A stretch of DNA of 64,000 bases from Luteolibacter rhizosphaerae (GTDB lineage: Bacteria; Verrucomicrobiota; Verrucomicrobiia; Verrucomicrobiales; Akkermansiaceae): contig NZ_JAPDDR010000014.1 in the NCBI RefSeq assembly GCF_025950095.1, forward strand, positions 62,879 through 126,878, given 5' to 3'. The position numbers and the translations under genes were made by a program. The notes beneath the pieces were generated by a model. That model had not been told where the DNA came from, searched no databases, and worked only from the letters and a program-made list of their open reading frames with translations. Of this stretch, positions 1 through 64,000 are shown piece by piece. Within the stretch, counting starts at the first letter, position 1, and each line of letters opens with the position of its first letter.

Positions 1-180
1 TGTACGGATTGTACGGATTGTACGGATTGTACGGATTGTACGGATTGTACGGATTGTACGGATTGTACGGATTGTACGGATTGTACGGATTGTACGGATT
101 GTACGGATTGTACGGATTGTACGGATTGTACGGATTCAACGGATTCAACGGATTCAACGGATTCAACGGATTCAACGGAT
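1..180. repeat. 9-bp tandem array, 20 units, cut by the window edge
   Basis: Twenty uninterrupted 9-bp units. Units 1-15 read tgtacggat and units 16-20 (136-180) read tcaacggat, so the array switches type sharply. It starts at base 1 and probably extends upstream. There is no reading frame of note in it. Function unknown. Confidence 0.97.
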
Positions 181-224
181 GAAGCTGTGTTGGGTTTATG
201 TGAAGAGATGCCCGTTCAAAAATC

Positions 225-278
225 CTTCTGATCCTGTCTTTGAATCCGTCCAATCCTTTGAATCCGTATAATCCGTAG
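225..278. repeat. Decayed inverted copies of the 9-bp unit
   Basis: This stretch contains aatccgtcc, aatcctttg, aatccgtat and aatccgta in a 9-bp rhythm. These are reverse complements of the acggatt core in the array at 1-180, with substitutions. The two blocks are separated by about 45 bp, so the locus is a large imperfect inverted repeat. The stretch 279-433 upstream of the next gene also contains a C-family dispersed repeat (310-344). Confidence 0.8.
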
Positions 279-309
279 CAAACGGGCCTCCCCAGTCCTT
301 AACGGCATT

Positions 310-344
310 GGCCTGAAGGCGGGACTACGTACCCTTGGTGGCGG
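310..344 (-). repeat. Dispersed repeat family C copy
   Basis: On the minus strand this reads as ccaagggtacgtagtcccgc followed by cttcaggcc. It matches copies at 16892-16933, 18005-18039 and 28229-28269 (core: agtagtcccgccttcaggcg). It lies in the 181-495 leader of the first ELWxxDGT gene. Confidence 0.75.
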
Positions 345-433
345 ATGTCCGGGGTGGCTCCCTTGTTCATCTCGATTGGGTGAAGGTGGCGGGGGCTTCG
401 TGTGAAATCGCTGCGGGGGGCGGGGTGTTCACC

Positions 434-452
434 CGATTTTCCTCGCGCGGGA
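434..452 (+). promoter_or_regulatory. Upstream motif shared with a paralogous gene
   Basis: The sequence gattttcctcgcgcgggag lies about 45 bp before the start codon at 496. Nearly the same string (gattttcctcgcgcgaggg) lies about 57 bp before the start of the paralog at 12900 on the minus strand. Conservation in the leaders of two separate paralogs suggests a common promoter or regulator site. The third paralog lacks a clear copy. Confidence 0.4.
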
Positions 453-495
453 GGTCTGGCGGTGCTTCTGGAGAGGGGCTGATACCCGTATCCCG

Positions 496-3201
496 ATGAA
501 GCCCGTTTCCCTGCTGTCGCGCGTTTGCTTGTTCCTCGCTCTCGGCATGCCGGTGCTGCGGGGGGAGGCGGAGCTGGTGAAGGACTTGAACCGCACGCCG
601 GGGAGCTTCTCCGCGGAGATCGAGTGGGTGATGCCGGTGGAGCACGGGGTGGTCTTCCAGATGAAGAGCATGGCGCAGGGCTCGGAGCTGTGGACCAGCG
701 ATGGCACGCCGCAGGGGACGCGCCTGCTGGCGGACATCCTGCCGGGGAAGCTGGGCTCGTATCCCGGGCAGCCGGTGCGCGCGGGGAACCGGGTGGGCTT
801 CCGCACGCTCTTCCCGGCGAATGAGGAGCAGCTGTGGCTGAGCGATGGCACGGAGGCGGGCACGCGCATGATCTTCGATACCGCGGCGGAGGGCGGCAGC
901 GGCCAGATCGGCCTGCTGACCGGGACGGGTCGCGGGCTCTTCTACTATGTGGCGCGGGAGGTGCCGAAGCGTTCGGGCGAGGTGTGGTTCAGCGATGGGA
1001 CGCAGGCGGGCACGCAGTTGCTGGACCGCAATGAGGACCGCATCGGGAGGATCACGGAGTTCCATAGCAATCGGGCGTATGCCTGCTTCCTGGCGGATGA
1101 CGAGGAGCTGTGGCGCAGCGATGGCCGGGCGGAGGGCACGGTGCTGCTGCTGAATGTGCGGACCGTGACGGGCGGTGTGCCACTGGAACTGCGGGTGGCG
1201 GAGAGGCGGATCTACTTCACGGTGCAGCAGGCGGGCGGGCGGATCGAGCTCTGGGGCTGCGGGATGGATGGCGATGGGGCCGAGCGGCTGGGCTCGGGAT
1301 TCTGGACGCATGTCGGCGAGATCGAGACGATCGGGGATGAGGTGGCATGGATCGCGTGGAATCCGGACTCCACCCGCACGCTATGGTACAGCGATGGCAC
1401 GGCGGGAGGGACGGGGGTGCTGGAGCTGAGCCGTCGCGGCGGGCTGCGCTATTTCCCGCAGGGCGGGCTCACGTCGTGGCGGGGCGCGATGTACTTCACG
1501 GCCTATCACGAGGAGCTGCCGCTTTCTCATCCGAATGCGGGCACGGGGGTGGAGCTGTGGCGCACGGATAGCACGGCGGCGGGCACGCGGCTGGTGAAGG
1601 ATGTGCGGCCCGGAACCGCGAGTTCGAACCCCGCGCACCTGATGGGTGCGGGGGCTCACCTCTACTTCCAGGTGGAGGGGGCGGACGGGATCTCGGAGCT
1701 GTGGCGCACGGATGGCGGGGCGCGAGGGACGGAGAAGGTGGCCAGTCTGTTAGACCGTGCGGCGGCTCTCTCGACCGGTCCGCTGGTGGCGGCCTCCGGC
1801 GGCTCGTTTTACTATGCGGCCAGCCGCGGGCTGGGGGAGAACGCGCTGTGGAGGACGCGACCGAGCGGTCGGGGGGTGCAGCGGCTGAGCCGGCCGGAGA
1901 AGAGCACGGGCTCCGCCTTCACGGTGGAGCGCGGTTCCTATCTGGAGCTGGGGGGCGGGGTGCTGGCATTCGTGAATGGCCCGGGGCAATCGGTGGCGGA
2001 ACTGTGGCGGCTGGGCGCGGATGGCGGGGCGCGTGCGGTATGGGCACCGGGTGCGAGGGTGAGCGGGCCCTTCGGCTTCAACTTCGAGACGAGCACGAAC
2101 GGGCAGGCGATCTTCAGCGCGCAGCCGGTGGATGATCGTCCCGGCGAGCTGTGGGCCAGCGATGGCAGCCGCCGTGGCACGCGCCTGTTAGTACGGCATG
2201 CGTCGTACCATTACCTCACGGATTTCACGCACTCCGGCGGCGTGCTCTACTATGCGCTGATCCATCAATTCGACCGGACGAAGTCCTCGCTGTGGCGGAC
2301 GGATGGCACGCCGGGGGGGACGCGGCAGGTGATGGCCGCGGATGGCAGCGGACCGTCGCCGATGTGGGGCGAGCTGGTGGACTATCAGGGTGTGCTGCAC
2401 CTGATGGGGAACGATGGCCCGGCCACGGTCTCGCTGTGGCGCAGCGATGGCAGCGCGGCGGGCACGGTGAAGCTGCGGGAGAGTTGGGTGGGCGTGCTGG
2501 GCGGCTTCGCGTCGCATCTCGGCACGGTGGGGGATGAGCTGTGCTTCACGCTGAATGCGGGCGGGCAGCCATCGCTATGGCGCAGCGATGGCACGGCGGC
2601 TGGCACCTATAGCTGGCCGAATCCGGAGGGCGGCTTCCGGGCGGGATCGATCGGGCCCGCGGTGGATCTGGGCGGCGTGCAGGTTTTCCAGGCGGCGCCG
2701 CCCGCGATCACGGCGGCGCTGCGCTGGTATCGCAGCGATGGGACGACGGAGGGCACCTATCCCATGCTGCCGGGGAGCAGCGGCCAGCATGCCTACCAGT
2801 ATGCCGCGCCGGAGGGGCATGTGGTGGTGCTGGGCGGGAGGATGATTTATCCGGGGCGGCAGGAGCGCTCGGGCGAGTTCGAGAGCGAGCTGTGGTCGAG
2901 CGATGGCACGGCGGCGGGGACCTATCGGGTGAAGGACATTCGTCCGGGGCCGCTGTCCTCACCGCCGACCGAGCTGCTGCGGGTGGGGGATGTGGTTTAC
3001 TTCACGGCGGAGACGGACGAGCACGGTCGAGAGCTGTGGAAGAGCGACGGCACGGAGGAGGGCACGGTGCTGGCGGCGGACGTGGAGCCGGGCCCGCTGG
3101 GGTCCGAGCCCTTCGGGCTGCGGGTGATGAATGGGCGGCTCTACTTCACGGCTTACCGGAATGAGACGGGCCGTGAGTTGTATTCGGTGGAGCTGGAGTG
3201 A
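496..3201 (+). CDS. Secreted ELWxxDGT-repeat protein, paralog 1
   Basis: 901 residues. Residues 1-25 form a signal peptide (basic start, LCLFLALGMPVL-type core) with cleavage near RGEA. The rest is about 14 copies of the ELWxxDGTxxGT motif (for example ELWTSDGTPQGT, SLWRSDGTAAGT, ELWKSDGTEEGT), spaced roughly 50-65 residues apart. This is the known ELWxxDGT repeat, expected to fold as beta-propeller blades outside the cytoplasm. No catalytic motif and no C-terminal anchor are visible. Two full-length paralogs lie at 10192-12900 and 13261-15957 on the other strand. A REPIN-like element follows 12 bp after the stop. The ligand and role are unknown. Confidence 0.93.
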   Translation: MKPVSLLSRVCLFLALGMPVLRGEAELVKDLNRTPGSFSAEIEWVMPVEHGVVFQMKSMAQGSELWTSDGTPQGTRLLADILPGKLGSYPGQPVRAGNRVGFRTLFPANEEQLWLSDGTEAGTRMIFDTAAEGGSGQIGLLTGTGRGLFYYVAREVPKRSGEVWFSDGTQAGTQLLDRNEDRIGRITEFHSNRAYACFLADDEELWRSDGRAEGTVLLLNVRTVTGGVPLELRVAERRIYFTVQQAGGRIELWGCGMDGDGAERLGSGFWTHVGEIETIGDEVAWIAWNPDSTRTLWYSDGTAGGTGVLELSRRGGLRYFPQGGLTSWRGAMYFTAYHEELPLSHPNAGTGVELWRTDSTAAGTRLVKDVRPGTASSNPAHLMGAGAHLYFQVEGADGISELWRTDGGARGTEKVASLLDRAAALSTGPLVAASGGSFYYAASRGLGENALWRTRPSGRGVQRLSRPEKSTGSAFTVERGSYLELGGGVLAFVNGPGQSVAELWRLGADGGARAVWAPGARVSGPFGFNFETSTNGQAIFSAQPVDDRPGELWASDGSRRGTRLLVRHASYHYLTDFTHSGGVLYYALIHQFDRTKSSLWRTDGTPGGTRQVMAADGSGPSPMWGELVDYQGVLHLMGNDGPATVSLWRSDGSAAGTVKLRESWVGVLGGFASHLGTVGDELCFTLNAGGQPSLWRSDGTAAGTYSWPNPEGGFRAGSIGPAVDLGGVQVFQAAPPAITAALRWYRSDGTTEGTYPMLPGSSGQHAYQYAAPEGHVVVLGGRMIYPGRQERSGEFESELWSSDGTAAGTYRVKDIRPGPLSSPPTELLRVGDVVYFTAETDEHGRELWKSDGTEEGTVLAADVEPGPLGSEPFGLRVMNGRLYFTAYRNETGRELYSVELE

Positions 3202-3212
3202 GGGGATGTTTT

Positions 3213-3322
3213 GTAGCGGAAGGACTCTCGTCCTTCCGGCTGGGGAAGTCCGCGAGGGAGAAGCACATGGCGATTTATGGCGGAGATGCGAGCAGCCGGA
3301 AGGACGAGAGTCCTTCCGCTAC
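3213..3322. repeat. REPIN-like element, family A (110 bp)
   Basis: The ends are a perfect 29-bp inverted repeat starting gtagcggaaggactctcg. Each arm is itself a hairpin (ggaaggac-tctc-gtccttcc). This is the two-inverted-REP architecture of REPINs. Related full elements are at 47086-47194, 47298-47404, 49564-49670 and 60970-61079, with single arms at 10149, 16961 and 27351. It lies directly behind the stop codon at 3201 and could also act as a 3' hairpin. Confidence 0.9.
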
Positions 3323-3399
3323 GATGGAGAAATTTCCTCATCACGTGTCCTGAATCCGGATGCGCGTTCGTCGTTCTGGTGACATCATCACCAGTTACC

Positions 3400-4185
3400 A
3401 TGAGCACGAACCTATCGAATCACGCTGTCGTATCCCGGGAGGATTGGCTGGAGGCGCGCAAGCAATTGCTCGCGAAGGAGAAGGAGGCGACGCGCCTGCT
3501 CGACCGGCTGGCGGCGGAGCGCCGGGCGCTGCCCTGGGTGAAGGTGGAGAAGATCTACCTCTTCGATACGCCGACGGGGAAGGTCTCGCTGGAGAGTCTT
3601 TTCGCCGGGCGCAGCCAGCTGGTGATGTATCATTTCATGTTCGGTCCGGATTGGCAGGAGGGCTGCCCGAGTTGCTCGTACGTGTCCGATCACACGGATG
3701 GCCGGCTGCCGCATCTGGCGGCGCGGGATGTCTCCTTCGTGGCGGTATCGCGCGCGCCGATGGCGAAGATCGCGGGCTTCAAGGACCGGATGGGGTGGAA
3801 GTTCAATTGGGTGTCGTCGAACGGCAGCGACTTCAACGCGGACTACCACGTGTCCTTCCGCAAGGAGGAGGCGGCGAGCGGGAAGGTGGATTACAATTAC
3901 GAGCTGCAGGAGTTTCCGAGTACGGAGGGGCCGGGGGTGAGTGTCTTTTACCGGGATGCGAAGGGGGACATCTATCACACCTACTCCGCGTATGGCCGCG
4001 GGGTGGAGACGCTGGTGGGGACCTATCGCGTGCTGGACCTCGTGCCGAAGGGGCGGGACGAGGATGAACTGGATTTCTCGATGGCGTGGGTGCGCTACCA
4101 CGATCAGTACGAGACGAATGTATTCGCCGATGCGGACAAGCCCTACTGGCCGGAGACGGCGGGTGCAGGGTGTTGTGGGAAATGA
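3400..4185 (+). CDS. DUF899 family thioredoxin-like protein
   Basis: 261 residues from the ATG at 3400. An in-frame start at 3277 would run through the REPIN-like element, so the shorter form is preferred. It matches the DUF899 family: an N-terminal helical part (SREDWLEARKQLL, KEATRLLDRLAAERRALPW), then a thioredoxin-like fold with GPDWQEGCPSCSY containing a CxxC pair, and the conserved VSFVAVSRAP and GWKFNWVSSNGSDFN segments. The C-terminal tail GAGCCGK is cysteine-rich. Family members are presumed cytoplasmic and redox-linked, but their reaction is not established. It appears to be monocistronic. Confidence 0.88.
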   Translation: MSTNLSNHAVVSREDWLEARKQLLAKEKEATRLLDRLAAERRALPWVKVEKIYLFDTPTGKVSLESLFAGRSQLVMYHFMFGPDWQEGCPSCSYVSDHTDGRLPHLAARDVSFVAVSRAPMAKIAGFKDRMGWKFNWVSSNGSDFNADYHVSFRKEEAASGKVDYNYELQEFPSTEGPGVSVFYRDAKGDIYHTYSAYGRGVETLVGTYRVLDLVPKGRDEDELDFSMAWVRYHDQYETNVFADADKPYWPETAGAGCCGK

Positions 4186-4222
4186 ATCACCGGCAATCCG
4201 CGACCTAACCCTTTCAGTCGTC

Positions 4223-4440
4223 TCCGTGTCGTCCCTGCCGGGACTCTGGACACGCTCCGATTGTTTCCGGTGGCTCACGCCACCGGCTAATATCGTCCGC
4301 CCCTTCCGGGGCTCGAGAGGTGGCGGGGAGTTCCGATGCCGCCCTTCGCTTGGAGAATGATCCCCGGGGGAGGTCCCGGCCGGGAGGAATCGCCCTGATC
4401 GGGCTCCGGGGTTTTTCTTCGGGTGCTCCCCCGGCCGGAA
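4223..4440. repeat. Palindromic intergenic repeat, B-like, with GC-rich hairpins
   Basis: Contains ccggtggctcacgccaccgg (4269-4288), a near-perfect palindrome, plus short matches to dispersed family B (cgg-acc-cgg and ggggc blocks). It is followed by GC-rich inverted segments ending in ggggtttttc near 4408-4418, which may terminate the DUF899 gene. No gene is seen in 4186-4464. Confidence 0.45.
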
Positions 4441-4464
4441 AGATGCTTGGATGATGGGTCTGCG

Positions 4465-4905
4465 TCAGACGAACTTGTCCATGCGCTGGTGCGGGCGCCC
4501 GACTTCGGTGATGATGCCGCCGACGGCCGAGTAGCCGCACTTCTCGTAGAAGCCGATGACGTTCTGACGGGCGTGAAGGAGGAAGTGGCTGACGCCGTGC
4601 AGCACGAGGAGTTGCTCGACCGTCTCCAGCAGGTTCCGGCCGTGGCCTTGGCCGCGGAGCTCGGGAAGCACCCACATCTGTCGGAGCTTCGCCGAGTCCG
4701 GGCTCAGGCGCACCGCGATCAGTCCGCCGGCGATCTGGTCGCCCTCTTTGATCGCGAAGTGCCGGTGACTGTCCTCGCCCACCCGGTCGGCCGGGTGCAG
4801 CCGCAGACCGATCGGCTGGCGCAGGTGCAAGTCCCTCAGACGCACCAGTTCCAGGTAATCCGTGCTGCCGTAAGCAACCTCGTAGGTCGGGCATGTGACA
4901 ATCAT
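4465..4905 (-). CDS. GNAT family N-acetyltransferase
   Basis: 146 residues from the ATG at 4905; a start at 4941 would add 12 unlikely residues. Motif A of the GNAT fold is clear: LRQMWVLPELRGQGHGRNLL, with the RxxGxG acetyl-CoA pyrophosphate loop. The C-terminal half has the usual ARQNVIGFYEKCGY segment. Length is normal for a single-domain acetyltransferase. The substrate cannot be predicted. It stands alone between the DUF899 gene and the LacI regulator, transcribed opposite to the first. Confidence 0.88.
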   Translation of the reverse strand: MIVTCPTYEVAYGSTDYLELVRLRDLHLRQPIGLRLHPADRVGEDSHRHFAIKEGDQIAGGLIAVRLSPDSAKLRQMWVLPELRGQGHGRNLLETVEQLLVLHGVSHFLLHARQNVIGFYEKCGYSAVGGIITEVGRPHQRMDKFV

Positions 4906-4987
4906 CACTGCCGAGGATAGCCCCGCGCGGCGGGCTCTCAAGATAGGGGGAGTACCGGAATACGATAGGGGGATTCGCTCCCTGCGA

Positions 4988-6037
4988 TCAGGGTGCTGCG
5001 ACCTTGGCCGGGCCGGTGCTCTGGCGCGGGGTGTAGACGGTGGCGAAGACTTCCTGCCGCGGGGCGATCTCCCCGGCAGACTCGATCCGCGAGATCAGGA
5101 GGTCCGCGGCGGTGCGGGTGATCGCCTTGTAGCGTTGGCGGATGGAGGTGAGCGTGACGGGCAGGTAGGAGCAGAGCGGCACGTCATCCACGCCCACGAC
5201 CGAGAGGTCCGCGGGAATCTGCATGCCGGCCTCGATCGCGGCGCGCATGGCTCCGATCGCGGCCAGGTCATTCATGGCGAGCAGCGCGGTGGGGCGCTTG
5301 TCCGGGCGCTTGCGCAGGAAGCCGGCGAAGGTCTCGCAGGCGCTCTCCACGGTGTGGCCGGTGCGCAGGATATCGATATTCGCGGCGGCGATGCCACGGG
5401 CGGCGAGCATTTCCTGGAAGAGCCGCGGGCGGCTGCCATCGGCCTGACCCTCCGCCAGCGCGCTGAGGAAGGCGAAGCGCTTGTGGCCGAGCCCGCAGAG
5501 GGCATCGACCGCCTCGGCGAGTCCTTGGGTGAAGTCCGAGAGCACGGCATCCACCGGGAGCTGCTTCTCCGGGATGCCATTGCCGAGTGCGACCAGCGGG
5601 TGATTCGCCTGCGCCATCTCCGCCAGCTCGGGGCGGAAGACTTCGTTGTCGGAAAGCCAGAGCACGCTGCCGTCCACCTCCAGGTCGCCGAGGTCGGCGA
5701 AGAGTTGCTTCTCCCGCACCAGCGAGGAGCGGCAGTTCTCGACCAGGAGATTGTAGCCGCGCTCTTCCACGGCGGCTTCCAGCTCGTCGGCTAGGGTAGA
5801 GAAGAAAGGATTCGTGAGATCCTGGATCAGCAGGCCGATGGTGTGGTAGCGGCCGGAGCGCAGAGCGCGGGCAGTCTTCGAGGGGCGATAGCCAAGCTCC
5901 TTCGCGGCTTGGAAGACGCGGGCCTCCGTCTCCTTGGATGCCCAGGAATTCGGGCGGCGGTTCAGGATGGTGGAGGCGGTATTCACCGCCACCCCGGCCC
6001 GCTCGGCCACGTCCTTCAGACGGATGCGCTTGGTCAT
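4988..6037 (-). CDS. LacI family transcriptional regulator
   Basis: 349 residues from the ATG at 6037. A longer in-frame reading to 6499 runs antisense through another gene and is rejected. Residues 1-55 carry the LacI helix-turn-helix (IRLKDVAERAGVAVNTASTILNRRP) and the hinge helix (KTARALRSGRYHTIG). The remainder is a periplasmic-binding-protein-like sugar sensor with GLLIQDLTNPFFS and the closing DDVPLCSYLPVTLTSIRQ. It should repress or activate a sugar gene set, but no sugar catabolic gene is adjacent, so targets may be distant. A palindrome touches its start codon. Confidence 0.93.
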   Translation of the reverse strand: MTKRIRLKDVAERAGVAVNTASTILNRRPNSWASKETEARVFQAAKELGYRPSKTARALRSGRYHTIGLLIQDLTNPFFSTLADELEAAVEERGYNLLVENCRSSLVREKQLFADLGDLEVDGSVLWLSDNEVFRPELAEMAQANHPLVALGNGIPEKQLPVDAVLSDFTQGLAEAVDALCGLGHKRFAFLSALAEGQADGSRPRLFQEMLAARGIAAANIDILRTGHTVESACETFAGFLRKRPDKRPTALLAMNDLAAIGAMRAAIEAGMQIPADLSVVGVDDVPLCSYLPVTLTSIRQRYKAITRTAADLLISRIESAGEIAPRQEVFATVYTPRQSTGPAKVAAP

Positions 6038-6038
6038 G

Positions 6039-6053
6039 TAGGAAAAGTTCCTA
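6039..6053. promoter_or_regulatory. Palindrome at the LacI-type regulator start, possible auto-operator
   Basis: taggaa-aag-ttccta is a perfect 6+6 inverted repeat one base upstream of the start codon at 6037. It also contains the likely ribosome binding site (agga on the minus strand). A partial second copy (taggaagtatttctt) lies at 6070-6084. Placement fits autoregulation, but the palindrome is short. Confidence 0.4.
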
Positions 6054-6111
6054 TCAGGGTCGGCGCGCGTAGGAAGTATTTCTTGTGTCGTAGGGAGAGT
6101 GCCAAAGGAAC

Positions 6112-6408
6112 TCAGGCGAAGGCCACGCTCACCCGGGCTTCGCCGCTCCGGTAATTGAAGGGGCGCCAGCGGGCCCATGCCGGCCGGGCCTCGCCCCCGG
6201 GTGCGGCGAGCCGTAGCTTGAAGACGATGTCTCCCTTGCGGTGAAGCAGGTCGGGACCGCCACGCCAGAAGGGGCGGGTGATTTCGACGATGCGGAGCCC
6301 CTGCCGGTCGGCCCACTCCTGCACCTCCGCCATGCCGCGGGCGGTCCGGGCGCGGCGCAGGATCGGGATCACGAACGCCAGGATGACGGCGAGCACGAGC
6401 AGTTCCAT
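6112..6408 (-). CDS. Small membrane-anchored hypothetical protein
   Basis: 98 residues. An N-terminal transmembrane segment (MELLVLAVILAFVIPILRR) is followed by a soluble domain with EVQEWADRQGLRIVEITRPFWRG and FKLRLAAPGGEARPAWARW. I do not recognise the family. The alternating hydrophobic pattern and GC-skewed codon use fit a real gene. It lies upstream of and in the same direction as the LacI regulator, 74 bp away, and divergent from the antiporter gene at 6506. Confidence 0.6.
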   Translation of the reverse strand: MELLVLAVILAFVIPILRRARTARGMAEVQEWADRQGLRIVEITRPFWRGGPDLLHRKGDIVFKLRLAAPGGEARPAWARWRPFNYRSGEARVSVAFA

Positions 6409-6505
6409 GTGGCGAGAAGATAGGTGAAGGCGACAGGTCGGCTATTCCAATCGGTCGCGTCGTTCGGACTGGCCCGCGGATAGGGGGCGCGTCCAGCATC
6501 TGTCC

Positions 6506-7453
6506 ATGCTGCTGCCCATCCTCCTGATTCTCGCGAGCTGCGCCTTCCTCTTCCTAGGGGCCGAGCTGCTGGTGCGAGGGGGCTCCTCCTTGGCGCTGAA
6601 GCTCGGGCTCACGCCGCTGGTGGTGGGACTCACGGTGGTGGCCTACGGCACTTCCACACCCGAGCTGCTGGTGTCGCTGAAGGCGGCTTTCGCGGGGAAT
6701 CCCGATATCGCGATCGGGAATGTGGTGGGCTCGAACATCTTCAATATCGCGGTGATCCTGGGGCTGTCCGCGCTGGTGCTGCCGATCAAGACGAACCTGC
6801 AGGTGCTGAAGTGGGATGCGCCGCTGGTGGTGCTGGCCACGCTGCTGGTGCCGCTGACCTTCCTGGACGGGGTGGTGTCCTCCTTCGAGGGGGCCTGCCT
6901 CGTGCTGGCGGCGCTGCTCTACACTTGGTGGGCAATCCGGCTGGCACGGCGGGACGAGCGGCTGGGGCATGAGGCGCATGTGGATGTGCCGGAGATCCGC
7001 CGCCGCCCCAGCGTGGTGCTGGATCTGCTGAAGATCGTGGCCGGGCTGGCGGTGCTGGCCTTCTCCTCCCGCATCCTGGTGGAGAATGCGGTGGTGGTGG
7101 CGAAGATCGCCGGGCTATCGGATACGGTGATCGGGCTCACGATCATCGCGGCGGGCACGTCCATGCCGGAGCTGGCGACCTCCATGGTGGCGGCCCTGCG
7201 CGGACAATCGGACATCGCGCTGGGGAACGTGCTGGGCTCCTCGCTGTTCAATCTCTTCTTCGTGCTGGGCGGTGCCGCGGTGGTGGCACCGGTGAGCACC
7301 TCCGGGCTGCAGATCTTCGATCTGGTGGCGCTGGCGGTCATCACTACCCTGATGCTGCCCTTCCTCTTCACCGGGCGTTCGCTGAACCGCGTGGAGGGCG
7401 GGATCCTCTTCCTCAGTTATCTGATCTATCTGGGCGTGATGTGGCCGAAGTGA
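6506..7453 (+). CDS. Calcium/sodium antiporter, CaCA superfamily (YrbG type)
   Basis: 315 residues and about ten membrane helices. The two inverted alpha repeats of the CaCA family are intact: VAYGTSTPELLVS with GNVVGSNIFNIAVI in the N half, and AAGTSMPELATSM with GNVLGSSLFNLFFV in the C half. The acidic residues of the PEL motifs are the cation ligands in the family. It should exchange Ca2+ (or another divalent cation) for Na+ or H+ at the inner membrane. Length and order match E. coli YrbG. It is divergent from the small gene at 6408 and probably shares its promoter region. Confidence 0.94.
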   Translation: MLLPILLILASCAFLFLGAELLVRGGSSLALKLGLTPLVVGLTVVAYGTSTPELLVSLKAAFAGNPDIAIGNVVGSNIFNIAVILGLSALVLPIKTNLQVLKWDAPLVVLATLLVPLTFLDGVVSSFEGACLVLAALLYTWWAIRLARRDERLGHEAHVDVPEIRRRPSVVLDLLKIVAGLAVLAFSSRILVENAVVVAKIAGLSDTVIGLTIIAAGTSMPELATSMVAALRGQSDIALGNVLGSSLFNLFFVLGGAAVVAPVSTSGLQIFDLVALAVITTLMLPFLFTGRSLNRVEGGILFLSYLIYLGVMWPK

Positions 7454-7531
7454 GCGCTTCCACCCGGGCGGGGGCATTGACGCCGCGGGGCTTCTGGTGC
7501 AGTGTGCCGCCGTATTTCTCCCCCCCCCCTG

Positions 7532-7783
7532 ATGGATGACAAGACGCCGAAAGACCGCCCCCGCGCTCCGAAGAAAGCCCTCGTGCTCTTCGTGATCTCC
7601 TTCGCGCTCGCGCTGCTGGGCGGGGCCTTGTTCATCGGTCGCTCGGTGGTGCTGCCGGGGAAGCATGAGAACTTCCTGAGCCTGCTGCGGGACTGCTACG
7701 GCGCGCTGATCTGCCTGGCCGGGATCTCCGGGATGTTCTACCTAGGGATGAAGCTCGGGTTCTCTTCTAGGGAAGAGGACTGA
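7532..7783 (+). CDS. Small two-helix membrane protein
   Basis: 83 residues from the ATG at 7532. A basic N-terminus (DDKTPKDRPRAPKK) precedes helix 1 (ALVLFVISFALALLGGALFIG) and helix 2 (LICLAGISGMFYLGMKLGF). The family is not recognised. The leader contains a run of nine or ten C bases directly before tgATG and no clear Shine-Dalgarno sequence. A GTG at 7502 is a possible but weaker start. It lies downstream of the antiporter gene on the same strand. Confidence 0.55.
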   Translation: MDDKTPKDRPRAPKKALVLFVISFALALLGGALFIGRSVVLPGKHENFLSLLRDCYGALICLAGISGMFYLGMKLGFSSREED

Positions 7784-7818
7784 GGTGGTGGATCTTTCGG
7801 AAGCGGGAATCTCCGGCT

Positions 7819-7842
7819 TGACGTAACGGTGAATTACGTTAC
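7819..7842. promoter_or_regulatory. Candidate ArsR operator overlapping a -35 box
   Basis: ttgacg (7819-7824) looks like a -35 element. It runs into gtaacg-gtgaatta-cgttac (7823-7842), a perfect 6-bp inverted repeat with an 8-bp spacer, 17 bp before the arsR start at 7859. The position fits metalloregulator binding that occludes RNA polymerase. Confidence 0.6.
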
Positions 7843-7858
7843 GAGGTTCCCCGTCACG

Positions 7859-8245
7859 ATGAATCCCGTTGAAATCTGCCGAGCACTGGGCGATCCGATC
7901 CGCTGGAGGATCGTGCGCCTGGTCTCGCGGGATGCGCTGTGCGTGTGCGAGCTGGCGGACATCCTGGGGATGCCGCAGTCCTCGGTATCCAGCCACGTGC
8001 AGGTGATCCGCCGGGCGGGGCTGCTGGAGTCCGAGAAGTGCGAGAAGTGGACCTACTTCCGCGTGCAGCGGCCGCTGCTGAAATTGCTGGCGATGCTGGA
8101 AAGCAGCGCTTCCGGCGAGTATCCGGAATGGGCGGCCGACGAGGAGCGGACGCGGGAACGGCTGGCGCGGCGGGAGGGCAGTTGCTGCCCGGGCCCGAAG
8201 CGGCTGGCGATGAAACGAAACTCTAACAAACCGATCGCGCGATGA
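7859..8245 (+). CDS. arsR: ArsR family arsenic-responsive repressor
   Basis: 128 residues from the ATG at 7859. A GTG at 7829 lies inside the operator palindrome and is rejected. The winged helix is typical (ALGDPIRWRIVRLVS, ELADILGMPQSSVSSHVQVIRRAGLL). The alpha-3 sequence LCVCEL holds the Cys-x-Cys pair that binds As(III) in E. coli-type ArsR. A C-terminal CC pair (GSCCPGPKR) could add ligands. It is the first gene of a four-gene arsenic operon and its stop overlaps the next start (8242). It should release the promoter when arsenite binds. Confidence 0.92.
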   Translation: MNPVEICRALGDPIRWRIVRLVSRDALCVCELADILGMPQSSVSSHVQVIRRAGLLESEKCEKWTYFRVQRPLLKLLAMLESSASGEYPEWAADEERTRERLARREGSCCPGPKRLAMKRNSNKPIAR

Positions 8246-8718
8246 CCCTTTCCGAATTGAAGTCCCTGCTGAGCGAGCATTCCGGCCTGCACTTCCGCAT
8301 CCAGCTGCCGGATGGCTCCGCGGTGCCGCAGTGCTTCCACGTGACGGAGGTGGGCCGCGTGCACAAGACCTTCCTGGACTGCGGCGGCACGCTGCGGGAG
8401 TCGATCACCTGCCAGCTGCAGGTGTGGATCGGGCCGGACTACGAGCACCGGATCGAGACCGGCAAGATGGCTGCGATCCTGGAGAAGGCGCGGACCTATC
8501 TGCCGGACGAGACGGTGCCGGTGGAGGTGGAGTATGAGGATGCGGTGATCTCCCAGTACACCATCTCCGGTCACGAGGTGCAGGCGGATGCGGTGGTGCT
8601 GGAGCTGGCGCACAAGCACACGGAATGTCTGGCCCCGGAGCTCTGCGGGCTGCCCGCGATCGGGCGCTTGCCGGCGATCGGGAAGAACCCGTGCTGCGGG
8701 CCATCGGGATGCTGTTAG
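8242..8718 (+). CDS. DUF6428-like protein of the arsenic operon
   Basis: 158 residues, with its start overlapping the arsR stop by 4 bp (translational coupling). It matches the DUF6428-type proteins often seen in ars operons: an N-terminal LSELKSLLSEHSGLHFRIQLPDG segment, then HVTEVGRVHKTFLDCGGTLR and a tail ending NPCCGPSGCC. The C-terminal CC and C-C pairs suggest metalloid binding. The biochemical role is unknown. Its place between the sensor and the transport/reduction genes supports a function in arsenic handling. Confidence 0.75.
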   Translation: MTLSELKSLLSEHSGLHFRIQLPDGSAVPQCFHVTEVGRVHKTFLDCGGTLRESITCQLQVWIGPDYEHRIETGKMAAILEKARTYLPDETVPVEVEYEDAVISQYTISGHEVQADAVVLELAHKHTECLAPELCGLPAIGRLPAIGKNPCCGPSGCC

Positions 8719-8725
8719 ACGGACG

Positions 8726-9397
8726 ATGAAGAAGCTGCTGGCAGAGTTCCTCGCGACCTTCGCGCTCGTCTTCGCGGGCACGGGGGCGATCGTGGTGAAT
8801 CAGATGAGCGGCGGCGTGATCGGTCATGCCGGGGTGGCGGCGGTCTTCGGCCTGATCGTGCTGGCGATGATCCACTGCTTCGGCAGCGTGAGCGGGGCGC
8901 ATATGAATCCGGCGGTGACCCTGGGCTTCGCGGTGGCGGGTCGTTTCCCCTGGCGGGAGACGGGCGGCTACATTCTGGCGCAGTGTGCCGGGGCGATCGC
9001 GGCGAGCCTGCTGGTGAAGTTCCTTTTCCCGGCCTCCCTCACGCTGGGGGCAACGCTGCCTGCGGGGAGCGTGCAGCAGAGCTTCGTGCTGGAGCTGGCG
9101 ATGAGCGCGCTGCTGATGCTGGTGATCCTGCGCGTGTCCGCGGAGGCCGAGGAGAAGGGCACGGCGGCGAGCCTGGCGATCGCGGCGACGGTGGGACTGG
9201 AGGCGATGTTCGGCGGGCCGGTCTCCGGGGCCTCGATGAATCCGGCGCGTTCGCTGGGGCCGGCGCTGGTCAGCGGGCACCTGGCAGGGCTGTGGATCTA
9301 TCTGGTGGCGACGACGGCGGGGGCGCTGCTGGCGGTGCCGCTGTGCGCGCTGATGCGTGCGCCGGGCTGCTGCGGGAAGATTTCGACTCAATCATGA
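8726..9397 (+). CDS. aqpS: MIP-family aquaglyceroporin of the arsenic operon (AqpS-like)
   Basis: 223 residues from the ATG at 8726; longer in-frame starts lie inside the upstream gene. It has six membrane helices with two NPA boxes (residues 61-63 in [12 protein letters not shown] and 172-174 in [13 protein letters not shown]). Neighbours are ArsR and ArsC, with no ArsB or Acr3 pump visible. In Sinorhizobium meliloti an aquaporin in the same position, AqpS, lets arsenite made by ArsC flow out of the cell; the same role is inferred here. It overlaps arsC by 4 bp (atga). Confidence 0.88.
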
Positions 9398-9858
9398 TGA
9401 AGACACCTCCTCTTGTTCTGATCCTGTGCACCGGGAACTCCTGCCGCAGCCACATGGCGGAGGGTATCCTGCGTGCCGCCGCCGGTGATGTGCTCGATGT
9501 GCGCAGCGCGGGCTCGAAGCCTGCGGGCTATGTGCACCCGCTGGCGATCCGTGCGCTGGCGGAGATCGGGATCGATATCTCCGCGCATCGCTCGAAGCAT
9601 CTGGATGAATTCCTGAGCCTGGAGGTGGAGACGGTGATCACGGTGTGCGGGAATGCGGACCAGGCCTGCCCGATGTTTCCGGGGCAGGTGAACCGGCATC
9701 ACTGGGGCTTCGATGATCCGGCGCATGCGGAGGGGACGGAGGAGGAACAGATGGCGGTCTTCCGGCGCGTGCGGGACGAGATCCGAAGGGTCTTCGAGGC
9801 GTATGCGGCGGGGAGGCGGGACGGGTGTAACAGTGTGAAACGGCAATCTGTTTCTTGA
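9394..9858 (+). CDS. arsC: Arsenate reductase, thioredoxin-coupled low-MW phosphatase fold
   Basis: 154 residues; ATGs at 9394 and 9397 are both possible. The P-loop CTGNSCR (C12 to R18, Cx5R) is at the N-terminus. C85 and C92 (VCGNADQAC) match the Cys relay of the thioredoxin-type ArsC, and DDP (107-109) supplies the acid. It reduces As(V) to As(III), which the aquaporin can then release. The last ~12 residues (after AAGRRDG) are atypical, and the end coincides with non-ars sequence at about 9830, so the original stop may have been replaced. Confidence 0.93.
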
Positions 9859-10033
9859 GGAAATCCGCCATGATCGAGTTCAGGTATACGCCCGCGATCA
9901 CTTCGGTTGCAGCCGCGTCGATCGCCGCGATGTCCTTTTCCAAGCGTTCAATCCGGGTCTTGGCCAACTGGCGGATGAGCCGGTGACCGTGGTGTTTGTC
10001 CCGGCTTTTCTCGCGGGCTAGCGAATCGACCAA
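9846..10033 (-). pseudogene. Possible gene remnant behind arsC
   Basis: An open frame beginning with TTG at 10033 encodes a helical, coding-like stretch (SLAREKSRDKHHGHRLIRQL, RIERLEKDIAAIDAAATEV) and then runs antisense into the end of arsC, where the sequence becomes low-complexity. It may be the N-terminal fragment of a truncated gene. The family is not recognised. The rest of 9859-10191 holds a single family A repeat arm and nothing else recognised. Confidence 0.3.
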
Positions 10034-10148
10034 TTCGCCGCCGGCGCGTATCAGGGAAGGGTCCTCAGGGGGCTAGTCCCGGGAGATCCATTTCCTTTGT
10101 GCTGCCTGCAACGAAAGTGCGTTCAGCGGTACACGGGAAGAACATACA

Positions 10149-10174
10149 AGCGGAAGGACTCTCGTCCTTCCGCT
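10149..10174. repeat. Solo family A palindrome between convergent genes
   Basis: agcggaaggactctcgtcct followed by tccgct forms a 26-bp sequence with 11-bp arms around a 4-bp loop. It is one arm of the REPIN-like family. It lies 18 bp past the stop of the minus-strand ELWxxDGT gene and may serve as its transcript end. Confidence 0.85.
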
Positions 10175-10191
10175 ACACCCAAAGCCCCCGA

Positions 10192-12900
10192 TCACTCCAC
10201 CGCCACCGAGAACAACTCCCTACCCGTCGCCAGGCTCGTCGCCGTGAAGTAGAGCTTATCCCCCAACAGCTTCAGCTCCTGCGGCGCGCTGCCCTCCGGC
10301 CCCGGCAGGAGATCCCACACCAGCACCGTACCCGCTTCCGTGCCATCGCTCTTCCACAGCTCGCGACCGTGTTCATCGGTCTCCGCCGTGAAGTAAACCA
10401 CATTCCCCACCGCAATGAAGTTCGCGGGACTCGAGGACCTCGACCCGGGCCGGATGTCCTTCACCTGGCGCGATCCCCCCACGCTGCCATTCGCCACCCA
10501 CAGCTCCAGATCCGAACCCACCGAACCCCAGCCTTCATCCTTGGCTCCGCGATAGAACATCAAGCCGCCCGTCACGGCCGTATCGCCCGGCGAATCGGTA
10601 TGATACCGGCTCAGGTCCGGAATCAGCGGCTGCACCCCCTGCGGCGTGCCATCGCTGCGATACCACTGAAATGGCGCGCCGAAGCTCCCCATCGCCGCGA
10701 AAAGCTGCAGGCCGTCTAGATCCACCGAGAGCGACACATTCCCGGCCAGGAAAGTCACGTAGGGATTCCCGTAGCTCACCGTGCCAGCCTCCGTGCCATC
10801 GCTCCGCCACAGCTGCTCGTAATAGATCCCGCCCACCGAGAAGGCCAGTTGATCCCCGATCACCGCCAAGCTCCGCCGGGTGTTCGTGGATGTGCTCGCC
10901 TGCGGGAACTGCTTCACCCGCTCCGTGCCTTCCTCCGTGCCATCGCTGCGCCACAGCGCCAGGCTGCCGGAAGCCATGCCGGACATGAAGTAAAGCATGC
11001 CATTGAAAGCCACCAGCTCACCCGGCCGCGCCTGCGGTCGGGTAAAGTCCCAGGCCACCACCTGCGCCGTGCCCGCCGCCGTGCCATCCGTGCGCCACAG
11101 CCCGGACTTAAGCGGATCGGTCAAATCGTTCACGCGGTAGTAAAGCAAGTCACCCGCCACGGTGAAGTCGGACAGCTCTTGGTACTGCGTATGTCGTACC
11201 AAGCGCTTCGTCCCCTTGGCCGTGCCATCCGTGATCCAGACCTCCGCCGGAGCCAGGTTCAGCGAGGGCGTCGTGAAGAGCGCCTTCTCCCCCAGCTTGG
11301 CCGCGAAGTAATTCCCGCCCGTGCTCGCCAGCAGGCCCCTCGGCTTCCAGATCACCCGCGGACTTCCGTCCTCGCTCACGCGCCACAGCTTCGGGCTGGA
11401 GTAGCCCTCGCTGTAGGCGAAGGCCAGAATCGACCCGTTCACCGCTTCGTAGGAACCCTTCCAGCCGCTATCGAAAGCGCCCATGTTCCCGCCCGGCTCC
11501 GGCGTCGTCAGCGGCAGCGCACCCACGCCCTTCGGTTTCGTGATCCACAGCGCATTCTCCGGCGTGCCGCGTCCGGCGGCGAAGAAGAAGCGATCCTGCC
11601 AGGTCGCGTAGAGCGGACCGCTCCCGCCGAAGGCATGGTAGTCCTTCATCCGGCTCACCCGCTTCGTCCCCCGCGCCGTGCCGTCGCTGCGCCACATCTC
11701 CCAGCGCGTGTCCGCCCCCTGCTGCTGGTAGTACAGATAGCTACCCGCCACCTGCAGATGGACCGGACCGCCCACCGTGCGGATCCGCGGGCCCGTCACC
11801 GGTCGCGTGCCCTCCGGCGTGCCGTCCGTGCGCCACAGCATGTGGGAGCGCTCCGAGTAACCGCCAAAGTACAGGAACCTGTCCATCTCTACCAGCTCGC
11901 CCGGGGTGAATTGCACCTTCTTGTGCATCATCGGCAGCTGGTGCGTGCCCGCCGGCGTGCCATCCGTGTGCCAGAACTGGCGTGACAGACTCTCTGTCAC
12001 CACCACGAAGGTGAGCCCCTGCTCCCATGCCTTCATCTCATCCACCTCCCACCAGATGCCCGAGCCGATCCGCACCGCATCCGTGCCCTGCCGCGTGCAA
12101 GTCCACAGCTCCTCCACGCTATCCCCCTGGTAGCTCCGGCCGACCCGCAGGTAGAAGCGCGAATCCGTCATCTCGAAGGAGATCAGAGAGCCGCCATCTG
12201 TCAGCGCGCCCGCATCTACGATGCTCGTCGTACCAGCCGCCGTGCCATCGCTGCAGAAGATGCGATCCCCCTCTACCCCGAAATACATCTGCCCGTCCCT
12301 CTCCCGGAACGAATAGGCACCGGACTCCAGCCCCGGGACCAGCGGGCTCAGCGCCTGCGTGCCCGCCACCGTGCCATTGCTGAACCACAGCGCATAGGAC
12401 ACCCCGGGATTCTCATAGCGCACGCGGAAGAATACCCCGCCCGCCATACCGCCCTGCATCTGGATCTCCCCGGTCCCACCCTCCGGCGAAAGCGCCGCCG
12501 TATCCAGCAGCATCACCGTGCCTGCCGCCGTGCCATCCGTGATCCACAGCTTCTCCATCTGGCTCGCATCCTCCGTCACGAAGGCCACCTTCTCTCCCAC
12601 CTGCACCGGCCGCATCGGGTAGGAATTGCCCTGCCCCGGCTCGATGTCCATCAGCAGCCGTGTGCCACCCGTCGTGCCATCGCTGAACCACAGCTCATGA
12701 CCCTGCGCGATCGTCTTCATCGCGAAGACCACCCCGCCCTGCACCGGCATCACCCATTGGATCTGGGCATCGTGACCGGCCGGCGTGCGGTTCAGATCCG
12801 CCACCAACTGCGCTGCCGGACCGACCTGCGCCACCGCCTGCAGCGGCAGCATGGATGCAGCAAAGGCCAGCCCGGGAATGATAAAGGAACGGGGAGTCAT
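10192..12900 (-). CDS. Secreted ELWxxDGT-repeat protein, paralog 2
   Basis: 902 residues. The signal peptide (about 1-25, PGLAFAASMLPLQAVA core) is cleaved before QVGPAAQL. The mature start AQLVADLNRTPAGHDAQIQWVMP aligns with paralog 1 (AELVKDLNRTPGS..IEWVMP), so the two are homologous end to end. About 14-15 ELWxxDGTxxGT repeats follow, several degraded (RIFCSDGT, ELWVANGS). The last blade, HGRELWKSDGTEAGT, is the best conserved. No enzyme motif is seen. It is convergent with the arsenic operon; its promoter lies in 12901-13260. Confidence 0.93.
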   Translation of the reverse strand: MTPRSFIIPGLAFAASMLPLQAVAQVGPAAQLVADLNRTPAGHDAQIQWVMPVQGGVVFAMKTIAQGHELWFSDGTTGGTRLLMDIEPGQGNSYPMRPVQVGEKVAFVTEDASQMEKLWITDGTAAGTVMLLDTAALSPEGGTGEIQMQGGMAGGVFFRVRYENPGVSYALWFSNGTVAGTQALSPLVPGLESGAYSFRERDGQMYFGVEGDRIFCSDGTAAGTTSIVDAGALTDGGSLISFEMTDSRFYLRVGRSYQGDSVEELWTCTRQGTDAVRIGSGIWWEVDEMKAWEQGLTFVVVTESLSRQFWHTDGTPAGTHQLPMMHKKVQFTPGELVEMDRFLYFGGYSERSHMLWRTDGTPEGTRPVTGPRIRTVGGPVHLQVAGSYLYYQQQGADTRWEMWRSDGTARGTKRVSRMKDYHAFGGSGPLYATWQDRFFFAAGRGTPENALWITKPKGVGALPLTTPEPGGNMGAFDSGWKGSYEAVNGSILAFAYSEGYSSPKLWRVSEDGSPRVIWKPRGLLASTGGNYFAAKLGEKALFTTPSLNLAPAEVWITDGTAKGTKRLVRHTQYQELSDFTVAGDLLYYRVNDLTDPLKSGLWRTDGTAAGTAQVVAWDFTRPQARPGELVAFNGMLYFMSGMASGSLALWRSDGTEEGTERVKQFPQASTSTNTRRSLAVIGDQLAFSVGGIYYEQLWRSDGTEAGTVSYGNPYVTFLAGNVSLSVDLDGLQLFAAMGSFGAPFQWYRSDGTPQGVQPLIPDLSRYHTDSPGDTAVTGGLMFYRGAKDEGWGSVGSDLELWVANGSVGGSRQVKDIRPGSRSSSPANFIAVGNVVYFTAETDEHGRELWKSDGTEAGTVLVWDLLPGPEGSAPQELKLLGDKLYFTATSLATGRELFSVAVE

Positions 12901-12956
12901 GAAAGTGCGGAGAAACGTGGAGGAGACAAAGCAAAGTTGACTGCGGACCCAAGCCC

Positions 12957-12975
12957 TCGCGCGAGGAAAATCGCC
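12957..12975 (-). promoter_or_regulatory. Shared upstream motif, paralog 2
   Basis: On the minus strand this reads gcgattttcctcgcgcgagg. It contains a perfect 12-bp palindrome (cctcgcgcgagg) and is about 57 bp before the start at 12900. See the equivalent site at 434-452. Confidence 0.4.
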
Positions 12976-13122
12976 TAACAGCTAGGCTGCCCCGGGAGCG
13001 CGGAGCCTCCGGCCCGCAGAAGCCACCCTCACGCAGCGCCCCACCCTTCGTAGCGGAAAGACTCCCCGCCCCGGAAGGCCGCCGGAAGCACGCTGCCCAC
13101 CGGACATCACCACCAACCAAGC

Positions 13123-13225
13123 TCCCCGCCCCGGAGGGGCATCGGAACTTAGCCGGTCGGCAAGCGCAGCGCAGCCACCGGTCACGCCCGCCTAACCATT
13201 CGCGTCCCGGAGGGCCGCCGGAAGG
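13123..13225. repeat. Dispersed repeat family B copy
   Basis: The core cggaacttagccggt is followed by a caagcgcagcgcagccaccg block and a closing cccggagggccgccgg. Near-identical copies are at 18070-18171 and 28373-28474. The element is rich in nested inverted segments (ccccggagggg, ccggt/accgg). It occupies most of the gap 12976-13260 between two ELWxxDGT genes; no gene is seen there. Confidence 0.85.
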
Positions 13226-13260
13226 ATGGCGTCACATGATCGGATCCTACCTATCGCATC

Positions 13261-15957
13261 TCACTCCCCATCGATCACATACAGCTCCCTCCCGATCGCC
13301 CGCCGCAGCGCATGGAAGTACAGCTTCCCATCCACCACCTTCAGATCTTCCGCATAGCTCCCCTCCGGGCCCGGCTCCACATCCGCCGCCAGCACCGTGC
13401 CCGCCTCCGTGCCATCCGTCTTCCACACCTCCAGCCCGTGCTCCGGGTGATATGCCGTGAAGTAAACCTGCCCGCCGAATGCCGTGAACCGCGAGGGCGA
13501 AGATGGATTCGTCCCCGGCCAAATGTTCTTCAAGCGGAAGGTCCCCGCCGCCGTGCCATCCGTCACCCAGGGCTCCACATCGCCATCCGCATCCACTCCC
13601 GGATAGTAGGCCTTGCCACCCGCCACCGTCACCTGGCTCTCGTAGCGCGCCAGATGATCCACCGTGACCCCGCCCTGCACGCGCTGCGTTCCCGCTGCCG
13701 TGCCATCGCTCAGCCACCACTGATACGGCTCGGTCGTCACCACGCCGCGCCCGAGGATAAGCTCCTTCCCGCCCAAATCATAAGACACGTCGATCGAGGC
13801 AAGCTGCGTCGCCACGTTGTAGACCGGTTGCACCTTCTGCGTGCCCGCCTCCGTACCATCGCTGGTCCACAGCTCTTCCGTCAGCGGCCGGCTCAGCGTG
13901 ATCGAGAGCCGGTTGCCGATCGCCTTCAGCCCCTCCGGCGTCCCGTCCTGCGGCTCCCATTGATCCACGACCATCACCGTGCCCGCCACCGTGCCATCGC
14001 TCTTCCACAGCTCGCGGCGGCCACCCGACTGCGCCGTGAGGAAGTAGAGCGTGCCGTTCAGGTTCGTCATCTCGTTGTGGACCGGGGCCGCATTATGGGC
14101 TGCATCGAGCTTCGTGGTGCCTGCCACCGTGCCATCCGTCACCCACAGCTCGTTCTCGTACTCCGCGGAGCCCGACATCACCGAGTAGAAGATCTTGTTC
14201 CCCACCGTCACGAACTGCTGCGGATATCCCTGCGCTCCCACGCTATCATGCTCCGAGAGACGCCGCGTCCCCTTCGCCGTGCCATTCGTGGTCCACACCT
14301 CGCGCGCTGAATCCCCCCTCAGGCGGAAGACCGCATTCGCACCCAGCGTACCGTGGAAGTCCAAGGTCGTGCCCGAGCTGGAGAGGAAGCTCGGCGTCTT
14401 CCAGATCGCCTTGGCCTTCCCCTTCGGGCTGATCGTCCAGAGCTCGTAGCCCTTGCCCCGGCCATCCGGGGTCATGATGAAGGACAGGAACTTCCCGTTT
14501 GCCGAGCCATAGGGCACGCCCTCCATCCCGCTGGAGGAGTAGGCATCGCCCGTAGTCTTCTCCGGCGTAGTCAAGCGCGTCACGCCCTTCGTCCCGCGGG
14601 TGCGCCAGAGCGCGTTGTCCGTCACGCCCGGGCCCTTCGCATAGTAGATCGAGCCGTTCGATTCCGCCACTTGTGCGCCCAGCGCCAGGGGATTCGCGTT
14701 CACCAGGCGGTCCACCCGCCGCGTGCCCTTCGTCGTCCCGTCCGTGCGCCACTGCTCCCAGAGATTCCCTTCCGTCAGATACTGGAAATACAGGAAGCCG
14801 CCGCCATCCACGAAGAGGTCGATCTCGCCATAGTTCGTCGTCCCGATCTCCCGCACCAGCTGCGTACCCTGCTCCGTACCATCCGTGCGGTAGAGCGCCA
14901 CGCCCGCTTCACTCCTCGCACCGAAGTAGAGATGCCCGTTCCACTCCAGCATCGCACCCATCGGCTGATAGCCGCTGCCCAGCGGGACCACGTGCGTGCC
15001 CGCCGCCGTTCCATCGCTGGTCCACAACGTGCGCACCAGCTGCTCATCCTCCAGCACCAGGAAGAGCTTGTCGCCCAGCGCCCCGCTCGCGCGGATATCC
15101 CAGTTCGCGGCCGATACCGCCGGCTGCACCTCGGTCAGATTCCCGCCCTCCAGATCGCAGGACCAGATCTCCGGCGGATTCAGATAGGGAGTCGCCACGA
15201 AATAGATCCGGCTGCCCGCGATGATCATGCGCGGATTGTAGGTCTCCTTGATCAACTCGATCTCCGCCAGCGCGCGCGTGCCTGCCAGCGTGCCATCGCT
15301 GCACCACAGCTCGCCGTCATTCGCCAGGAAGTAGAGCCGCCCGTTCGCCGCCTCCGCGTTCCATGCATCCTCGAAGCCCGTGCGCTCCGTGCCCGCCTGG
15401 TTCAGCGGATTCAGCAGACGCGTGCCCGCCGCCGTGCCATCGGTGAACCACAGCTCGTAGGGCAACTCCTCATTCACGAATGCCCGGAAGAACACGCCCT
15501 CGGCATTCGCGCCGAGCGTGCGTTCGATTCCCACCGCGTTCCCCGTCGCATGCTGCGTCACCTTCACCGTGCCGGCCTCCGTGCCATCCGTCACCCAGAT
15601 CTGCTTGCCGTCCTGCACCGTCGTCGCCGTGAAGAAGACCCGGTCCCCCGAGCGCAACAGACCTTCAGGATGCGAGCCTGCATTGCCCGGCACGATGTCC
15701 TTCAGCAGCGTCGTCGTCTTCAGCGCACCCCGGCTCACCCACAGCTCCGGCCCGTACGCCAGGCTGTCCTTCAAGAACACCACCCCGTTTGGCAGCGCCG
15801 TAATCCCGTCGATCCCCGCACCCATATTTCGCTGGCTCTTGTTCAGGTCCGCCACCAGCCGCGCTTCAGACTGGGCCCCGGCAGGCAGCGCCGCCATTGA
15901 CACGCAAGCGATTACCAGAGGAGACAGCAGGGAGAAACGGGAGATCGGGTGAATCAT
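13261..15957 (-). CDS. Secreted ELWxxDGT-repeat protein, paralog 3
   Basis: 898 residues with a signal peptide (about 1-29, ending AALPAGA-QS). The mature start ARLVADLNKSQRNMGAGIDG aligns with the other two paralogs. About 14 repeats are visible (ELWFTDGTAAGT, ELWKSDGTVAGT, EPWVTDGTAAGT, EVWKTDGTEAGT). It lies 360 bp upstream of paralog 2 in the same direction, so the two may be a tandem duplication, but the family B repeat between them and separate leaders suggest separate transcripts. Role unknown; expected extracellular beta-propeller. Confidence 0.93.
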   Translation of the reverse strand: MIHPISRFSLLSPLVIACVSMAALPAGAQSEARLVADLNKSQRNMGAGIDGITALPNGVVFLKDSLAYGPELWVSRGALKTTTLLKDIVPGNAGSHPEGLLRSGDRVFFTATTVQDGKQIWVTDGTEAGTVKVTQHATGNAVGIERTLGANAEGVFFRAFVNEELPYELWFTDGTAAGTRLLNPLNQAGTERTGFEDAWNAEAANGRLYFLANDGELWCSDGTLAGTRALAEIELIKETYNPRMIIAGSRIYFVATPYLNPPEIWSCDLEGGNLTEVQPAVSAANWDIRASGALGDKLFLVLEDEQLVRTLWTSDGTAAGTHVVPLGSGYQPMGAMLEWNGHLYFGARSEAGVALYRTDGTEQGTQLVREIGTTNYGEIDLFVDGGGFLYFQYLTEGNLWEQWRTDGTTKGTRRVDRLVNANPLALGAQVAESNGSIYYAKGPGVTDNALWRTRGTKGVTRLTTPEKTTGDAYSSSGMEGVPYGSANGKFLSFIMTPDGRGKGYELWTISPKGKAKAIWKTPSFLSSSGTTLDFHGTLGANAVFRLRGDSAREVWTTNGTAKGTRRLSEHDSVGAQGYPQQFVTVGNKIFYSVMSGSAEYENELWVTDGTVAGTTKLDAAHNAAPVHNEMTNLNGTLYFLTAQSGGRRELWKSDGTVAGTVMVVDQWEPQDGTPEGLKAIGNRLSITLSRPLTEELWTSDGTEAGTQKVQPVYNVATQLASIDVSYDLGGKELILGRGVVTTEPYQWWLSDGTAAGTQRVQGGVTVDHLARYESQVTVAGGKAYYPGVDADGDVEPWVTDGTAAGTFRLKNIWPGTNPSSPSRFTAFGGQVYFTAYHPEHGLEVWKTDGTEAGTVLAADVEPGPEGSYAEDLKVVDGKLYFHALRRAIGRELYVIDGE

Positions 15958-16143
15958 GAGGAGAAAGATCGGATGTTATACCGGAGATAGCGCGGAGATC
16001 CGCCCTCGCCGGACGCCCGCCAGCAAAGCCAGGCCCCTACATCCCGCCAGAAAAATCCCCTACCGGAATCGCCCCCACCGCGCGTTTTCACGGCCCGCTC
16101 ATGGAATCTTCACAGGAGCCGCTGCAAGCTCCCGCGATCCCCG

Positions 16144-16575
16144 ATGCTCGCTCTCCTGCTCATCGCCTCCATCGGCTACATCGTTTCCCTCGTCACTTCC
16201 TCCGCCCCCGCGCCGGACCCGGAGAATCCTGCGCCCGTATCCCGCTACGATCACCTCCGCCCTTGGCTGCTCGCAGGCATGGTTCCGCTCGGCACCCTCG
16301 CGGTCATGGCCTATCTCTTCTGGATCTCCGGCTTCGCCACCACCGTGCAGTTCAATGCCGGCAGCAGCCGCCGCATGAGCACCTGGTCCCTCTGGGTCGA
16401 TCTCTTTCCCCTGCTGCTCATCCTCACCGCCATCAGCGCCTTCGCGAATCTCATCTGGCTTCTCCGCAGCGCCTTCACGCGCGGGCAGCGGCACCGCTTG
16501 CCCGCCATCGCCTGTTCCCTCGGGCTCTCCGTCCTCAGCTTCTTCACCGTCGCCGGGAACTTCCCCTCCGCCTGA
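16144..16575 (+). CDS. Four-helix integral membrane protein, unknown
   Basis: 143 residues. Helices: LALLLIASIGYIVSLVTSS, WLLAGMVPLGTLAVMAYLFW, LWVDLFPLLLILTAISAFANLIW and LPAIACSLGLSVLSFFTVAG. A loop of PAPDPENPAPVSRYDHLRP joins the first two. The family is not recognised. An overlapping plus-strand frame (16101-16724) has no membrane or domain signal and is rejected. It is divergent from paralog 3 of the ELWxxDGT set. Confidence 0.7.
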   Translation: MLALLLIASIGYIVSLVTSSAPAPDPENPAPVSRYDHLRPWLLAGMVPLGTLAVMAYLFWISGFATTVQFNAGSSRRMSTWSLWVDLFPLLLILTAISAFANLIWLLRSAFTRGQRHRLPAIACSLGLSVLSFFTVAGNFPSA

Positions 16576-17274
16576 ATCACCATCCCCTACCCGGGCACCA
16601 CCCTTCAAATTACCAGATCCGTAGTAGATTCCACCTACAACATCCCTGTTGCCCATCATCGCCTGAGAAATCCATCATTCCCGCGAAACCAAATCCGTTT
16701 CGGCGGGTTCGAAAGATGTCATGAGCATGCTCACCGGGAGCGGCCGCATCACCCCATCCGTGGGGTGGGACCAACGGCCAACGATTCCGGCTTGCGCGGT
16801 GCTTCCCCGGATCCCCGTCATCCGGGGAAGCATCAACTCCCTCCCCCGGGGAGCGCTGACTTCACTCAGCCGAAGCAACCCTCACCGCCCGCCATCAAGG
16901 GCAAGTAGTCCCGCCTTCAGGCGGACGAAGCCGCTCTCGCGCCCCGCACCACCCCTCATCGCAGCGGGATGACTTCGTCATTCCGGCTTCTCGCATCCTC
17001 CCCGGGATCGCCATCAGCTTCTGCATCCCCGCGTCCCCATCTCCTGCCCTTCCACTGCTCACGGATCACTCGGCACCTGCCTTTCCTTCCAACTGAACAC
17101 TAAAAACTAGCAAACTCCCTCTACCTCTCACTGCTCACTCGGCACTTCCTTCACCATCCGCTCACGCCTCTTTCACGCAACACCGCATGACATCTGCGCG
17201 CGCACTGGTTAGAAAGGGAAACGCAGGGCCCGCTTGCCCTCCGGAAAAAATCCCCACCATCCGCACCCACGGAC
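16576..17274. repeat. Gene-free repeat mosaic 1
   Basis: No gene is supported in these ~700 bp. It holds a family C copy (16892-16933), a solo family A arm (16961-16990, gcagcgggatgacttcgtca), and one and a half copies of family E (17042-17116 and 17123-17150; core tcactcggcacctgcctttc then cttccaactgaacact and agcaaact). The same families recur in other orders at 17947-18321, 22024-22293 and 28119-28605. Confidence 0.8.
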
Positions 17275-17946
17275 ATGAGCATGATCGGCCATCTCGTTCG
17301 CATCCCGGACCGCACCCGGGAAGCGCTCCTCCGCGATCCCCACCAACTCATCCCCTTGCTCCGCGAGCGCCCCGCCCCGGCCCGCAAGCCCGCTGCCCGC
17401 GCCGCGAAACCCGCCGCCCCGCGACAGAGCTTCTTCACCCGACTCTTCAGCCCGCGTCACGGCGGCAGCGGCGTCTCCACCCTCGCGCCCCCCGTCCTCT
17501 CGCCGCCGGCCACCACCCGCCTGCCCGCACCGCGCAGCCTCCCGCCCATCCCCATGGATGACCGGCTCGACCAGGACAAGGCATGGCACGTCCACCACTT
17601 CCTCCTCACCGGCAGCGATTGGGAAGGCCCCTTCCCCTCCAGCTTCATCCTGAACGGCGGCAAGACCCTCGGCGATGTCAACGTCGGCCACGGCCCCGCC
17701 CGCTGCTTCAGCCCCGCCGAAGTCGAGGCCATCTCCGCCCACGTCCAGCGCTACGACGATGCCACCCTCCGCGCCCGCTTCGATCCCCTCGTCATGACCG
17801 ACCTCGAGATCTACCCGAACATCTGGGACCGCGGCTACGACATGGACCAGCAGTGGGAATACTTCAGCATCAGCTTCGCCGACATGCAGCTCTTCCTCCA
17901 CGAAGCCGCCCGCAAGAAAATGGCCCTCCTCGTCTACGTCGGCTGA
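17275..17946 (+). CDS. YfbM/DUF1877 family protein with an added proline-rich segment
   Basis: 223 residues. The N-terminus MSMIGHLVRIPDRTREALLRDP and the C-terminal half (LDQDKAWHVHHFLLTG, HGPARCFSPAEVEAISAHVQ, DLEIYPNIWDRG) match the DUF1877/YfbM fold. A basic, Pro/Ala-rich stretch (about residues 33-92) lies between them and is longer than in E. coli YfbM (167 residues). Probably a soluble cytoplasmic protein. Function unknown. It is flanked on both sides by repeat mosaics. Confidence 0.8.
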   Translation: MSMIGHLVRIPDRTREALLRDPHQLIPLLRERPAPARKPAARAAKPAAPRQSFFTRLFSPRHGGSGVSTLAPPVLSPPATTRLPAPRSLPPIPMDDRLDQDKAWHVHHFLLTGSDWEGPFPSSFILNGGKTLGDVNVGHGPARCFSPAEVEAISAHVQRYDDATLRARFDPLVMTDLEIYPNIWDRGYDMDQQWEYFSISFADMQLFLHEAARKKMALLVYVG

Positions 17947-18321
17947 ATCCCGCCTCATCTACGATATCCATCGTACCAATCCTCCCCGCCCGCCCCCCCC
18001 GGGGGTAGGCAGTCCCGCCTTCAAACGGACGAAGCCACCCTCACCTCCTACGCCATCCATCGTAGAACCTCCCCGCCCCGGAGGGGCATCGGAACTTAGC
18101 CGGTGCGCAAGCGCAGCGCAGCCACCGGTCACGCACACCCAACGGTTGGCGCCCCGGAGGGCCGCCGGAAGCCCCCGACCCACTCATCCCTCCACCTCGT
18201 ATCTCCTGCCTCTCCACTGATCACTGCTCACTCGGCACCTGCCTTTCCTTCCAACTGCCCCCCACCGCGCACCAGCGCGCACTCCGATTGATGATTGGAA
18301 GATTGGTGATTGATGATCTCC
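17947..18321. repeat. Gene-free repeat mosaic 2
   Basis: Contains family C (18005-18039), family B (18070-18171), family E (18201-18258) and family F (18261-18318; accgcgcaccagcgcgcact followed by ccgattgatgattggaagatt and gattgatgat). No gene is supported. The same set of families, in another order, fills 28119-28605. Confidence 0.8.
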
Positions 18322-21219
18322 TCACCTCTCCCCCGGCAGCACCTCCAACACCTCATCAAACTCCCGGATCTTCCGCTCATTCTCCTCCAGCCTTTTCCTC
18401 ATCAGCTCCTCCCAATTCCCCAGCGCCGAGCGCAACCCGGCATCCTCGCTCACCGGCTTCTCCCCCCGCTCCGGTACCTTCCCCAGCGCCGCGATCTTCT
18501 CCCACTCCTTCTCCAGCGCCTGCTCCCAGCCACTCACCCTCCGTCGCGCAGAGATCAACTTCTCCCCGTGCACCGGCTCGCGTGCCGCCTGCAGCCCCGC
18601 CACCTCCGCCCGCGCCTCGTTCAAAACCTCGCGCACCTGCAGCAAACGCTGGAACACCGCCGCCACGTCCGCCCGCTCGAAGAAAATCCGGTGATGCCCC
18701 GACTCCCCGCAGCCATCCACCACCCGCAGCACCTGATCATAGGAAACACCTGCACCGATCGCCACCTCGATCGCCGGCCCGCCCTTCCCTCCGGACATGC
18801 CCGCCAGCTTCGCCCGCAGCGCCCTCTCCTCCAGCCGCTCCCCATCCAGCGCCACCCCGCCGCCGGCCAGCAGCCGCAGCTCCATCATCTTCGGCAGGAT
18901 CACCTCCGCCCCCTCGTCCTTCCACTCCGGCAGCGGCACATCCGCCCCCTCGATCACCTCCGGCGTCGTCTCCGTGTAGAAGCTCGCATTCGTCAGCCCC
19001 GCCTGCGTGCACAGATCCAGCACCGCCGTCACCGCGCTGTACTTCACCTCGCTCCCCGCCTCGATCATCACCGGCCGCCCCGGTCCCTCCGCGGAAAGCC
19101 GCTTCAGCTCTTCTAACAGACCGCTCCCATCCCGCTCTTGCCGGTTCACCGTCACCCCGCCATCCGGAGCGATCCGGATCCGCACCAGCTCCGGCACCCG
19201 CGACTCCATCGATTTCTCTAACAAACGCTCCGCCAGCTCGCGCGGCGACTCCGCTTCCACCTGCACCTTCGCCTTCTCATCCTTCGCCGCCGGCCTCCTC
19301 CCGTAGTCCAGCACCCGATACTGGACCATCTTCGGGTAATAGTCCTCCTGCAGGTCCAGCACCCCGCGCACCCCGTCCCGCGTCTGGAATGCCCAGATCC
19401 CCCGCGCCCGCCCGAAATTCCCGATCCCCGGCCGCAATTGCCAGGTCACCAGATCCAGATCCTCCGGGCGGATCAGCGCGAAATTCTTCCCGCTCCCCTC
19501 CGCCACCTTCAGGTCCACCGTGTTCCAGTTGCTCCCGTCGAAGTAGAGATCCGCGCCCCACTCCTCCATCCGCCGCTCGAAGCTCACCGGCGCCCAGTTA
19601 TAAGTGATCGCCGCTCCCGACTCCAGATCGATCGCCAACTTCACGCCCGGCTGCCCCACCATCTGGGAGGCCGCCTTCTCCTCATGCAGCCGCGTCTTCA
19701 TCGCCCGATACGGTGGATACCACTCGTAGCGCAGCGCATCGATCCCCGTGCGCGCCAGCGATAGCATCACCAGCAGCAGCACCACACCCAACGCCCAGCG
19801 CCCCTCGAAACTCTTCCGCGCCCGGATGCCTAACAGAATCCCCGCCACCCACAGCACCAGCACCGCACCCTTCACCACCAGACCGGTCGTGTCGTTCTTC
19901 AGCACCTCGTTCAGCCGGCCGAAGTAGGAGATCGCCGTCACCAAAACCGCGAATGCCGTGCACAGCCCCGCCGCGGATGCCGCCTTCCGCTGCCACCACG
20001 GCCGCTCATCCCGGCCATGCTCCCGCACATGCCTGCGATACCCCAGCCACGCCAGCACCGTGAAGCACGCCAGCGGCAGGAAATTCCCGCTCATGTAGGA
20101 GCCCGCCGCCACCAGGTGCGGCACCTCCGCCGCATACAGATACGATTGCGTCCACAGCCGGAAGACCGCCGCCACCAGCAGCACCACCCCGCCCGCCTTC
20201 AGAAACATCCGCCACGGCACCAGCCGCACCTTCACCTTCACCCGCTCCGGCTTCGCCGCCACCTCGGCAGCTGGTGGCTCCGGCGGCGGCATCGCCGGTG
20301 GCGGCGTCAGCATCACCTGCGTCACCATGCTCTTCACCTCGCTCACCTGCTGGAAGCGCAGCTCCGGCTTCGCCGCCAGCGAGCGCAGCACGATCTCGTC
20401 CAGCCGCACATCGATCTGCACCCGCCCGGATGGCACCGCACCCGCCGCCGGGCGCTCCCCCGTCAGCATCTCGTGCAGCACCACCCCCAGCGCATAGATA
20501 TCCGCCCGGTGATCCACCGCCTGCGCATGCGCCGCCTGCTCCGGCGCCATGTAGGCCGGCGTCCCCGAGCGGTCCGCCGCATCCCCCGCCATCGTCGCGA
20601 TCCCGAAGTCCGCGATCTTCACCCGACCCTCCCGGTCCAGCAGAATGTTCTCCGGCTTGATATCCCGGTGCACCACCCCGTGATCGTGCGCGAATTGCAG
20701 CGCATCGCAGATCGGCGGCACGATCGCCAGCGCCTGCTCGCTCTCCAGCCGCCCGTCCCGCAGCAGATCGCGCACATTCACGCCATCCACATACTCCATC
20801 ACGATGTAGTAGAGCTCCCCCGCCCGGCCGAAGTCGTGGATCGTCACGATGTTCGGGTGGTTCAGCCGCGCCAGCAGCTTCGCCTCCTTCTCGAAGCGCC
20901 CCGCGAAGCCCGCCTCATCCTGCCACTCCCCCGCCAGGATCTTCAGCGCCACCACCCGGTCCAGCGCCTTCTGCCGCGCCCGGTACACGATCCCCATCCC
21001 CCCGCGGCCCAGGCACTCCAGGATCTCGAATTGCGGGAACTTCTCCCGCAGATCCTCCGGCGATGGCGGCGGCTCCACCGGCACGCTTTCCCCCGTCGGC
21101 ATCGTCTGCGTCCGCAGGTTCATCGCCATCAGGCAGCGCGGACACAGGCCCGCCGCCGATGACGACAGCGGCGAATCGCAGCGCGGGCAAGAGGACGGGG
21201 AGGAAGACACATCAGCCAT
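18322..21219 (-). CDS. Membrane Ser/Thr protein kinase apparently fused to two ExbD-like domains
   Basis: 965 residues. Order: zinc ribbon (C11xxC14, C26xxC29); Hanks kinase about 64-300 with Gly loop LGRGGMGIVY (70-79), K93, HRDIKPEN (H184), DFG 204-206 and APE 225-227; then five membrane helices (about 338-357, 376-394, 414-433, 447-465, 475-490). The C-terminal part should be periplasmic. It holds two stretches (678-752 and 780-850) with the ExbD/TolR pattern: a beta strand with a G-V pair, a helix, then VKYSAVTAVLDLCTQAGL or VSYDQVLRVVDGCGESG. A coiled coil follows. It lies 30 bp after the ECF sigma gene, so the two should be one signalling unit. The ExbD assignment is my inference from pattern. 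Confidence 0.9.
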   Translation of the reverse strand: MADVSSSPSSCPRCDSPLSSSAAGLCPRCLMAMNLRTQTMPTGESVPVEPPPSPEDLREKFPQFEILECLGRGGMGIVYRARQKALDRVVALKILAGEWQDEAGFAGRFEKEAKLLARLNHPNIVTIHDFGRAGELYYIVMEYVDGVNVRDLLRDGRLESEQALAIVPPICDALQFAHDHGVVHRDIKPENILLDREGRVKIADFGIATMAGDAADRSGTPAYMAPEQAAHAQAVDHRADIYALGVVLHEMLTGERPAAGAVPSGRVQIDVRLDEIVLRSLAAKPELRFQQVSEVKSMVTQVMLTPPPAMPPPEPPAAEVAAKPERVKVKVRLVPWRMFLKAGGVVLLVAAVFRLWTQSYLYAAEVPHLVAAGSYMSGNFLPLACFTVLAWLGYRRHVREHGRDERPWWQRKAASAAGLCTAFAVLVTAISYFGRLNEVLKNDTTGLVVKGAVLVLWVAGILLGIRARKSFEGRWALGVVLLLVMLSLARTGIDALRYEWYPPYRAMKTRLHEEKAASQMVGQPGVKLAIDLESGAAITYNWAPVSFERRMEEWGADLYFDGSNWNTVDLKVAEGSGKNFALIRPEDLDLVTWQLRPGIGNFGRARGIWAFQTRDGVRGVLDLQEDYYPKMVQYRVLDYGRRPAAKDEKAKVQVEAESPRELAERLLEKSMESRVPELVRIRIAPDGGVTVNRQERDGSGLLEELKRLSAEGPGRPVMIEAGSEVKYSAVTAVLDLCTQAGLTNASFYTETTPEVIEGADVPLPEWKDEGAEVILPKMMELRLLAGGGVALDGERLEERALRAKLAGMSGGKGGPAIEVAIGAGVSYDQVLRVVDGCGESGHHRIFFERADVAAVFQRLLQVREVLNEARAEVAGLQAAREPVHGEKLISARRRVSGWEQALEKEWEKIAALGKVPERGEKPVSEDAGLRSALGNWEELMRKRLEENERKIREFDEVLEVLPGER

Positions 21220-21249
21220 ACCGGGAGATTCGCAAAAGACATCCCATCG

Positions 21250-21984
21250 TTACCGGGAAAGCGCCGCCATCAGCGCCTCCATCTCCTCATCCACCTCGGA
21301 GGCATCCACCACCGTGCGCGCCACCTCCTCCCGCACCAGCGCGCGGAAGCGCTTCCGCAGCCGGTGCGCCGCCACCCGCAGCGCCCCCTCCGTGCTCCCG
21401 CACTCCGCCGCCAGCGCCGCGTAATCCGTCTCGCCCCGCTCCGCTGTTAGAGTCGGCATCAGCCGCTCGAATTCCTCCGCCCGCCCCGTCGCCTTGTAGT
21501 CCTCTGCCAGCCGACCCATCGCCGCCTCCAGCATCGCCAGCGCCCAGCGCCGGTCGAAGAGTTCCTCCGGGCTCCGCGCACTCTCGTCCTCGTGCGTGTA
21601 CAGCCGCTCCGCCAGCTCGCCATCCAGCGCCAGCAGCTCGCGACCCCCACCGCGCTTCGCCGCCTGCTCGCGACGCCACTCCCCGATCAGGAAGCGCTTC
21701 AGCGTCGCCTGCAGGAAGCTCCGGAATCTCCCCCGCGCATCATCCGCCAGCCCCAGCGTTCCCCGCTCCAGCATCATCGCGAAGAACGCCTGCGCCAGAT
21801 CCTTCGCATCCTCGCTCGACTTCCCCGATCTCCGGATCACCGCATAGATCGGGAACCAATAGATCCCGCACAGCTCCTCCAGCGCATCCGCCGACTCCCC
21901 CCCGCCGGCCGCCACAACGAGCGACCACCGCGTGGTGGCAAAGAGAGGAGGACGGGTAGCCAAGGTGCCGCGCAGCATGAACAC
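21250..21984 (-). CDS. ECF-type RNA polymerase sigma factor, partner of the kinase
   Basis: 244 residues. It starts with the FATTRWSLVVAA motif typical of planctomycete/verrucomicrobial ECF factors encoded beside Ser/Thr kinases. Region 2 includes YWFPIYAVIRRSGKSSEDAKDLAQAFFAMML, and region 4 includes DYAALAAECGSTEGALRVAAHRLRKRF, the DNA-binding helix-turn-helix. No anti-sigma factor gene is adjacent; in such pairs activity is thought to be set by kinase phosphorylation. It is likely co-transcribed with the kinase gene 30 bp downstream. Confidence 0.92.
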   Translation of the reverse strand: MFMLRGTLATRPPLFATTRWSLVVAAGGGESADALEELCGIYWFPIYAVIRRSGKSSEDAKDLAQAFFAMMLERGTLGLADDARGRFRSFLQATLKRFLIGEWRREQAAKRGGGRELLALDGELAERLYTHEDESARSPEELFDRRWALAMLEAAMGRLAEDYKATGRAEEFERLMPTLTAERGETDYAALAAECGSTEGALRVAAHRLRKRFRALVREEVARTVVDASEVDEEMEALMAALSR

Positions 21985-22023
21985 CCCTCCCCATTCGGAA
22001 AAGCCCGCGCTTTGTTACACCAC

Positions 22024-22293
22024 CCCCGGGACCGCGAACTTCGCGCAGCGAAGAAGTCCGACTGACTATTTTAATCCCATCGGACAATTTCAGTCCGCTT
22101 GCACAGTCCGGTGAAGCACCTCTCACCGCCCGCCCTTCCACCGATCACTCCTCCCACCTCCAACTTTTTGCGCCCTTCTGCGCCTCTTCGCGGCCCCAAC
22201 CCTCCCAAACCAGCATCTTCCACTGATCACTGCTCACTCGGCACCTGCCTTTCCTTCCAACTGAAAACTGAAAACTAGCAAACTTCTCCCCCC
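22024..22293. repeat. Gene-free repeat mosaic 3
   Basis: Family D (22024-22110; accgcgaacttcgcgcagcg, then aagaagtccgactgactat) and family E (22213-22285). Both lie between the sigma factor and the next minus-strand gene. D recurs at 28119-28204, with a fragment at 27279-27306. The D copy contains the palindrome gcgaacttcgcgcagcgaag. Confidence 0.8.
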
Positions 22294-22944
22294 CTACTCC
22301 TTCAACTTGATCTTCAACTTCCCCGGCTCCACCGACATCTCCTCGATCCCCGCCACCTTCCCGCCCTTGCCCCCGCCCAGGATCTCCCCGAGCAAATCCT
22401 TCCCCTTCAGCTGCGCCAGCCAATCGTTCGGCACGGAGACACCCCACACCGTCAGATCGTCCAGCACCAGGCTCGGCACCCCGTTCTCCGTCTTCACGAA
22501 AAAGCGCGCCCGCGCCTTCAGCCGCTTCCCGCCCACCACCGGCAGATCCTTGTCCAGATCCGTCTCCAGCCGCGCGTGCACCGCATCCGTCGCCAGCTCG
22601 AATTGCAGCTTGTCCCCCAGCGTCGTCTGCTCGTTCAGCAGCCCGTTCAGCTCCTTCTCCGTCAGGATGATTTCCCGCGAGCCCTTCTCATACGTCGGCT
22701 CCGCCGGCGTCGGCGTCGGCACCGCATCCGGCGCCTCCACCTGCGGGTAATCCCCGCGCTGGATCGCCTCCACCTTGTGCAGCACCACCTGCTTCTCCTC
22801 CGCGCTCAGCTGCACCGGCTTGATCGGGCGGTTGATCCACAGATACACCCCGATCCCCACCAGCAGCACCACGATCACGCTGATCAGCGCGGGCACCAGG
22901 CAGGACTTGCGGCGGGGCGGCACGGCAGGCGGCACTTCATTCAT
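22294..22944 (-). CDS. Single-pass membrane protein with a soluble C-terminal domain
   Basis: 216 residues. A Pro-rich basic start (PPAVPPRRKSCLVP) precedes one helix (ALISVIVVLLVGIGVYLWI). The extracytoplasmic part carries SREIILTEKELNGLLNEQT and LATDAVHARLETDLDKDLPVVGGKRLKARARF. The ITLTEKELNGLL-type segment followed by beta strands recalls the DUF2140/YpmS fold, but the match is only suggestive. Function unknown. It is a separate transcript ending in repeat mosaic 3. Confidence 0.7.
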   Translation of the reverse strand: MNEVPPAVPPRRKSCLVPALISVIVVLLVGIGVYLWINRPIKPVQLSAEEKQVVLHKVEAIQRGDYPQVEAPDAVPTPTPAEPTYEKGSREIILTEKELNGLLNEQTTLGDKLQFELATDAVHARLETDLDKDLPVVGGKRLKARARFFVKTENGVPSLVLDDLTVWGVSVPNDWLAQLKGKDLLGEILGGGKGGKVAGIEEMSVEPGKLKIKLKE

Positions 22945-23743
22945 GGCGACAGAGGAAAAGGGATCAGGAGAATTCAGATATCAGAAGCACGGGAGCACAT
23001 CCGGCAGGAAGCAAAATCCCGGCCCGCGCGCGGGGCGAGACCGGGATGGAGAGTAGTGGCGGCGAACCGGGAAAGCTCATCATCGGAGGTTTTCTCAGAT
23101 CACGGGAATCGAATCCCGCAGCCGTGGACATCAGCGAGATCTTCATCACGTTACCGCTCTCGTCACAATTACGGAATCGGGAACATTTTGGAACACTCAG
23201 TCCCGCTGGCATCTCACCAGCACCTGATCGATCCGTGTGATCGTAGCCCCCCCGCTCCTTCCGGCACCCTGCCCACATTCATTGCCCGGCGGACCTTCCA
23301 CAACCACCCCCGGGCCCGCCAGTCGGAATCCAGGATCCAAGTGCCGCGGGCGGTCCGCAGCTCCAGCCCGAAATCGAGCTTCGCCACGAACACGCGGCGA
23401 TCGATGCCGACAGCCTCGGCGTGAGCGGTCTACCGGGACTCGGAGAAGTCGTAGACAGTGACCCACTAACCGACTGGCGGCCCGAAGTCAGGGCACCTCA
23501 CTCACGCAATTCCTGTCCGGGTGCCGGCATCGCGCCCATTTCGGGACGACTCGGGCAACATGAGCTCATATGAACACTTAACGCTCCCGGGAGTCAACCA
23601 GGCCCCGCTAAAAGTAGTGTCCTGATCTGACGCGCCCGGCTTGTTCCACGGACGTACGGCTAGCGGGGAAAGAAGAAGGAATTTCTAGTAATGGTACAAT
23701 TTGAATCCCGGCCCGCGCCTAGCTTATGATAATGAGGTCGACG
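22945..23743. other. Gap without a convincing gene; contains a coding relic
   Basis: Open frames here are short and low-complexity. On the minus strand at about 23230-23430 one frame reads AVGIDRRVFVAKLDFGLELR, TARGTWILDSDWRARGWLW and KVRRAMNVG, with no start and a nearby stop. It looks like the tail of a decayed gene. From about 23500 base composition drops towards the island. A gggattcgattccc hairpin near 23104-23127 is not part of a tRNA that I can fold. Confidence 0.4.
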
Positions 23744-24226
23744 TTAGGCCGTATCGCCTGTTGAACTGGTAGCGTCAGTAGACGGACTGACCACACAGTT
23801 CCGAGCGCGTAGGTAAGCTTTGTCACCGAAGTTCATCGTGATGAACTTCTTGATCTCTTCGCGCGTGTAGTCGCTCTCCAAAACGGCCTCGATCATCCGA
23901 ATATGAAGGCTGTGGTCCATCCTCTCGAACGTCACCACGTCCGGTAGATTATCGTTTACCCAAGCGGTAAGCTTCGCAACTGGATAGAGTCTCGCGTAAT
24001 TCATCGGCACGCAAGTCGGCCGCGAAATAAACGGGTGCTCACCTGCTTGGAGAACGAATTCTCTATGCGTGTCGGCGCTATGGTCGCGCACGCTACTGAA
24101 ATTAATAAATACGGCCTGACCGTCGACGGCGGGCGTTAATGCGATAAAACAATGACCGCCAGCAAAATGCTGGCTCAGTCGATCATCGAGAACAGCTCCA
24201 ATACCGGAGTCGAAATTGAAGGTCAT
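23744..24226 (-). CDS. Putative toxin partner of the Panacea-type protein
   Basis: 160 residues; its start overlaps the upstream gene's stop by 4 bp. The N half (GGHCFIALTPAVDGQAVFIN, FVLQAGEHPFISRPTCVPMN) reads as a compact beta-rich domain. The C half is helical (VAKLTAWVNDNLPDVVTFER, EEIKKFITMNFGDKAYLRAR). I do not recognise a named family. Panacea-domain antitoxins are known to pair with many unrelated small toxins encoded next to them, and this gene occupies that position. The toxin role is therefore inferred from context only. The region is of lower GC than the rest of the window. Confidence 0.6.
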   Translation of the reverse strand: MTFNFDSGIGAVLDDRLSQHFAGGHCFIALTPAVDGQAVFINFSSVRDHSADTHREFVLQAGEHPFISRPTCVPMNYARLYPVAKLTAWVNDNLPDVVTFERMDHSLHIRMIEAVLESDYTREEIKKFITMNFGDKAYLRARNCVVSPSTDATSSTGDTA

Positions 24227-24759
24227 GCTGCTGAGAATAAGCGGTCCATCGCTTGCATTCCGAGTTCCTCGGACGCAATGGCGGCAGCCACATCATTCTC
24301 AAATCCAGCGCCTTTTAGCAAGTTCTCAAGTGTGATTGCAGTACTTGAACCGTTCGGAAATTCCCACTCCGGGAACGTGTGAGTGAGATCGACAAGCTTC
24401 CATTTGTCCCAGCTTCCGAATTCCGCCATCACGCGATCTAAGACCTTGCGGTCGGCCTTTGAAAATCCTGGTTCAGGAGGGGTTGATTTGAGGCATATTC
24501 CGAAGCCAACCGTCTGAAACAAAGAGTTCCAAATCTCGCCGTTCACGTTTCCTCTGATGAAATTGTAGGCGATGCTCAGCACGGGCCCCTGATTCATCGA
24601 GACGTAATGGTCACCTGTGATCGCAGTCTGATTCTCGCGAAATGACTCACGATCAGCAATATACATCAACTTCAAGAGTTTGATGTATTCAGCAGACCCC
24701 CCGAGGTTGGTGAGTATGTAGCCAGCAACGTCGGCAAGTCTCTGTTCAATCGCTTTCAT
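24223..24759 (-). CDS. Panacea-domain (SocA/DUF4065-like) protein, putative antitoxin
   Basis: 178 residues. The core is typical of SocA-like/DUF4065 (Panacea) proteins: IEQRLADVAGYILTNLGG, YIKLLKLMYIADRESF, the basic/aromatic TGDHYVSMNQGPVLSIAYNF, and a C-terminal WKLVDLTHTFPEWE segment. Such proteins act as antitoxins of PanAT systems or as proteolytic adaptors (SocA). It is the first gene of a two-gene unit. A 29-bp perfect hairpin (24774-24852) lies in its leader, with the likely ribosome binding site ggaggt at the hairpin base. Confidence 0.82.
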   Translation of the reverse strand: MKAIEQRLADVAGYILTNLGGSAEYIKLLKLMYIADRESFRENQTAITGDHYVSMNQGPVLSIAYNFIRGNVNGEIWNSLFQTVGFGICLKSTPPEPGFSKADRKVLDRVMAEFGSWDKWKLVDLTHTFPEWEFPNGSSTAITLENLLKGAGFENDVAAAIASEELGMQAMDRLFSAA

Positions 24760-24773
24760 TGTTCAAGGCATTC

Positions 24774-24852
24774 ACCTCCGCTGGGGCTAAGCTTGGGCAT
24801 CGCCTCACCTTACCCTTTTCCTCCGATGCCCAAGCTTAGCCCCAGCGGAGGT
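24774..24852. promoter_or_regulatory. Perfect 29-bp inverted repeat upstream of the Panacea gene
   Basis: Arms 24774-24802 and 24824-24852 are perfectly complementary (core ggggctaagcttgggcatcg) around a 21-nt pyrimidine-rich loop. On the minus strand, ggaggt in the arm is the best Shine-Dalgarno candidate for the start at 24759. A tatata box lies at about 24869-24875 beyond the hairpin, so a transcript from it would carry the full stem. Confidence 0.9.
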
Positions 24853-25122
24853 CAACGTCAACGCATTTATATAGTGTTGATGCTTAGTCGCTTGGTCTAG
24901 TCTTCCTGCAATGCTGCTTAGCACTAGCTAAGGGGATCCTGCAAAGCGTATTGCTCGTCAGGAGACATTGAACCTTTGAATCCTGTAGCCTGCATCCATT
25001 GCTCAGGATTCAGATTACGCGTATGCGGTTACTCTCCAGAATGCGGAAATCGGTGGCTACAAGATCACTGAGACGCGAGAAGAGTTACTCGCCTCGCGCG
25101 GATTATTTCTTGGACGTAAATC
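24853..25122. other. Gap with a possible plus-strand coding relic
   Basis: From about 24989 a plus-strand frame without a start reads SIAQDSDYAYAVTLQNAEIG, GYKITETREELLASRGLFLG and continues to a stop near 25200. The residue pattern looks protein-like. It may be a truncated gene. No intact gene is supported here. Confidence 0.3.
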
Positions 25123-25389
25123 TCAACCGAGATCCGGCCCGAGCCGGTGGAACTGGGTATCTCCAGCCAGGTCTAGGCGTTGGTTGTCACTAATGGGCTT
25201 CTTAAAGAAGTAATGGAAAGCAACGCGACCGGATTCGATTCCATCCGAGATGGCCGGGAATGGCCCTTTGACAGCGACCAACTCCCACCCCGCGTCGCCG
25301 TACACGTTCAGTGTATGGACCTCGTGTTCCAGATTCTCGTCTGCATGTAACATTTCGGAGACATGGATCTGATGGAGGTATCGTTCCAT
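25123..25389 (-). CDS. Small DUF4177-like protein
   Basis: 88 residues. The segment EHEVHTLNVYGDAGWELVAV followed by AFHYFFKKPI matches the layout of DUF4177-type proteins (helix, GWELV strand, then a final FxxKR strand). The C-terminal ~18 residues (DLAGDTQFHRLGPDLG) look like read-through beyond the natural end. Function unknown. It lies in the lower-GC island between the Panacea pair and ssrA. The start ATG at 25389 is the only reasonable one. Confidence 0.5.
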   Translation of the reverse strand: MERYLHQIHVSEMLHADENLEHEVHTLNVYGDAGWELVAVKGPFPAISDGIESGRVAFHYFFKKPISDNQRLDLAGDTQFHRLGPDLG

Positions 25390-25513
25390 CCCTGGAGGGG
25401 ATCAGGACTCAGGATTCAAGGCTAGCCCAAACTATACCGCGCCCCTTGTGCTTGACCCTACAAAGTTCCGTGGCAATCTGCGGTCGCCTTGAAAGAGGCC
25501 GGGCCGTCGAGTC

Positions 25514-26050
25514 ATGAAGCTACTTCTTCCCCTGATCCTGATCGTTTCCGCGTCCGCTCAGACGCCAACCACGCAAGAGCTTGTTCTAGAGCAAGTTGAA
25601 GAACAAACCCGGCTCCTTGAAGGCATGGAGCGAAGGGCTCGACTCGCCGAGTGGGCAAGACAGGACGAAGCACGTCGGCTGCGTAGGGAAGCGGAAGAAC
25701 GTGAGATGGATTCGGAAGCACAAACCGCCGCCATCGTGAAAGCGATTCAGGACTCCGAGGCGCGGCGAGTCTTGAATGAGAGCTTGGCCCGACTCCAAGC
25801 GATCCGCGACGCTGAGAAGGCCGAACTGCGGGCGGCGCAAGTTGCGCTTGAAGACTCGCTGAAACGTTGCGAGCAAGAGCTAGCTTCTTTCAAGGATATC
25901 CGGCCCGCGCTTGTCTTGTGGGTATTGGGAGCGCAAGAAGCGTGCACGCAGCGTGATCCTGTCTTCCTCCCCTACACAAACAGAATCGCCGGGATCGCGA
26001 AAGCAATCCCGTCTACTGATGTAGCGAAAGCCAAGACGCTCAATCCGTGA
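25514..26050 (+). CDS. Secreted or periplasmic coiled-coil protein
   Basis: 178 residues. A short signal peptide (MKLLLPLILIVSASA, cleavage before QTPTT) leads into a long charged coiled coil (about 20-125: EQVEEQTRLLEGMERRARLA, RRLRREAEEREMDSEAQT, KAELRAAQVALEDSLKRCEQ). A short C-terminal segment with one cysteine follows. No family is recognised. Its GC content is lower than the window average, in keeping with the island. It is convergent with ssrA, whose terminator starts 170 bp downstream. Confidence 0.7.
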   Translation: MKLLLPLILIVSASAQTPTTQELVLEQVEEQTRLLEGMERRARLAEWARQDEARRLRREAEEREMDSEAQTAAIVKAIQDSEARRVLNESLARLQAIRDAEKAELRAAQVALEDSLKRCEQELASFKDIRPALVLWVLGAQEACTQRDPVFLPYTNRIAGIAKAIPSTDVAKAKTLNP

Positions 26051-26219
26051 GTAGGCCGATTACGTCTGTCAGCTTCCACACCCGGGCGGTCACACCCGCT
26101 GCTAAATTATTACCCTACTAGAAGACCTTTCGGAAGCTGATCTTACCTCGATCTTCTCGAGGGTTCTTCATCTCATACCGATCGTGACCGGCTGAACCAC
26201 CGCTTCCTGGACACGATTC

Positions 26220-26260
26220 AAAAAAGGAGAGGCCCAATGGCGTGAACCATTGGGCCTCAG
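26220..26260 (-). terminator. Intrinsic terminator of ssrA
   Basis: On the minus strand aggcccaatgg-ttcacg-ccattgggcct is a perfect 11-bp stem followed by ctccttttttt. It starts three bases after the mature 3' end of the tmRNA. Confidence 0.95.
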
Positions 26261-26262
26261 AT

Positions 26263-26618
26263 GGTGGAGGCGAGGGGAGTCGAACCCCTGTCCGAAACAT
26301 CTTTCATGCGGGTCTCTACACGTTTATCCAGCGGTCTGGGATTTCGGAAGTCGTAGGCCCGCTGGCAGCGTCCCCCTTCCTAGAAACCTGTGGATCTCGT
26401 CAAGCAGCCCGGTTACCCGGCTCCAAGACCAGCACGCTAAGTGTTCACCTTCCCCCTCCGCGTGCGCAAGAGTTCCGGTGTTGCTGTCAATTAAGCAGCA
26501 AGGGCAAGCTCGTTAGAGTCTGCATTTATTTGTTTTGAGCGGCTTTTTAGGAGGCCAGCCGATCAACCTCCACGTGCAACCAACACTGCGAACATCCCGT
26601 CGAAACCAGAACGCCCCC
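26263..26618 (-). ncRNA. ssrA: Transfer-messenger RNA
   Basis: 356 nt. The 5' end gggggcgttctggtttcgac and the 3' end ggggttcgactcccctcgcc-tccacca pair as a 7-bp acceptor stem (one G-U) with an encoded CCA. The tag frame (26491-26523) starts at GCA and reads ADSNELALAA then TAA, the type expected of Verrucomicrobia. It rescues stalled ribosomes together with SmpB, which is not in this window. It has a strong terminator downstream. The lower-GC island 23500-26060 lies on its 3' side, the usual side for integrated elements. Confidence 0.97.
26491..26523 (-). other. tmRNA tag reading frame
   Basis: Encodes A-DSNELALAA followed by TAA. The ALAA end is the ClpXP/ClpAP-type degradation signal. The resume codon is GCA. 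Confidence 0.93.
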
Positions 26619-26805
26619 AATTGCTGACACCCCCACCATGCCCCCTCTGCCCCCCCGGGGCAATTGGAATTTCCACCACCCCTTTGGAACGCCGCCCTTG
26701 CCGCACGTTCTTGGGAAAAAACCTCCCGCGCTCCCGTCACGCCGGGGAAAAATAAACCACCCTTGCCGGCACCCCCGCGCCTCCTCTCCATGATATCATC
26801 GTCGG

Positions 26806-27276
26806 ATGGACCAGAACTCCGACACCGCCGCTGCCACCGATCCCGCCGCCAAGAAGCTCAATCCCCGCCAGATTCAGTTCGCTCACCTCGTCGGCACCGG
26901 CACCACCCAGCGCGAGGCCTACCGCATCGTCTACGGCAGCATCAACGACGGCAATGCCCACAAGGCCGCCCTGCGCCCGAACGTCGCCGCCGCCATCGCC
27001 CGCCACCAGCAGCAAGCCGCCGCCACCTGCACCCTCAAGCGCGACGACCTCATCCGCACCCTCACCGATATCATCCTCACCCCTGTCGCCGACCTCCACA
27101 TCGCCCATCCGCTCACCGCCGAATACACCGTCACCCGCACCGCCAAGACCGAGACCACCCGCATCAAAGCCCTCTCCAAGATGGATGCCATCAAGCTCCT
27201 CGCCCAGCTCTGCGGCTGGCTCAAGCCCGAGCCCCAACCCGAACCCGTCGAAATCGTCCTCAAGAAAATGTGGTGA
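26806..27276 (+). CDS. Terminase-small-subunit-like HTH protein (orphan)
   Basis: 156 residues. After a short polar leader, KKLNPRQIQFAHLVGTGTTQREAYRIVYGS and the following KAALRPNVAAAIARHQQQAA match the N-terminal helix-turn-helix of phage terminase small subunits (LTxRQxxFxxxYxxGxxxxxAAxxAGY). The middle CTLKRDDLIRTLTDIILTPV also fits that family. No large terminase, portal or capsid gene is nearby, so this is an orphan or prophage leftover. It lies 188 bp upstream (5' side) of ssrA, transcribed divergently from it. GC content is normal for the chromosome, so it may be long resident. Confidence 0.65.
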   Translation: MDQNSDTAAATDPAAKKLNPRQIQFAHLVGTGTTQREAYRIVYGSINDGNAHKAALRPNVAAAIARHQQQAAATCTLKRDDLIRTLTDIILTPVADLHIAHPLTAEYTVTRTAKTETTRIKALSKMDAIKLLAQLCGWLKPEPQPEPVEIVLKKMW

Positions 27277-27588
27277 ACCCCCGGGACCGCGGATCTTCAG
27301 TCCGCATCGACGGTAGGGAAGCACTTCTCCCATCCCGCCACACCCCCACTGTAGCGGAACGACTTCGTCCTTCCGGCTGCTCGCATCCCCCCCTTTTTCA
27401 CACCGCCATCTCCCCTGCTCTTACGTCACCCGCCAAATCCTCCAACACGGATCCTATCTCTCAATCAGACAAGCTCCCCTTCAAAATCCCCCTCCCGTTC
27501 CACGACACCTGCCGTAACAGATCCACCTCGCCCCCGAGAAAACTTCCGCATTCCCATCCCCGCCCCTCTTTCGCACCCTGCCAGCGGC
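27277..27588. repeat. Gap with D fragment and solo A arm
   Basis: Holds a family D fragment (27279-27306, cccgggaccgcggatcttca) and a single family A arm (27351-27380, gtagcggaacgacttcgtcc). Nothing else is recognised. Confidence 0.65.
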
Positions 27589-28113
27589 ATGAAGGTGAAC
27601 CACTACCAAGTCCAGGACGGCCTCTTCGCCGGTGAATACCCCGGCCACCCCAGCCCGAATGTCGCGGAAACCCGTGTCCGCGAACTTGTCGACCGCGGCA
27701 TCGTCACCTTCATCGATCTCACCACCCGCGAAGACGCCGGCTGCGGCCTGCTCCCTTACGAGCCCGTCTTCATCGAGGTCGATTCCGAAGGCAGCAAGGG
27801 CCTCAAGCGCCACTCCTTCGAGATCCCCGACATGGGCATCCCCTCCGGCCCCGAGGTCATGCGCGGCGTGCTCGATCTCATTCGCAGCGAAATCGATGCG
27901 GGCCGCACCTGCTACGTCCACTGCTGGGGTGGCATCGGCCGCACCGGCACCGCCGTCGCCTGCTGGCTCCGCGAGCAAGGCCTCGATGCCGAGACCGCCC
28001 TCTCCCAAGTCCAGGGCCTCTACGACGCCCACATGGACGCCGCCAAACGCGCCCGCTACCCCCGCTCCCCCCAACAGCCCGCCCAGCTCCAGTACGTCCG
28101 CGACTGGGCCTAA
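27589..28113 (+). CDS. Dual-specificity/tyrosine phosphatase-like protein
   Basis: 174 residues. The active-site loop HCWGGIGRTGTAVACWL contains the Cx5R signature (C, GGIGR) with the following T. The general acid is likely D in the IPDMGIPSG loop upstream. The N-terminus (YQVQDGLFAGEYPGHP) matches the short bacterial cysteine-phosphatase family related to dual-specificity phosphatases. It should be cytoplasmic and dephosphorylate Tyr/Ser/Thr or small phosphorylated molecules. No kinase is adjacent. It ends at a repeat mosaic. Confidence 0.88.
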   Translation: MKVNHYQVQDGLFAGEYPGHPSPNVAETRVRELVDRGIVTFIDLTTREDAGCGLLPYEPVFIEVDSEGSKGLKRHSFEIPDMGIPSGPEVMRGVLDLIRSEIDAGRTCYVHCWGGIGRTGTAVACWLREQGLDAETALSQVQGLYDAHMDAAKRARYPRSPQQPAQLQYVRDWA

Positions 28114-28605
28114 CCGCCCCCCGGGGAGCGCGAACTTCGCGCAGCGAAGAAGTCCGACTGATTATTTTGATCCCCTCGGACCACTTTAGTCCACTTGTAC
28201 AGTCAAGCGAACCCACCCTCCCCGCCCGCCACCAAGGGCAAGTAGTCCCGCCTTCAGGCGGACCAAGCCACCCCACCGTGCTACCACACCCATCGTAGCA
28301 TCCCCCCACCGCGCGCCAGCGCGCACTCCGATTCGTGATTGGAAGATTGATGATTGATGATTTCTCCCCCACCTCCCCGCCCCGGAGGGGCATCGGAACT
28401 TAGCCGGTGCGCAAGCGCAGCGCAGCCACCGGTCACGCCCGCCTAACGATTGGCGTCCCGGAAGTCCGCCGGAAACCCCCGACCCGCTCACCCCTCCACC
28501 CCGCATCCCCTGCCTTTCCACTGATCACTCGGCACCTGCCTTCCCTTCCAACTGAACACTGAACACTAGCAAACTTCTTCCACTGCTCACTCCGCACTCT
28601 GCCTC
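28114..28605. repeat. Gene-free repeat mosaic 4
   Basis: In order: family D (28119-28204), C (28229-28269), F (28312-28373), B (28373-28474), E (28503-28575) and a partial second E (28579-28603). All five families also occur elsewhere in the window, in other combinations. No gene is supported. Confidence 0.85.
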
Positions 28606-30081
28606 TCAGACATTCGTCACCCTCTCCCAAAACCCCTCCCCCGCCTCCCGGTGCGCCCTCTTCTTCCCCGGCGCCATCTTCTCCCAGCTGCGCGCCATCA
28701 TCGAGAGCCGCGGATTCCCCGCGAAGAACTCGTGGTAGTCCCCAATGAAACTCCAGAACAGCCCGTCCCACACCTCGCACCACTCCCCCTTCGGATAGTA
28801 CGACATCTTCCGTACATAATTCGACCCGCTCAAGTAGGGCTTCGTCGTGAAAGTCCCGCCATCCGCGAACTGCGACATCCCGTACACATTCGGCACCATC
28901 ACCCAATCGTACGCATCCACGAACAACTCCATGAACCAGCGGTAAACCTCGTCCGGGTGGATCCGGCACAGCAGCATGAAATTCCCCAGCACCATCAGCC
29001 GCTCGATGTGGTGGCACCACCCGTGATCCAGCACCCGCCGGATCGTATCGTCCACCGGCGGGATCCCCGTCGTCCCCGTGTAAAAGGCCTTCGGCATCTT
29101 CCGCCGGAAGCCCCAGAAGTTCCCGTTCCGGATCTCCACCCCGCGGTGCCGGTAGATCCCCGCCATGAACTCCCGCCAGCCGATCACCTGCCGGACGAAG
29201 CCCTCCAGCGAGTTCAGCGGCACCTTCGCCTCCGCCGCCTTCGCCAGCGCCCGCTCCACCATCTCCTCCGGCGCCACCAGCCCGATGTTCAGCGCCGGCG
29301 TCATCACCGAATGGAACAGCACCCGGTGGTTCCGCGAGATCGCATCCTCGTAGGCACCGAAGTCCGCCAACCGCTCCTCGATGAAGCGGTCCAGCCACGC
29401 CAGAGCCTGCCGCCGCGTCACCGGATATCCGAAGCGCGCCGTCCCGCCCGGATTATCGGGGAAGTGCTTCTCCACATACGCGATCGCCTCCGCCACTACC
29501 TCGCCCGGCTTCACCTGCGGCTCTCCCGGCGCCAGGTGATCCTCAGGAAAGCGCTGCCGGTTCTCCTCGTCATAGGACCAGCGCCCGCCCTGCGGCGAAC
29601 CGTCCGCATTCACCAGGATCCCCAGCGCCTGCCGCTGCTCCTTGTAGAAGCTCGCCATAAAGGGCTTCTTCCGCTCCGGCCCCGTATGCTTCTCCAGCAG
29701 CTCCGGATCGCTCAGGAAATTCGGCGATGGCTTCACCTCCAGCTCGATCCCCCGCCCTTCGGCAAATCTCCTGATCCGCCGCATCAGCACGTCATCCACC
29801 GGATCCACCACCACCACCCGCTTCACCGCCTGCGACAGCCCCTTCTCTAACAGATTCTCGGACGCCTCCACATAGTGCAGGTCCGCCTTCCCCTCCGCCC
29901 AGGCCTTCATGCTCGCCCGGTGCAGCACCAGCCGCTGCTTGTGCACCGCCAGCGGCCAGCGCCGGTCGTTCCCGAAGAACAGCGGATCCTCGATTAGATA
30001 AGTCCTCCTCCCCTCCGCCAGCGCCGGATGCTTTGCATAAAGCTGGTGAGGATAAACCAGCGCGACCGTTCCTTCTTTCAT
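28606..30081 (-). CDS. Cryptochrome/photolyase of the FeS-BCP (PhrB-like) clade lacking two cluster cysteines
   Basis: 491 residues. It matches bacterial (6-4) photolyase/CryPro proteins: DPVDDVLMRRIRRFAEGRGI, SPQGGRWSYDEENRQ, GWREFMAGIYRHRG, GWCHHIERLMVLGNFMLL and YGMSQFADGG. Such enzymes bind FAD and repair UV lesions with light. Of the four [4Fe-4S] ligands in PhrB, C356 and C435 have counterparts. The NYCxGC pair is replaced by SYYPKGE (residues 427-433), and the loop after it is about ten residues short. A cluster is therefore unlikely. It overlaps the flavin reductase gene by 4 bp and is last in a three-gene operon. Confidence 0.92.
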   Translation of the reverse strand: MKEGTVALVYPHQLYAKHPALAEGRRTYLIEDPLFFGNDRRWPLAVHKQRLVLHRASMKAWAEGKADLHYVEASENLLEKGLSQAVKRVVVVDPVDDVLMRRIRRFAEGRGIELEVKPSPNFLSDPELLEKHTGPERKKPFMASFYKEQRQALGILVNADGSPQGGRWSYDEENRQRFPEDHLAPGEPQVKPGEVVAEAIAYVEKHFPDNPGGTARFGYPVTRRQALAWLDRFIEERLADFGAYEDAISRNHRVLFHSVMTPALNIGLVAPEEMVERALAKAAEAKVPLNSLEGFVRQVIGWREFMAGIYRHRGVEIRNGNFWGFRRKMPKAFYTGTTGIPPVDDTIRRVLDHGWCHHIERLMVLGNFMLLCRIHPDEVYRWFMELFVDAYDWVMVPNVYGMSQFADGGTFTTKPYLSGSNYVRKMSYYPKGEWCEVWDGLFWSFIGDYHEFFAGNPRLSMMARSWEKMAPGKKRAHREAGEGFWERVTNV

Positions 30082-30692
30082 CGGGCCTTCGCATAAGGCA
30101 GCCGCTCCAGCGGCGTGATTCCGAAATACGTGTCCAGCGCCGTCGAACCCAGAGCGCCCAGCGCGCTCAGATCGATCGACCCGTCCTCCGCAAGCTCCGT
30201 CGTGGCGAGCTGCACCACTTCCACGCTCCCGATGATGAGTTTCGTACCGTTCATGGGGATGTCGATGATCTCCGCCAGCCGCAGCCCCAGCCGGAAGCGC
30301 GACTCCGCGACGAAGGGTGCGGCGAACCCATCCTCATAATGCTCGCTCAATCCGGTCGCCGCGAACTCGGACACCTCCTTCGGATACCGCGCCGAGCATT
30401 GGTGCGCCTGCCGCATTATCCCCTCGTGCAAGTGGTTCAGCGTCCAGCAACCGGTCTCGATGAGGTTCGCCAGCGTGTGACGCTCCACCACATCCGGTCG
30501 CGTCACCATCCCGAGCAGCACCGGATTCGATCCGAGATGCACGACGCTGGAAAAGGGCGCCAGGTTGGTGGCACCGGCGGCATCCCGGGTGCCAACGAGC
30601 GCCACGGGTTTGATCCCGGGCAGGGAGGTGGCGAATTGGACCCGCACCAGCTTGTCCATGGCCGCGATATCGACGGAGCGGAGAGTAATCAT
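30078..30692 (-). CDS. Flavin reductase-like FMN-binding split-barrel protein
   Basis: 204 residues. It has the split-barrel pattern PVALVGTRDAAGATNLAPFSSV, NPVLLGMVTRPD, TLANLIETGCWTLNHL and RLGLRLAEIIDIPMNGTKLI of the flavin reductase / DIM6-NTAB family. It should bind FMN (or FAD) in the cytoplasm. It overlaps the photolyase gene (30078-30081) and the SDR gene (30689-30692) by 4 bp each, a strongly coupled operon. A plausible job is to supply or reduce flavin for the photolyase; this is inference. Confidence 0.87.
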   Translation of the reverse strand: MITLRSVDIAAMDKLVRVQFATSLPGIKPVALVGTRDAAGATNLAPFSSVVHLGSNPVLLGMVTRPDVVERHTLANLIETGCWTLNHLHEGIMRQAHQCSARYPKEVSEFAATGLSEHYEDGFAAPFVAESRFRLGLRLAEIIDIPMNGTKLIIGSVEVVQLATTELAEDGSIDLSALGALGSTALDTYFGITPLERLPYAKAR

Positions 30693-31393
30693 GAGAAGAG
30701 TCGCAGTGAAGAAATCCCGCCATCCGGCCGCAGGATCTGGCCGCTCATGGAACGCGCAGCGTCCGAAAGCAGGAACAGCACCAGCTCCGCCACCTCCCCG
30801 GCGCTGCCTACCCGCTGCAGCGGATGACGCTTCGCCGCGGCCTCCCGCTTCGCCTCACCGTTCAATAGCATGGCCGCCAGCGGCGTATCTGTCAGGGACG
30901 GGGCGATCACGTTCACCCGGATTCCCGGTGCCAGCTCCGCCGCCAGCGCCCGTGCTAGGCCCTCCACCGCCCCCTTGGCCGCTGCTACCGAGGCATGAAA
31001 TGCCATTCCCTGCGCCACTGCCACGGTCGAGAACAGGACGATCGAAGCATCCCCCGACCTCTTCAAAGCTGGCAGCGCCGCCTGAACCGCCGCCACCGCG
31101 CCAAGCAAGTTCACCTCCAAATCCCGCCGGAAGTCATCCGCCGTCAAACGGGCGAATGGCTTCAATTGGATCGTTCCCGGGAAGTAAACCAAGCCGTCCA
31201 ACGGCTCCGCCAAAAGCACCTCATCCAATGCCGGCTCCTCAGCCTCGAAGGGCAGCACCGGGATCCCCAGCGCCGCCAGAGCTTCCGGCTTCCGCGCCGT
31301 GGCTTTCACCCGGTGACCCGCCGCCAGCGCCGCCTCCGCGGTCGCCAGCCCGATACCCGATCCCGCACCGACCAAGAGGATGTTCTTCGGCAT
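30689..31393 (-). CDS. Short-chain dehydrogenase/reductase without the catalytic tyrosine
   Basis: 234 residues. The Rossmann motif is VGAGSGIGLATAE (8-20), the NNAG region is replaced by VYFPGTIQ, and S122 (FSTVAVAQG) is in place. The catalytic YxxxK reads VAAAK (136-140): K140 is kept and Y is V136. PSLTDTPLAA and PDGGISSLRLF close the fold. Either it is catalytically altered or it uses another residue (H133 is near). It is the first gene of the coupled SDR / flavin reductase / photolyase operon, a combination that points to a role linked to the photolyase. Confidence 0.88.
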   Translation of the reverse strand: MPKNILLVGAGSGIGLATAEAALAAGHRVKATARKPEALAALGIPVLPFEAEEPALDEVLLAEPLDGLVYFPGTIQLKPFARLTADDFRRDLEVNLLGAVAAVQAALPALKRSGDASIVLFSTVAVAQGMAFHASVAAAKGAVEGLARALAAELAPGIRVNVIAPSLTDTPLAAMLLNGEAKREAAAKRHPLQRVGSAGEVAELVLFLLSDAARSMSGQILRPDGGISSLRLFS

Positions 31394-31498
31394 TCACCAC
31401 CTTCCGCAGAGGCCAGCCCTTGTCGAGGCGGTGACACGAAAAAAAGCCGCCGGGTCTCCCCGACGGCTTTTGAAAATCAAATCGCGTGAAAGGCGAGA

Positions 31499-32023
31499 TC
31501 AGGCGAGAGCCGGATCTTCTTCCTTGTCGCAGTCGCCATCCTTGCATTTGCCGGCGAGAGCCGGATCTTCTTCCTTGTCGCAGTCGCCATCCTTGCATTT
31601 GCCGGCGAGGGCAGGGTCTTCTTCCTTGTCGCAGTCGCCATCCTTGCATTTGCCGGCGAGGGCAGGGTCCTCTTCCTTGTCGCAGTCGCCATCCTTGCAT
31701 TTGCCGGCGAGGGCAGGGTCCTCTTCCTTGTCGCAGTCGCCATCCTTGCATTTGCCGGCGAGAGCAGGGTCCTCTTCCTTGTCACAGTCGCCATCCTTGC
31801 ATTTGCCGGCGAGAGCAGGGTCCTCTTCCTTGTCACAGTCGCCATCCTTGCATTTGCCGGCGAGAGCAGGGTCCTCTTCCTTGTCACAGTCGCCATCCTT
31901 GCATTTGCCAGGAGCGGCCATGGTGGTCTCTTCCTTTTCCTTGTCCTTGCACTTTTCGCAGTCACCCGCGAACGCCATCGGGGCAAGGAGGAGAGCAGCA
32001 AACGAGCTGAGCACGAGTTTCAT
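31499..32023 (-). CDS. Secreted cysteine-rich protein of eight identical 17-residue repeats
   Basis: 174 residues from the ATG at 32023. A signal peptide (MKLVLSSFAALLLAPMAFAG) is followed by an 18-residue linker (DCEKCKDKEKEETTMAAP) with CxxC. Eight copies of GKCKDGDCDKEEDPALA then run exactly to the stop. The repeats are identical in protein and nearly so in DNA (51-bp unit). Each unit has two cysteines and an acidic DGDCDKEED patch that could bind metal. Apparent transcription is alone and convergent with nothing close. Family not recognised; it resembles low-complexity metal-binding or structural exported proteins. Confidence 0.8.
   Translation of the reverse strand: MKLVLSSFAALLLAPMAFAGDCEKCKDKEKEETTMAAPGKCKDGDCDKEEDPALAGKCKDGDCDKEEDPALAGKCKDGDCDKEEDPALAGKCKDGDCDKEEDPALAGKCKDGDCDKEEDPALAGKCKDGDCDKEEDPALAGKCKDGDCDKEEDPALAGKCKDGDCDKEEDPALA
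31502..31909. repeat. 51-bp intragenic tandem array, eight units
   Basis: Eight in-frame 51-bp units within the cysteine-rich protein gene. Units differ by a few silent changes that group them: gagagccggatctt versus gagggcagggtctt, and cttgtcgcag versus cttgtcacag. Such blocks indicate stepwise recent duplication. Confidence 0.95.
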
Positions 32024-32134
32024 CTGAGTATTTCGGTGGTGGTTGGGTTGGTCGCTAGAGCAGATAACCTTCCCTGAGAACCACGTGAAGCGGATTTTGT
32101 TCCCGGAAAATGGCAATTTCTCCTGAAAATTTTC

Positions 32135-32278
32135 TCAGGGCACCACTTTCTCCACCTCCGGGGCGGTTCCCGCTCCCGGTTCCGCCTCGCCATCCGGGGA
32201 TTTCAGCCCCCCCATCACGATGGCGACGATCAGCGCCACGGCCGCTAAAATGGCCACTAAAATGACAAGTTTGCTCAT
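32135..32278 (-). CDS. Small single-helix membrane protein
   Basis: 47 residues from the ATG at 32278; an upstream in-frame start at 32335 adds a proline/arginine-rich leader and is less likely. MSKLVILVAILAAVALIVAI is a transmembrane helix and VMGGLKSPDGEAEPG plus a short acidic tail follow. It lies upstream of the cysteine-repeat gene on the same strand. Function unknown. Confidence 0.5.
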   Translation of the reverse strand: MSKLVILVAILAAVALIVAIVMGGLKSPDGEAEPGAGTAPEVEKVVP

Positions 32279-32424
32279 GGGAAGGGCGCCCACGGGGCGG
32301 CGCGGGCGATACCCTCCCACTCGCCCATGGGGCAAGCAAACACGAAATGTCCGGTTTTACCCCCCATTATCCTGAGGTGCTCCCGCCGTGACAGGGCGGC
32401 CTCAACCCTCCAGACTCCACCCCC

Positions 32425-33135
32425 GTGCCCGCCCTGCCCCAGCCACCGCCCGATGCCCCCGCCCCGCCGCCGGGACCGGAGGCGCTGCGCTCGCGCCGGA
32501 AGATGGGGATGATCATCGGGTTTGGCGGGTTGCTGCCGCTACTACTTTTGCTGTCGGCACCTCTATTCCTAAAAGCGCGCAAGGCGGCCGAACGGACCGA
32601 AGCGCTGAGTAACATCCGGCAGATCGGCATGAGCCTGTTCGATTTCGATTCCGATTATGGTCGCTTCCCGGACACCAGCACCATCGCTGAGGTAAAGCTC
32701 AGGACCTCCACGCCCCTGACCCTGACGGATACCAGTTCGAACCAGCTCTTCCGCCAGCTGATCGCCATGGGAATGAAATCCGAGAAGCTTTTCTACGCGA
32801 AGGTTCCCGGCAGCAAGAGGCCGGATGAGCGCTTTACGACCGACTCCACCGCCTTGGAGAAGGGAGAGTGCGGCTTCTCTTACATCGCGGGGATCCACAG
32901 CGGTTGGGACCCGGATACTCCCGTGGTCCTCACCCCCATGAAGCGGGGAACGCAATCATTCGAAAGTCTCAACAAGTGGGGTGATAAGGCCGTGATCCTT
33001 CACGTTGATAACTCCGCGAAGGCTCTCTCCATTGATAAAGCGGGCAGGGTCATCACACTTGGAGGCCGCGACATCTTGGATCCCGCCCAGCCCTTCTGGA
33101 AAGGCAAGGCGCCGGATCTTAAGTGGCACGAATGA
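32425..33135 (+). CDS. Membrane-anchored paralog family member 1
   Basis: 236 residues. A Pro-rich cytoplasmic leader (about 25 residues) precedes one helix (MGMIIGFGGLLPLLLLLSAP). The shared domain follows: ERTEALSNIRQIGMSLFDFD, SDYGRFPD, SNQLFRQLIAMGMKSEKLFY, LEKGECGFSYIAG and the ending DPAQPFWKGKAPDLKW. Three paralogs are at 35275-37334. The helix plus NIRQIG pattern recalls prepilin-like proteins, but the FTLIEL-type cleavage site is missing. Function unknown. Its last 17 bp overlap the convergent transglutaminase gene. Confidence 0.75.
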   Translation: MPALPQPPPDAPAPPPGPEALRSRRKMGMIIGFGGLLPLLLLLSAPLFLKARKAAERTEALSNIRQIGMSLFDFDSDYGRFPDTSTIAEVKLRTSTPLTLTDTSSNQLFRQLIAMGMKSEKLFYAKVPGSKRPDERFTTDSTALEKGECGFSYIAGIHSGWDPDTPVVLTPMKRGTQSFESLNKWGDKAVILHVDNSAKALSIDKAGRVITLGGRDILDPAQPFWKGKAPDLKWHE

Positions 33136-34021
33136 ACTCCGGCACGGCGGCATCCTCCGGGGTGGAGAATTCCACGGTCACGTTCATGCTCTGGAAGGCC
33201 CCGGTCGGGCCGAAATAGCGACCGCTCACGGGCATGACACCGCGCGGATGATGACTGGTGCCAGTGACGATGTGCTGGTGCGTGCAGCGCTTCCCGGTGG
33301 TGGGGTCGAAGCCACGCCAACCGAGCTGCGGGAAGTAGGCTTCCGTCCACGCATGGGTCGAGCCGCGGGCGGCACGGGTGGCCGCGCAATCGAGATAGCC
33401 GCTGGCGAAGCGCGCTGCGACACCCAGGTGCCGCAGTGTTTCCATCATCAGCGTGGCCACATCCCGGCAGGAGCCGGTGCCCAGTGAAAGCGTGGTGGCC
33501 GGTGTCTGCACGCCCTTTTGCTCGCGGCGCTGGTAGCCGATCTGGCGGTTGATGATGCCCGCCAGCTCCACCACGAAGGCCTCCGCACTGGGGAAGTCGC
33601 CGGGGTCCGGCAGGGTCTTGATCCAATCCTTCATCGAGGCCGCCTCCTCACCGAAGACCGGCGTCAGGTAGCCCGTCACCACCCCGCGCTCCAGCTCATC
33701 ATACTCCAGCGGATAGGGATTCGGGCTCTGCGCGGCGGGCGGCGGCGTGGCGGGATCGAAGAAACGCCGCACCACCACATCCACCTCGAAGAGCAGCGAC
33801 TTGCCCGGCTCGTTGAAGTGAGCATGCGCGATCGAGTTGCCGAAGATATCGCGCGTCCACACCACATCCGCGGCGGGCGCGATTGCCAGCGCGAGATTCT
33901 CCACCCGCAGGTCGTGCCCCTCCCGCGGGCGCACCACCAGCCGATGCATCTGGAAATTCACCGGCTCCGCATACGCATACTGGGTGCGATGCCGGATGCG
34001 CAGCAGGTGGCTTTCACTCAT
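33119..34021 (-). CDS. Transglutaminase-like cysteine protease family protein (downstream copy)
   Basis: 300 residues. An N-terminal beta-sandwich (LLRIRHRTQYAYAEPVNFQM HRLVVRPR) precedes the catalytic core: GTGSCRDVATLMMETLRHLG (Cys), GSTHAWTEAYFPQLGW (His) and GFDPTTGK (Asp), a complete triad. It has no signal peptide and is thus cytoplasmic. It overlaps the upstream paralogous transglutaminase gene by 4 bp, and the two are coupled. In this superfamily, members like these are annotated as transglutaminase-like proteins with peptidase potential; the substrate is unknown. Confidence 0.9.
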   Translation of the reverse strand: MSESHLLRIRHRTQYAYAEPVNFQMHRLVVRPREGHDLRVENLALAIAPAADVVWTRDIFGNSIAHAHFNEPGKSLLFEVDVVVRRFFDPATPPPAAQSPNPYPLEYDELERGVVTGYLTPVFGEEAASMKDWIKTLPDPGDFPSAEAFVVELAGIINRQIGYQRREQKGVQTPATTLSLGTGSCRDVATLMMETLRHLGVAARFASGYLDCAATRAARGSTHAWTEAYFPQLGWRGFDPTTGKRCTHQHIVTGTSHHPRGVMPVSGRYFGPTGAFQSMNVTVEFSTPEDAAVPEFIRAT

Positions 34022-34860
34022 GGCTCGATCAATATCGCGTGCCCGGCGAGGTCGGCCGCACCGAGCGGGGTAAAATCATTCGAGACACAGGATACACTCA
34101 TCCCGGTCATTTGCATGCTGCCGAAGATGGTGGCCACGGCGGAGTCCGCCGCATCCCGCCCGGTGGCGATCCGCACCAGCCCGTTCAAGGCCGCCAGGCG
34201 GGTGGGATCGAAGATGAACCAGCGGTTCCCGATGCAGGCCTCGAAGCAGGCGTGGAAATCCGGCGGCTGCATGAAGCAGGCATAGCCGGTGAAATAGCGC
34301 GCGGGAATGGAGAGCGCCCGGCATAGCGCGATGCCCAGATGCGCGAAATCCCGGCACACCCCGGACCGCTGAGTGAGCGTGTCAAAGGCGGAGGTGCCCG
34401 TGTCCGTGCTCCCGGAGAGGTAGTCGATATTGTTGAAGATCCAGTCGCAGATCGCCACCGCCTGATCGTAGGGGTGCGGGATATATCCGAATTCTTTCGT
34501 CGCGAAACGCCCGAGCCGGTCGGACTGGCAGTAGCGGCTGGGGAAAAGATAGGGCAGCGCGGAGCGACGGATTTGGGCCACCGAGACATCGTGCAGCTCC
34601 TCGTGGCTCACCATCGTCACCTTCGTGTCCGCCATCACCGAATACGTGATATCGAGCTGAGCGGCATCCCCGGTATCCAGGCGGATGTAGCGGTTCGCGC
34701 CCGTCTCCAGCGGGAATTCCTCCCAGCTCACCCCCGGCGTGATGGAGAACTGCTCCTCGCTGAGTGTTTGGTTCGGGGTTGAGAGGGCGTGGATATTCAG
34801 CAGCACGGTGCTGCGCTGTAGCACCTGATAGTGAAGCTCGGCATTGATCTGGAACGGCAT
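34018..34860 (-). CDS. Transglutaminase-like cysteine protease family protein (upstream copy)
   Basis: 280 residues from the ATG at 34860. In-frame codons up to 35013 run into an inverted repeat and are rejected. The triad is GVCRDFAHLGIALCRALSIP (Cys), DFHACFEACIG (His) and FIFDPTRLA (Asp). An N-terminal beta domain (INAELHYQVLQRSTVLLNIH) matches the usual architecture. It forms a two-gene operon with the next transglutaminase gene (4-bp overlap). Both are transcribed against the flanking paralog family on the plus strand. Confidence 0.9.
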   Translation of the reverse strand: MPFQINAELHYQVLQRSTVLLNIHALSTPNQTLSEEQFSITPGVSWEEFPLETGANRYIRLDTGDAAQLDITYSVMADTKVTMVSHEELHDVSVAQIRRSALPYLFPSRYCQSDRLGRFATKEFGYIPHPYDQAVAICDWIFNNIDYLSGSTDTGTSAFDTLTQRSGVCRDFAHLGIALCRALSIPARYFTGYACFMQPPDFHACFEACIGNRWFIFDPTRLAALNGLVRIATGRDAADSAVATIFGSMQMTGMSVSCVSNDFTPLGAADLAGHAILIEP

Positions 34861-35274
34861 GGCGCGCGCAACATCGCCCCTAACCGGGAAAGAGCAAAGG
34901 GAGCTTGGCTCCTTCGCATTCCTTAGCCTTTGAGCGGCACAGCCGCCTTGGACTGCGCGCAGCCTGCTGCCGTGAAGCAGCGGGGAAGGTCGCGGGTTAT
35001 CCTGCGGGGACATGCAGGACTACCCGGAAGCCACTTGGTCGGGACGCACGGCACTTCGCGCCCGGGGATGATCGGGAATGTGAAGGACATCCCCCCTGCT
35101 CCGCAGCAGGCTGCGTTCGCGAAAGCGGCATCGGGCTGCGCGCAGTCCAAGGAGCCTGCGGCTCCAAGCTCCAACACGCCGTGACAGCCCCGTGAAAAAT
35201 CCGCCAAGGAACGGTGAATCACTCTTACCCCCTTGGCCTTCATCGCCGCGCGATGCTACACGATGGAGTAAGCC
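34861..35274. repeat. Gap with a 19-bp inverted repeat pair
   Basis: ccttggactgcgcgcagcc (34946-34964) and its exact reverse complement (35134-35152) enclose about 170 bp. Both are flanked by related, imperfectly paired words (agccg, tgcggctcc; cctgctgc, gcagcagg). No gene is seen. The element has the look of a small MITE. Confidence 0.7.
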
Positions 35275-35985
35275 ATGAACCCGACTCCCACCTCACCTCC
35301 ACACCCGGGAGATCTTCCTGAGAAACGCAAGAGCACCTCGTGGAAGAACATCGTCGGCCTGCTCCTTCTCGCGGGCTTGGTCTTCTTCTTGTTAGACGCG
35401 CTGCCGCCCATCATCCCGCGCCATAAGCCGGCCGCCGACCGGACCGAAGCCCTCAACAACATCCGTCAGGTTCACCTCGCCTTGGTCGAATTCGACAACG
35501 AATTCGGCAAGTTTCCGGATGCCGGCACGGTCGATGCCGTGAAGGCCAAGCATCCCACCGAACTTGATCTCGGCGCCGGCAGCTCGAACCAGATCTTCCG
35601 CCAGCTCGTCGCCAGCGGCCAGAAGTCCGAGAAACCCTTCTGGTGCAAGACCCCGTGGTCACCAAAGAAGCCGGACGACATCTATCTCCCCGGCAAGGCC
35701 CTCGAACCGGGCGAAGTCGGCTTCGCCTACATCGCCGGCCTCTCGATCAAGGACGATCCAAGTACGCCACTCCTCGTAGCTCCGCTCATTCCCGGCACGA
35801 CCCAGTTCGATCCGAAGCCCTATGGCGGCAAGGCCATCATCCTCCGCCTCGATGGCTCCGCCACCCCCATGCAGATCCGCGCGGACAACGGCCAAGCTTG
35901 GTTCAACGGCAAGAACCTCTTCGATCCGGCCCAACCCTTCTGGAAAGGCAAGACCGCGGACATCAAGTGGCCGGAAACGCGTTGA
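35275..35985 (+). CDS. Membrane-anchored paralog family member 2
   Basis: 236 residues. Leader with PTPTSPPHPGDLPEKRKSTS, helix NIVGLLLLAGLVFFLLDALP, then ADRTEALNNIRQVHLALVEF, DNEFGKFPDAGTVDAV, SSNQIFRQLVASGQKSEKPF, LEPGEVGFAYIAG, LIPGTTQFDPKPYGGKAIIL and the ending FDPAQPFWKGKTADIKW. It is the first gene of a three-gene tandem run (35275, 35990, 36693) with gaps of only 4 bp, so they are surely one operon. Function unknown; likely extracytoplasmic domain. Confidence 0.78.
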   Translation: MNPTPTSPPHPGDLPEKRKSTSWKNIVGLLLLAGLVFFLLDALPPIIPRHKPAADRTEALNNIRQVHLALVEFDNEFGKFPDAGTVDAVKAKHPTELDLGAGSSNQIFRQLVASGQKSEKPFWCKTPWSPKKPDDIYLPGKALEPGEVGFAYIAGLSIKDDPSTPLLVAPLIPGTTQFDPKPYGGKAIILRLDGSATPMQIRADNGQAWFNGKNLFDPAQPFWKGKTADIKWPETR

Positions 35986-35989
35986 AGCC

Positions 35990-36688
35990 ATGGAATCCTG
36001 CGATCCAATTAGCCCGGATGAAAGGCGGTCAAAAGAAAAGAAGGCCAAGTTGTCGACCATCCTATTCGCGGTGACATCGCTCTGCTTGCTCGCTGCACTC
36101 TTCTCCCCCTTGTGGATGCGGAGAGGAAAGATCGCAGCACCCCGGACGGAGGCCTTCAACGGCATCCGATTGATCGGACAGGCACTCGAGGACTTCAAGC
36201 TGGAATACGGCAAGCTTCCCGACGACTCCACCATCGCCATGGTCCGGGAGAAGACCAGAACAGACCTGGAACTCGGCAATCGTAGCTCCAACGCGATCTT
36301 CCGGCAATTGATCGCCTCCGTGACCAAATCGGAAAGACCGTTCTGGTGTCCCACTGCGTGGTCGAAGAAGAAGCCCGATGAGGTCTTCACCGGCAGCATG
36401 GCTTTGGCCCCGGGCGAAGTCGGCTTCGCCTACGTCGTCCCGATCTCGCCGATACCCGATCCTAACATTCCGCTGGTCCTCACCCCCTTGATCCCGGGAA
36501 CCACCCGCTTCGACCCGAAAACATACGGTGAGAAGGCGATCATTCTGTGTGCTGACGGTTCTACCATGGTTCCGAATATACAACCGGACAGCGGCGAGGT
36601 GTGGGTCAACGGCAAGAATATCTTCGACCCGAGCCAGCCCTTCTGGAAAGGCCAGAAGCCCGACATCCGATGGGCGGAAACCAAGTGA
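35990..36688 (+). CDS. Membrane-anchored paralog family member 3
   Basis: 232 residues from the ATG at 35990; a longer frame from 35822 runs through the previous gene. Helix LSTILFAVTSLCLLAALFSP, then APRTEAFNGIRLIGQALEDF, KLEYGKLPDDSTIAMV, SSNAIFRQLIASVTKSERPF, LAPGEVGFAYVV, LIPGTTRFDPKTYGEKAIIL and FDPSQPFWKGQKPDIRW. Middle gene of the tandem run. Identity to its neighbours is clear over the whole soluble domain, pointing to local gene duplication. Confidence 0.78.
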   Translation: MESCDPISPDERRSKEKKAKLSTILFAVTSLCLLAALFSPLWMRRGKIAAPRTEAFNGIRLIGQALEDFKLEYGKLPDDSTIAMVREKTRTDLELGNRSSNAIFRQLIASVTKSERPFWCPTAWSKKKPDEVFTGSMALAPGEVGFAYVVPISPIPDPNIPLVLTPLIPGTTRFDPKTYGEKAIILCADGSTMVPNIQPDSGEVWVNGKNIFDPSQPFWKGQKPDIRWAETK

Positions 36689-36692
36689 TGTG

Positions 36693-37334
36693 ATGAAAAC
36701 GATCCGGATCAGCAACTGGAAGAGAACCGTGCTGGGGAGCTTGGCCTTGCTTGGCATTCTCGCCGTGATCCTCTTCACCCTCGTCTTGAAACAAACAGGC
36801 CGCGACTTCGATCGACGCGAGGCAATCAATCACCTCAATCAGATCAGCATGGCTCTCTTCGAATTCGATTCCGAATACGGCAGCTTCCCGAATGCCGGCA
36901 CCATTGCCGATGTCCGTGAAGACACCTGCACCGAACTCGATCTCGGCACGACCAACTCGAATCAATTCTTCCGCCAACTCTTCGCCACAGGATTAAAAGC
37001 GGAGCGCCTTTTCCACATCCACCGAACCTCGCCGCCAGCCCGTAGGCCGGACGAGGTAATCACCAAAGGCAAGGCCCTCGGAGTGGGTGAATGCAGTTGG
37101 GGTTACCTGCCCGCTTCATCCGAGCCCTCCGCTCCTCTCGTCTTCGGCCCCATCATCCCCGGCACCCGCCGCTTCGATCCGGTGCCCTTGCGAGGCCAAG
37201 CTCTCATCCTGCGTCGCGACAACTCCACCAGCGCCCTGCGCATCAACCCGAGAACCGGTGGGGTCACCCTGAACCGCATGGACTTCTTCGATCCCCGCCA
37301 ACCATGGGCCAAGGAGATCAAGCTGCCAGAATGA
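36693..37334 (+). CDS. Membrane-anchored paralog family member 4 (most diverged)
   Basis: 213 residues from the ATG at 36693; 36528 is too far upstream. Helix TVLGSLALLGILAVILFTLV, then DRREAINHLNQISMALFEFD, SEYGSFPNAGTIADV, NSNQFFRQLFATGLKAERLF, LGVGECSWGYLP and IIPGTRRFDPVPLRGQALIL. It ends FFDPRQPWAKEIKLPE, in which the FWKGK core is lost. Its 3' 230 bp are also covered by the open frame of the convergent RhuM-like gene. Confidence 0.75.
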   Translation: MKTIRISNWKRTVLGSLALLGILAVILFTLVLKQTGRDFDRREAINHLNQISMALFEFDSEYGSFPNAGTIADVREDTCTELDLGTTNSNQFFRQLFATGLKAERLFHIHRTSPPARRPDEVITKGKALGVGECSWGYLPASSEPSAPLVFGPIIPGTRRFDPVPLRGQALILRRDNSTSALRINPRTGGVTLNRMDFFDPRQPWAKEIKLPE

Positions 37335-38386
37335 AAGCGGCTCTCACCTCTTTCCTTCCCCGGTAGCCGCTTCGCTTCCTTCTCAAGATCGTCAAGGGAC
37401 TCCCTCTCGGCTTCCGCTTCAAGCATTGCCCGGCGGCGCGCGGCGAAGGCTTCATACTCCGCAGCTGCGCGGCCGTCCGCCTCTTCCCGGGATACGGAAC
37501 CCGCATTCTCCAAGACCTCGCGGTCATTGAAGCGTAGGAACTCATCGAGCTTGGTCTGCCAGTCCTTCAGGAAAACCTGACGACGGCGGCGGGCTTGGTC
37601 TTCGACAAAGTCGAGCCACATCACGACAATGCGGTTCAACTCATTGATCTCCCCCTCCTGAAGGTAGTTCTTCGCCACCGTCACATCACCTTTTCGGACA
37701 GCGTCGGACTTCCAAGTCGTCAGCCCCATGTTTGGCAGGGCTGCATCCGCGCGGCGGTGAATGATTTCCGCAGCGGTCAGGCCGGTGGCGGCATAGTGGA
37801 GCTTGTTCTGGATGATCTGGACGAAGCGCCCGGTCTCCGCCGCGGAAGGAGCGTAATCCGCGGCCATGGCGAAGAGCTCCTTCACCCGGAGATACATCCG
37901 GCGCTCGCTTGCCCGGATATCGCGGATGCGCTCCAGCAGCTCATCGAAGTAATCCGGCACGCCGGCAACCGACTTCGGATTGCGCAGCCGCTCGTCATCC
38001 ATCGTGAAGCCCTTCACGAGATACTCCCGCAAACGCTCCGTAGCCCAGCGGCGGAACTGCGTACCTCGCGCCGAACGAACCCGGTAGCCCACGGCGAGAA
38101 TGGCATCGAGATTGTAGTGCTCGATCACGCGGGCTACCTCGCGGGAGCCCTCTTGGCGAACTATCCGGAATTTCCGGATAGTTGCCCCGGCATCGATTTC
38201 CCCGTCTTCGTAGATTCCTTGGAGATGCTCGTTGATGGTGCGGATATCCTTATCGAACAGCTCCGCCATCAGCTTCTGGCTCAGCCAGATCGTCTCTTGC
38301 TCGAATCTGCACTCCACGCGCGCCCGCCCGTCTTCCGTGACGTAGAGGAGAAACTCGCCGGCAGGCTCAGGGAGGACATTGGACAT
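37335..38386 (-). CDS. RhuM family protein, apparently without its own stop codon
   Basis: The start is at 38386. The RhuM (virulence RhuM, Fic-associated) domain is clear: FEQETIWLSQKLMAELFDKD, IRTINEHLQGIYEDGEI, the paired EHYNLDAILAVGYRVRSARG and FRRWATERLREYLVKGFTMD. Then SERRMYLRVKELFAMAADY and LQEGEINELNRIVVMWLDF follow. The homologous part ends near LEKEAKRLPGKERGE, just before 37335. The frame then continues antisense through the paralog at 36693-37334 to a stop at 37103, giving 427 residues. The feature is drawn to the point where homology fades; the true protein may include the odd tail. Confidence 0.82.
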
Positions 38387-38440
38387 CTCGGGCGAGCTTA
38401 TCGCGCACGTCGAGGCGAGCGAGAATTTCCTCTCCCCACC

Positions 38441-38842
38441 CTACGGACAGATCAGCGGCACGGAAGGAAAGTAGGTGCGGTAGCGGCCTGCATCCCGCGT
38501 GAGGATCTTGAAGCCCTCCGCCTGCGCGTGGGCGCCGATGAAGAAGCCCGCCAGCGGCGCCGACTTCGTGCCGCCCTTCAGCCGATAGGAACGGAAGGCC
38601 TGCGATGCGAGGAAGAGAGCTTCGCGAGGTAGCTCCAAATAGGGCAATCCAAGGGATGCGAGCAGCAGCTCCACTTCCCCGATATGGTCCGCGCCGTGGC
38701 AGAGCTCGATATAGATCAAGGGATTGATCACCATCTGTCCGATGCTCTCGGCCAGCCGGTCCTCCGACCAAGGCCGCCACACCGGATCATTGGTGGTCAC
38801 GTCGAGAATGACGTTCGTATCGACCAGCACGAGATCAGTCAT
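38441..38842 (-). CDS. vapC: PIN-domain toxin (VapC/FitB type)
   Basis: 133 residues. PIN-domain acidic residues: D8 in LVLVDTNVILD, E46 in NPLIYIELCHGA, and D in ILTRDAGRYRTYFP near the C-terminus. It should be a Mg2+-dependent ribonuclease. It is encoded directly after a ribbon-helix-helix antitoxin gene with an 8-bp overlap, the standard vapBC/fitAB order. The spacing to the RhuM-like gene (55 bp) suggests all three may be on one transcript. Confidence 0.9.
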   Translation of the reverse strand: MTDLVLVDTNVILDVTTNDPVWRPWSEDRLAESIGQMVINPLIYIELCHGADHIGEVELLLASLGLPYLELPREALFLASQAFRSYRLKGGTKSAPLAGFFIGAHAQAEGFKILTRDAGRYRTYFPSVPLICP

Positions 38843-39095
38843 CGCCCCGGAGCTCGCGCATCAATTCGTCCGTGGTCTTGCCACCGGCCTTCCCGCTCCA
38901 AATCCCGGTGAAGGCCTTCAGGCGCTCCCGCATTTCCTCTGCGGTCTTGGGCGGGGCGATACCCGTTTCCAGCACGGCGGCGCTCAGGATCTCCCGCGCC
39001 TCCGCCTCCATCGAGCGCCCGTTGCTCGCAGCACGCAGCCGGAGCTTCTGCTTCACCGGCTCGGCGAGATTACGGATCGTCAAGGTGGTGCTCAT
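38835..39095 (-). CDS. vapB: Ribbon-helix-helix antitoxin (FitA type)
   Basis: 86 residues from the ATG at 39095; an upstream frame to 39179 passes through the promoter. The N-terminus STTLTIRNLAEPVKQKLRLR AASNGRSMEAEAREIL is the FitA-like RHH fold. The tail binds the toxin. A promoter with ttgaca and tacatt boxes sits immediately before the start, so the message is likely leaderless. Two palindromes in that promoter are the probable operator. Confidence 0.9.
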   Translation of the reverse strand: MSTTLTIRNLAEPVKQKLRLRAASNGRSMEAEAREILSAAVLETGIAPPKTAEEMRERLKAFTGIWSGKAGGKTTDELMRELRGDD

Positions 39096-39101
39096 GGAGC
39101 G

Positions 39102-39138
39102 AATGTAAGCAATGCTAGCATTGCTGTCAAATTTGACA
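39102..39138 (-). promoter_or_regulatory. Promoter-operator of the FitAB-type pair
   Basis: On the minus strand: -35 ttgaca (39130-39125), a 17-bp spacer, -10 tacatt (39107-39102), then only 6 bp to the ATG. The spacer lies within agcaatgctagcattgct (39108-39125), an 18-bp perfect palindrome. A second 14-bp palindrome tgtcaaatttgaca (39125-39138) covers the -35 box. This fits autorepression by the toxin-antitoxin complex. Confidence 0.8.
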
Positions 39139-39304
39139 CTAATTCTGGGCAATACGCGCAAACAAAAAGGGAAAATCACTGTTCACATGAACTTTTCAGC
39201 TGCAGGTATCAAGTTCTTGCGCTAAACTCCTAACACGGTGCTGGAGTTCTCCTAGACCCCGCCGTTGTCTTGCCTCGAACGAATCCCTGAGTGTATATTA
39301 GGCC

Positions 39305-39988
39305 GTGCCCACCCGCTCTCCCATCGCAGATCCTTGGCAACGAGGAATTTACACGATACCCGATGCTTCACTGATTCTGAAGCTTCCGGCGGATCGCCTC
39401 AGGAGGTGGGTAACCGGAAGGGAGCATGAGGAGTCTCGGCATTTTCCGGCCGGGAATCTCGAAAGTAGGGGTCAAGGCAAAGACAGGCATCTTTCCTTTC
39501 TGACCTTGATTGAACTGTTCACAATCGACCGGCTCCGCAAGCAGGGTTTGACAATGTTGACCTTAAGAAAGGTAAGGGATGAGTTGAGTCAGCGGTTCCA
39601 CACTGAGTTCCCCTTTGCATTGGAAGGCTTAATGATTTCAGGCAAGATGGTATTGAAGGAATTAGGTGACGCCGCGCTTTTGGAGCTGGGAACGAATGGG
39701 CAAACAGCCTTCAACAAGCTCGTAACGCCTTTTTGTGAACGTCTGGATTTCAGTCCCGCCACAAAGTTCGCTTCCCGTTACTTCCCGCTAGGAAAAGAAA
39801 AGCCTATCGTGGTTGATCCCAAGCATGCTTTTGGAAAGCCAACAATTGTAGGCACCAACATCACCACCGAGGCGATTTGTTCGATGCTTAGGAGTGGGGA
39901 TTCCTCTGAAGACATAGCCGAGGCTTTCCAAGTTTCGCTGGAACATGTTAGTGTCGCGAGAGCCTTCGAAATGAAGCGTGCGGCATGA
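39305..39988 (+). CDS. DUF433-containing antitoxin-like protein (VapB45 type)
   Basis: 227 residues from the GTG at 39305. A winged-helix-like N half (GIYTIPDASLILKLPADRLR RWVTG, LSFLTLIELFTIDRLRKQGL, TLRKVRDELSQRF) is followed by a DUF433 segment (DPKHAFGKPTIVGTNITTEA, SGDSSEDIAEAFQVSLEHVS). This two-part layout is that of VapB45-like antitoxins. It overlaps the next gene by 4 bp (atga). A tatatt box 9 bp before the start suggests a leaderless message. Confidence 0.82.
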   Translation: MPTRSPIADPWQRGIYTIPDASLILKLPADRLRRWVTGREHEESRHFPAGNLESRGQGKDRHLSFLTLIELFTIDRLRKQGLTMLTLRKVRDELSQRFHTEFPFALEGLMISGKMVLKELGDAALLELGTNGQTAFNKLVTPFCERLDFSPATKFASRYFPLGKEKPIVVDPKHAFGKPTIVGTNITTEAICSMLRSGDSSEDIAEAFQVSLEHVSVARAFEMKRAA

Positions 39989-40383
39989 GGATCTATTTCG
40001 ACGAGAATTTCTCACGCAACCTCACAGCTGGACTGCGTCTTATACAAGAGGGACGTCCTAGTGAGAACGTCTCAATCATATGGGGTCCGGATGAGTTTGG
40101 ACGTGGCGCAGCAGACGAAGATTGGATTCCCAAAGTCGCGGCTAAGCACGGCGTGGTCTTCACCCAAGATGCAAACATTCATAGAATGAGAGCCCAGTGG
40201 GATCTCTGCCAAGAGAACAAAATTGGGATGTTCTTCTTGAAATTACCGGAAGGCGGCTGGGGCTACTGGCAGATTGTGGAAGAGGTAGTTAGACGATGGC
40301 GCAATGTAAAAGAACTCGCCGGGATTAAACGTCCATTCGGATTCATCGTCGACCCGCGTATCAAAAAGCCGAAGCGTCTTTAG
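39985..40383 (+). CDS. PIN-like toxin (VapC45/DUF5615-like)
   Basis: 132 residues. The N-terminal MRIYFDENFSRNLTAGLRLI has the DEN acidic pair of the Mut7-C/VapC45 PIN-like group. ADEDWIPKVAAKHGVVFTQD ANIHR carries the second acidic site (DEDW, TQD). It should be an RNase neutralised by the upstream DUF433 protein. This is the second PIN-type toxin within 2 kb. Confidence 0.85.
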   Translation: MRIYFDENFSRNLTAGLRLIQEGRPSENVSIIWGPDEFGRGAADEDWIPKVAAKHGVVFTQDANIHRMRAQWDLCQENKIGMFFLKLPEGGWGYWQIVEEVVRRWRNVKELAGIKRPFGFIVDPRIKKPKRL

Positions 40384-40448
40384 CTGCGAGTGTACCGGTT
40401 GCTCTCTTAGCGTGTTACAGCCGTCTTTTTTGGGAAAGCGGTACAATC

Positions 40449-40487
40449 AAAAAACCCGCCCCTTTGCAGAGGCGGGTTTCTTTTTCG
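40449..40487. terminator. Bidirectional intrinsic terminator between the TA pair and tsf
   Basis: Stem aaacccgcc (40452-40460) with ggcgggttt (40471-40479), A-run on the left and ctttttc on the right. It serves the plus-strand toxin gene and, on the minus strand, tsf. Confidence 0.9.
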
Positions 40488-40539
40488 AAGTGGGAGGAAG
40501 GACTCGGGTGAACGAATCCAGTTGTCAGCAGGGAATTGC

Positions 40540-41406
40540 TTACTCGCCGAGGCCGAAGCGGACGAAGCGCTTCACCACGAGGGTGTCGCCGACTTCCTTG
40601 CCCTTGGCTTCCACGAGCTTCTTGATGCTGGTTTCCGGGTCCTTCACGAAGGCCTGCTCGAGGAGCACGGCTTCGGAGAAGAACTTGCCGATCTTACCTT
40701 CCACGATCTTCTCGATCATGGCTTCCGGCTTGCCTTCGGCGGCGAGCTGGGCGCGGTAGACGCTCTTCTCGGCCTCGATGATGTCGGCGGTGATCTCGTC
40801 GCGGGACAGGCCCTTCGGCGCGGCAGCAGCGATGTGGAGGGTGATGTCCTTCACGAGGTCGCGGAATTCTTCCTTGGAAGCGGTCTCGCCGTTGGAGGCG
40901 GACACTTCGAGGAGCACGCCGACCTTGCCACCCATGTGGATGTATTGGGCGATGGCACCGCCGTCCTGCAGGTCGAAGCGCTCGAACTTGCGGAGGCGCA
41001 TGTTCTCGCCGAGCTCCAGGGTCTTCGCCTTCACGAAGTCTTCCACGGAGATGTCACCGATCTTCACGGCCAGTGCTTCTTCCAAGGTCTTGGCGCTGGA
41101 AGCGGCGAGGGTATCGGCGATCTCACCGACGAAGGCGACGTAGTTGTCGTTGCGGGACACGAAGTCGGTCTCGCAGTTCACTTCGATCAGGATGCCGGTC
41201 TTGCCGTCGCCGGAGAGACGGGCGGCGATGATGCCTTCGGAAGCCTCGCGGTCGGCCTTGGCAGCGGCCTTCATCATCCCACGCTCGCGCAGGTAGGTCA
41301 CGGCGGCGTCGATGTCGCCGTTGGTTTCGGTGAGGGCCTTCTTGCACTCCATCATTCCGACGTTGGTCTTCTTGCGGAGTTCGTTAACGAGAGATGCGGT
41401 GATCAT
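40540..41406 (-). CDS. tsf: Translation elongation factor Ts
   Basis: 288 residues. The N-terminus ITASLVNELRKKTNVGMMEC KKAL is the conserved UBA-like start of EF-Ts. GILIEVNCETDFVSRNDNYV and HMGGKVGVLLEVSASNGETA are the core-domain signatures. EF-Ts recycles EF-Tu by nucleotide exchange. It follows rpsB in the classical rpsB-tsf order with a 136-bp spacer that contains a strong hairpin. Confidence 0.97.
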   Translation of the reverse strand: MITASLVNELRKKTNVGMMECKKALTETNGDIDAAVTYLRERGMMKAAAKADREASEGIIAARLSGDGKTGILIEVNCETDFVSRNDNYVAFVGEIADTLAASSAKTLEEALAVKIGDISVEDFVKAKTLELGENMRLRKFERFDLQDGGAIAQYIHMGGKVGVLLEVSASNGETASKEEFRDLVKDITLHIAAAAPKGLSRDEITADIIEAEKSVYRAQLAAEGKPEAMIEKIVEGKIGKFFSEAVLLEQAFVKDPETSIKKLVEAKGKEVGDTLVVKRFVRFGLGE

Positions 41407-41501
41407 GGTGATATGAGCGGAGAGCGTTGAGCTGAGAGTGGTAAATGCGGGAATGAAAACGCGGATCGGGCGCTGGTGTGGCCGGATCCGCGGGGAGAGT
41501 T

Positions 41502-41528
41502 CCGGCTGCGGGCGAAACCCGCAGCCGG
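41502..41528. promoter_or_regulatory. 11-bp hairpin in the rpsB-tsf spacer
   Basis: ccggctgcggg-cgaaa-cccgcagccgg is a perfect stem just past the rpsB stop codon, with no U-tract on the minus strand. It may attenuate transcription or protect the rpsB end rather than fully terminate. Confidence 0.7.
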
Positions 41529-41542
41529 GGAAATGTGACGGA

Positions 41543-42226
41543 TCAGCCCTTCTTGGCGACGACGATGGCGTCCACCAGGTTCTGCAGGATGATGCGGATC
41601 GAGCGGACCGCGTCGTCGTTGCCGGGGACCGGGTAGTTCACCACGGACGGGTCGGCATTGGTATCGACGATGGCGACGATCGGGATCTCCAGGCGGCGGG
41701 CCTCGGCGACGGCGATCGACTCGCGGGCGGAGTCCACGATCACGATGGCGTCCGGCTTGCCTTCCAGGCCGCGGATACCGCGGAGGTTGCGCAGGAGCTT
41801 CTCGCGCTCGCGACCGAGTGCGGAGAGTTCCTTCTTGGACATGGCCTTGAACTCCGGCTGCTTCTCGATGTTTTCGAGCCACTTGAGGCGCTCGATCGAC
41901 TTGCGGACGGTGGCCATGTTCGTGAGCATGCCGCCGAGCCAGCGGTGGTTCACGTAGAATTGGCCGGTCGCCTCGGCGGCTTCACGGACGGCGTCCTGAG
42001 CCTGGCGCTTGCAACCGACGAAAAGGATCTTCTTGTTCTTGCCGGCGAGGTCCGCGAGGAAATCGGAGGCCTTGTCCAGGCACTTCACGGTCTGCTCGAG
42101 GTTGATGATGTAGATGCCACCCTTGTCCTTCATCAGGTAGGGCTTCATCTTCGGGTTCCACTTCTTGGTCTGGTGGCCGTAGTGGACGCCTGCGTCCACC
42201 ATCTCGCTGATAAGTTCGTTAATCAT
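41543..42226 (-). CDS. rpsB: 30S ribosomal protein S2
   Basis: 227 residues. Signatures: ISEMVDAGVHYGHQTKKWNPKM (the S2 N-terminal motif), LFVGCKRQAQDAVREAA, VNHRWLGGMLTNMATVRKS, and PDAIVIVDSARESIAVAEAR, IPIVAIVDTNADPSVVNYPV PGNDDAVRSI. Normal length, complete. It binds late to the small subunit near S1. First gene of rpsB-tsf. Confidence 0.98.
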   Translation of the reverse strand: MINELISEMVDAGVHYGHQTKKWNPKMKPYLMKDKGGIYIINLEQTVKCLDKASDFLADLAGKNKKILFVGCKRQAQDAVREAAEATGQFYVNHRWLGGMLTNMATVRKSIERLKWLENIEKQPEFKAMSKKELSALGREREKLLRNLRGIRGLEGKPDAIVIVDSARESIAVAEARRLEIPIVAIVDTNADPSVVNYPVPGNDDAVRSIRIILQNLVDAIVVAKKG

Positions 42227-42478
42227 TGGAATTCAGGTTATCCCGCCTTGATTCAGGACGGGCGATTGGCTTGGAAAATCCGCCGCATGTGATCCCTTCC
42301 GGAGTTCCCGTTGTTGCGTGGCGGCGAGCGAAGGGGCGGGTTGGATAGGGAGGACCGGCCCCCTTGGCAAGGGGAAAAGGCGCGGAAGTGCCGGGAGATC
42401 AGTGTCCCGCAGCCCGGAGGGGCGGCAGCCCGCGATTTTCCTTGGTCAGCTTCTCCCGGGATTTGGAATAGGTCTGCG

Positions 42479-43027
42479 ATGAGCAACCAACCCGAGCGCG
42501 GCGCCGCTTTCTCCACCGGGGATGAATCCCTCGGTGCGCAGATCGAGGTGCTGCGCCCGGCGCTGAAGGGCTACGTGCTCTCCCTGCTGCCGGACCGGGA
42601 TGCCTGCGAGGACGTGGTGCAGGAGACCTGCCTTTTCCTCTGGGACCGCCGCGGCGAATTCGAGCCGGGGAGCAATTTCCGCGCATGGGCCTTCAAGGCG
42701 GCTTGGTTCAAGGTGCTGACCCACCGCCGCGAGATGCAGCGGCGGAAGCTGGTCAGCTTCTCGGAGGATGTTTTGGAGCGCATCTCCCGCGCCTCCGAGC
42801 AATTCTCCGAAGGCGCCGACCAGCGCCTCGCCGCGCTGAGCCAATGCGTGGCCAGCCTGCCGCGGGAAAGCCAGCAGCTCCTGCGGCTCCGCTACCTCGA
42901 CCGCGTGTCGCTCACCGCGCATGCCAAGGAGCTCGGCGTGAAGCCGAACCAGATCCAGAAGAGCCTCTCCCGGCTCCGGATCGCGCTCCGCCAGTGCATC
43001 GAGAACCGCCTTCCTTTCATTCCATGA
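42479..43027 (+). CDS. ECF sigma factor paired with a FecR-like regulator
   Basis: 182 residues from the ATG at 42479. Region 2: LKGYVLSLLPDRDACEDVVQ ETCLFLWDRR, FRAWAFKAAWFKVLTHRREM. Region 4: LPRESQQLLRLRYLDRVSLT AHAKELGVKPNQIQKSLSRL. It matches the verrucomicrobial/planctomycete ECF group preceding FecR and LamG genes. Its stop overlaps the FecR-like gene by 4 bp. It should direct transcription of surface genes, perhaps including the LamG gene downstream. Confidence 0.92.
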   Translation: MSNQPERGAAFSTGDESLGAQIEVLRPALKGYVLSLLPDRDACEDVVQETCLFLWDRRGEFEPGSNFRAWAFKAAWFKVLTHRREMQRRKLVSFSEDVLERISRASEQFSEGADQRLAALSQCVASLPRESQQLLRLRYLDRVSLTAHAKELGVKPNQIQKSLSRLRIALRQCIENRLPFIP

Positions 43028-44526
43028 GCCGCCGTCCACCCCACCCCAAACTCAGAGCCCTGGTGGATCGCCTCCACGATGGACCACCGCTATCGAAGAC
43101 GGAGGTGGCCCAGCTCGAGGAGCTGCTGGAGGATGATGAGGCGCTGGCATACTACCTGGAGGTGAGCCAGCAGGAGGCGCTGCTCGCCTCGGTCATTCCC
43201 GCAGAGAGCCCGGTGATCGCTCCGGGTCCCCGCATCCTCCGATTCCCACGGCCGCTACTCATCGCCGCGGGCGCTGCGGCGGCCTGCCTACTCTTCGCGC
43301 TCGGATTGGGCTTCGGGCGCTGGCTGGACCAGCCCGCGAGTGCGATCGCGGTGGACACCGGCACGGATCCCCTCCCCAGCGCTCCCCCCGCCCGCATCAC
43401 CGGCATGGTGGGCGTGCAGTGGACCGACGAGAGCAAACCTCACCAGATCGACCTGAATCCCGGAGCGAACCAGATCTCCATCGCATCCGGCTTGGTGGAG
43501 CTCACCTATGCCAGCGGCGTGTCCGTCACGCTGGAGGGCCCGGCCGATTACGAGGTGGTGGGCCACGAGGAAGGACGACTCGGGAAGGGCAAGCTCTACA
43601 CCACCGTGCCGAAGGGGGCGGAGGGCTTCAAGGTCCACTACTCCGGCGGGATCGTGGAAGACCTGGGCACGGAATTCGCGATGGACGCCCTGCCGGATGG
43701 CAGCACGGAGGTCGGCGTCTTCTCCGGCAAGATCAAGCTGCACTCCTCCGGACGCGAGGCGATCACGCTGTTCGAGAACCAATCGCTGCTGCAATCCGCG
43801 GATGCCGCGGAGCCGCTGCAGGCGGTGCCGCTGGACCGGAAGAAATTCGTGCCGAAGCTGCCTGCCCGCGATTTCCGCTGGGAGGTGGATTCGCCCGCCG
43901 AGCAGGAGCTGTCCTTCGATGTGACGCACCTGCTGTGGAAGCCGGCGAAGTACCGCGCCATCTTCAAGTGGATGAACGGGCCGGATGCGGCGGAGATCCG
44001 GGACGTGCGGCTCTACCGCGATGACAAGCTGGTGACCGCCGACGATCACGCGGGCCGTACCGGCGTACTGCGCTTCGTCTCGGATAATATCTACGCGCTG
44101 GATGTCTTCCCCGGTAGCTATGCGCGGGGGCGGTGGACGGTGGTGGTGCGGATCCGGACGATGGACCGGAAGGGCGGCGGGCTGGCGGAGACCAGCGTGC
44201 CGATCCGGAGCCAGGGGATCCTGCAGTTCGAGGAAGGCCTGGTGACCGGGGCCGGGGTGGATGAGTTCGTCGGGCGCTGGTCGTATCGCCATATGGGCGA
44301 TCTTTTCGTGCGGGAGTTCCACCCGGACGGTTCGGTATCGCTGACGCGGAATGGCGTGAATGAAGCGGGAGCCTGGGGCAGCGGTCACTGGAGCGTGCGG
44401 AACGGCCAACTGGATATCACCTTCCCGGACAAGCAGCTGGTGGAGCGCCATGTCCTGCGGGACGCGAAGACGCTGATCTTCACCAGCAATCCTTACGAGA
44501 ACGCAATCAAGGCATCCGGGGACTAA
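43024..44526 (+). CDS. FecR-domain anti-sigma/surface signalling protein
   Basis: 500 residues from the ATG at 43024. A cytoplasmic N-terminus (about 1-75: LRALVDRLHDGPPLSKTEVA) should hold the sigma factor. One helix follows (LLIAAGAAAACLLFALGLGF, about 80-100). The FecR domain (about 140-255) contains ANQISIASGLVELTYASGVS, VTLEGPADYEVVG and STEVGVFSGKIKLHSSGREA. The C-terminal ~90 residues (VGRWSYRHMGDLFVREFHPD GSVSLTRNG ... SGHWSVRNGQLDITF) form a separate lipocalin-like beta domain. It is coupled to the sigma gene and 69 bp upstream of the LamG gene. Confidence 0.9.
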   Translation: MSRRPPHPKLRALVDRLHDGPPLSKTEVAQLEELLEDDEALAYYLEVSQQEALLASVIPAESPVIAPGPRILRFPRPLLIAAGAAAACLLFALGLGFGRWLDQPASAIAVDTGTDPLPSAPPARITGMVGVQWTDESKPHQIDLNPGANQISIASGLVELTYASGVSVTLEGPADYEVVGHEEGRLGKGKLYTTVPKGAEGFKVHYSGGIVEDLGTEFAMDALPDGSTEVGVFSGKIKLHSSGREAITLFENQSLLQSADAAEPLQAVPLDRKKFVPKLPARDFRWEVDSPAEQELSFDVTHLLWKPAKYRAIFKWMNGPDAAEIRDVRLYRDDKLVTADDHAGRTGVLRFVSDNIYALDVFPGSYARGRWTVVVRIRTMDRKGGGLAETSVPIRSQGILQFEEGLVTGAGVDEFVGRWSYRHMGDLFVREFHPDGSVSLTRNGVNEAGAWGSGHWSVRNGQLDITFPDKQLVERHVLRDAKTLIFTSNPYENAIKASGD

Positions 44527-44595
44527 ATTTTTTTCGGTAAATCGGTCAGCATCATTTCCGGCGGGGAATAAAGACGGGTCAAACCCCATCCCCTG

Positions 44596-47070
44596 ATGCA
44601 GATCATCAAGTTCCTTGCCGCCTCCACCGTGCTCGGCTTCGGCCTGGCGAATGCCGCGCTGCTCTCCCACTACACCTTCGACGAGACCACGGGCAGCGTG
44701 GCAGCGGACAGCGGTCCTGCCGCCGCCCCGGGTGCCATCGGTTCGAATGTCGTGCTGGGCACGCCGGGCAAGTTCGGCACCGCCTTCACCTTTAACAACG
44801 ACGCGAGCCAGAACGGCATCGTGGACATGGCGAATGCCGCGAGCTTCGCCGCGATCAACGCCAGCCAGGCGGTCACCGTCTCGGCGTGGATGAACTGGAC
44901 CTCCTCCACGGACAACCGGGACACGGTGGTCTTTCTGGGGAACGACACGGTAAGCGACCGCTATCTCGACGTGGGTGCGACCGGCGGAGTGAATACCGCG
45001 AACCTGGGCGGCGTCTTCGGGCGGACGCGCGGCACCGGCTTTCCCAGCTTGCTGGCGAGCTCCGGCCTGAACAACGGCCAGTGGCACCACATCGCCTACA
45101 CTTCGAATGCCGCTACCGAGGTGACCGAGCTCTATGTCGATGGCGTGTTGGTAGCCAGCACCACCACGCCCGCTTTCGCCTTTCCTACTTTCAATAACTT
45201 CGAAGTGGGCCGGCTCGGGCGCAGCAGCCCCACGGATGCCTTCGCCGGTTCGGTGGACGAGCTCCGCATCTATGACAGCGTGCTGACCGCGCAGGAGATC
45301 GCCACGCTGGCGCAGGGACCGACGGGTGACCCGGCATTGAGCGTGGCTTCCACGGTCAGCTTCAACACCGGCGGTGCGCCCACCACCCTCTCCGTTTCCT
45401 TCTCGAACACCGGGACGAACCAGACGCTCACGCTCTCCGGCGCGACTCCGGTGACGATCAGCGGTCAGGATGCGGGCCTCTTCTCGGTCACGTCCTTCGA
45501 CAACAACCTGGCGCCCGGAGCATCCGGCGCGATCCAGCTGCAGTTCACTCCCGTGGCGGCGGGCGACTACAGCGCCACGCTGAGCATCGCCTCAAACGAC
45601 GCGCTCAATCCCACCAAGCAGACGACGCTGCAGGTGAAGGTGGCGGACCCGATCGCTTCCGTGGTTCCGCTCTCGATCGACTTCGGCAGCTTCGCGACTT
45701 CTCCCGCAGCGCAGACGCAGACCTTCACCGTCTCCAACCAAGGGGCGGCCTTCGATCTGGTCGTTTACGATCTGCTGGTGAGCGGCAGCCAGACTTTCTC
45801 CACGAACACCACGCTGCCGCTCACCGTGCCGCCGGGTGAAAGCCGGGACATCGGCGTCGTCTTCGATCCCGAAGGTGCCGACGGGAACTTCTCCGCGAGC
45901 CTGCTGGTCACCACCGATGGCTACAACCAAGCGACCTTCACCATCCCGCTGAACGCGCAGGTGAAGCTGAGCAATCCCGGGGCGAGCCTCGTCTCCCACT
46001 TCAGCTTCGACAGCGAGGCAAACGTGGCGGACGACAGCGGGCCTAACAACCTGGACGGAACCGTGGTGGGCGATGCGCAGCGCAGCACCGCAGCACGGAT
46101 CGGCAGCGGAGCGCTCTTGCTCGATGGCAGCGGCGATCTGATCGACCTCGGCCTTGCATCGGGCCCGGCCTACACCACCCAGCTTGTTTCGGATGGCGAT
46201 GGTTTCACGGTTGCCTGCTGGGCGCATGTGCCGGGCAGCACGGCGATCGACCGCACGCGCTTCTTCTCCACCTATGCGAATGGCGCCAGCGCGCTGACGG
46301 AAGGCTGGGGCGTGGGCCGCCGCAATACCGGACGCACGCTGGTGGCGACGACCTATGGCAAGGCGGATTACCTGAGCCCGGCGAACACCGCACCGGCCGC
46401 GGGTGCATGGCATCACTACACGTATGTCCTCCGGAATGTGCCGGTGAACCGCGTGGACTTCTATGTGGATGGCGTGCTGGTGGATTCCCGCACCACGACG
46501 GTGACCGGCTTCAATGATCCGACTTCTGTAGGCTTCGCGATCGGTGCGCTGGGCCGGTCGAATGCCTTCGAGGGTTTCGATGGTCGTCTCGATGACCTGC
46601 GCATCTACAACCGCGAGCTTGCCGCCGCGAACGTCGCGGATCTCTACAACTCCGCGCCGCCGCTCTCCGGCTACGATAGCTGGGCCTCGTCCTTCGGACT
46701 CGATCCGGCCGGCAACGGTGCGCCGCTGGAAGATGCCGATCGGGATGGCCTGGCGAACTCGGTGGAGTTCCTGCTCGGTGCGAGCCCGGTGTCCGGGGCA
46801 TCGGTGAATCTGCCGCTCGTCACCAAGGGCGCGAATGGCATCACCTTCGTTTACCGTCGCGAGTCGGCGGCCTTGGATCAAGGTTTCGTGGATGCGGTGG
46901 AATACTCGAACCTGCTTTCGGCCGGAAGCTGGAGCACCGCGGTGCAGGGCGTGAACGGCGTGACGATCAGCAGCGTGGACCTCGATGCGGATACGGAAGA
47001 GGTGACGGTGACGATTCCGACCACGGGCAACCGGGCCTTCGCACGCCTGAAGGTGACGGCACCGCAGTAG
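44596..47070 (+). CDS. Secreted LamG-domain protein with choice-of-anchor-type repeats
   Basis: 824 residues. A signal peptide (1-20, ending GLANA) precedes LamG domain 1 (about 22-235: LLSHYTFDETTGSVAADSGP, WHHIAYTS, DELRIYDSVLTAQEIATLAQ). Two immunoglobulin-like strands of the choice-of-anchor D type (about 245-455) follow, then LamG domain 2 (about 465-690: SHFSFDSEANVADDSGPNNL DG, DDLRIYNRELAAANVADLYN). The C-terminal tail YDSWASSFGLD ... DADRDGLANSVEFLLG is shared with other secreted proteins in the window. It lies behind the sigma/FecR pair and is a likely target or co-transcribed partner. Probable glycan-binding surface protein. Confidence 0.93.
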   Translation: MQIIKFLAASTVLGFGLANAALLSHYTFDETTGSVAADSGPAAAPGAIGSNVVLGTPGKFGTAFTFNNDASQNGIVDMANAASFAAINASQAVTVSAWMNWTSSTDNRDTVVFLGNDTVSDRYLDVGATGGVNTANLGGVFGRTRGTGFPSLLASSGLNNGQWHHIAYTSNAATEVTELYVDGVLVASTTTPAFAFPTFNNFEVGRLGRSSPTDAFAGSVDELRIYDSVLTAQEIATLAQGPTGDPALSVASTVSFNTGGAPTTLSVSFSNTGTNQTLTLSGATPVTISGQDAGLFSVTSFDNNLAPGASGAIQLQFTPVAAGDYSATLSIASNDALNPTKQTTLQVKVADPIASVVPLSIDFGSFATSPAAQTQTFTVSNQGAAFDLVVYDLLVSGSQTFSTNTTLPLTVPPGESRDIGVVFDPEGADGNFSASLLVTTDGYNQATFTIPLNAQVKLSNPGASLVSHFSFDSEANVADDSGPNNLDGTVVGDAQRSTAARIGSGALLLDGSGDLIDLGLASGPAYTTQLVSDGDGFTVACWAHVPGSTAIDRTRFFSTYANGASALTEGWGVGRRNTGRTLVATTYGKADYLSPANTAPAAGAWHHYTYVLRNVPVNRVDFYVDGVLVDSRTTTVTGFNDPTSVGFAIGALGRSNAFEGFDGRLDDLRIYNRELAAANVADLYNSAPPLSGYDSWASSFGLDPAGNGAPLEDADRDGLANSVEFLLGASPVSGASVNLPLVTKGANGITFVYRRESAALDQGFVDAVEYSNLLSAGSWSTAVQGVNGVTISSVDLDADTEEVTVTIPTTGNRAFARLKVTAPQ

Positions 47071-47085
47071 TGGAGGCTGCATCGC

Positions 47086-47492
47086 GTGGCGGAAGGACTC
47101 TCGTCCTTCCGGCTAGGGGAGTGATCGCACGAGAACACGATGGCGATCAAAAGGTGGATCCGCCCCGCCGGAAGCACGAGAGTGATTCCGCTACGATGGG
47201 AAGCGAAGCCGTAAGGAGCGGGGACATTCTTGTCCCCGTTCATCACGCTCACCCCGACGACAGGAATGTCGTCGCTCCTTACGTGAACGCATCAGGTGTA
47301 GCGGGACGACTTCGTCGTTCCGGCTGGGGGAGTGATCGCCAGAGAACCCCATGGCGATCAAGGGGTGGATCCGCCCCGCCGGAATCACCAAATGCTTCCG
47401 CTACGATGGGAAGCGGAGTCGTAAGGAGCGGGGACATTCCTGTCCCCGTTCATCACGCCCACCCCGACGACAGGAATGTCGTCGCTCCTTAT
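47086..47492. repeat. Tandem ~210-bp composite of REPIN-like A element plus family G
   Basis: Two units: A element 47086-47194 plus G 47211-47282, and A element 47298-47404 plus G 47421-47490. Equivalent points are 210 bp apart. G reads gtaaggagcggggacattc, then tgtccccg ... cgacgacaggaatgtcgtcg and ctccttac, itself an inverted repeat. The two units differ by several substitutions (ggaag/gacga versions of the A arm). It fills the gap 47071-47543. Confidence 0.88.
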
Positions 47493-47543
47493 GTAGGCGC
47501 TGCGGTTTGACAACGAAGCCCGTGCCCATCAGCCTGCGAGAAG

Positions 47544-48722
47544 ATGAGGGCTTTCCTCCTGCACACCGCCGCTCTCTTGATGACGCTCGGCTTGGCGAGT
47601 GGCGTAGCGCCCGTCTTCGAGAAGACGCCAGAGTATGTGGATCCTTCCGTCGGCACCTTGATCCCGTATCATGACGGGGTCCTTGCGATTTCCTCGGATT
47701 TCCCCGGCGTGCTGGAGGCAAATTGGAATACTCCAGCCGCCCGACCCTTGAAGTTGGAGAGGATGGATCACATAATCGATGCCCAAGCCTTAGGGGCGGA
47801 ATTTCTATTCTTGGGGTGGTCTAAAGAGCGCTTCCAGCTGGCGATCCAGTCTGCGAACAAGGAGATCCGGGTGTTGGAGTTACCCGAGGAACTTCGGCGA
47901 TTGAGAGCCCCCATGACCCGGGAGTTCAAGGGGCCGCGACTTGTACCGACGACGACCTATCCGGCATTGGTCGCCGACTACAATCTCCATTGGTTGGAAG
48001 GGGAAAAATGGCGCCGCTGCCCCCTGCCCCGCGAGGACATCAACTTCTATTTTCCCTTTCATCTCGGCAGCGAGTCGGAGGTCAGCGCTTGCTTCCGAAA
48101 GACCACCCTCTTCGCGGGTCTTAACGATGGAGAATGGGGCGGAAAGTGTGCATCGATCCAAGCCGATGCCGCCAAGCCGAAATGGATTCGTCTCAACGGG
48201 AGGCCTAGAAAAGATCCCGGGGGATTTCCTGGAACAGAGGCGATAATTGCCATGGCTTGCCCGCTCGGAAAGGATCTCTGGATTGCCAGCGGGAGCTCGC
48301 ATCTCATGAGCCACAGCAAAAGTCTTCACTGTCGGTCCGCAGATGACGGGAAATGGAGATCAGTGGTGGACTACTCGCCGGAGGATCCTTTCAAGGTTGA
48401 GGAACGGAATCATGGCTCCTTAGAGCTCCCGGATAAGGCGTCACTCGATTGCCTCGCAGCGGACAAGATGGGCCGCTTCTACATCTTGGCCGACCGCCGT
48501 GGAATCTACGAGCTGCGCGAAGAGCTTGTTCCGATGATGGATTTCAATTTCTCGAGTATCAGCGCCAGGATCGGAGGGGCAACCTCCCATTGCGCCTCTA
48601 CCTCGTTCGCCGCCTCAGGAAGAAACCAATTCTACGTCGGCACCAACGGCTTCGGCATCCTCGCCTTCCGGAAAGAGGGTGATGCGTGGGCGGCCCGTCA
48701 AATATTGGTGACGAAGGGCTAG
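47544..48722 (+). CDS. Secreted protein, beta-propeller-like, unknown
   Basis: 392 residues. Signal peptide MRAFLLHTAALLMTLGLASG (cleaved near ASG-VAP). The body alternates short strands with W/F-rich ends (LIPYHDGVLAISSDFPGVLE, FLFLGWSKERFQLAIQS, KDLWIASGSSHLMSHS, LAADKMGRFYILADRRGIYE, QFYVGTNGFGILAF), a rhythm that suggests propeller blades. No named family. Base composition is a little less GC-rich than its neighbours. Confidence 0.7.
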   Translation: MRAFLLHTAALLMTLGLASGVAPVFEKTPEYVDPSVGTLIPYHDGVLAISSDFPGVLEANWNTPAARPLKLERMDHIIDAQALGAEFLFLGWSKERFQLAIQSANKEIRVLELPEELRRLRAPMTREFKGPRLVPTTTYPALVADYNLHWLEGEKWRRCPLPREDINFYFPFHLGSESEVSACFRKTTLFAGLNDGEWGGKCASIQADAAKPKWIRLNGRPRKDPGGFPGTEAIIAMACPLGKDLWIASGSSHLMSHSKSLHCRSADDGKWRSVVDYSPEDPFKVEERNHGSLELPDKASLDCLAADKMGRFYILADRRGIYELREELVPMMDFNFSSISARIGGATSHCASTSFAASGRNQFYVGTNGFGILAFRKEGDAWAARQILVTKG

Positions 48723-48790
48723 CTGCCTCGAATGCGTGGATGGCGGCGGAAGAACTCTCGTAAGGCTCATCAAGAGGACACGAGCCACCA

Positions 48791-49510
48791 CTACTGCTCT
48801 TCATCTTCCGCGTTCTTCCGGGGAACAGTTGAGGACTGCGCCTTCAGCTTCCCTTCCATGACCTGGATGGCCATCTTCTTCACCTCATCGTAGCCGGGGT
48901 TCTTGGTCAGGATGCCATAGGTGCGGTGGCTGCCGTCGGTGCCGTAGCCATCGAGATGGTAGCCGCGCTCGTCCTTTCCGATGGTGCCGGTCTCCCGCAT
49001 CATCTCGGTAGTGCCTGCGTAGCTGCCGAAGGAGAGGTAGTAATCGTGCTGCTCCTCGCCCCTCTTCAGGATGAACTTCCAGACCAGGGCCCGCTCCCCT
49101 TCCAACTCGAAGTATTCCAGGACGAAGGCGCGGATGCCATCGATCTCGAACTGATCGCGGATGAAGAACTTCTCGGCCGCGAGATCCTCATGCTTGCCGG
49201 AAGAGCGTTCCTTCCGCAGCGCGGCGATCTCTTCATCGCGCTCCCGCTTCATGCCTGCACCCTCGTAGGCTTGGATCAGCTTGCCGCGAAGCTTCCAATC
49301 CAGCGGCTCAAGCTCCTTGAGCCGCTGCCAGTAGCCGATGGACTTCTTGAAATCGCCGGACAGATAGGTGAAAAGGCCGGCATTGTAGAGAGCGGATCGG
49401 TCCTTGGGATCCTTCGCGAGCGCTTGGTCGAACTCCTCCAGACTCGGCGGCTCCTGGGCGAGAAGCGGGAGCGCAAGAAGGGCGGAGAGGAAGGACAAAC
49501 GAAAGCGCAT
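48791..49510 (-). CDS. Secreted TPR protein
   Basis: 239 residues from the ATG at 49510. The frame open to 49654 runs through a REPIN-like element. Signal peptide MRFRLSFLSALLALPLLAQ. TPR-type helices: PSLEEFDQALAKDPKDRSAL YNAGLFTYLSGDFKKSIGYW and QRLKELEPLDWKLRGKLIQA YEGAG. The C-terminal ~120 residues form a beta-rich domain (QFEIDGIRAFVLEYFELEGE). Function unknown; convergent with the previous gene. Confidence 0.75.
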   Translation of the reverse strand: MRFRLSFLSALLALPLLAQEPPSLEEFDQALAKDPKDRSALYNAGLFTYLSGDFKKSIGYWQRLKELEPLDWKLRGKLIQAYEGAGMKRERDEEIAALRKERSSGKHEDLAAEKFFIRDQFEIDGIRAFVLEYFELEGERALVWKFILKRGEEQHDYYLSFGSYAGTTEMMRETGTIGKDERGYHLDGYGTDGSHRTYGILTKNPGYDEVKKMAIQVMEGKLKAQSSTVPRKNAEDEEQ

Positions 49511-49563
49511 CAGGTGAGAGATAGCAGAAGGACAGAGGCGGGCAAGGTGCGATGGCATCCCGT

Positions 49564-49670
49564 GTAGCGGGACGACTTCGTCGTTCCGGCTGAGGGTGTG
49601 ATGGAACGGGACCAGGAAGGCGATCCGGGGCTGGATGCGCCCCACCGGAATCACGAAATGCTTCCGCTAC
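49564..49670. repeat. REPIN-like element, family A variant
   Basis: Left arm gtagcgggacgacttcgtcg, then ttccggct; right arm ccggaatcacgaaatgcttc, then cgctac. Arms are less well matched than at 3213. The gap 49511-49894 holds this element and an AT-rich stretch near 49770-49800 that probably carries the promoter of the next gene. Confidence 0.8.
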
Positions 49671-49894
49671 GACGACTTCTAACAGCCCCGCGAATATATC
49701 CCTCCCCGATGGGGTAGCGGTATCTGTGCCGTTCATGGATCAGGCACCGGAACTACGGCACAAGCACTGTTTAAAATGACAAAATTTCAATTTATTCCAG
49801 CGTTTCGCACTCCGGGTGCTTTGCATCCTCGGCCTCAAAACGCGATTTCCCTTCGCGGTTCTTGAGGTCGAACGACCGAACCCGAAACAGACCC

Positions 49895-52800
49895 GTGACC
49901 AAAAAATCGACCCTGACCCGCCTCCCGATCCGATCTTCGATCATCGCCCTCTCCATCCACACCGTGGTCGCCGCCGACGGACTGTGGACGAATCCCGCCG
50001 GCGGTTCCTGGGCGAGCGCCGGGAACTGGTCCGCTGCCACCATCGCGGATGGCTCCGGCTTCACGGCCGACTTCAGCACGCTGGACATCGCCGCGGATGC
50101 GACCGTGACGCTGGATGGCCCGCGGACGATCGGCATCCTGCGTTTTGCGGATGCGACGACGCCGAGCAACAACTGGATCCTGGCACCCGGTACGGGTGGT
50201 CCGCTCACGCTCTCCTCGATCGGTGTGCCGCAGGTGCTGGTGAATAGCCAGAGCGCGGACATCGGCGCGGTGGTGGAGGGCACGCAGGGCATCAACAAGG
50301 GCGGCGCGGGCGTGCTGACGCTCTCCGGCGCGAACACCTTCAGCGGCCTGCTGCAAGTGGGCGCGGGCACGGTGAAGGCGGGCAATGCCGCCGCACTGGG
50401 TGCCGCCGGCGCCGGCAATGAAACCGTGGTGGCGAGCGGTGCGACCTTCGATGTGAATGGCAGCGCGCTGAGTCCCACCGAGATCGTCCACATCTCCGGC
50501 AGCGGCGTGGGCAGTGCCGGCGCGCTGGTGAATACCGGCGTGGCGCAGCAAAACGCCCTGAACCGCGTGGTGCTGAATGGCAATGCAACGGTGGGCGGCA
50601 CGACGCGCTTCGACATCCGCCCGGGCACGGCGCCGACGCTGGATCTGGCGGGCTTCACGCTGACGAAAACGGGTGCGAACCAATTCAGCATGGTGGGCAC
50701 CACGATCACGCCGGGCAGCATCGTGATCAACGAAGGCACCTTCAGCATCGAGACCACCAGCGTGGTGAATGCGAGCGGCCTGATCACCATCAATAGCCCC
50801 GGCATCCTGGGCGTATACGGGAATGCGATGGATGGCGCCACCACCCCGGCCCCGCTCTTCATGCGCCCGATCGTCTCGAACAACGGTACGATCTCCAACC
50901 TCAACAGCGACGCGAACATCGGCGGCACGGTGGCGATCAACACCGGCACCACGCTCACGCTGACCGGCGGCTTCACCACGCAGATGCGCGGGGTGATCTC
51001 CGGCACCGGCTCGATGCTGAAGACCGGCCCCGGCACCTTCGCCTTCCTGCCGGCGAATACTTTCGTGGGCAAAACCACGGTCACCGGCGGCCACCTGGGC
51101 ATGCACAATGAAAGCGCGCTGGGCCCTGCGCCCGCGACCTTCCAAGCGGATCAACTGACGCTGGATGGCGGCGGCCTCTACACCGTGGCCGGCGGCTTCT
51201 TCTACATCGGCGGCGGTCCGGTCTTCTCCGGCACGCGCGGCATCACCGTGGGAGCGAACGGCGCGATCTTCGATGCCTACGGGCATGCCAACGCGCGCTC
51301 GCGCATCGGCCTGAACAGTCTGGTGAGCGGCCCCGGCGGCATCACCAAGAACGGCGGCGGCGTGCTGGAAATCCTGACACCGAACACCTACGGCGGCAGC
51401 ACCACGGTGACCGGCGGCCCGGACATCTCGGATACCGCGGCGCTCGCGGCGATCCAGCTCGGCGACTACGGTGGTCTTAGTACCGGCGCGCTGAACTTCA
51501 CGAACACCGGCGCGATCAACGGCCTGCGCTTCCTGGCCAGCGGCAACTTCACGAACAATGTCACGCTGAGCTCGGCGGTGGGCTCGCGCACGCGCTTCGT
51601 GGCGGATGGCAACGTGACCGCGGTGATCGACGGCTTGATCGAGGGCGGCAGCTTCGATGGCCCCGAACTGCAATTCGGCGGTGGTGCGGGCACGATCGTC
51701 CTGAACGGCGACAAGACCTACGCCAGCGATACCGTGGTGAACGGCGGCACGCTGATCCTGAACGGCTCGATCGAGGCCAGCGATACCGTGGTGAAGGCGG
51801 GCGGCACGATCGGCGGCTCCGGCACGGTGCGCCTGCTGACGCTGGAGGATGGCGCGACGATCCTGGCAGCGACCCCGCCGCTGAATAGCATCTTCGGCGT
51901 GGATGCCTTCAAGACCACCACCGGCGTGAACGTGCTGGTGCGCGGCGGCTCCCCCACCCCGGGCGTGAAGACGGTGGATGTGGTGGCCTATGGCGATGAC
52001 ACCGACGGCGTGCCACCGGACATCGCGAACTTCAACACCGCTGCTTACCGCGGTGCGACGCTGAGCGACGACACGGTGAACAACAAGATCACCCTGAGCT
52101 ACACCAGCTCCGCGCTGACCTGGAACGGCACCGGCCCGAACTGGGACGTGGCGACCAGCGCCTCCTGGGTGGAGGGCACCGGCATGTTCTACCAAGGCGA
52201 TGCGGTGACCTTCAACAACCCCGCCGCGGAGAGCACGGTGACGCTGGCCGGACAGCTCGCGCCCTCGTCCATCACGGTGAACAACACCAACACCTACACC
52301 TTCAGCAACACCGGCACGATCGTGAGCGGCTCGCTGGTAAAGACGGGCACCGGCATGCTGGTGCTGCCGGGTGCGAACTCCTTCGACGGTGGCACCACGA
52401 TCAACGGCGGCACCATCTCGCTGAGCGCCTCCGCCACGGCCTCCGGCAGCAACAACCCCGGCGCGTTGGGCACCGGCCCGGTGACCGTGAACAGCACCGG
52501 CCTGCTGAAGCTGTGGATCGCGAACGGTGCGACGAGCTACTTCAGCAATCCGATCACGCTGAACGGCGGCCGCATCCTCGGTGAGGACGGTGTGAACGTG
52601 CTGAAGGGCGGAGTGACGCTCGCTGCCGGCGGCGGCACGATGTCCGCGAAGTGGAACAACAAGAACGTGGTGGTGGACAGTGTCATGTCCGGTCCGGGCA
52701 AGTTGACCGTCTATCGCGAGACGCCGAGCGGCGAGACGCAGGCATCGGTGATCCTGACCAAGGCGAACACCTATACGGGCGGCACGGACATCCTCTCCGG

Positions 52801-54424
52801 CTTCCTGCGCGTGGCCTACTCGGATAGCGCGCTGAGCACGGGCACCGTGACCTTCACCGGCGCGGGCACCCTGGCCACCGCGGTGAATGGCGGTCCGCGC
52901 ACCGTCTCGAATGCGGTCTCGCTGCCCACGGGCATCATCGGCTCGCTGGATGGCGGGCAGTTCCCGCTCACGCTCTCCGGCGTGATCAGCGGCCCGGGCA
53001 CGCTGCAATCGACCTCCTCCGGCCTGATCGTGCTCTCCGGCGCGAACACCTACACCGGCGGCACGAATGTGACCGGCACCGCGCTGCTGCGCCTGGATAG
53101 CCCGGGCGCGCTCGGCAGCACCGGCACCATCTCGATGACCGGCGGCACCCTGCAGGCCTCCGCGGCGAACACGGCGGACTACTCCGCACGCTTCTCCTCC
53201 GCGGCCGGCCAGCTCTACCGTCTGAACACGAACGGTCAGAGTGTCGCGTGGGCATCGCCACTGCTGAGCTCGAACGGCAGCCTGTGGAAGTATGGTCCGG
53301 GCACGCTGACCGTTACCGGTGCCAGCACCTACGGCGGCGGCACGAACGTGCAGGGCGGCGTGCTGGAGACGGCGCTCGTCTCCGATACCGGAGCAACCCC
53401 GATCGGCACCTTCGGCACGGCGGGCGGCAGCTTCCTGAGCCTGGGCGGCGGCACCTTCCGCTACACGGGATCGGCAGTGGTGAGCACCGCGCGCTCGCTG
53501 TGGAGCGATCAGGTGGCCAGCGGCATCGAGGTCACGAACCCGGCGGCGGTCCTGACCTTCACCGGCACGGGTGGCAACATCAACAAGCCCTTCACCAAGT
53601 CCGGTGCGGGCAGCCTGGTGATCACCCAGCCGATCAACAATGCAGGTACTACGATCACCGTAACAGGCGGCAACCTGACGCTGAACGGCGCGAACACCTA
53701 TACCGGGGATAGCCTGGTCAGCGGCGGCACGCTCACGCTCGGCACCGCCACCCTGCCGAATACCGCGGATGTCCGCCTAGGCACCGGCGGTTCGCTGGTG
53801 CTGAACTTCGAGGCCACCGATGTGGTCGACGAGTTCTACATTGATGGCGTGGCACAGGCCGCCGGCACCTGGGGCAGCTTGGCCTCCACGGCCACGAACA
53901 AGACCTCGCGGATCACCGGCACCGGGATCCTGAGCGTGACCACCGGCGGCAGCGGCGGCGGCAATGCCTACGATACCTGGGCCAGCGCGGCCGGCCTGAC
54001 CGGTGCGAACAATGGCAAGCTGATCGATGCGGACATGGATGGCTGGGATAACCTGACCGAGTTCGCGCTCGATGGTGCCCCGCTCTCCGGTATTCGCGGT
54101 GGCAAGATGGTCTCGAAGATCGCGACGGTGGGCGGGGTGTCCTCGCTCACGCTGACCCTGCCGGTGCGCACGGGAGCGACCTTCAGCGGGACCACGGAGA
54201 AGACCTCCGCGGCGATCAACGGGGTGATCTACAAGATCCAAGGGACCGAGACGCTGAGCAGCTATCCGCTGGAGGTGATCGAGGTGACCGGTGCGGATGC
54301 CACGGCGCTGCAGAGCGGGATGCCCGCGCTCTCCACCGGCTGGACTTATCGCAGCTTCCGCCTGGCCGGAGCGGTCACGGCGACCTCGAAGAAGTTCATG
54401 CGCGTGGTGATCTCGGAGGGCTGA
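49895..54424 (+). CDS. Autotransporter-associated beta-strand-repeat surface protein
   Basis: 1509 residues from the GTG at 49895; a TTG at 49862 would add 11 residues. Signal peptide about 1-27 (LPIRSSIIALSIHTVVAA). The body is a long series of GGTTTING/GGTL-type repeats typical of PATR-like beta-strand motifs: GAGVLTLSGANTFSGLLQVG, KTGTGMLVLPGANSFDGGTT, SGLIVLSGANTYTGGTNVTG and NLTLNGANTYTGDSLVSGGT. No autotransporter beta-barrel follows. The C-terminus (AYDTWASAAGL ... DADMDGWDNLTEFALDG) is the shared tail instead. A strong terminator follows. Confidence 0.93.
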   Translation: MTKKSTLTRLPIRSSIIALSIHTVVAADGLWTNPAGGSWASAGNWSAATIADGSGFTADFSTLDIAADATVTLDGPRTIGILRFADATTPSNNWILAPGTGGPLTLSSIGVPQVLVNSQSADIGAVVEGTQGINKGGAGVLTLSGANTFSGLLQVGAGTVKAGNAAALGAAGAGNETVVASGATFDVNGSALSPTEIVHISGSGVGSAGALVNTGVAQQNALNRVVLNGNATVGGTTRFDIRPGTAPTLDLAGFTLTKTGANQFSMVGTTITPGSIVINEGTFSIETTSVVNASGLITINSPGILGVYGNAMDGATTPAPLFMRPIVSNNGTISNLNSDANIGGTVAINTGTTLTLTGGFTTQMRGVISGTGSMLKTGPGTFAFLPANTFVGKTTVTGGHLGMHNESALGPAPATFQADQLTLDGGGLYTVAGGFFYIGGGPVFSGTRGITVGANGAIFDAYGHANARSRIGLNSLVSGPGGITKNGGGVLEILTPNTYGGSTTVTGGPDISDTAALAAIQLGDYGGLSTGALNFTNTGAINGLRFLASGNFTNNVTLSSAVGSRTRFVADGNVTAVIDGLIEGGSFDGPELQFGGGAGTIVLNGDKTYASDTVVNGGTLILNGSIEASDTVVKAGGTIGGSGTVRLLTLEDGATILAATPPLNSIFGVDAFKTTTGVNVLVRGGSPTPGVKTVDVVAYGDDTDGVPPDIANFNTAAYRGATLSDDTVNNKITLSYTSSALTWNGTGPNWDVATSASWVEGTGMFYQGDAVTFNNPAAESTVTLAGQLAPSSITVNNTNTYTFSNTGTIVSGSLVKTGTGMLVLPGANSFDGGTTINGGTISLSASATASGSNNPGALGTGPVTVNSTGLLKLWIANGATSYFSNPITLNGGRILGEDGVNVLKGGVTLAAGGGTMSAKWNNKNVVVDSVMSGPGKLTVYRETPSGETQASVILTKANTYTGGTDILSGFLRVAYSDSALSTGTVTFTGAGTLATAVNGGPRTVSNAVSLPTGIIGSLDGGQFPLTLSGVISGPGTLQSTSSGLIVLSGANTYTGGTNVTGTALLRLDSPGALGSTGTISMTGGTLQASAANTADYSARFSSAAGQLYRLNTNGQSVAWASPLLSSNGSLWKYGPGTLTVTGASTYGGGTNVQGGVLETALVSDTGATPIGTFGTAGGSFLSLGGGTFRYTGSAVVSTARSLWSDQVASGIEVTNPAAVLTFTGTGGNINKPFTKSGAGSLVITQPINNAGTTITVTGGNLTLNGANTYTGDSLVSGGTLTLGTATLPNTADVRLGTGGSLVLNFEATDVVDEFYIDGVAQAAGTWGSLASTATNKTSRITGTGILSVTTGGSGGGNAYDTWASAAGLTGANNGKLIDADMDGWDNLTEFALDGAPLSGIRGGKMVSKIATVGGVSSLTLTLPVRTGATFSGTTEKTSAAINGVIYKIQGTETLSSYPLEVIEVTGADATALQSGMPALSTGWTYRSFRLAGAVTATSKKFMRVVISEG

Positions 54425-54455
54425 TTGGCTTTCCTGGTCGACGAAGATGGTCAGA

Positions 54456-54489
54456 CGCCCCGGTGCTTCGGCACCGGGGCGTTTTTTTA
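54456..54489 (+). terminator. Intrinsic terminator
   Basis: cgccccggtgc-ttcg-gcaccggggcg followed by ttttttt, 32 bp after the stop at 54424. The loop is a UUCG-type tetraloop. Confidence 0.96.
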
Positions 54490-54627
54490 AAATGTGAGGA
54501 AAGAACCGAAGGCAAAGTCTTTTGGTGATCTTAACTTTCAGGTTTTGTAACTAACTAATTTCAAGCAACTAATGCCTATTTATAGGTTGCAATAGATCAA
54601 TTATAGCTATAGCTAGGGACATCCCTC

Positions 54628-54753
54628 ATGTCCCAACCCCCGAAAAAGCCAAAAAAACTCTATGGAGATTCAAGACCGATTCCGGTAGAAGTCGCTGCAG
54701 CGCTTCTTGCAGCTCTAATTCTCATTCTCGTCCTCGTTGCGTGGCTCCCCTGA
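54628..54753 (+). CDS. Small single-helix membrane protein (41 residues)
   Basis: 41 residues: a basic Pro/Lys start (SQPPKKPKKLYGDSRPIP) then a helix VEVAAALLAALILILVLVAW and LP. Preceded by an AT-rich stretch and an aggg box. Lies in a lower-GC patch with the next gene, 53 bp upstream of it. Function unknown. Confidence 0.5.
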   Translation: MSQPPKKPKKLYGDSRPIPVEVAAALLAALILILVLVAWLP

Positions 54754-54779
54754 TTTAAGACGAAATCCGCTCTTCCGAG

Positions 54780-54791
54780 AATAGTACTATT
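54780..54791. promoter_or_regulatory. 12-bp palindrome before the HTH gene
   Basis: aatagtactatt, perfect palindrome, 16 bp before the ATG at 54807. Possible operator for the HTH protein encoded downstream. Confidence 0.35.
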
Positions 54792-54806
54792 TTTTTGAAG
54801 GCCGTC

Positions 54807-55571
54807 ATGAACAATCGGAACTCCAATTTCCTCAAACAGCTTGGCCTGACCCAAACTGCACTTGCCGACATTCTGAATGTAAAGCAACCGACCGTGCATG
54901 CGGGTCTCCAAAGAAATGCGGACTATTTCACTCCGCTTCGTCTCTCCCAACTCGCCAAGCATCTTCGTGACAATCTGCCGGACGAACTCGAAGCTTTTGA
55001 AGAGGCTCGCCAACTTTACATCTCAGACCCGAATTCATTCCAATCGGAAGAGCCCGGCAGATCAACCGCACTGGAAGCACTTGAATTTGCTCAGCAATGG
55101 GTTGTCGGAGACAGTCCCCGAGAACAACGCGATCTGGTTTTCGTCGACGACTTGCTGAAGTCGAGAGTCGACGACTCTGGCATTTCGCTCGTCTACGCAG
55201 TGTCCAACTGGAGAGGGGCAATTTCCCTTTTTAACATTCTGGCAGCGCAGATTGCCGGTAGAAACGATTGCATTCAGATCTACCTCTTTGAGATTCCTAT
55301 ACTGAGATATTTTCCCAAGCTCAGGATTCTCGATCCCCAATCGAAAGTTCCTAAAGTTTTCGGGCACCTTGCTAATGAAGAGGAAGCCTCTCTCTCCCCT
55401 TCTTTCGCAGAAGGACTCATTCAAATGTTTCGCGAGAACGGTTTGGGGCTGCTTTCAGACCGATTTGTAGACGACGACAAGATTCCTTCGTCCCCAGACT
55501 TCCGACTCGTGGCCAAACCGCTAGATTTCATCCGAGGCGAGCTGCCTTCGGCACATCTTCACGCTGTCTGA
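54807..55571 (+). CDS. HTH-containing protein of unknown function, low GC
   Basis: 254 residues from the ATG at 54807, with gaagg 5' of it; the TTG at 54795 is a second option. N-terminal helix-turn-helix: LKQLGLTQTALADILNVKQP TVHAGL. The rest (ALEALEFAQQWVVGDSPREQ, ISLVYAVSNWRGAISLFNIL, SLSPSFAEGLIQMFRENGLG) is a mixed alpha/beta domain that I do not recognise. Base composition and codon use differ from the flanking secreted giants, which suggests transfer together with the 41-residue gene. Confidence 0.65.
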   Translation: MNNRNSNFLKQLGLTQTALADILNVKQPTVHAGLQRNADYFTPLRLSQLAKHLRDNLPDELEAFEEARQLYISDPNSFQSEEPGRSTALEALEFAQQWVVGDSPREQRDLVFVDDLLKSRVDDSGISLVYAVSNWRGAISLFNILAAQIAGRNDCIQIYLFEIPILRYFPKLRILDPQSKVPKVFGHLANEEEASLSPSFAEGLIQMFRENGLGLLSDRFVDDDKIPSSPDFRLVAKPLDFIRGELPSAHLHAV

Positions 55572-55673
55572 TTCGAAGATCTTCCCGATGCTTCGGAAAT
55601 GTTAGATACCCCTTGAACATCAATACCTTGAAGATCCCCATGTTTCCGGTAGGTTCCCTCCCGTCCCCCAAAC

Positions 55674-58121
55674 ATGGATCCTGTACTGTCTCCCCAGTCG
55701 CGCCATACCCTCCCCCGAACGCTCCGACTCCTCGCCCCGGGAATGCTTTGTTCCCTAGGCACCCTCGTGCCCATCGATGCGGCCACGACGCCGCTGGTGG
55801 TGCGGGTGAACGATTGGGCGGCAATGCCCCTGTCCGGCGATACGGCCACGGATTCCGGGCTGCGCGGTTATCTGGCGCGGGTGAACTTCATGCGGCCGGA
55901 GCCGGGGGGTGGCGGGCGGATCTGGGTCTGCGACCTGAATGGCAACCTGCACATTCTCTCCGCCGCGGGTTCCTTCGCGACCCGCAGCAGCCAGCTGCTC
56001 GATCAGGCGAAGACGCGCACGGCGTACCTCGATTTCAACGGGCAGTCCGGCACGACGCTGGATGCCGAGAAGGCCTGGGTGCCGGACAGCGCGGGCACCG
56101 ATACGAGCGCGGTGGCACCGAACGGTTTGTTCCAGCTTTTCACGAAGCAGACGGGCTTTGCCAATGGCCTCGTGACCTTCGAGTTCGATCCGGCCTACGC
56201 GAGCAACGGGAAGTTCTACACGGTCCACATCGAGGCGGTGCCGACTTCCTCCAGCCAGGAGAGCGATACGCTGCGGCGACCGGTGACGAGCAAGTTCCCG
56301 GGCCTGAATACCACGGGCTACAGCTCCACGCCGCGGATCGCTCCGCCGACTGGCAGCACGACGCGCCAGGCGGTGCTGATCGAGTGGACCGATAGCAATC
56401 GCTCGAACCTGAGCTTCGAGGGCACGGCACGCGAGATCCTGCGGATCGGCTACAACAGCAACATCCACCCGCTGGGCGATATCACCTTCGACCCCACGGC
56501 GGTCCCCGGCAGCCCGGAGTATGGCGTGATGTATCTGGCGAGCGGCGACGGCAAGGCGGGCGAGACCTATAGCCAACGGCACAATCCGCAATATCTCAGC
56601 GGCCTGGTGGGGAAGATCCTGCGGATCATCCCGGATACCACGCTGCACAGCTCCACCAGCACGCTCTCCACGAACGGTCGCTACCGCATCCCGAACAACA
56701 ATCCCTTCCGCAGCATCGCCGGGGCGCGGGCGGAGATCTGGACGCTGGGTCACCGCAACCCGCACCGCTTCGCCTGGCATGTGGACGAGGCCGGCGGGAA
56801 CCCGGTGCTGCTCGTGAACGAGATCGGGCTCGATGGCTGGGAAGAGCTCAACCTCGTGAAGCGCGGGAAGAACTATGGCTATAGTGAACGCGAGGGCCCG
56901 CAGCAGCTCACCATCCCCTCCAGCGGGACCAGCTACGCGCTCTCCAGCCTGCCCGCGAACGACAAGCTGCTGATCCGCATCACCAACATCTCGAACGCAC
57001 CCGGCGAGGTGACGCCGGAGTATCCGGTGCTGGCCTACTCGCATGCCTCGGGCCTGGGCGACGCGATCTCGAACGGCTTCTTCTACCGCGGCAATGCCAT
57101 CCCCGCGTTGCAGGGGAAGTATGTGTTCGGCGACATCACCACCGGTCGCGTGTGGGCGGCGGAGTGGGAGGACCTGCTCGCCGCGGATGATGGCAATCCG
57201 TCCACCTTCGCCGAGTTCCAGCCGGTGAGCTTCGTCTGGGATGATCCGAATGACAGCCCGAACGGCGGGCTGGAGACCTACGATCGCTTGTTCAATGTCG
57301 TGCTCGGCGGCTATGACTTCCGCGGCGGTGCGGGGGATGGCCTGCCCGGTGGCAGCAGCAGCATGAATTCCGGCACGGGCCGCGCGGACATCCGCCTGGC
57401 ACTGGATGCGGCGGGCGAGCTCTACGTGAGCAGCAAGAGCGACGGCATGATCCGCAGCCTGGGCACGGTCTACACCACGCAGCCGCTCGATCGCCTGATC
57501 GCGATGGGGACGGATACCTCCTTCAGCGTCACGCTCAGCGCGGGCAGCACACCCAGCTACCAGTGGCAGCGCCTTCCCGAAGGCAGCGAGACCTGGATCA
57601 ATGTAAGCAACGGCTCGGTCTTCTCCGGTGCGACGACTGCGACGCTGGCGCTCGATTCTCCGCCCTATGATTACAATGGCAGCCTCTTCCGCAGCGTGGC
57701 CACGTGCAGCGGTGCGCAGGCGATTTCCTCGCCCGCGCGACTGGACCTGAGGGCGATTCCGGATGCTTGGCTCTCCACTTACTTCGATGCCGGCGAGCGG
57801 GCGAATGCCTCGATCTCCGGCGACCTGGCCGACCCGGATCGCGACGGGCTGACGAACCTGCTGGAGTATGCCTTCGCCTTCAACCCGGAGGCGGACTCCT
57901 CCGCCGTGATGCCCAAGCTGCAGCGCGTGGGGAACAACGTCCGGCTGGTCTTCCCGGTACCGCGCAGCAACGTGAGCTACACCGTGCAGAAGAGCACGAA
58001 CCTGAGCAGCTGGAGCACGGGCGGGATCACGCTCTCGACTTCCGCAGGGAAAACCACCGCCACGGTGCCGGTATCTTCCGGGCCGAAGACTTATCTTCGG
58101 GTGTTGATCCTTCCACTTTGA
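55674..58121 (+). CDS. Secreted PQQ-type sugar dehydrogenase-like protein (GSDH propeller)
   Basis: 815 residues with a signal peptide (about 1-37, ending PIDAATT). The propeller motifs of the glucose/sorbosone dehydrogenase family are present: YGVMYLASGDGKAGETYSQR, LVGKILRIIPDTT, AEIWTLGHRNPHRFAWH and GWEELNLVKRGKNYGYSERE. These are followed by SNGFFYRGNAIPALQGKYVF GD. After about 600 there is an Ig-like strand set and the shared tail (DPDRDGLTNLLEYAFAFNPE) with TVQKSTNLSSWSTG. Quinone use is likely but not proved from sequence. Confidence 0.88.
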   Translation: MDPVLSPQSRHTLPRTLRLLAPGMLCSLGTLVPIDAATTPLVVRVNDWAAMPLSGDTATDSGLRGYLARVNFMRPEPGGGGRIWVCDLNGNLHILSAAGSFATRSSQLLDQAKTRTAYLDFNGQSGTTLDAEKAWVPDSAGTDTSAVAPNGLFQLFTKQTGFANGLVTFEFDPAYASNGKFYTVHIEAVPTSSSQESDTLRRPVTSKFPGLNTTGYSSTPRIAPPTGSTTRQAVLIEWTDSNRSNLSFEGTAREILRIGYNSNIHPLGDITFDPTAVPGSPEYGVMYLASGDGKAGETYSQRHNPQYLSGLVGKILRIIPDTTLHSSTSTLSTNGRYRIPNNNPFRSIAGARAEIWTLGHRNPHRFAWHVDEAGGNPVLLVNEIGLDGWEELNLVKRGKNYGYSEREGPQQLTIPSSGTSYALSSLPANDKLLIRITNISNAPGEVTPEYPVLAYSHASGLGDAISNGFFYRGNAIPALQGKYVFGDITTGRVWAAEWEDLLAADDGNPSTFAEFQPVSFVWDDPNDSPNGGLETYDRLFNVVLGGYDFRGGAGDGLPGGSSSMNSGTGRADIRLALDAAGELYVSSKSDGMIRSLGTVYTTQPLDRLIAMGTDTSFSVTLSAGSTPSYQWQRLPEGSETWINVSNGSVFSGATTATLALDSPPYDYNGSLFRSVATCSGAQAISSPARLDLRAIPDAWLSTYFDAGERANASISGDLADPDRDGLTNLLEYAFAFNPEADSSAVMPKLQRVGNNVRLVFPVPRSNVSYTVQKSTNLSSWSTGGITLSTSAGKTTATVPVSSGPKTYLRVLILPL

Positions 58122-58249
58122 AGGCTCCTTCACGTTCCCTTCACAGAGAATTCACTGTAGGTTCTTGGCAGACCGAATGGAACTACAATGTAACGTCATT
58201 GTGCCTGATTTTCATTGCCTGAACTGCGGCGTGGGGCTTGAAGGTAGGT

Positions 58250-58304
58250 ATGTGGCACCCCACTCTAACCCTATCTCTCCTCGCTGCTTGTTAGTGCCTG
58301 TGCG
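58250..58304 (+). pseudogene. Out-of-frame signal peptide start of the FG-GAP gene
   Basis: ATG at 58250 opens MWHPTLTLSLLAAC and hits TAG at 58292. Removing one base in the ttgttag stretch would read on as AAC-SACAVEFEAG into the frame of the FG-GAP protein, giving a lipobox (LLAAC). The frame itself has no good start codon upstream of GTG 58305. Confidence 0.55.
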
Positions 58305-60572
58305 GTGGAGTTCGAAGCTGGCAGGCAGATCACCAGTTACATCGGCAAGCCGGAGGAAATCGTTCCGGCCGATCTGGATCAGGATGGCGATCTCGACCTA
58401 GTCGTCCGAGCCGACGACGAGAGCTCGATCACGCTCTACGAAAACACGGGCCGCGGGAAATTCGCGCAGGGCGCGCTTTGGGAAGCTCTCTCCGGCGAGA
58501 GGATCCGCGGCATCGCGGACTTCGATGCGGACGGTAGCCCGGACCTGCTTCTGGCCAGCGCACCGGACGAAACCAATCAGGTAACGCTCAAGATCCTCTT
58601 CGGCAATGGCCTCTCGGGCTACGGCCCGCGCGAGAACTGGCTGGCCCCTTCCCTCGCCTATCCGGGGTTCCTCGCCGTGAAGGACGTGGACCTGAGTGGC
58701 AAGCCCGACATCATCACCGGCAATCGCGCCTTCATCGATCCCGGTCGTGACCAGCCGCTGGAGATCGTCAACTCCGTGGCCGAGTTCGTCACCGGCAGTG
58801 TCCGCTGGGCGGATATCAATGACGACGGACTGCCCGACGCGCTGGTCATCCGGCAGACGAACATCATGACTTCCCTGAACCTCGGCGGGGGCAGGTTCGG
58901 TCCGGTGAGCGAGTTCCCCGGCAATCTCGGCGTGGTGGAGGATATCAGCTTCGTGAAGGACGAACGCCTGCCGAACGGCCGCGGCTTCATCGTCATCCTC
59001 TCGGAGGGCGATAGTCAGCGGGCGGCGCTGGTGGTGGAAGGGGAAGGAGAGGGAGCAAACTCAAGGGTGATCGCCTCGCTTCCTCTTGGGATCACCTCGT
59101 CGGACGTGGAGGGTAGCTGGGTGGACAGCTTCTCGATCGCGCCGGGCAAGCCCTTGCTCGCCTCTGTCTTCGACTGGACCTTGGTTCCGCTCGGGCCCGA
59201 TTACCCCTTCACGTCTACCGGCAGCAGCGTGATCCAGATCGACCACCGGATGCGCGGTGGCAAGACGACCCTGACCAAGAAGACCCGGCTGGCGCTGAAT
59301 GGCGGCTCCAATCCTCTGGTCCATGCCGATCTCGATGGTGACGGCAAGGACGACCTGGTGGTGGCAAGCTGGCGCGATGGCGATACCGCGAGCGGGCAAC
59401 TCCGCTACCATCCGGGCAAGGGCGGCGGCAGCTTCGCGGCCAAGGCGGTGGCGATCACCCCGCCGGCCACGGACGACACCATCGAGCATGTGGCCGACTT
59501 CGATGGCGATGGCGACAATGACCTGATCGGCCGGGGCATCTCGCCAGTGGACCACACGACCGAGATCTCGGTGTGGATCAACGACGGCAAAGCCAACTTC
59601 AAGCGCCGGGTTCTTTTCTCCGGCCTCTACCACGCGCAGCTCGTGAGCATCGCGGATCGCAATGGCGACGAGCGTCCGGACCTGCTGGTTTCCGGCGTGG
59701 CATGGAACAAGAAGAAGGGCGAGGGCGAGCGTAGTATCCTGCTCTCGCTTTCGCGCAAGGTCGGCAAACGGCCGACTGTCACGCTTTACAGCGAACCTGC
59801 GGACCACCCCTTTGATCAGGTGCGGGCGGGAGATTGGGACAAGGACGGCATTGATGATCTGCTCGTTTGGAAAGAGATCCAAAGCGGAGAGGTCCGGGGC
59901 TGTTCTTGGATCAAGGGTTTAGGAAACCATCGATTCGACGCCACGCCGCTGCCATTGGGTACCGGCTATGGCGAAGTGCTGCAGGACATGGACAAAGATG
60001 GCGACCTCGACCTGGTGCCGTCTCGCCGCCAGTTCCACGGTGTCGTCCAGACCACTTGGCGCGAGAACATCGGCGCTTACATAGTGCCGGTCGTCCGCGC
60101 GTTCCCGACGATCAGCGGCGTGAGCGTGGACAACATCTTCTCCGCCGAGGCGGACTTGGATGGCAACGGCATCGTCGATTTGGTCGGTGCGGTCACGAGC
60201 GTGGAGGGCGTGACCTGCCGCCCGCTGCTGGTGCATGTCGCGGCCGGCCAGATCAGCTTCACAACCTTCAATCCCTTCCCGCGCGGGGAGCCATGGTTCC
60301 AGAATACGACCAATGGTTCTCCCGCCGGTGCCATTCCCGAGCTGCTTCTCGCCCAGCGCCCGGCAGATGCACCGTGGACCAATATCATCACCGCGCACAG
60401 CAATCGCGGCACCGGGCAGTTCTCGAACGCCTTCAGCGTGGATCCAGCCAGCCTCGCGGATTGGGGACCGATCCTGTCCGGAGATCTGGATGGCGATCGG
60501 AAGCTGGACATCGTCAGCTCCACCGTCGCGATCCGTCCGCGGATCGAGTGGTTCAAGGGCGAGTCGAATTAG
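58305..60572 (+). CDS. FG-GAP/VCBS repeat protein, 5' end apparently frameshifted
   Basis: 755 residues from the GTG at 58305, which leaves no signal peptide. Calcium-binding FG-GAP/VCBS loops repeat throughout: DLDQDGDLDLVV, DFDADGSPDLLLAS, DINDDGLPDALV, DLDGDGKDDLVVAS, DFDGDGDNDLIG, DRNGDERPDLLVSG, DWDKDGIDDLLVW, DMDKDGDLDLVPS, DLDGNGIVDLVGA and DLDGDRKLDIVSS. These form integrin-alpha-like propeller blades outside the cell. The export signal is encoded just upstream in another frame. A terminator follows. Confidence 0.9.
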   Translation: MEFEAGRQITSYIGKPEEIVPADLDQDGDLDLVVRADDESSITLYENTGRGKFAQGALWEALSGERIRGIADFDADGSPDLLLASAPDETNQVTLKILFGNGLSGYGPRENWLAPSLAYPGFLAVKDVDLSGKPDIITGNRAFIDPGRDQPLEIVNSVAEFVTGSVRWADINDDGLPDALVIRQTNIMTSLNLGGGRFGPVSEFPGNLGVVEDISFVKDERLPNGRGFIVILSEGDSQRAALVVEGEGEGANSRVIASLPLGITSSDVEGSWVDSFSIAPGKPLLASVFDWTLVPLGPDYPFTSTGSSVIQIDHRMRGGKTTLTKKTRLALNGGSNPLVHADLDGDGKDDLVVASWRDGDTASGQLRYHPGKGGGSFAAKAVAITPPATDDTIEHVADFDGDGDNDLIGRGISPVDHTTEISVWINDGKANFKRRVLFSGLYHAQLVSIADRNGDERPDLLVSGVAWNKKKGEGERSILLSLSRKVGKRPTVTLYSEPADHPFDQVRAGDWDKDGIDDLLVWKEIQSGEVRGCSWIKGLGNHRFDATPLPLGTGYGEVLQDMDKDGDLDLVPSRRQFHGVVQTTWRENIGAYIVPVVRAFPTISGVSVDNIFSAEADLDGNGIVDLVGAVTSVEGVTCRPLLVHVAAGQISFTTFNPFPRGEPWFQNTTNGSPAGAIPELLLAQRPADAPWTNIITAHSNRGTGQFSNAFSVDPASLADWGPILSGDLDGDRKLDIVSSTVAIRPRIEWFKGESN

Positions 60573-60593
60573 ATTACCGGCAATGGACGCAGG

Positions 60594-60634
60594 CAGGCCG
60601 GGGCGCGAGCGATCGCCCCCGGCCTGTTTTTTTT
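60594..60634 (+). terminator. Intrinsic terminator
   Basis: caggccggggcg ... cgcccccggcctg stem (one unpaired C) followed by tttttttt, 21 bp after the stop at 60572. Confidence 0.93.
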
Positions 60635-60714
60635 GCCCTCCTGGTGCCCGGGCAAAAGAAAGCCCCGGCACCATGAAGGCACCAGGGCTGACCGGGTTTA
60701 TTGGCAAAGGGGTG

Positions 60715-60834
60715 CTAACTCACTACCAACTTGGCGATCCACCAAAGCAGCGGCAGACCGACAATGGCCAGCAGAGTCAATTCAATGCTGAAGCGCCGCG
60801 CGTGATTCACCGCAGCCGCGTATTTTTTGGGCAT
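60715..60834 (-). CDS. Small single-helix membrane protein (39 residues)
   Basis: 39 residues on the minus strand: PKKYAAAVNHARRFSIE then the helix LTLLAIVGLPLLWWIAKLVV and S. It has a basic cytoplasmic start, a plausible inner membrane helix and an in-frame TAG. Its leader (60835-60905) is AT-richer. Function unknown. Confidence 0.5.
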   Translation of the reverse strand: MPKKYAAAVNHARRFSIELTLLAIVGLPLLWWIAKLVVS

Positions 60835-60969
60835 GGAGGGTAGCCGGGGGGTATGCGGTTCCGGCGAACTTGTTGATGCCCTAGATTGCCTAACGGATTC
60901 AACCTGAGACTTCTAAAATCTCTGCGCGGAATCGCGGGAGTTATTCACAATTGGAGCGGGCTCCGAGCG

Positions 60970-61079
60970 GTAGCGGAAGGACTCTCGTCCTTCCGGCGGT
61001 TCGCGTCCGCCCCCAAGATCGCCATGGGCTTCCCACTCGTGGACACCCCAGCCGGAAGGACGGGAGTCCTTACCGCTAC
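60970..61079. repeat. REPIN-like element, family A (110 bp)
   Basis: Left arm gtagcggaaggactctcgtc, then cttccggc; right arm agccggaaggacgggagtcc, then ttaccgctac, with two changes from the left. Same length as the 3213 copy. The gap 60835-61152 holds it and a terminator. Confidence 0.88.
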
Positions 61080-61086
61080 AAGAGAA

Positions 61087-61114
61087 GGCCCGGAGCCTTG
61101 CACGGCTCCGGGCC
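61087..61114 (-). terminator. Hairpin terminator of the FAD-binding protein gene
   Basis: ggcccggagcc-ttgcac-ggctccgggcc, a perfect 11-bp stem; on the minus strand it is followed by ttctcttgt. Lies 39 bp past the stop at 61153. Confidence 0.8.
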
Positions 61115-61152
61115 CCAACCACTCTCCATGAGAGACTGTCCTGTGATCCGAA

Positions 61153-62538
61153 TCAGACAGCCGTTGCAAGTTCTGCGGCAGGCTCCAGGCCCTTCGCCAG
61201 ACGCGCCGCGAGAGCCGCGGTGTGCAGGCGCAGTTCGGGAACCGCGGTCGCCTCGAAATATCGTGCCCGCAGCATGGGCCCGGTGACGTAGAGCCACTCG
61301 AGCGGATAGCCATTGCGCTGCAGCGCGCGGTAGTCCGCCTGGACCTGGGTGCCGAGGCGGTTCTCATCCGGCACGATGAAGCCGCGGCGGAGCAGGTTCG
61401 CGACCAGCGGGTGGTGCACCGTGGAGATATCCCGCGCCGGTCCGGTGGCATCGATGATGTGGTCCGCATCCAGCCAGCGGGTGATCGCAGCGCGGTTGCG
61501 CGGGGCGAGTCCGAGGCGCAGGCGGCCGTTCTTATTCTCCACCGAGACGATGGTGCCGCGCTTCACGTCCAGCTTGCCGGTATCGATGAGATTCTGGATC
61601 CGCTCGTGAGCCTTCGGCGCGCACTGGTGGCGGTGCACTTCCCAGAAGGGGCTGATGAAGCGCAGGAAGCGGTTGCGATCCCGCGGCGACATTTCCTGCC
61701 AGAGCGAGGGCGTCGCGGGACGCACCGCCGCGAAGACATCGCGCCAGTCGCCGCCATCCTTTTCATGCCGGGCGATGGCTTGGCGGAAGAGGCGCACGCT
61801 GCGGCGGAGATTCGAGTCCGGCAGCTCATCGAGTTCCGGCGGCTGCACCAGCGAGGCATTGCGATGCGGCCGCGGCAGCAGGCCATTGCGGGAGATCGCG
61901 TGGATCTCGGTGGCATTCCCCTGCCGCTCCAGCTCCAGCACCGCATCGATCATGGTCAGGCCGCTGCCGATCACCAGCACGGTCTGGCCCGGCTTGATCT
62001 TCTCGTAGGTCTCCGCGCTGCGGGCGGAGAGGGTGTGCTGGGCCCAGATCGAGCCGGAGAATGCGGAGCCCTGGTTACCGCTGGCCAGCACCACGCGGGA
62101 GCACATCAGCGCGCTGTTATCCTTGAGCGTGAGAACCGCCACGCTGCTGGCGGAATTCGTCTGAATGTCGATCACCCCGCGGCGATCGATCCGCAGGTTA
62201 GGACATCGCTGCTGTGCTTCCTCCAGACAGTACTTGATGTAGTCGCCATAGACGCGGCGCGGCAGGAAGTCGTCCGGCCCCACGGTCTCGCCCAAAGTAC
62301 GACGGGCATAGTGGTAGAAGTGATCCGGCTCATCCTGGAAGGCGCTCATGCGGCGCGCCGGGATATTCATGAGCGCGTGCGGATCGTCCCGCCGGTAGGC
62401 CAGGCCGGGGCCCGCCTCGCCTGCCTCCTCGAAGAGGATCACCGGCCGGTCGGGCAGGCGCAGCGCGAGATGGATCGCGGTGAAGGTGCCGCTGAAGCCG
62501 GCTCCGATCACGGCCACGGGTGAGAGCGAATTCGACAT
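61153..62538 (-). CDS. FAD/NAD(P)-binding oxidoreductase-like protein
   Basis: 461 residues. The FAD dinucleotide site is VAVIGAGFSGTFTAIHLALR (8-27), and a second one is VLVIGSGLTMIDAVLELERQ (about 185-204). Between them are PGLAYRRDDPHALMNIPARR MSAFQDEPDHFYHY and VVLASGNQGSAFSG, as in the FAD-NAD(P)-binding family (pfam13454-like; these often act on cysteine, ornithine or siderophore precursors). DADHIIDATGPARDISTVHH marks the C-terminal half. Its partner upstream gene lies 50 bp away on the same strand. Confidence 0.85.
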   Translation of the reverse strand: MSNSLSPVAVIGAGFSGTFTAIHLALRLPDRPVILFEEAGEAGPGLAYRRDDPHALMNIPARRMSAFQDEPDHFYHYARRTLGETVGPDDFLPRRVYGDYIKYCLEEAQQRCPNLRIDRRGVIDIQTNSASSVAVLTLKDNSALMCSRVVLASGNQGSAFSGSIWAQHTLSARSAETYEKIKPGQTVLVIGSGLTMIDAVLELERQGNATEIHAISRNGLLPRPHRNASLVQPPELDELPDSNLRRSVRLFRQAIARHEKDGGDWRDVFAAVRPATPSLWQEMSPRDRNRFLRFISPFWEVHRHQCAPKAHERIQNLIDTGKLDVKRGTIVSVENKNGRLRLGLAPRNRAAITRWLDADHIIDATGPARDISTVHHPLVANLLRRGFIVPDENRLGTQVQADYRALQRNGYPLEWLYVTGPMLRARYFEATAVPELRLHTAALAARLAKGLEPAAELATAV

Positions 62539-62543
62539 AAAAG

Positions 62544-62557
62544 TACTAAATTTAGTA
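62544..62557. promoter_or_regulatory. Palindrome in the leader of the FAD protein gene
   Basis: tactaaatttagta is a perfect 14-bp palindrome 5 bp before the start codon, within an AT-rich stretch that also contains tatact-like -10 candidates on the minus strand. A likely operator-promoter. Confidence 0.55.
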
Positions 62558-62588
62558 TAGTATTACGTGAAATGAGTGACGGCAGTTC

Positions 62589-63320
62589 TCAGAAACGGGC
62601 CTTGCGAGCCTGACGGCGCGAGATCTTGGCCTGCGCGTGCACGAGGCGCGCGAGGAAGCGGGCCAGGCCATTCACGGAACTGGTATCGCTCCAGTCCTCC
62701 GGGATGATCAGGCGGACCTGCCAGCGTTCGTCGTGGCGGACCGGCTTGAGGTTCATGAGCGAGGGGAAGCGGATACCGCGACGCTCGCGGGCGGTGGCGA
62801 ATTCACTCCCCTGCTCCAGCGATTTGTAGAGAGCCGGGCTGACTTCGCCGGAGATCAGGAAGTCGCTCACGTTCGCGGTCTGGACCTCGATCCAGCCATC
62901 GGCCGCCTGCTCCTTGAACTGGTCGGCGAGGTGGCCGAGGAGATCCCAATCCTCGCGGGAGGGGGCATCTTCATCCAGCTCCAGCGCCACGGGATTCGCC
63001 ACCGGCAGCATCCGCAGCACGGCATTCCCCGCCAGGCGCGGATGCTGGCTCAGGATCTCGATGAACTGCAGCAGCACCTGCGAGGGCACCTGCGAGCCGG
63101 GAGTATTCCAGCCGATCATGCCGACCACAGGGCGGTCTTCAGGCGGCTTGCCCGCGCCGGTGTGGGTGAAGACGGGCGCTCCGTATTTGAACCCCATGTA
63201 ATAGATCGGGAACTCGATGCGACCGGTGAGGTGCTCGGAGAATTCGCAGTGCTCCACATAGCCTTGGACGAGGTTCCGGAGATTCTTGCGAAGATCGGGA
63301 TGCAAGGTCGTGATGTGCAT
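62589..63320 (-). CDS. M14/desuccinylase-like protein with no zinc ligands
   Basis: 243 residues. The order RPVVGMIGWNTPGSQVPSQV LLQFIEIL, then NAVLRMLPVANPVALELDED and DGWIEVQTANVSDFLISGEV, follows the layout of M14-type deacylases (succinylglutamate desuccinylase-like: GIHGDE, PVxNP, DLH). The zinc-binding HxxE site appears as WNTPG (71-75) and the later His as Q147. If the match is right, it is a non-hydrolytic relative. The tail is strongly basic (AQAKISRRQARKAR). It is upstream of the FAD protein gene, so the two may be co-regulated. Confidence 0.6.
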   Translation of the reverse strand: MHITTLHPDLRKNLRNLVQGYVEHCEFSEHLTGRIEFPIYYMGFKYGAPVFTHTGAGKPPEDRPVVGMIGWNTPGSQVPSQVLLQFIEILSQHPRLAGNAVLRMLPVANPVALELDEDAPSREDWDLLGHLADQFKEQAADGWIEVQTANVSDFLISGEVSPALYKSLEQGSEFATARERRGIRFPSLMNLKPVRHDERWQVRLIIPEDWSDTSSVNGLARFLARLVHAQAKISRRQARKARF

Positions 63321-63474
63321 GGTGTTTTTGTTGGGATTTGCGCCAAGCGGGCAATGCCCACGGCTTATTCCTACTTACACGTATATTTTAACCGGTCTAG
63401 GAAAAAAGCCGCCCGGAGCAGGAGGGTGCTGACCCTCAATGCCTACGAATCGCCGATTGCCCCCCTGCCGCGGC

Positions 63475-64000
63475 TCAGAAATAGACGCGCACCCCGGTGA
63501 GCCAGGTCAGGCCCTCGTAGTCCCCGCCGTTGCCGCCACCATCGAGGTGGGCGTACTCGCCGCCGGCCATGAGCTTCAGCTTGTCGCCGTAGATGAAGTA
63601 CTGCGCGCCGAGGTAGAGCGCGTGATACTCATCGCCGCGGCCACCGCCGGTCAGGAAGGGAGCCTCGCCCTCGTAGCGGTTCTGGCGGATCACGCTGTCC
63701 GGGCCATCGCCGGTGGTGAAGCTGTAGCGGCCCACGAGTTGGAGGCGCTTCGGGATGATGTCGTACATCGGCTGCACGAACATGCCGAAGACATCGCCAT
63801 CCCGGCCCTCCCCGCCCGAGCCGTTGAAGCCTTCCACCACCAGTTGAAAGGGGCCCTCCTGTCCCCAGAAGGTCGCGGAGACGATGTCGTCGTAGCGCGT
63901 GAAGAGGTAGTCGTCCTTGTCGTGACCGCTATGGATCCAATCGAGGCGGAAGTCCGCGCGCTCCCAGCCGAAGGCGGCCTTTGCATCGTAGCCGATGCCG
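63475..64000 (-). CDS. Phosphate-selective (OprO/OprP-like) porin, 3' part, cut by the window edge
   Basis: The last ~174 residues, open to base 64000 with no start in the window. Beta strands alternate: YDAKAAFGWERADFRLDWIH, DDIVSATFWGQEGPFQLVVE, MYDIIPKRLQLVGRYSFTTG, YHALYLGAQYFIYGDKLKLM AGGEYAHLD. It ends with GLTWLTGVRVYF, the terminal aromatic of an outer membrane barrel. It resembles the C-terminal portion of OprP-type porins. Phosphate or polyphosphate selectivity is not testable from the fragment. Gap 63321-63474 upstream of the previous gene shows nothing specific. Confidence 0.78.
   Translation of the reverse strand, partial: GIGYDAKAAFGWERADFRLDWIHSGHDKDDYLFTRYDDIVSATFWGQEGPFQLVVEGFNGSGGEGRDGDVFGMFVQPMYDIIPKRLQLVGRYSFTTGDGPDSVIRQNRYEGEAPFLTGGGRGDEYHALYLGAQYFIYGDKLKLMAGGEYAHLDGGGNGGDYEGLTWLTGVRVYF

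Follow-up and report, generated by a model that had tools for sequence, protein, structure and literature searches.

A membrane Ser/Thr kinase with a tandem ExbD-type ectodomain, encoded beside an ECF-type sigma factor gene in Luteolibacter rhizosphaerae

ExbD and TolR are stator parts of envelope motors. The window analysed here (a 64,000-nucleotide stretch of Luteolibacter rhizosphaerae DNA) encodes a protein in which domains of this type are attached to a membrane Ser/Thr kinase (965 aa, ATG start; positions 18322-21219, identified by its ORF and Pfam matches; this and all features below are on the reverse strand). What would a piece of an envelope motor do on a receptor kinase, and is such an arrangement new?

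The kinase ORF is intact and lies 30 bp downstream of a gene for an ECF-type sigma factor (21250-21984; 244 aa, GTG start), which is the first gene of the pair. The sigma factor has the Pfam domain Sigma70_ECF (E-value: 3.1e-05, 24.4 bits against a cut-off of 21.1) and relatives that adjoin related kinases; its match to the NCBIfam sigma70-ECF model TIGR02937 (6.3e-08, 32.4 bits) is under that model's cut-off of 42.9. Both ORFs are thus found where the original prediction had placed a Ser/Thr kinase and its sigma factor, each with a Pfam match. The kinase domain (residues 65-296, 20332-21027; Pkinase E-value: 3.2e-51) has the glycine loop, catalytic Lys, HRD, DFG and APE motifs of a Hanks-type Ser/Thr receptor kinase, and K93, E112, HRD 184-186, DFG 204-206 and APE 225-227 are invariant in a five-row alignment. 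NF033483 also matches this domain, below its cut-off. At the N-terminus is a four-cysteine zinc-ribbon-like motif (residues 11-30, 21130-21189) whose cysteines are nearly invariant (at least 90%) across 34 related kinases; it matches Pfam DZR_2 at only 0.13.

The receptor layout of this protein (kinase cytoplasmic, membrane helices, sensor extracytoplasmic) is a prediction from five helices and their loop charges. The helices (residues 338-493, 19741-20208) correspond to hydrophobic segments at 338-356, 376-394, 416-434, 447-465 and 475-493, the second of which is weak on the Kyte-Doolittle scale (1.23) and clearer on GES (1.57). The four inter-helix loops contain 0, 7, 2 and 4 Lys and Arg residues, a pattern that fits a kinase inside and a C-terminus outside; the 4 Lys and Arg in the first 20 residues past the last helix are of no help to that reading. 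Because hydropathy and loop charge give five helices, the ExbD-bearing C-terminal part is predicted to be extracytoplasmic. An even count, which the original prediction recognized would place this part in the cytoplasm, is not what the segments indicate. A scan of related kinases gave seven strong segments in L070 and three in L086, odd numbers like the five here, and an ambiguous count in L073. No Asp or Glu occurs in the five helices. In 77 genomes the membrane region matched itself and, weakly, three other sequences, which were not used.

The two helix motifs quoted in the original prediction are present in the kinase sequence, and its proposal of two ExbD/TolR periplasmic domains is borne out by both profile search and predicted fold. 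Pfam ExbD (PF02472) matches the protein in two stretches (E-value: 1.7e-17, 64.1 bits against a cut-off of 25.4), and in a six-frame search of the organism's own genome each domain alone is above the cut-off (40.3 and 31.5 bits). Domain 1 occupies residues 672-754 (18958-19206) and domain 2 (31.5 bits) residues 772-852 (18664-18906). In the AlphaFold2 model (pTM 0.45) the two share their order of strands and helices at a pLDDT of about 88-97: domain 1 has 94-97 in blocks of ten, and domain 2, 100 residues further on, has 88-95 with the order E-E-E-H-E-H-E. Residues 670-860 are therefore predicted to adopt an ExbD/TolR fold and not an unrelated one. The domain 1 model matches solved TolR (5by4; Z 13.0, rmsd 1.4, 77 aa) and solved ExbD (Z 12.1), with a low identity to solved ExbD/TolR structures of 16-20%. 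The fold search listed each entry once and every ExbD/TolR row fell on domain 1, so domain 2 has no PDB match of its own. The sixth ExbD-like unit of the relative L070, the second member of its pair, matches 8vgd (Z 11.7).

The ExbD matches begin at profile position 35 or later, and the membrane-spanning helix at the N-terminus of ExbD, which bears the motor aspartate, is absent. The ExbD part is accordingly a captured periplasmic module and not a motor part; since the motor half of ExbD is missing, a direct place for the kinase in an ExbB ring is unlikely. The pairing of two domains in one chain need not mimic the ExbD dimer. Two further regions make up the ectodomain. The juxtamembrane part (about residues 501-661, 19237-19719) has a pLDDT mostly below 60, no assigned fold and no convincing relative in 145 genomes. 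A weak match to it in G387 (1.5e-4) belongs to a non-kinase protein, read as an FG-GAP-type repeat, and was treated as chance. The C-terminal part (residues 853-960, 18340-18663) is modelled as long helices, possibly a coiled coil (355-383, 387-418 and 430-465 in model numbering).

Pairs of this sort, a kinase with a sigma factor, are frequent in Verrucomicrobiota and Planctomycetota; their ectodomains vary, and for most of these no input is known to us. Such pairs had been described as known in this phylum, and of the 45 closest kinase loci 30 do have a sigma gene on the same strand no more than 300 bp away. All six related sigma loci of the organism's own genome lie close to one of 21 kinase places, at 5 kb or less and in five cases at 1.4 kb or less. 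The orthologous sigma gene of G396 (71% identity) is 5.7 kb from the kinase on the opposite strand, and so does not adjoin it; another sigma gene is 4.5 kb away. None of the ORFs from 80 loci found by the kinase search has an ExbD match. Together with the widespread pairing, this indicates that the receptor kinase belongs to a known kind and that its sensor is rare.

The combination was found in three further proteins of the same family, L070 with six ExbD-like units and two with a single unit; among the matches listed, at least 4 of the family's 260 genomes have it. No description of it was found among the published titles and abstracts searched. The suggestion of a new architecture is best applied to the rare ExbD sensor module and not to the protein that carries it, which is a receptor kinase of a known kind. 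The kinase's paralogue L077 in the same genome (64% kinase identity) has a C-terminus without an ExbD match, and the kinase tree needs two changes of ExbD label. These changes and the duplication by pairs of the L070 units suggest that the module is used. Units 1-4 of L070 are modelled mostly at moderate pLDDT and score weakly with the first profile; a wider profile, built partly from the L070 units themselves, found units 1 and 3 better (1.3e-19 and 6.7e-16) and units 2 and 4 as short weak pieces. A tree of ExbD domains (61 rows, 78 columns, with the row L090, labelled standalone, being window kinase domain 2) gave no resolution and long branches for the kinase rows, and no donor ExbD was inferred. 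Other candidates were set aside: in G007, G090, G104, G134, G214, G264, G387, G389, G397 and G419 the ExbD-bearing ORF resembles the kinase in its ExbD part only, and a long frame with an ExbD match in G392 had no BLAST match to the kinase at 1e-3. ExbD matches also lie within a 347-aa frame in G304 and a 622-aa frame in G858. A first scan of genome contigs with the whole kinase as query gave no relative.

The proposed model, which we consider somewhat probable, is an envelope-sensing receptor kinase. The ExbD pair would act as a ligand-binding and dimerizing module. This role is inferred because the periplasmic domains of ExbD and TolR dimerize in solved structures and because the ExbD dimer binds a TonB strand between its two protomers and contacts peptidoglycan (PMC10771500, PMC10907165). 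A change in envelope state would rearrange the ExbD pair or the kinase dimers and thereby turn kinase activity on or off. The neighbouring sigma factor would then be activated by the kinase, directly or via another target, and would transcribe an envelope-response regulon. The most likely input, in our view, is a peptidoglycan glycan or extended peptide at the inner-membrane face.

It is possible, though rather unlikely, that the ExbD domains are a scaffold only: the tandem pair and the long C-terminal helices would hold kinase dimers together, and the sensor would be residues 501-661 or the membrane helices. The dimeric state of ExbD and TolR fits this reading, as do the modelled C-terminal helices and the kinase-specific look of the two candidate sensor regions, which have no convincing relatives in the searched genomes. 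However, two label changes on the kinase tree and three pairs in one kinase are more than a simple dimerizer needs; the single unit of two relatives fits either view. A wider form of the envelope-sensing model appears unlikely as a whole, namely that Ser/Thr kinases have at least twice captured a Ton/Tol periplasmic domain as a sensor, duplicated it as a pair and expanded it to six, and that the pair, by recognizing peptidoglycan or a TonB/TolA-like strand, links the state of the envelope or motor to an ECF regulon through phosphorylation. Quite improbable is a docking role, in which the ExbD pair would bind TonB/TolA-like proteins or the cell's own Ton/Tol motors and let the kinase report how active, or how much in demand, the motors are. 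ExbD occurs at nine further places in the genome, and the ExbD periplasmic domain forms a 2:1 complex with a TonB D-box strand (PMC10907165), but the part with the transmembrane aspartate is missing and a scan of 8 neighbouring ORFs (22294-22944 and 7 others) gave no ExbB/TolQ-like match. Least credible, and very improbable, is a four-helix protein with a cytoplasmic C-terminus and an ExbD-like fold in unrelated use, for which the weak second helix and the basic residues past the last helix speak, and against which stand the 7 Lys and Arg after the second helix with 0 before it and the odd counts in three kinases with differing membrane parts.

The envelope-sensing model suggests that a motor's periplasmic module has been reused as a cell-envelope sensor on a membrane kinase. 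If kinases also use the ExbD periplasmic domain as a stand-alone sensor, it would rank with PASTA and LysM as a general module for envelope recognition, and the four kinases with one, two or six units are natural constructs for testing what the domain recognizes without a motor.

PASTA kinases such as PknB have a Hanks kinase and, outside the cell, repeats of a module that binds envelope material; the NF033483 match of the kinase domain here, below the cut-off, is a further point of likeness. They have PASTA domains and one helix, whereas the window kinase has ExbD-type domains and five predicted helices. ECF59, ECF61, ECF62 and ECF217 (Planctomycetes examples) are listed in PMC8999054 as phosphorylation-regulated ECF sigma factors; the window pair, with its 30 bp gap, shares their kinase adjacency, a likeness in gene pairing. 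PknS-EcfK of Xanthomonas citri and PknT-EcfP of Vibrio parahaemolyticus, which pair an ECF43 sigma factor with a Ser/Thr kinase, have, as here, the kinase near an ECF sigma factor and no anti-sigma factor, and PknS, which phosphorylates EcfK (PMC13147305), is like the window kinase (by prediction) transmembrane with an extracytoplasmic sensor (PMC13147305, PMC8999054). The PknS sensor is TPR and not ExbD-type. In ECF43 sigma factors the acidic DxxD motif is replaced and a Thr is phosphorylated (QTTA/STTA), whereas the window sigma factor retains DAKD, so direct activation by the published ECF43 route is not supported. The G396 orthologue has DSQD, and for the nearest sigma factor in 35 loci the motif was read fully in 33 (including DAQD in 9, DAED in 8, DARD in 4 and DAKD in 2), with 1 gapped and 1 unread. 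With ExbD and TolR of the Ton and Tol-Pal systems the window kinase has the periplasmic domain in common, by Pfam match and predicted fold. It differs from them in lacking their single N-terminal helix with its aspartate and in having two tandem copies of the domain, which are joined to a kinase at a distance of about 180 residues from its last membrane helix.

The kinase gene (18322-21219, minus strand) encodes a 965-aa protein and starts 30 bp after an upstream ORF encoding a 244-aa sigma factor (21250-21984, minus strand). Residues 65-296 of the kinase have the Pfam domain Pkinase (E-value: 3.2e-51). The protein also matches ExbD PF02472 in two stretches (E-value: 1.7e-17; 64.1 bits against a cut-off of 25.4), so that the original prediction of a kinase with two ExbD-like domains beside its sigma factor is upheld. 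Of 11 PF02472 places found in a six-frame search of the source genome, two are inside this ORF; taken singly, these stretches score 40.3 and 31.5 bits, each above the cut-off. The NCBIfam TolR match is weak (4e-06) and below its cut-off. The sigma factor passes the Pfam Sigma70_ECF cut-off (24.4 bits against 21.1) and misses that of NCBIfam sigma70-ECF. The sigma gene is preceded by an ORF in the same orientation (22294-22944, minus strand) that encodes a 216-aa protein with one apparent N-terminal membrane anchor and no Pfam match even at an E-value of 1.

The fold of the ectodomain was predicted with AlphaFold2 from an alignment of residues 496-965 (26 rows from fetched loci). In the model, residues 679-748 and 779-847 share one secondary-structure order (strand, strand, strand, helix, strand, helix, strand) at an offset of 100 residues. 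Averaged over blocks of ten residues, pLDDT is 94-97 for the first domain and 88-95 for the second. Residues 496-655 are modelled with low confidence, and long helices form the end of the protein. In a Foldseek search with this model, ranks 1-4 and 6 are ExbD chains and rank 5 is TolR 5by4. Six ExbD/TolR entries head the VIA-align 2 list for the first domain, which aligns to TolR 5by4 with Z 13.0 (rmsd 1.4, 77 residues, 18% identity) and to ExbD 8p9r with Z 12.1. ExbD chains are also the best PDB sequence matches to a profile of five kinase repeats (6.5e-05). Profile search and structure prediction thus both agree with the ExbD/TolR assignment.

Five hydrophobic segments are found between the kinase domain and the ectodomain, and the loops between them contain 0, 7, 2 and 4 lysines and arginines. 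Such charges would be expected if the kinase domain lies inside and the ectodomain outside; the four such residues in the 20 positions after the last helix are neutral or slightly against this reading. The odd helix count originally proposed, with an extracytoplasmic ExbD part, is therefore retained as the predicted topology. None of the five helices contains Asp or Glu; the window kinase thus lacks the ion-path part of ExbD. The membrane parts differ among relatives: L070, the ExbD kinase of genome G396, has seven strong hydrophobic segments and L086, that of G549, has three (both odd counts), while L073, that of G251, has two clear segments and a glycine-rich hydrophobic stretch of uncertain count. 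Two more listed segments before the seven of L070 were discounted as proline/alanine-rich linkers. Glycine-rich repeats with hydrophobic GG units follow the kinase domain in L073 (residues 370-450) and in L077, a kinase paralogue from the source genome (residues 350-430).

L070 (1310 aa) has six ExbD-like units. Pfam ExbD matches it in two stretches (1.4e-22), and the first repeat profile scores units 5 and 6 high (both are in the profile) and units 1-4 weakly. All six appear in order in its AlphaFold2 model, units 1-4 mostly with moderate confidence. By alignment score, units 2 and 4 are mutual best matches and the best match of unit 3 is unit 1; unit 5 matches the first domain of the window kinase at 41%. 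These unit-to-unit matches suggest that duplication in L070 probably went by pairs, and that the ExbD pair probably predates the split of the two kinases. An orthologue of the window sigma factor (71% identity) is encoded 5.7 kb from L070 on the opposite strand, and a second sigma factor 4.5 kb away. A LysM protein (L070:5057-6193, minus strand), encoded 60 bp downstream of this kinase, is a possible peptidoglycan partner; found in one genome only, it hints weakly at the cell wall.

The other two relatives have a single ExbD. L073 combines it with SecDF_P1_head and DUF4019; one intervening gene separates this kinase gene from its sigma gene, which has the same orientation. L086 (L086:3348-7073, plus strand) has DUF4019 and, between membrane helices, a Wzz-like segment (a weak match below its cut-off); its sigma gene follows 1.1 kb downstream in the same orientation. 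The sigma genes of all three relatives are near, though adjacency is not constant. In a kinase tree of 47 rows (quick method, SH-aLRT support only), the window and G396 kinases group together with support of 99, apart from a second group formed by the G251 and G549 kinases (support of 91). The ExbD label needs two changes on this tree, and its starred branches force two; this may reflect two gains of ExbD, as opposed to a single gain followed by many losses.

With the C-terminal part as query, matches were found in 115 of 387 genomes drawn from the phylum (up to four candidates scored per genome). Among the matches listed, only the source genome and G251 have the match in a frame of more than 600 aa; the remaining frames are under 500 aa and are taken as mainly ordinary ExbD genes. 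G396 was added by a search of 57 relatives, and G549 by a kinase-repeat profile over 260 genomes of the family, in which high scores of the included kinases arise partly by construction. Two more long frames from the search of relatives, in G389 and G397, turned out on closer examination to hold only short ExbD ORFs. Among the matches listed in 288 order and 365 class genomes, the same four genomes alone have a frame of more than 700 aa, giving at least four kinase-ExbD genomes among the matches listed in the family, order and class searches. Among the papers listed in open-access PubMed Central searches for ExbD with kinases, no title or abstract describes the fusion; domain-architecture databases may list it uncommented.

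A search of kinase domains against named genome contigs (best 80 loci taken) gave five closest named loci that are all Verrucomicrobiota by title or name. For pairing, the 45 loci that share 44.9% identity or more across 200 residues were kept (by title, three Streptomyces and one other actinobacterium among them) and 35, including 15 Streptomyces, were dropped. A related sigma factor is in 35 of the 45, and in 30 it is encoded no more than 300 bp away in the same orientation. Each of the six related sigma loci in the source genome has one of 21 kinase places nearby, at up to 1.4 kb for five of them and at 4.6 kb for the sixth. One related sigma gene near a kinase there (G000:C21:27490-28202, plus strand) appears split into two overlapping frames. 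At 1e-3, the ExbD profile matched none of 2757 ORFs of at least 90 aa in the best 80 kinase loci; as a control, it detected the four ExbD kinases together with 56 of the 57 loci L013-L069 (many of these loci had gone into the profile) and gave no match in L077. Pfam partners varied in 34 kinases of the kinase-sigma group (tally of 25 of 50 families): M23 peptidase and DUF4019 in two each, and Poly_export, SecDF_P1_head, TPR, ankyrin and others in one each. Parts of envelope machines (Wzz-like, ExbD, SecDF_P1_head, Poly_export and M23) seem to be a recurring kind of kinase ectodomain within the group.

Elsewhere in the window, two tandem, secreted-looking proteins of ~900 aa (10192-12900 and 13261-15957, minus strand; 36% identical) are made up of ELWxxDGTxxGT-type repeats, with no Pfam family above cut-off. 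A three-gene run (28606-31393, minus strand) encodes a photolyase-related protein, a flavin reductase-like protein and a short-chain dehydrogenase.

Solved ExbD periplasmic domains are described as dimers with more than one state, in which a single TonB strand is held between the two protomers and peptidoglycan glycan is contacted; the dimers switch from state to state (PMC10771500, PMC10907165); TolR is described as a strand-swapped dimer linked to peptidoglycan (PMC4646322). The tandem ExbD pair could form a dimer-like unit inside one chain, or it could draw two kinases together. In Xanthomonas, a transmembrane kinase is reported to phosphorylate its neighbour ECF sigma factor (PMC13147305). 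The window sigma factor, in contrast, retains an acidic motif, DAKD, which reads DSQD in the G396 orthologue; this gives no support to activation via the same site, and a different site or target would be needed. According to a review, kinase-linked ECF groups outside ECF43 keep DAED-like motifs, and their mechanism may differ (PMC8999054).
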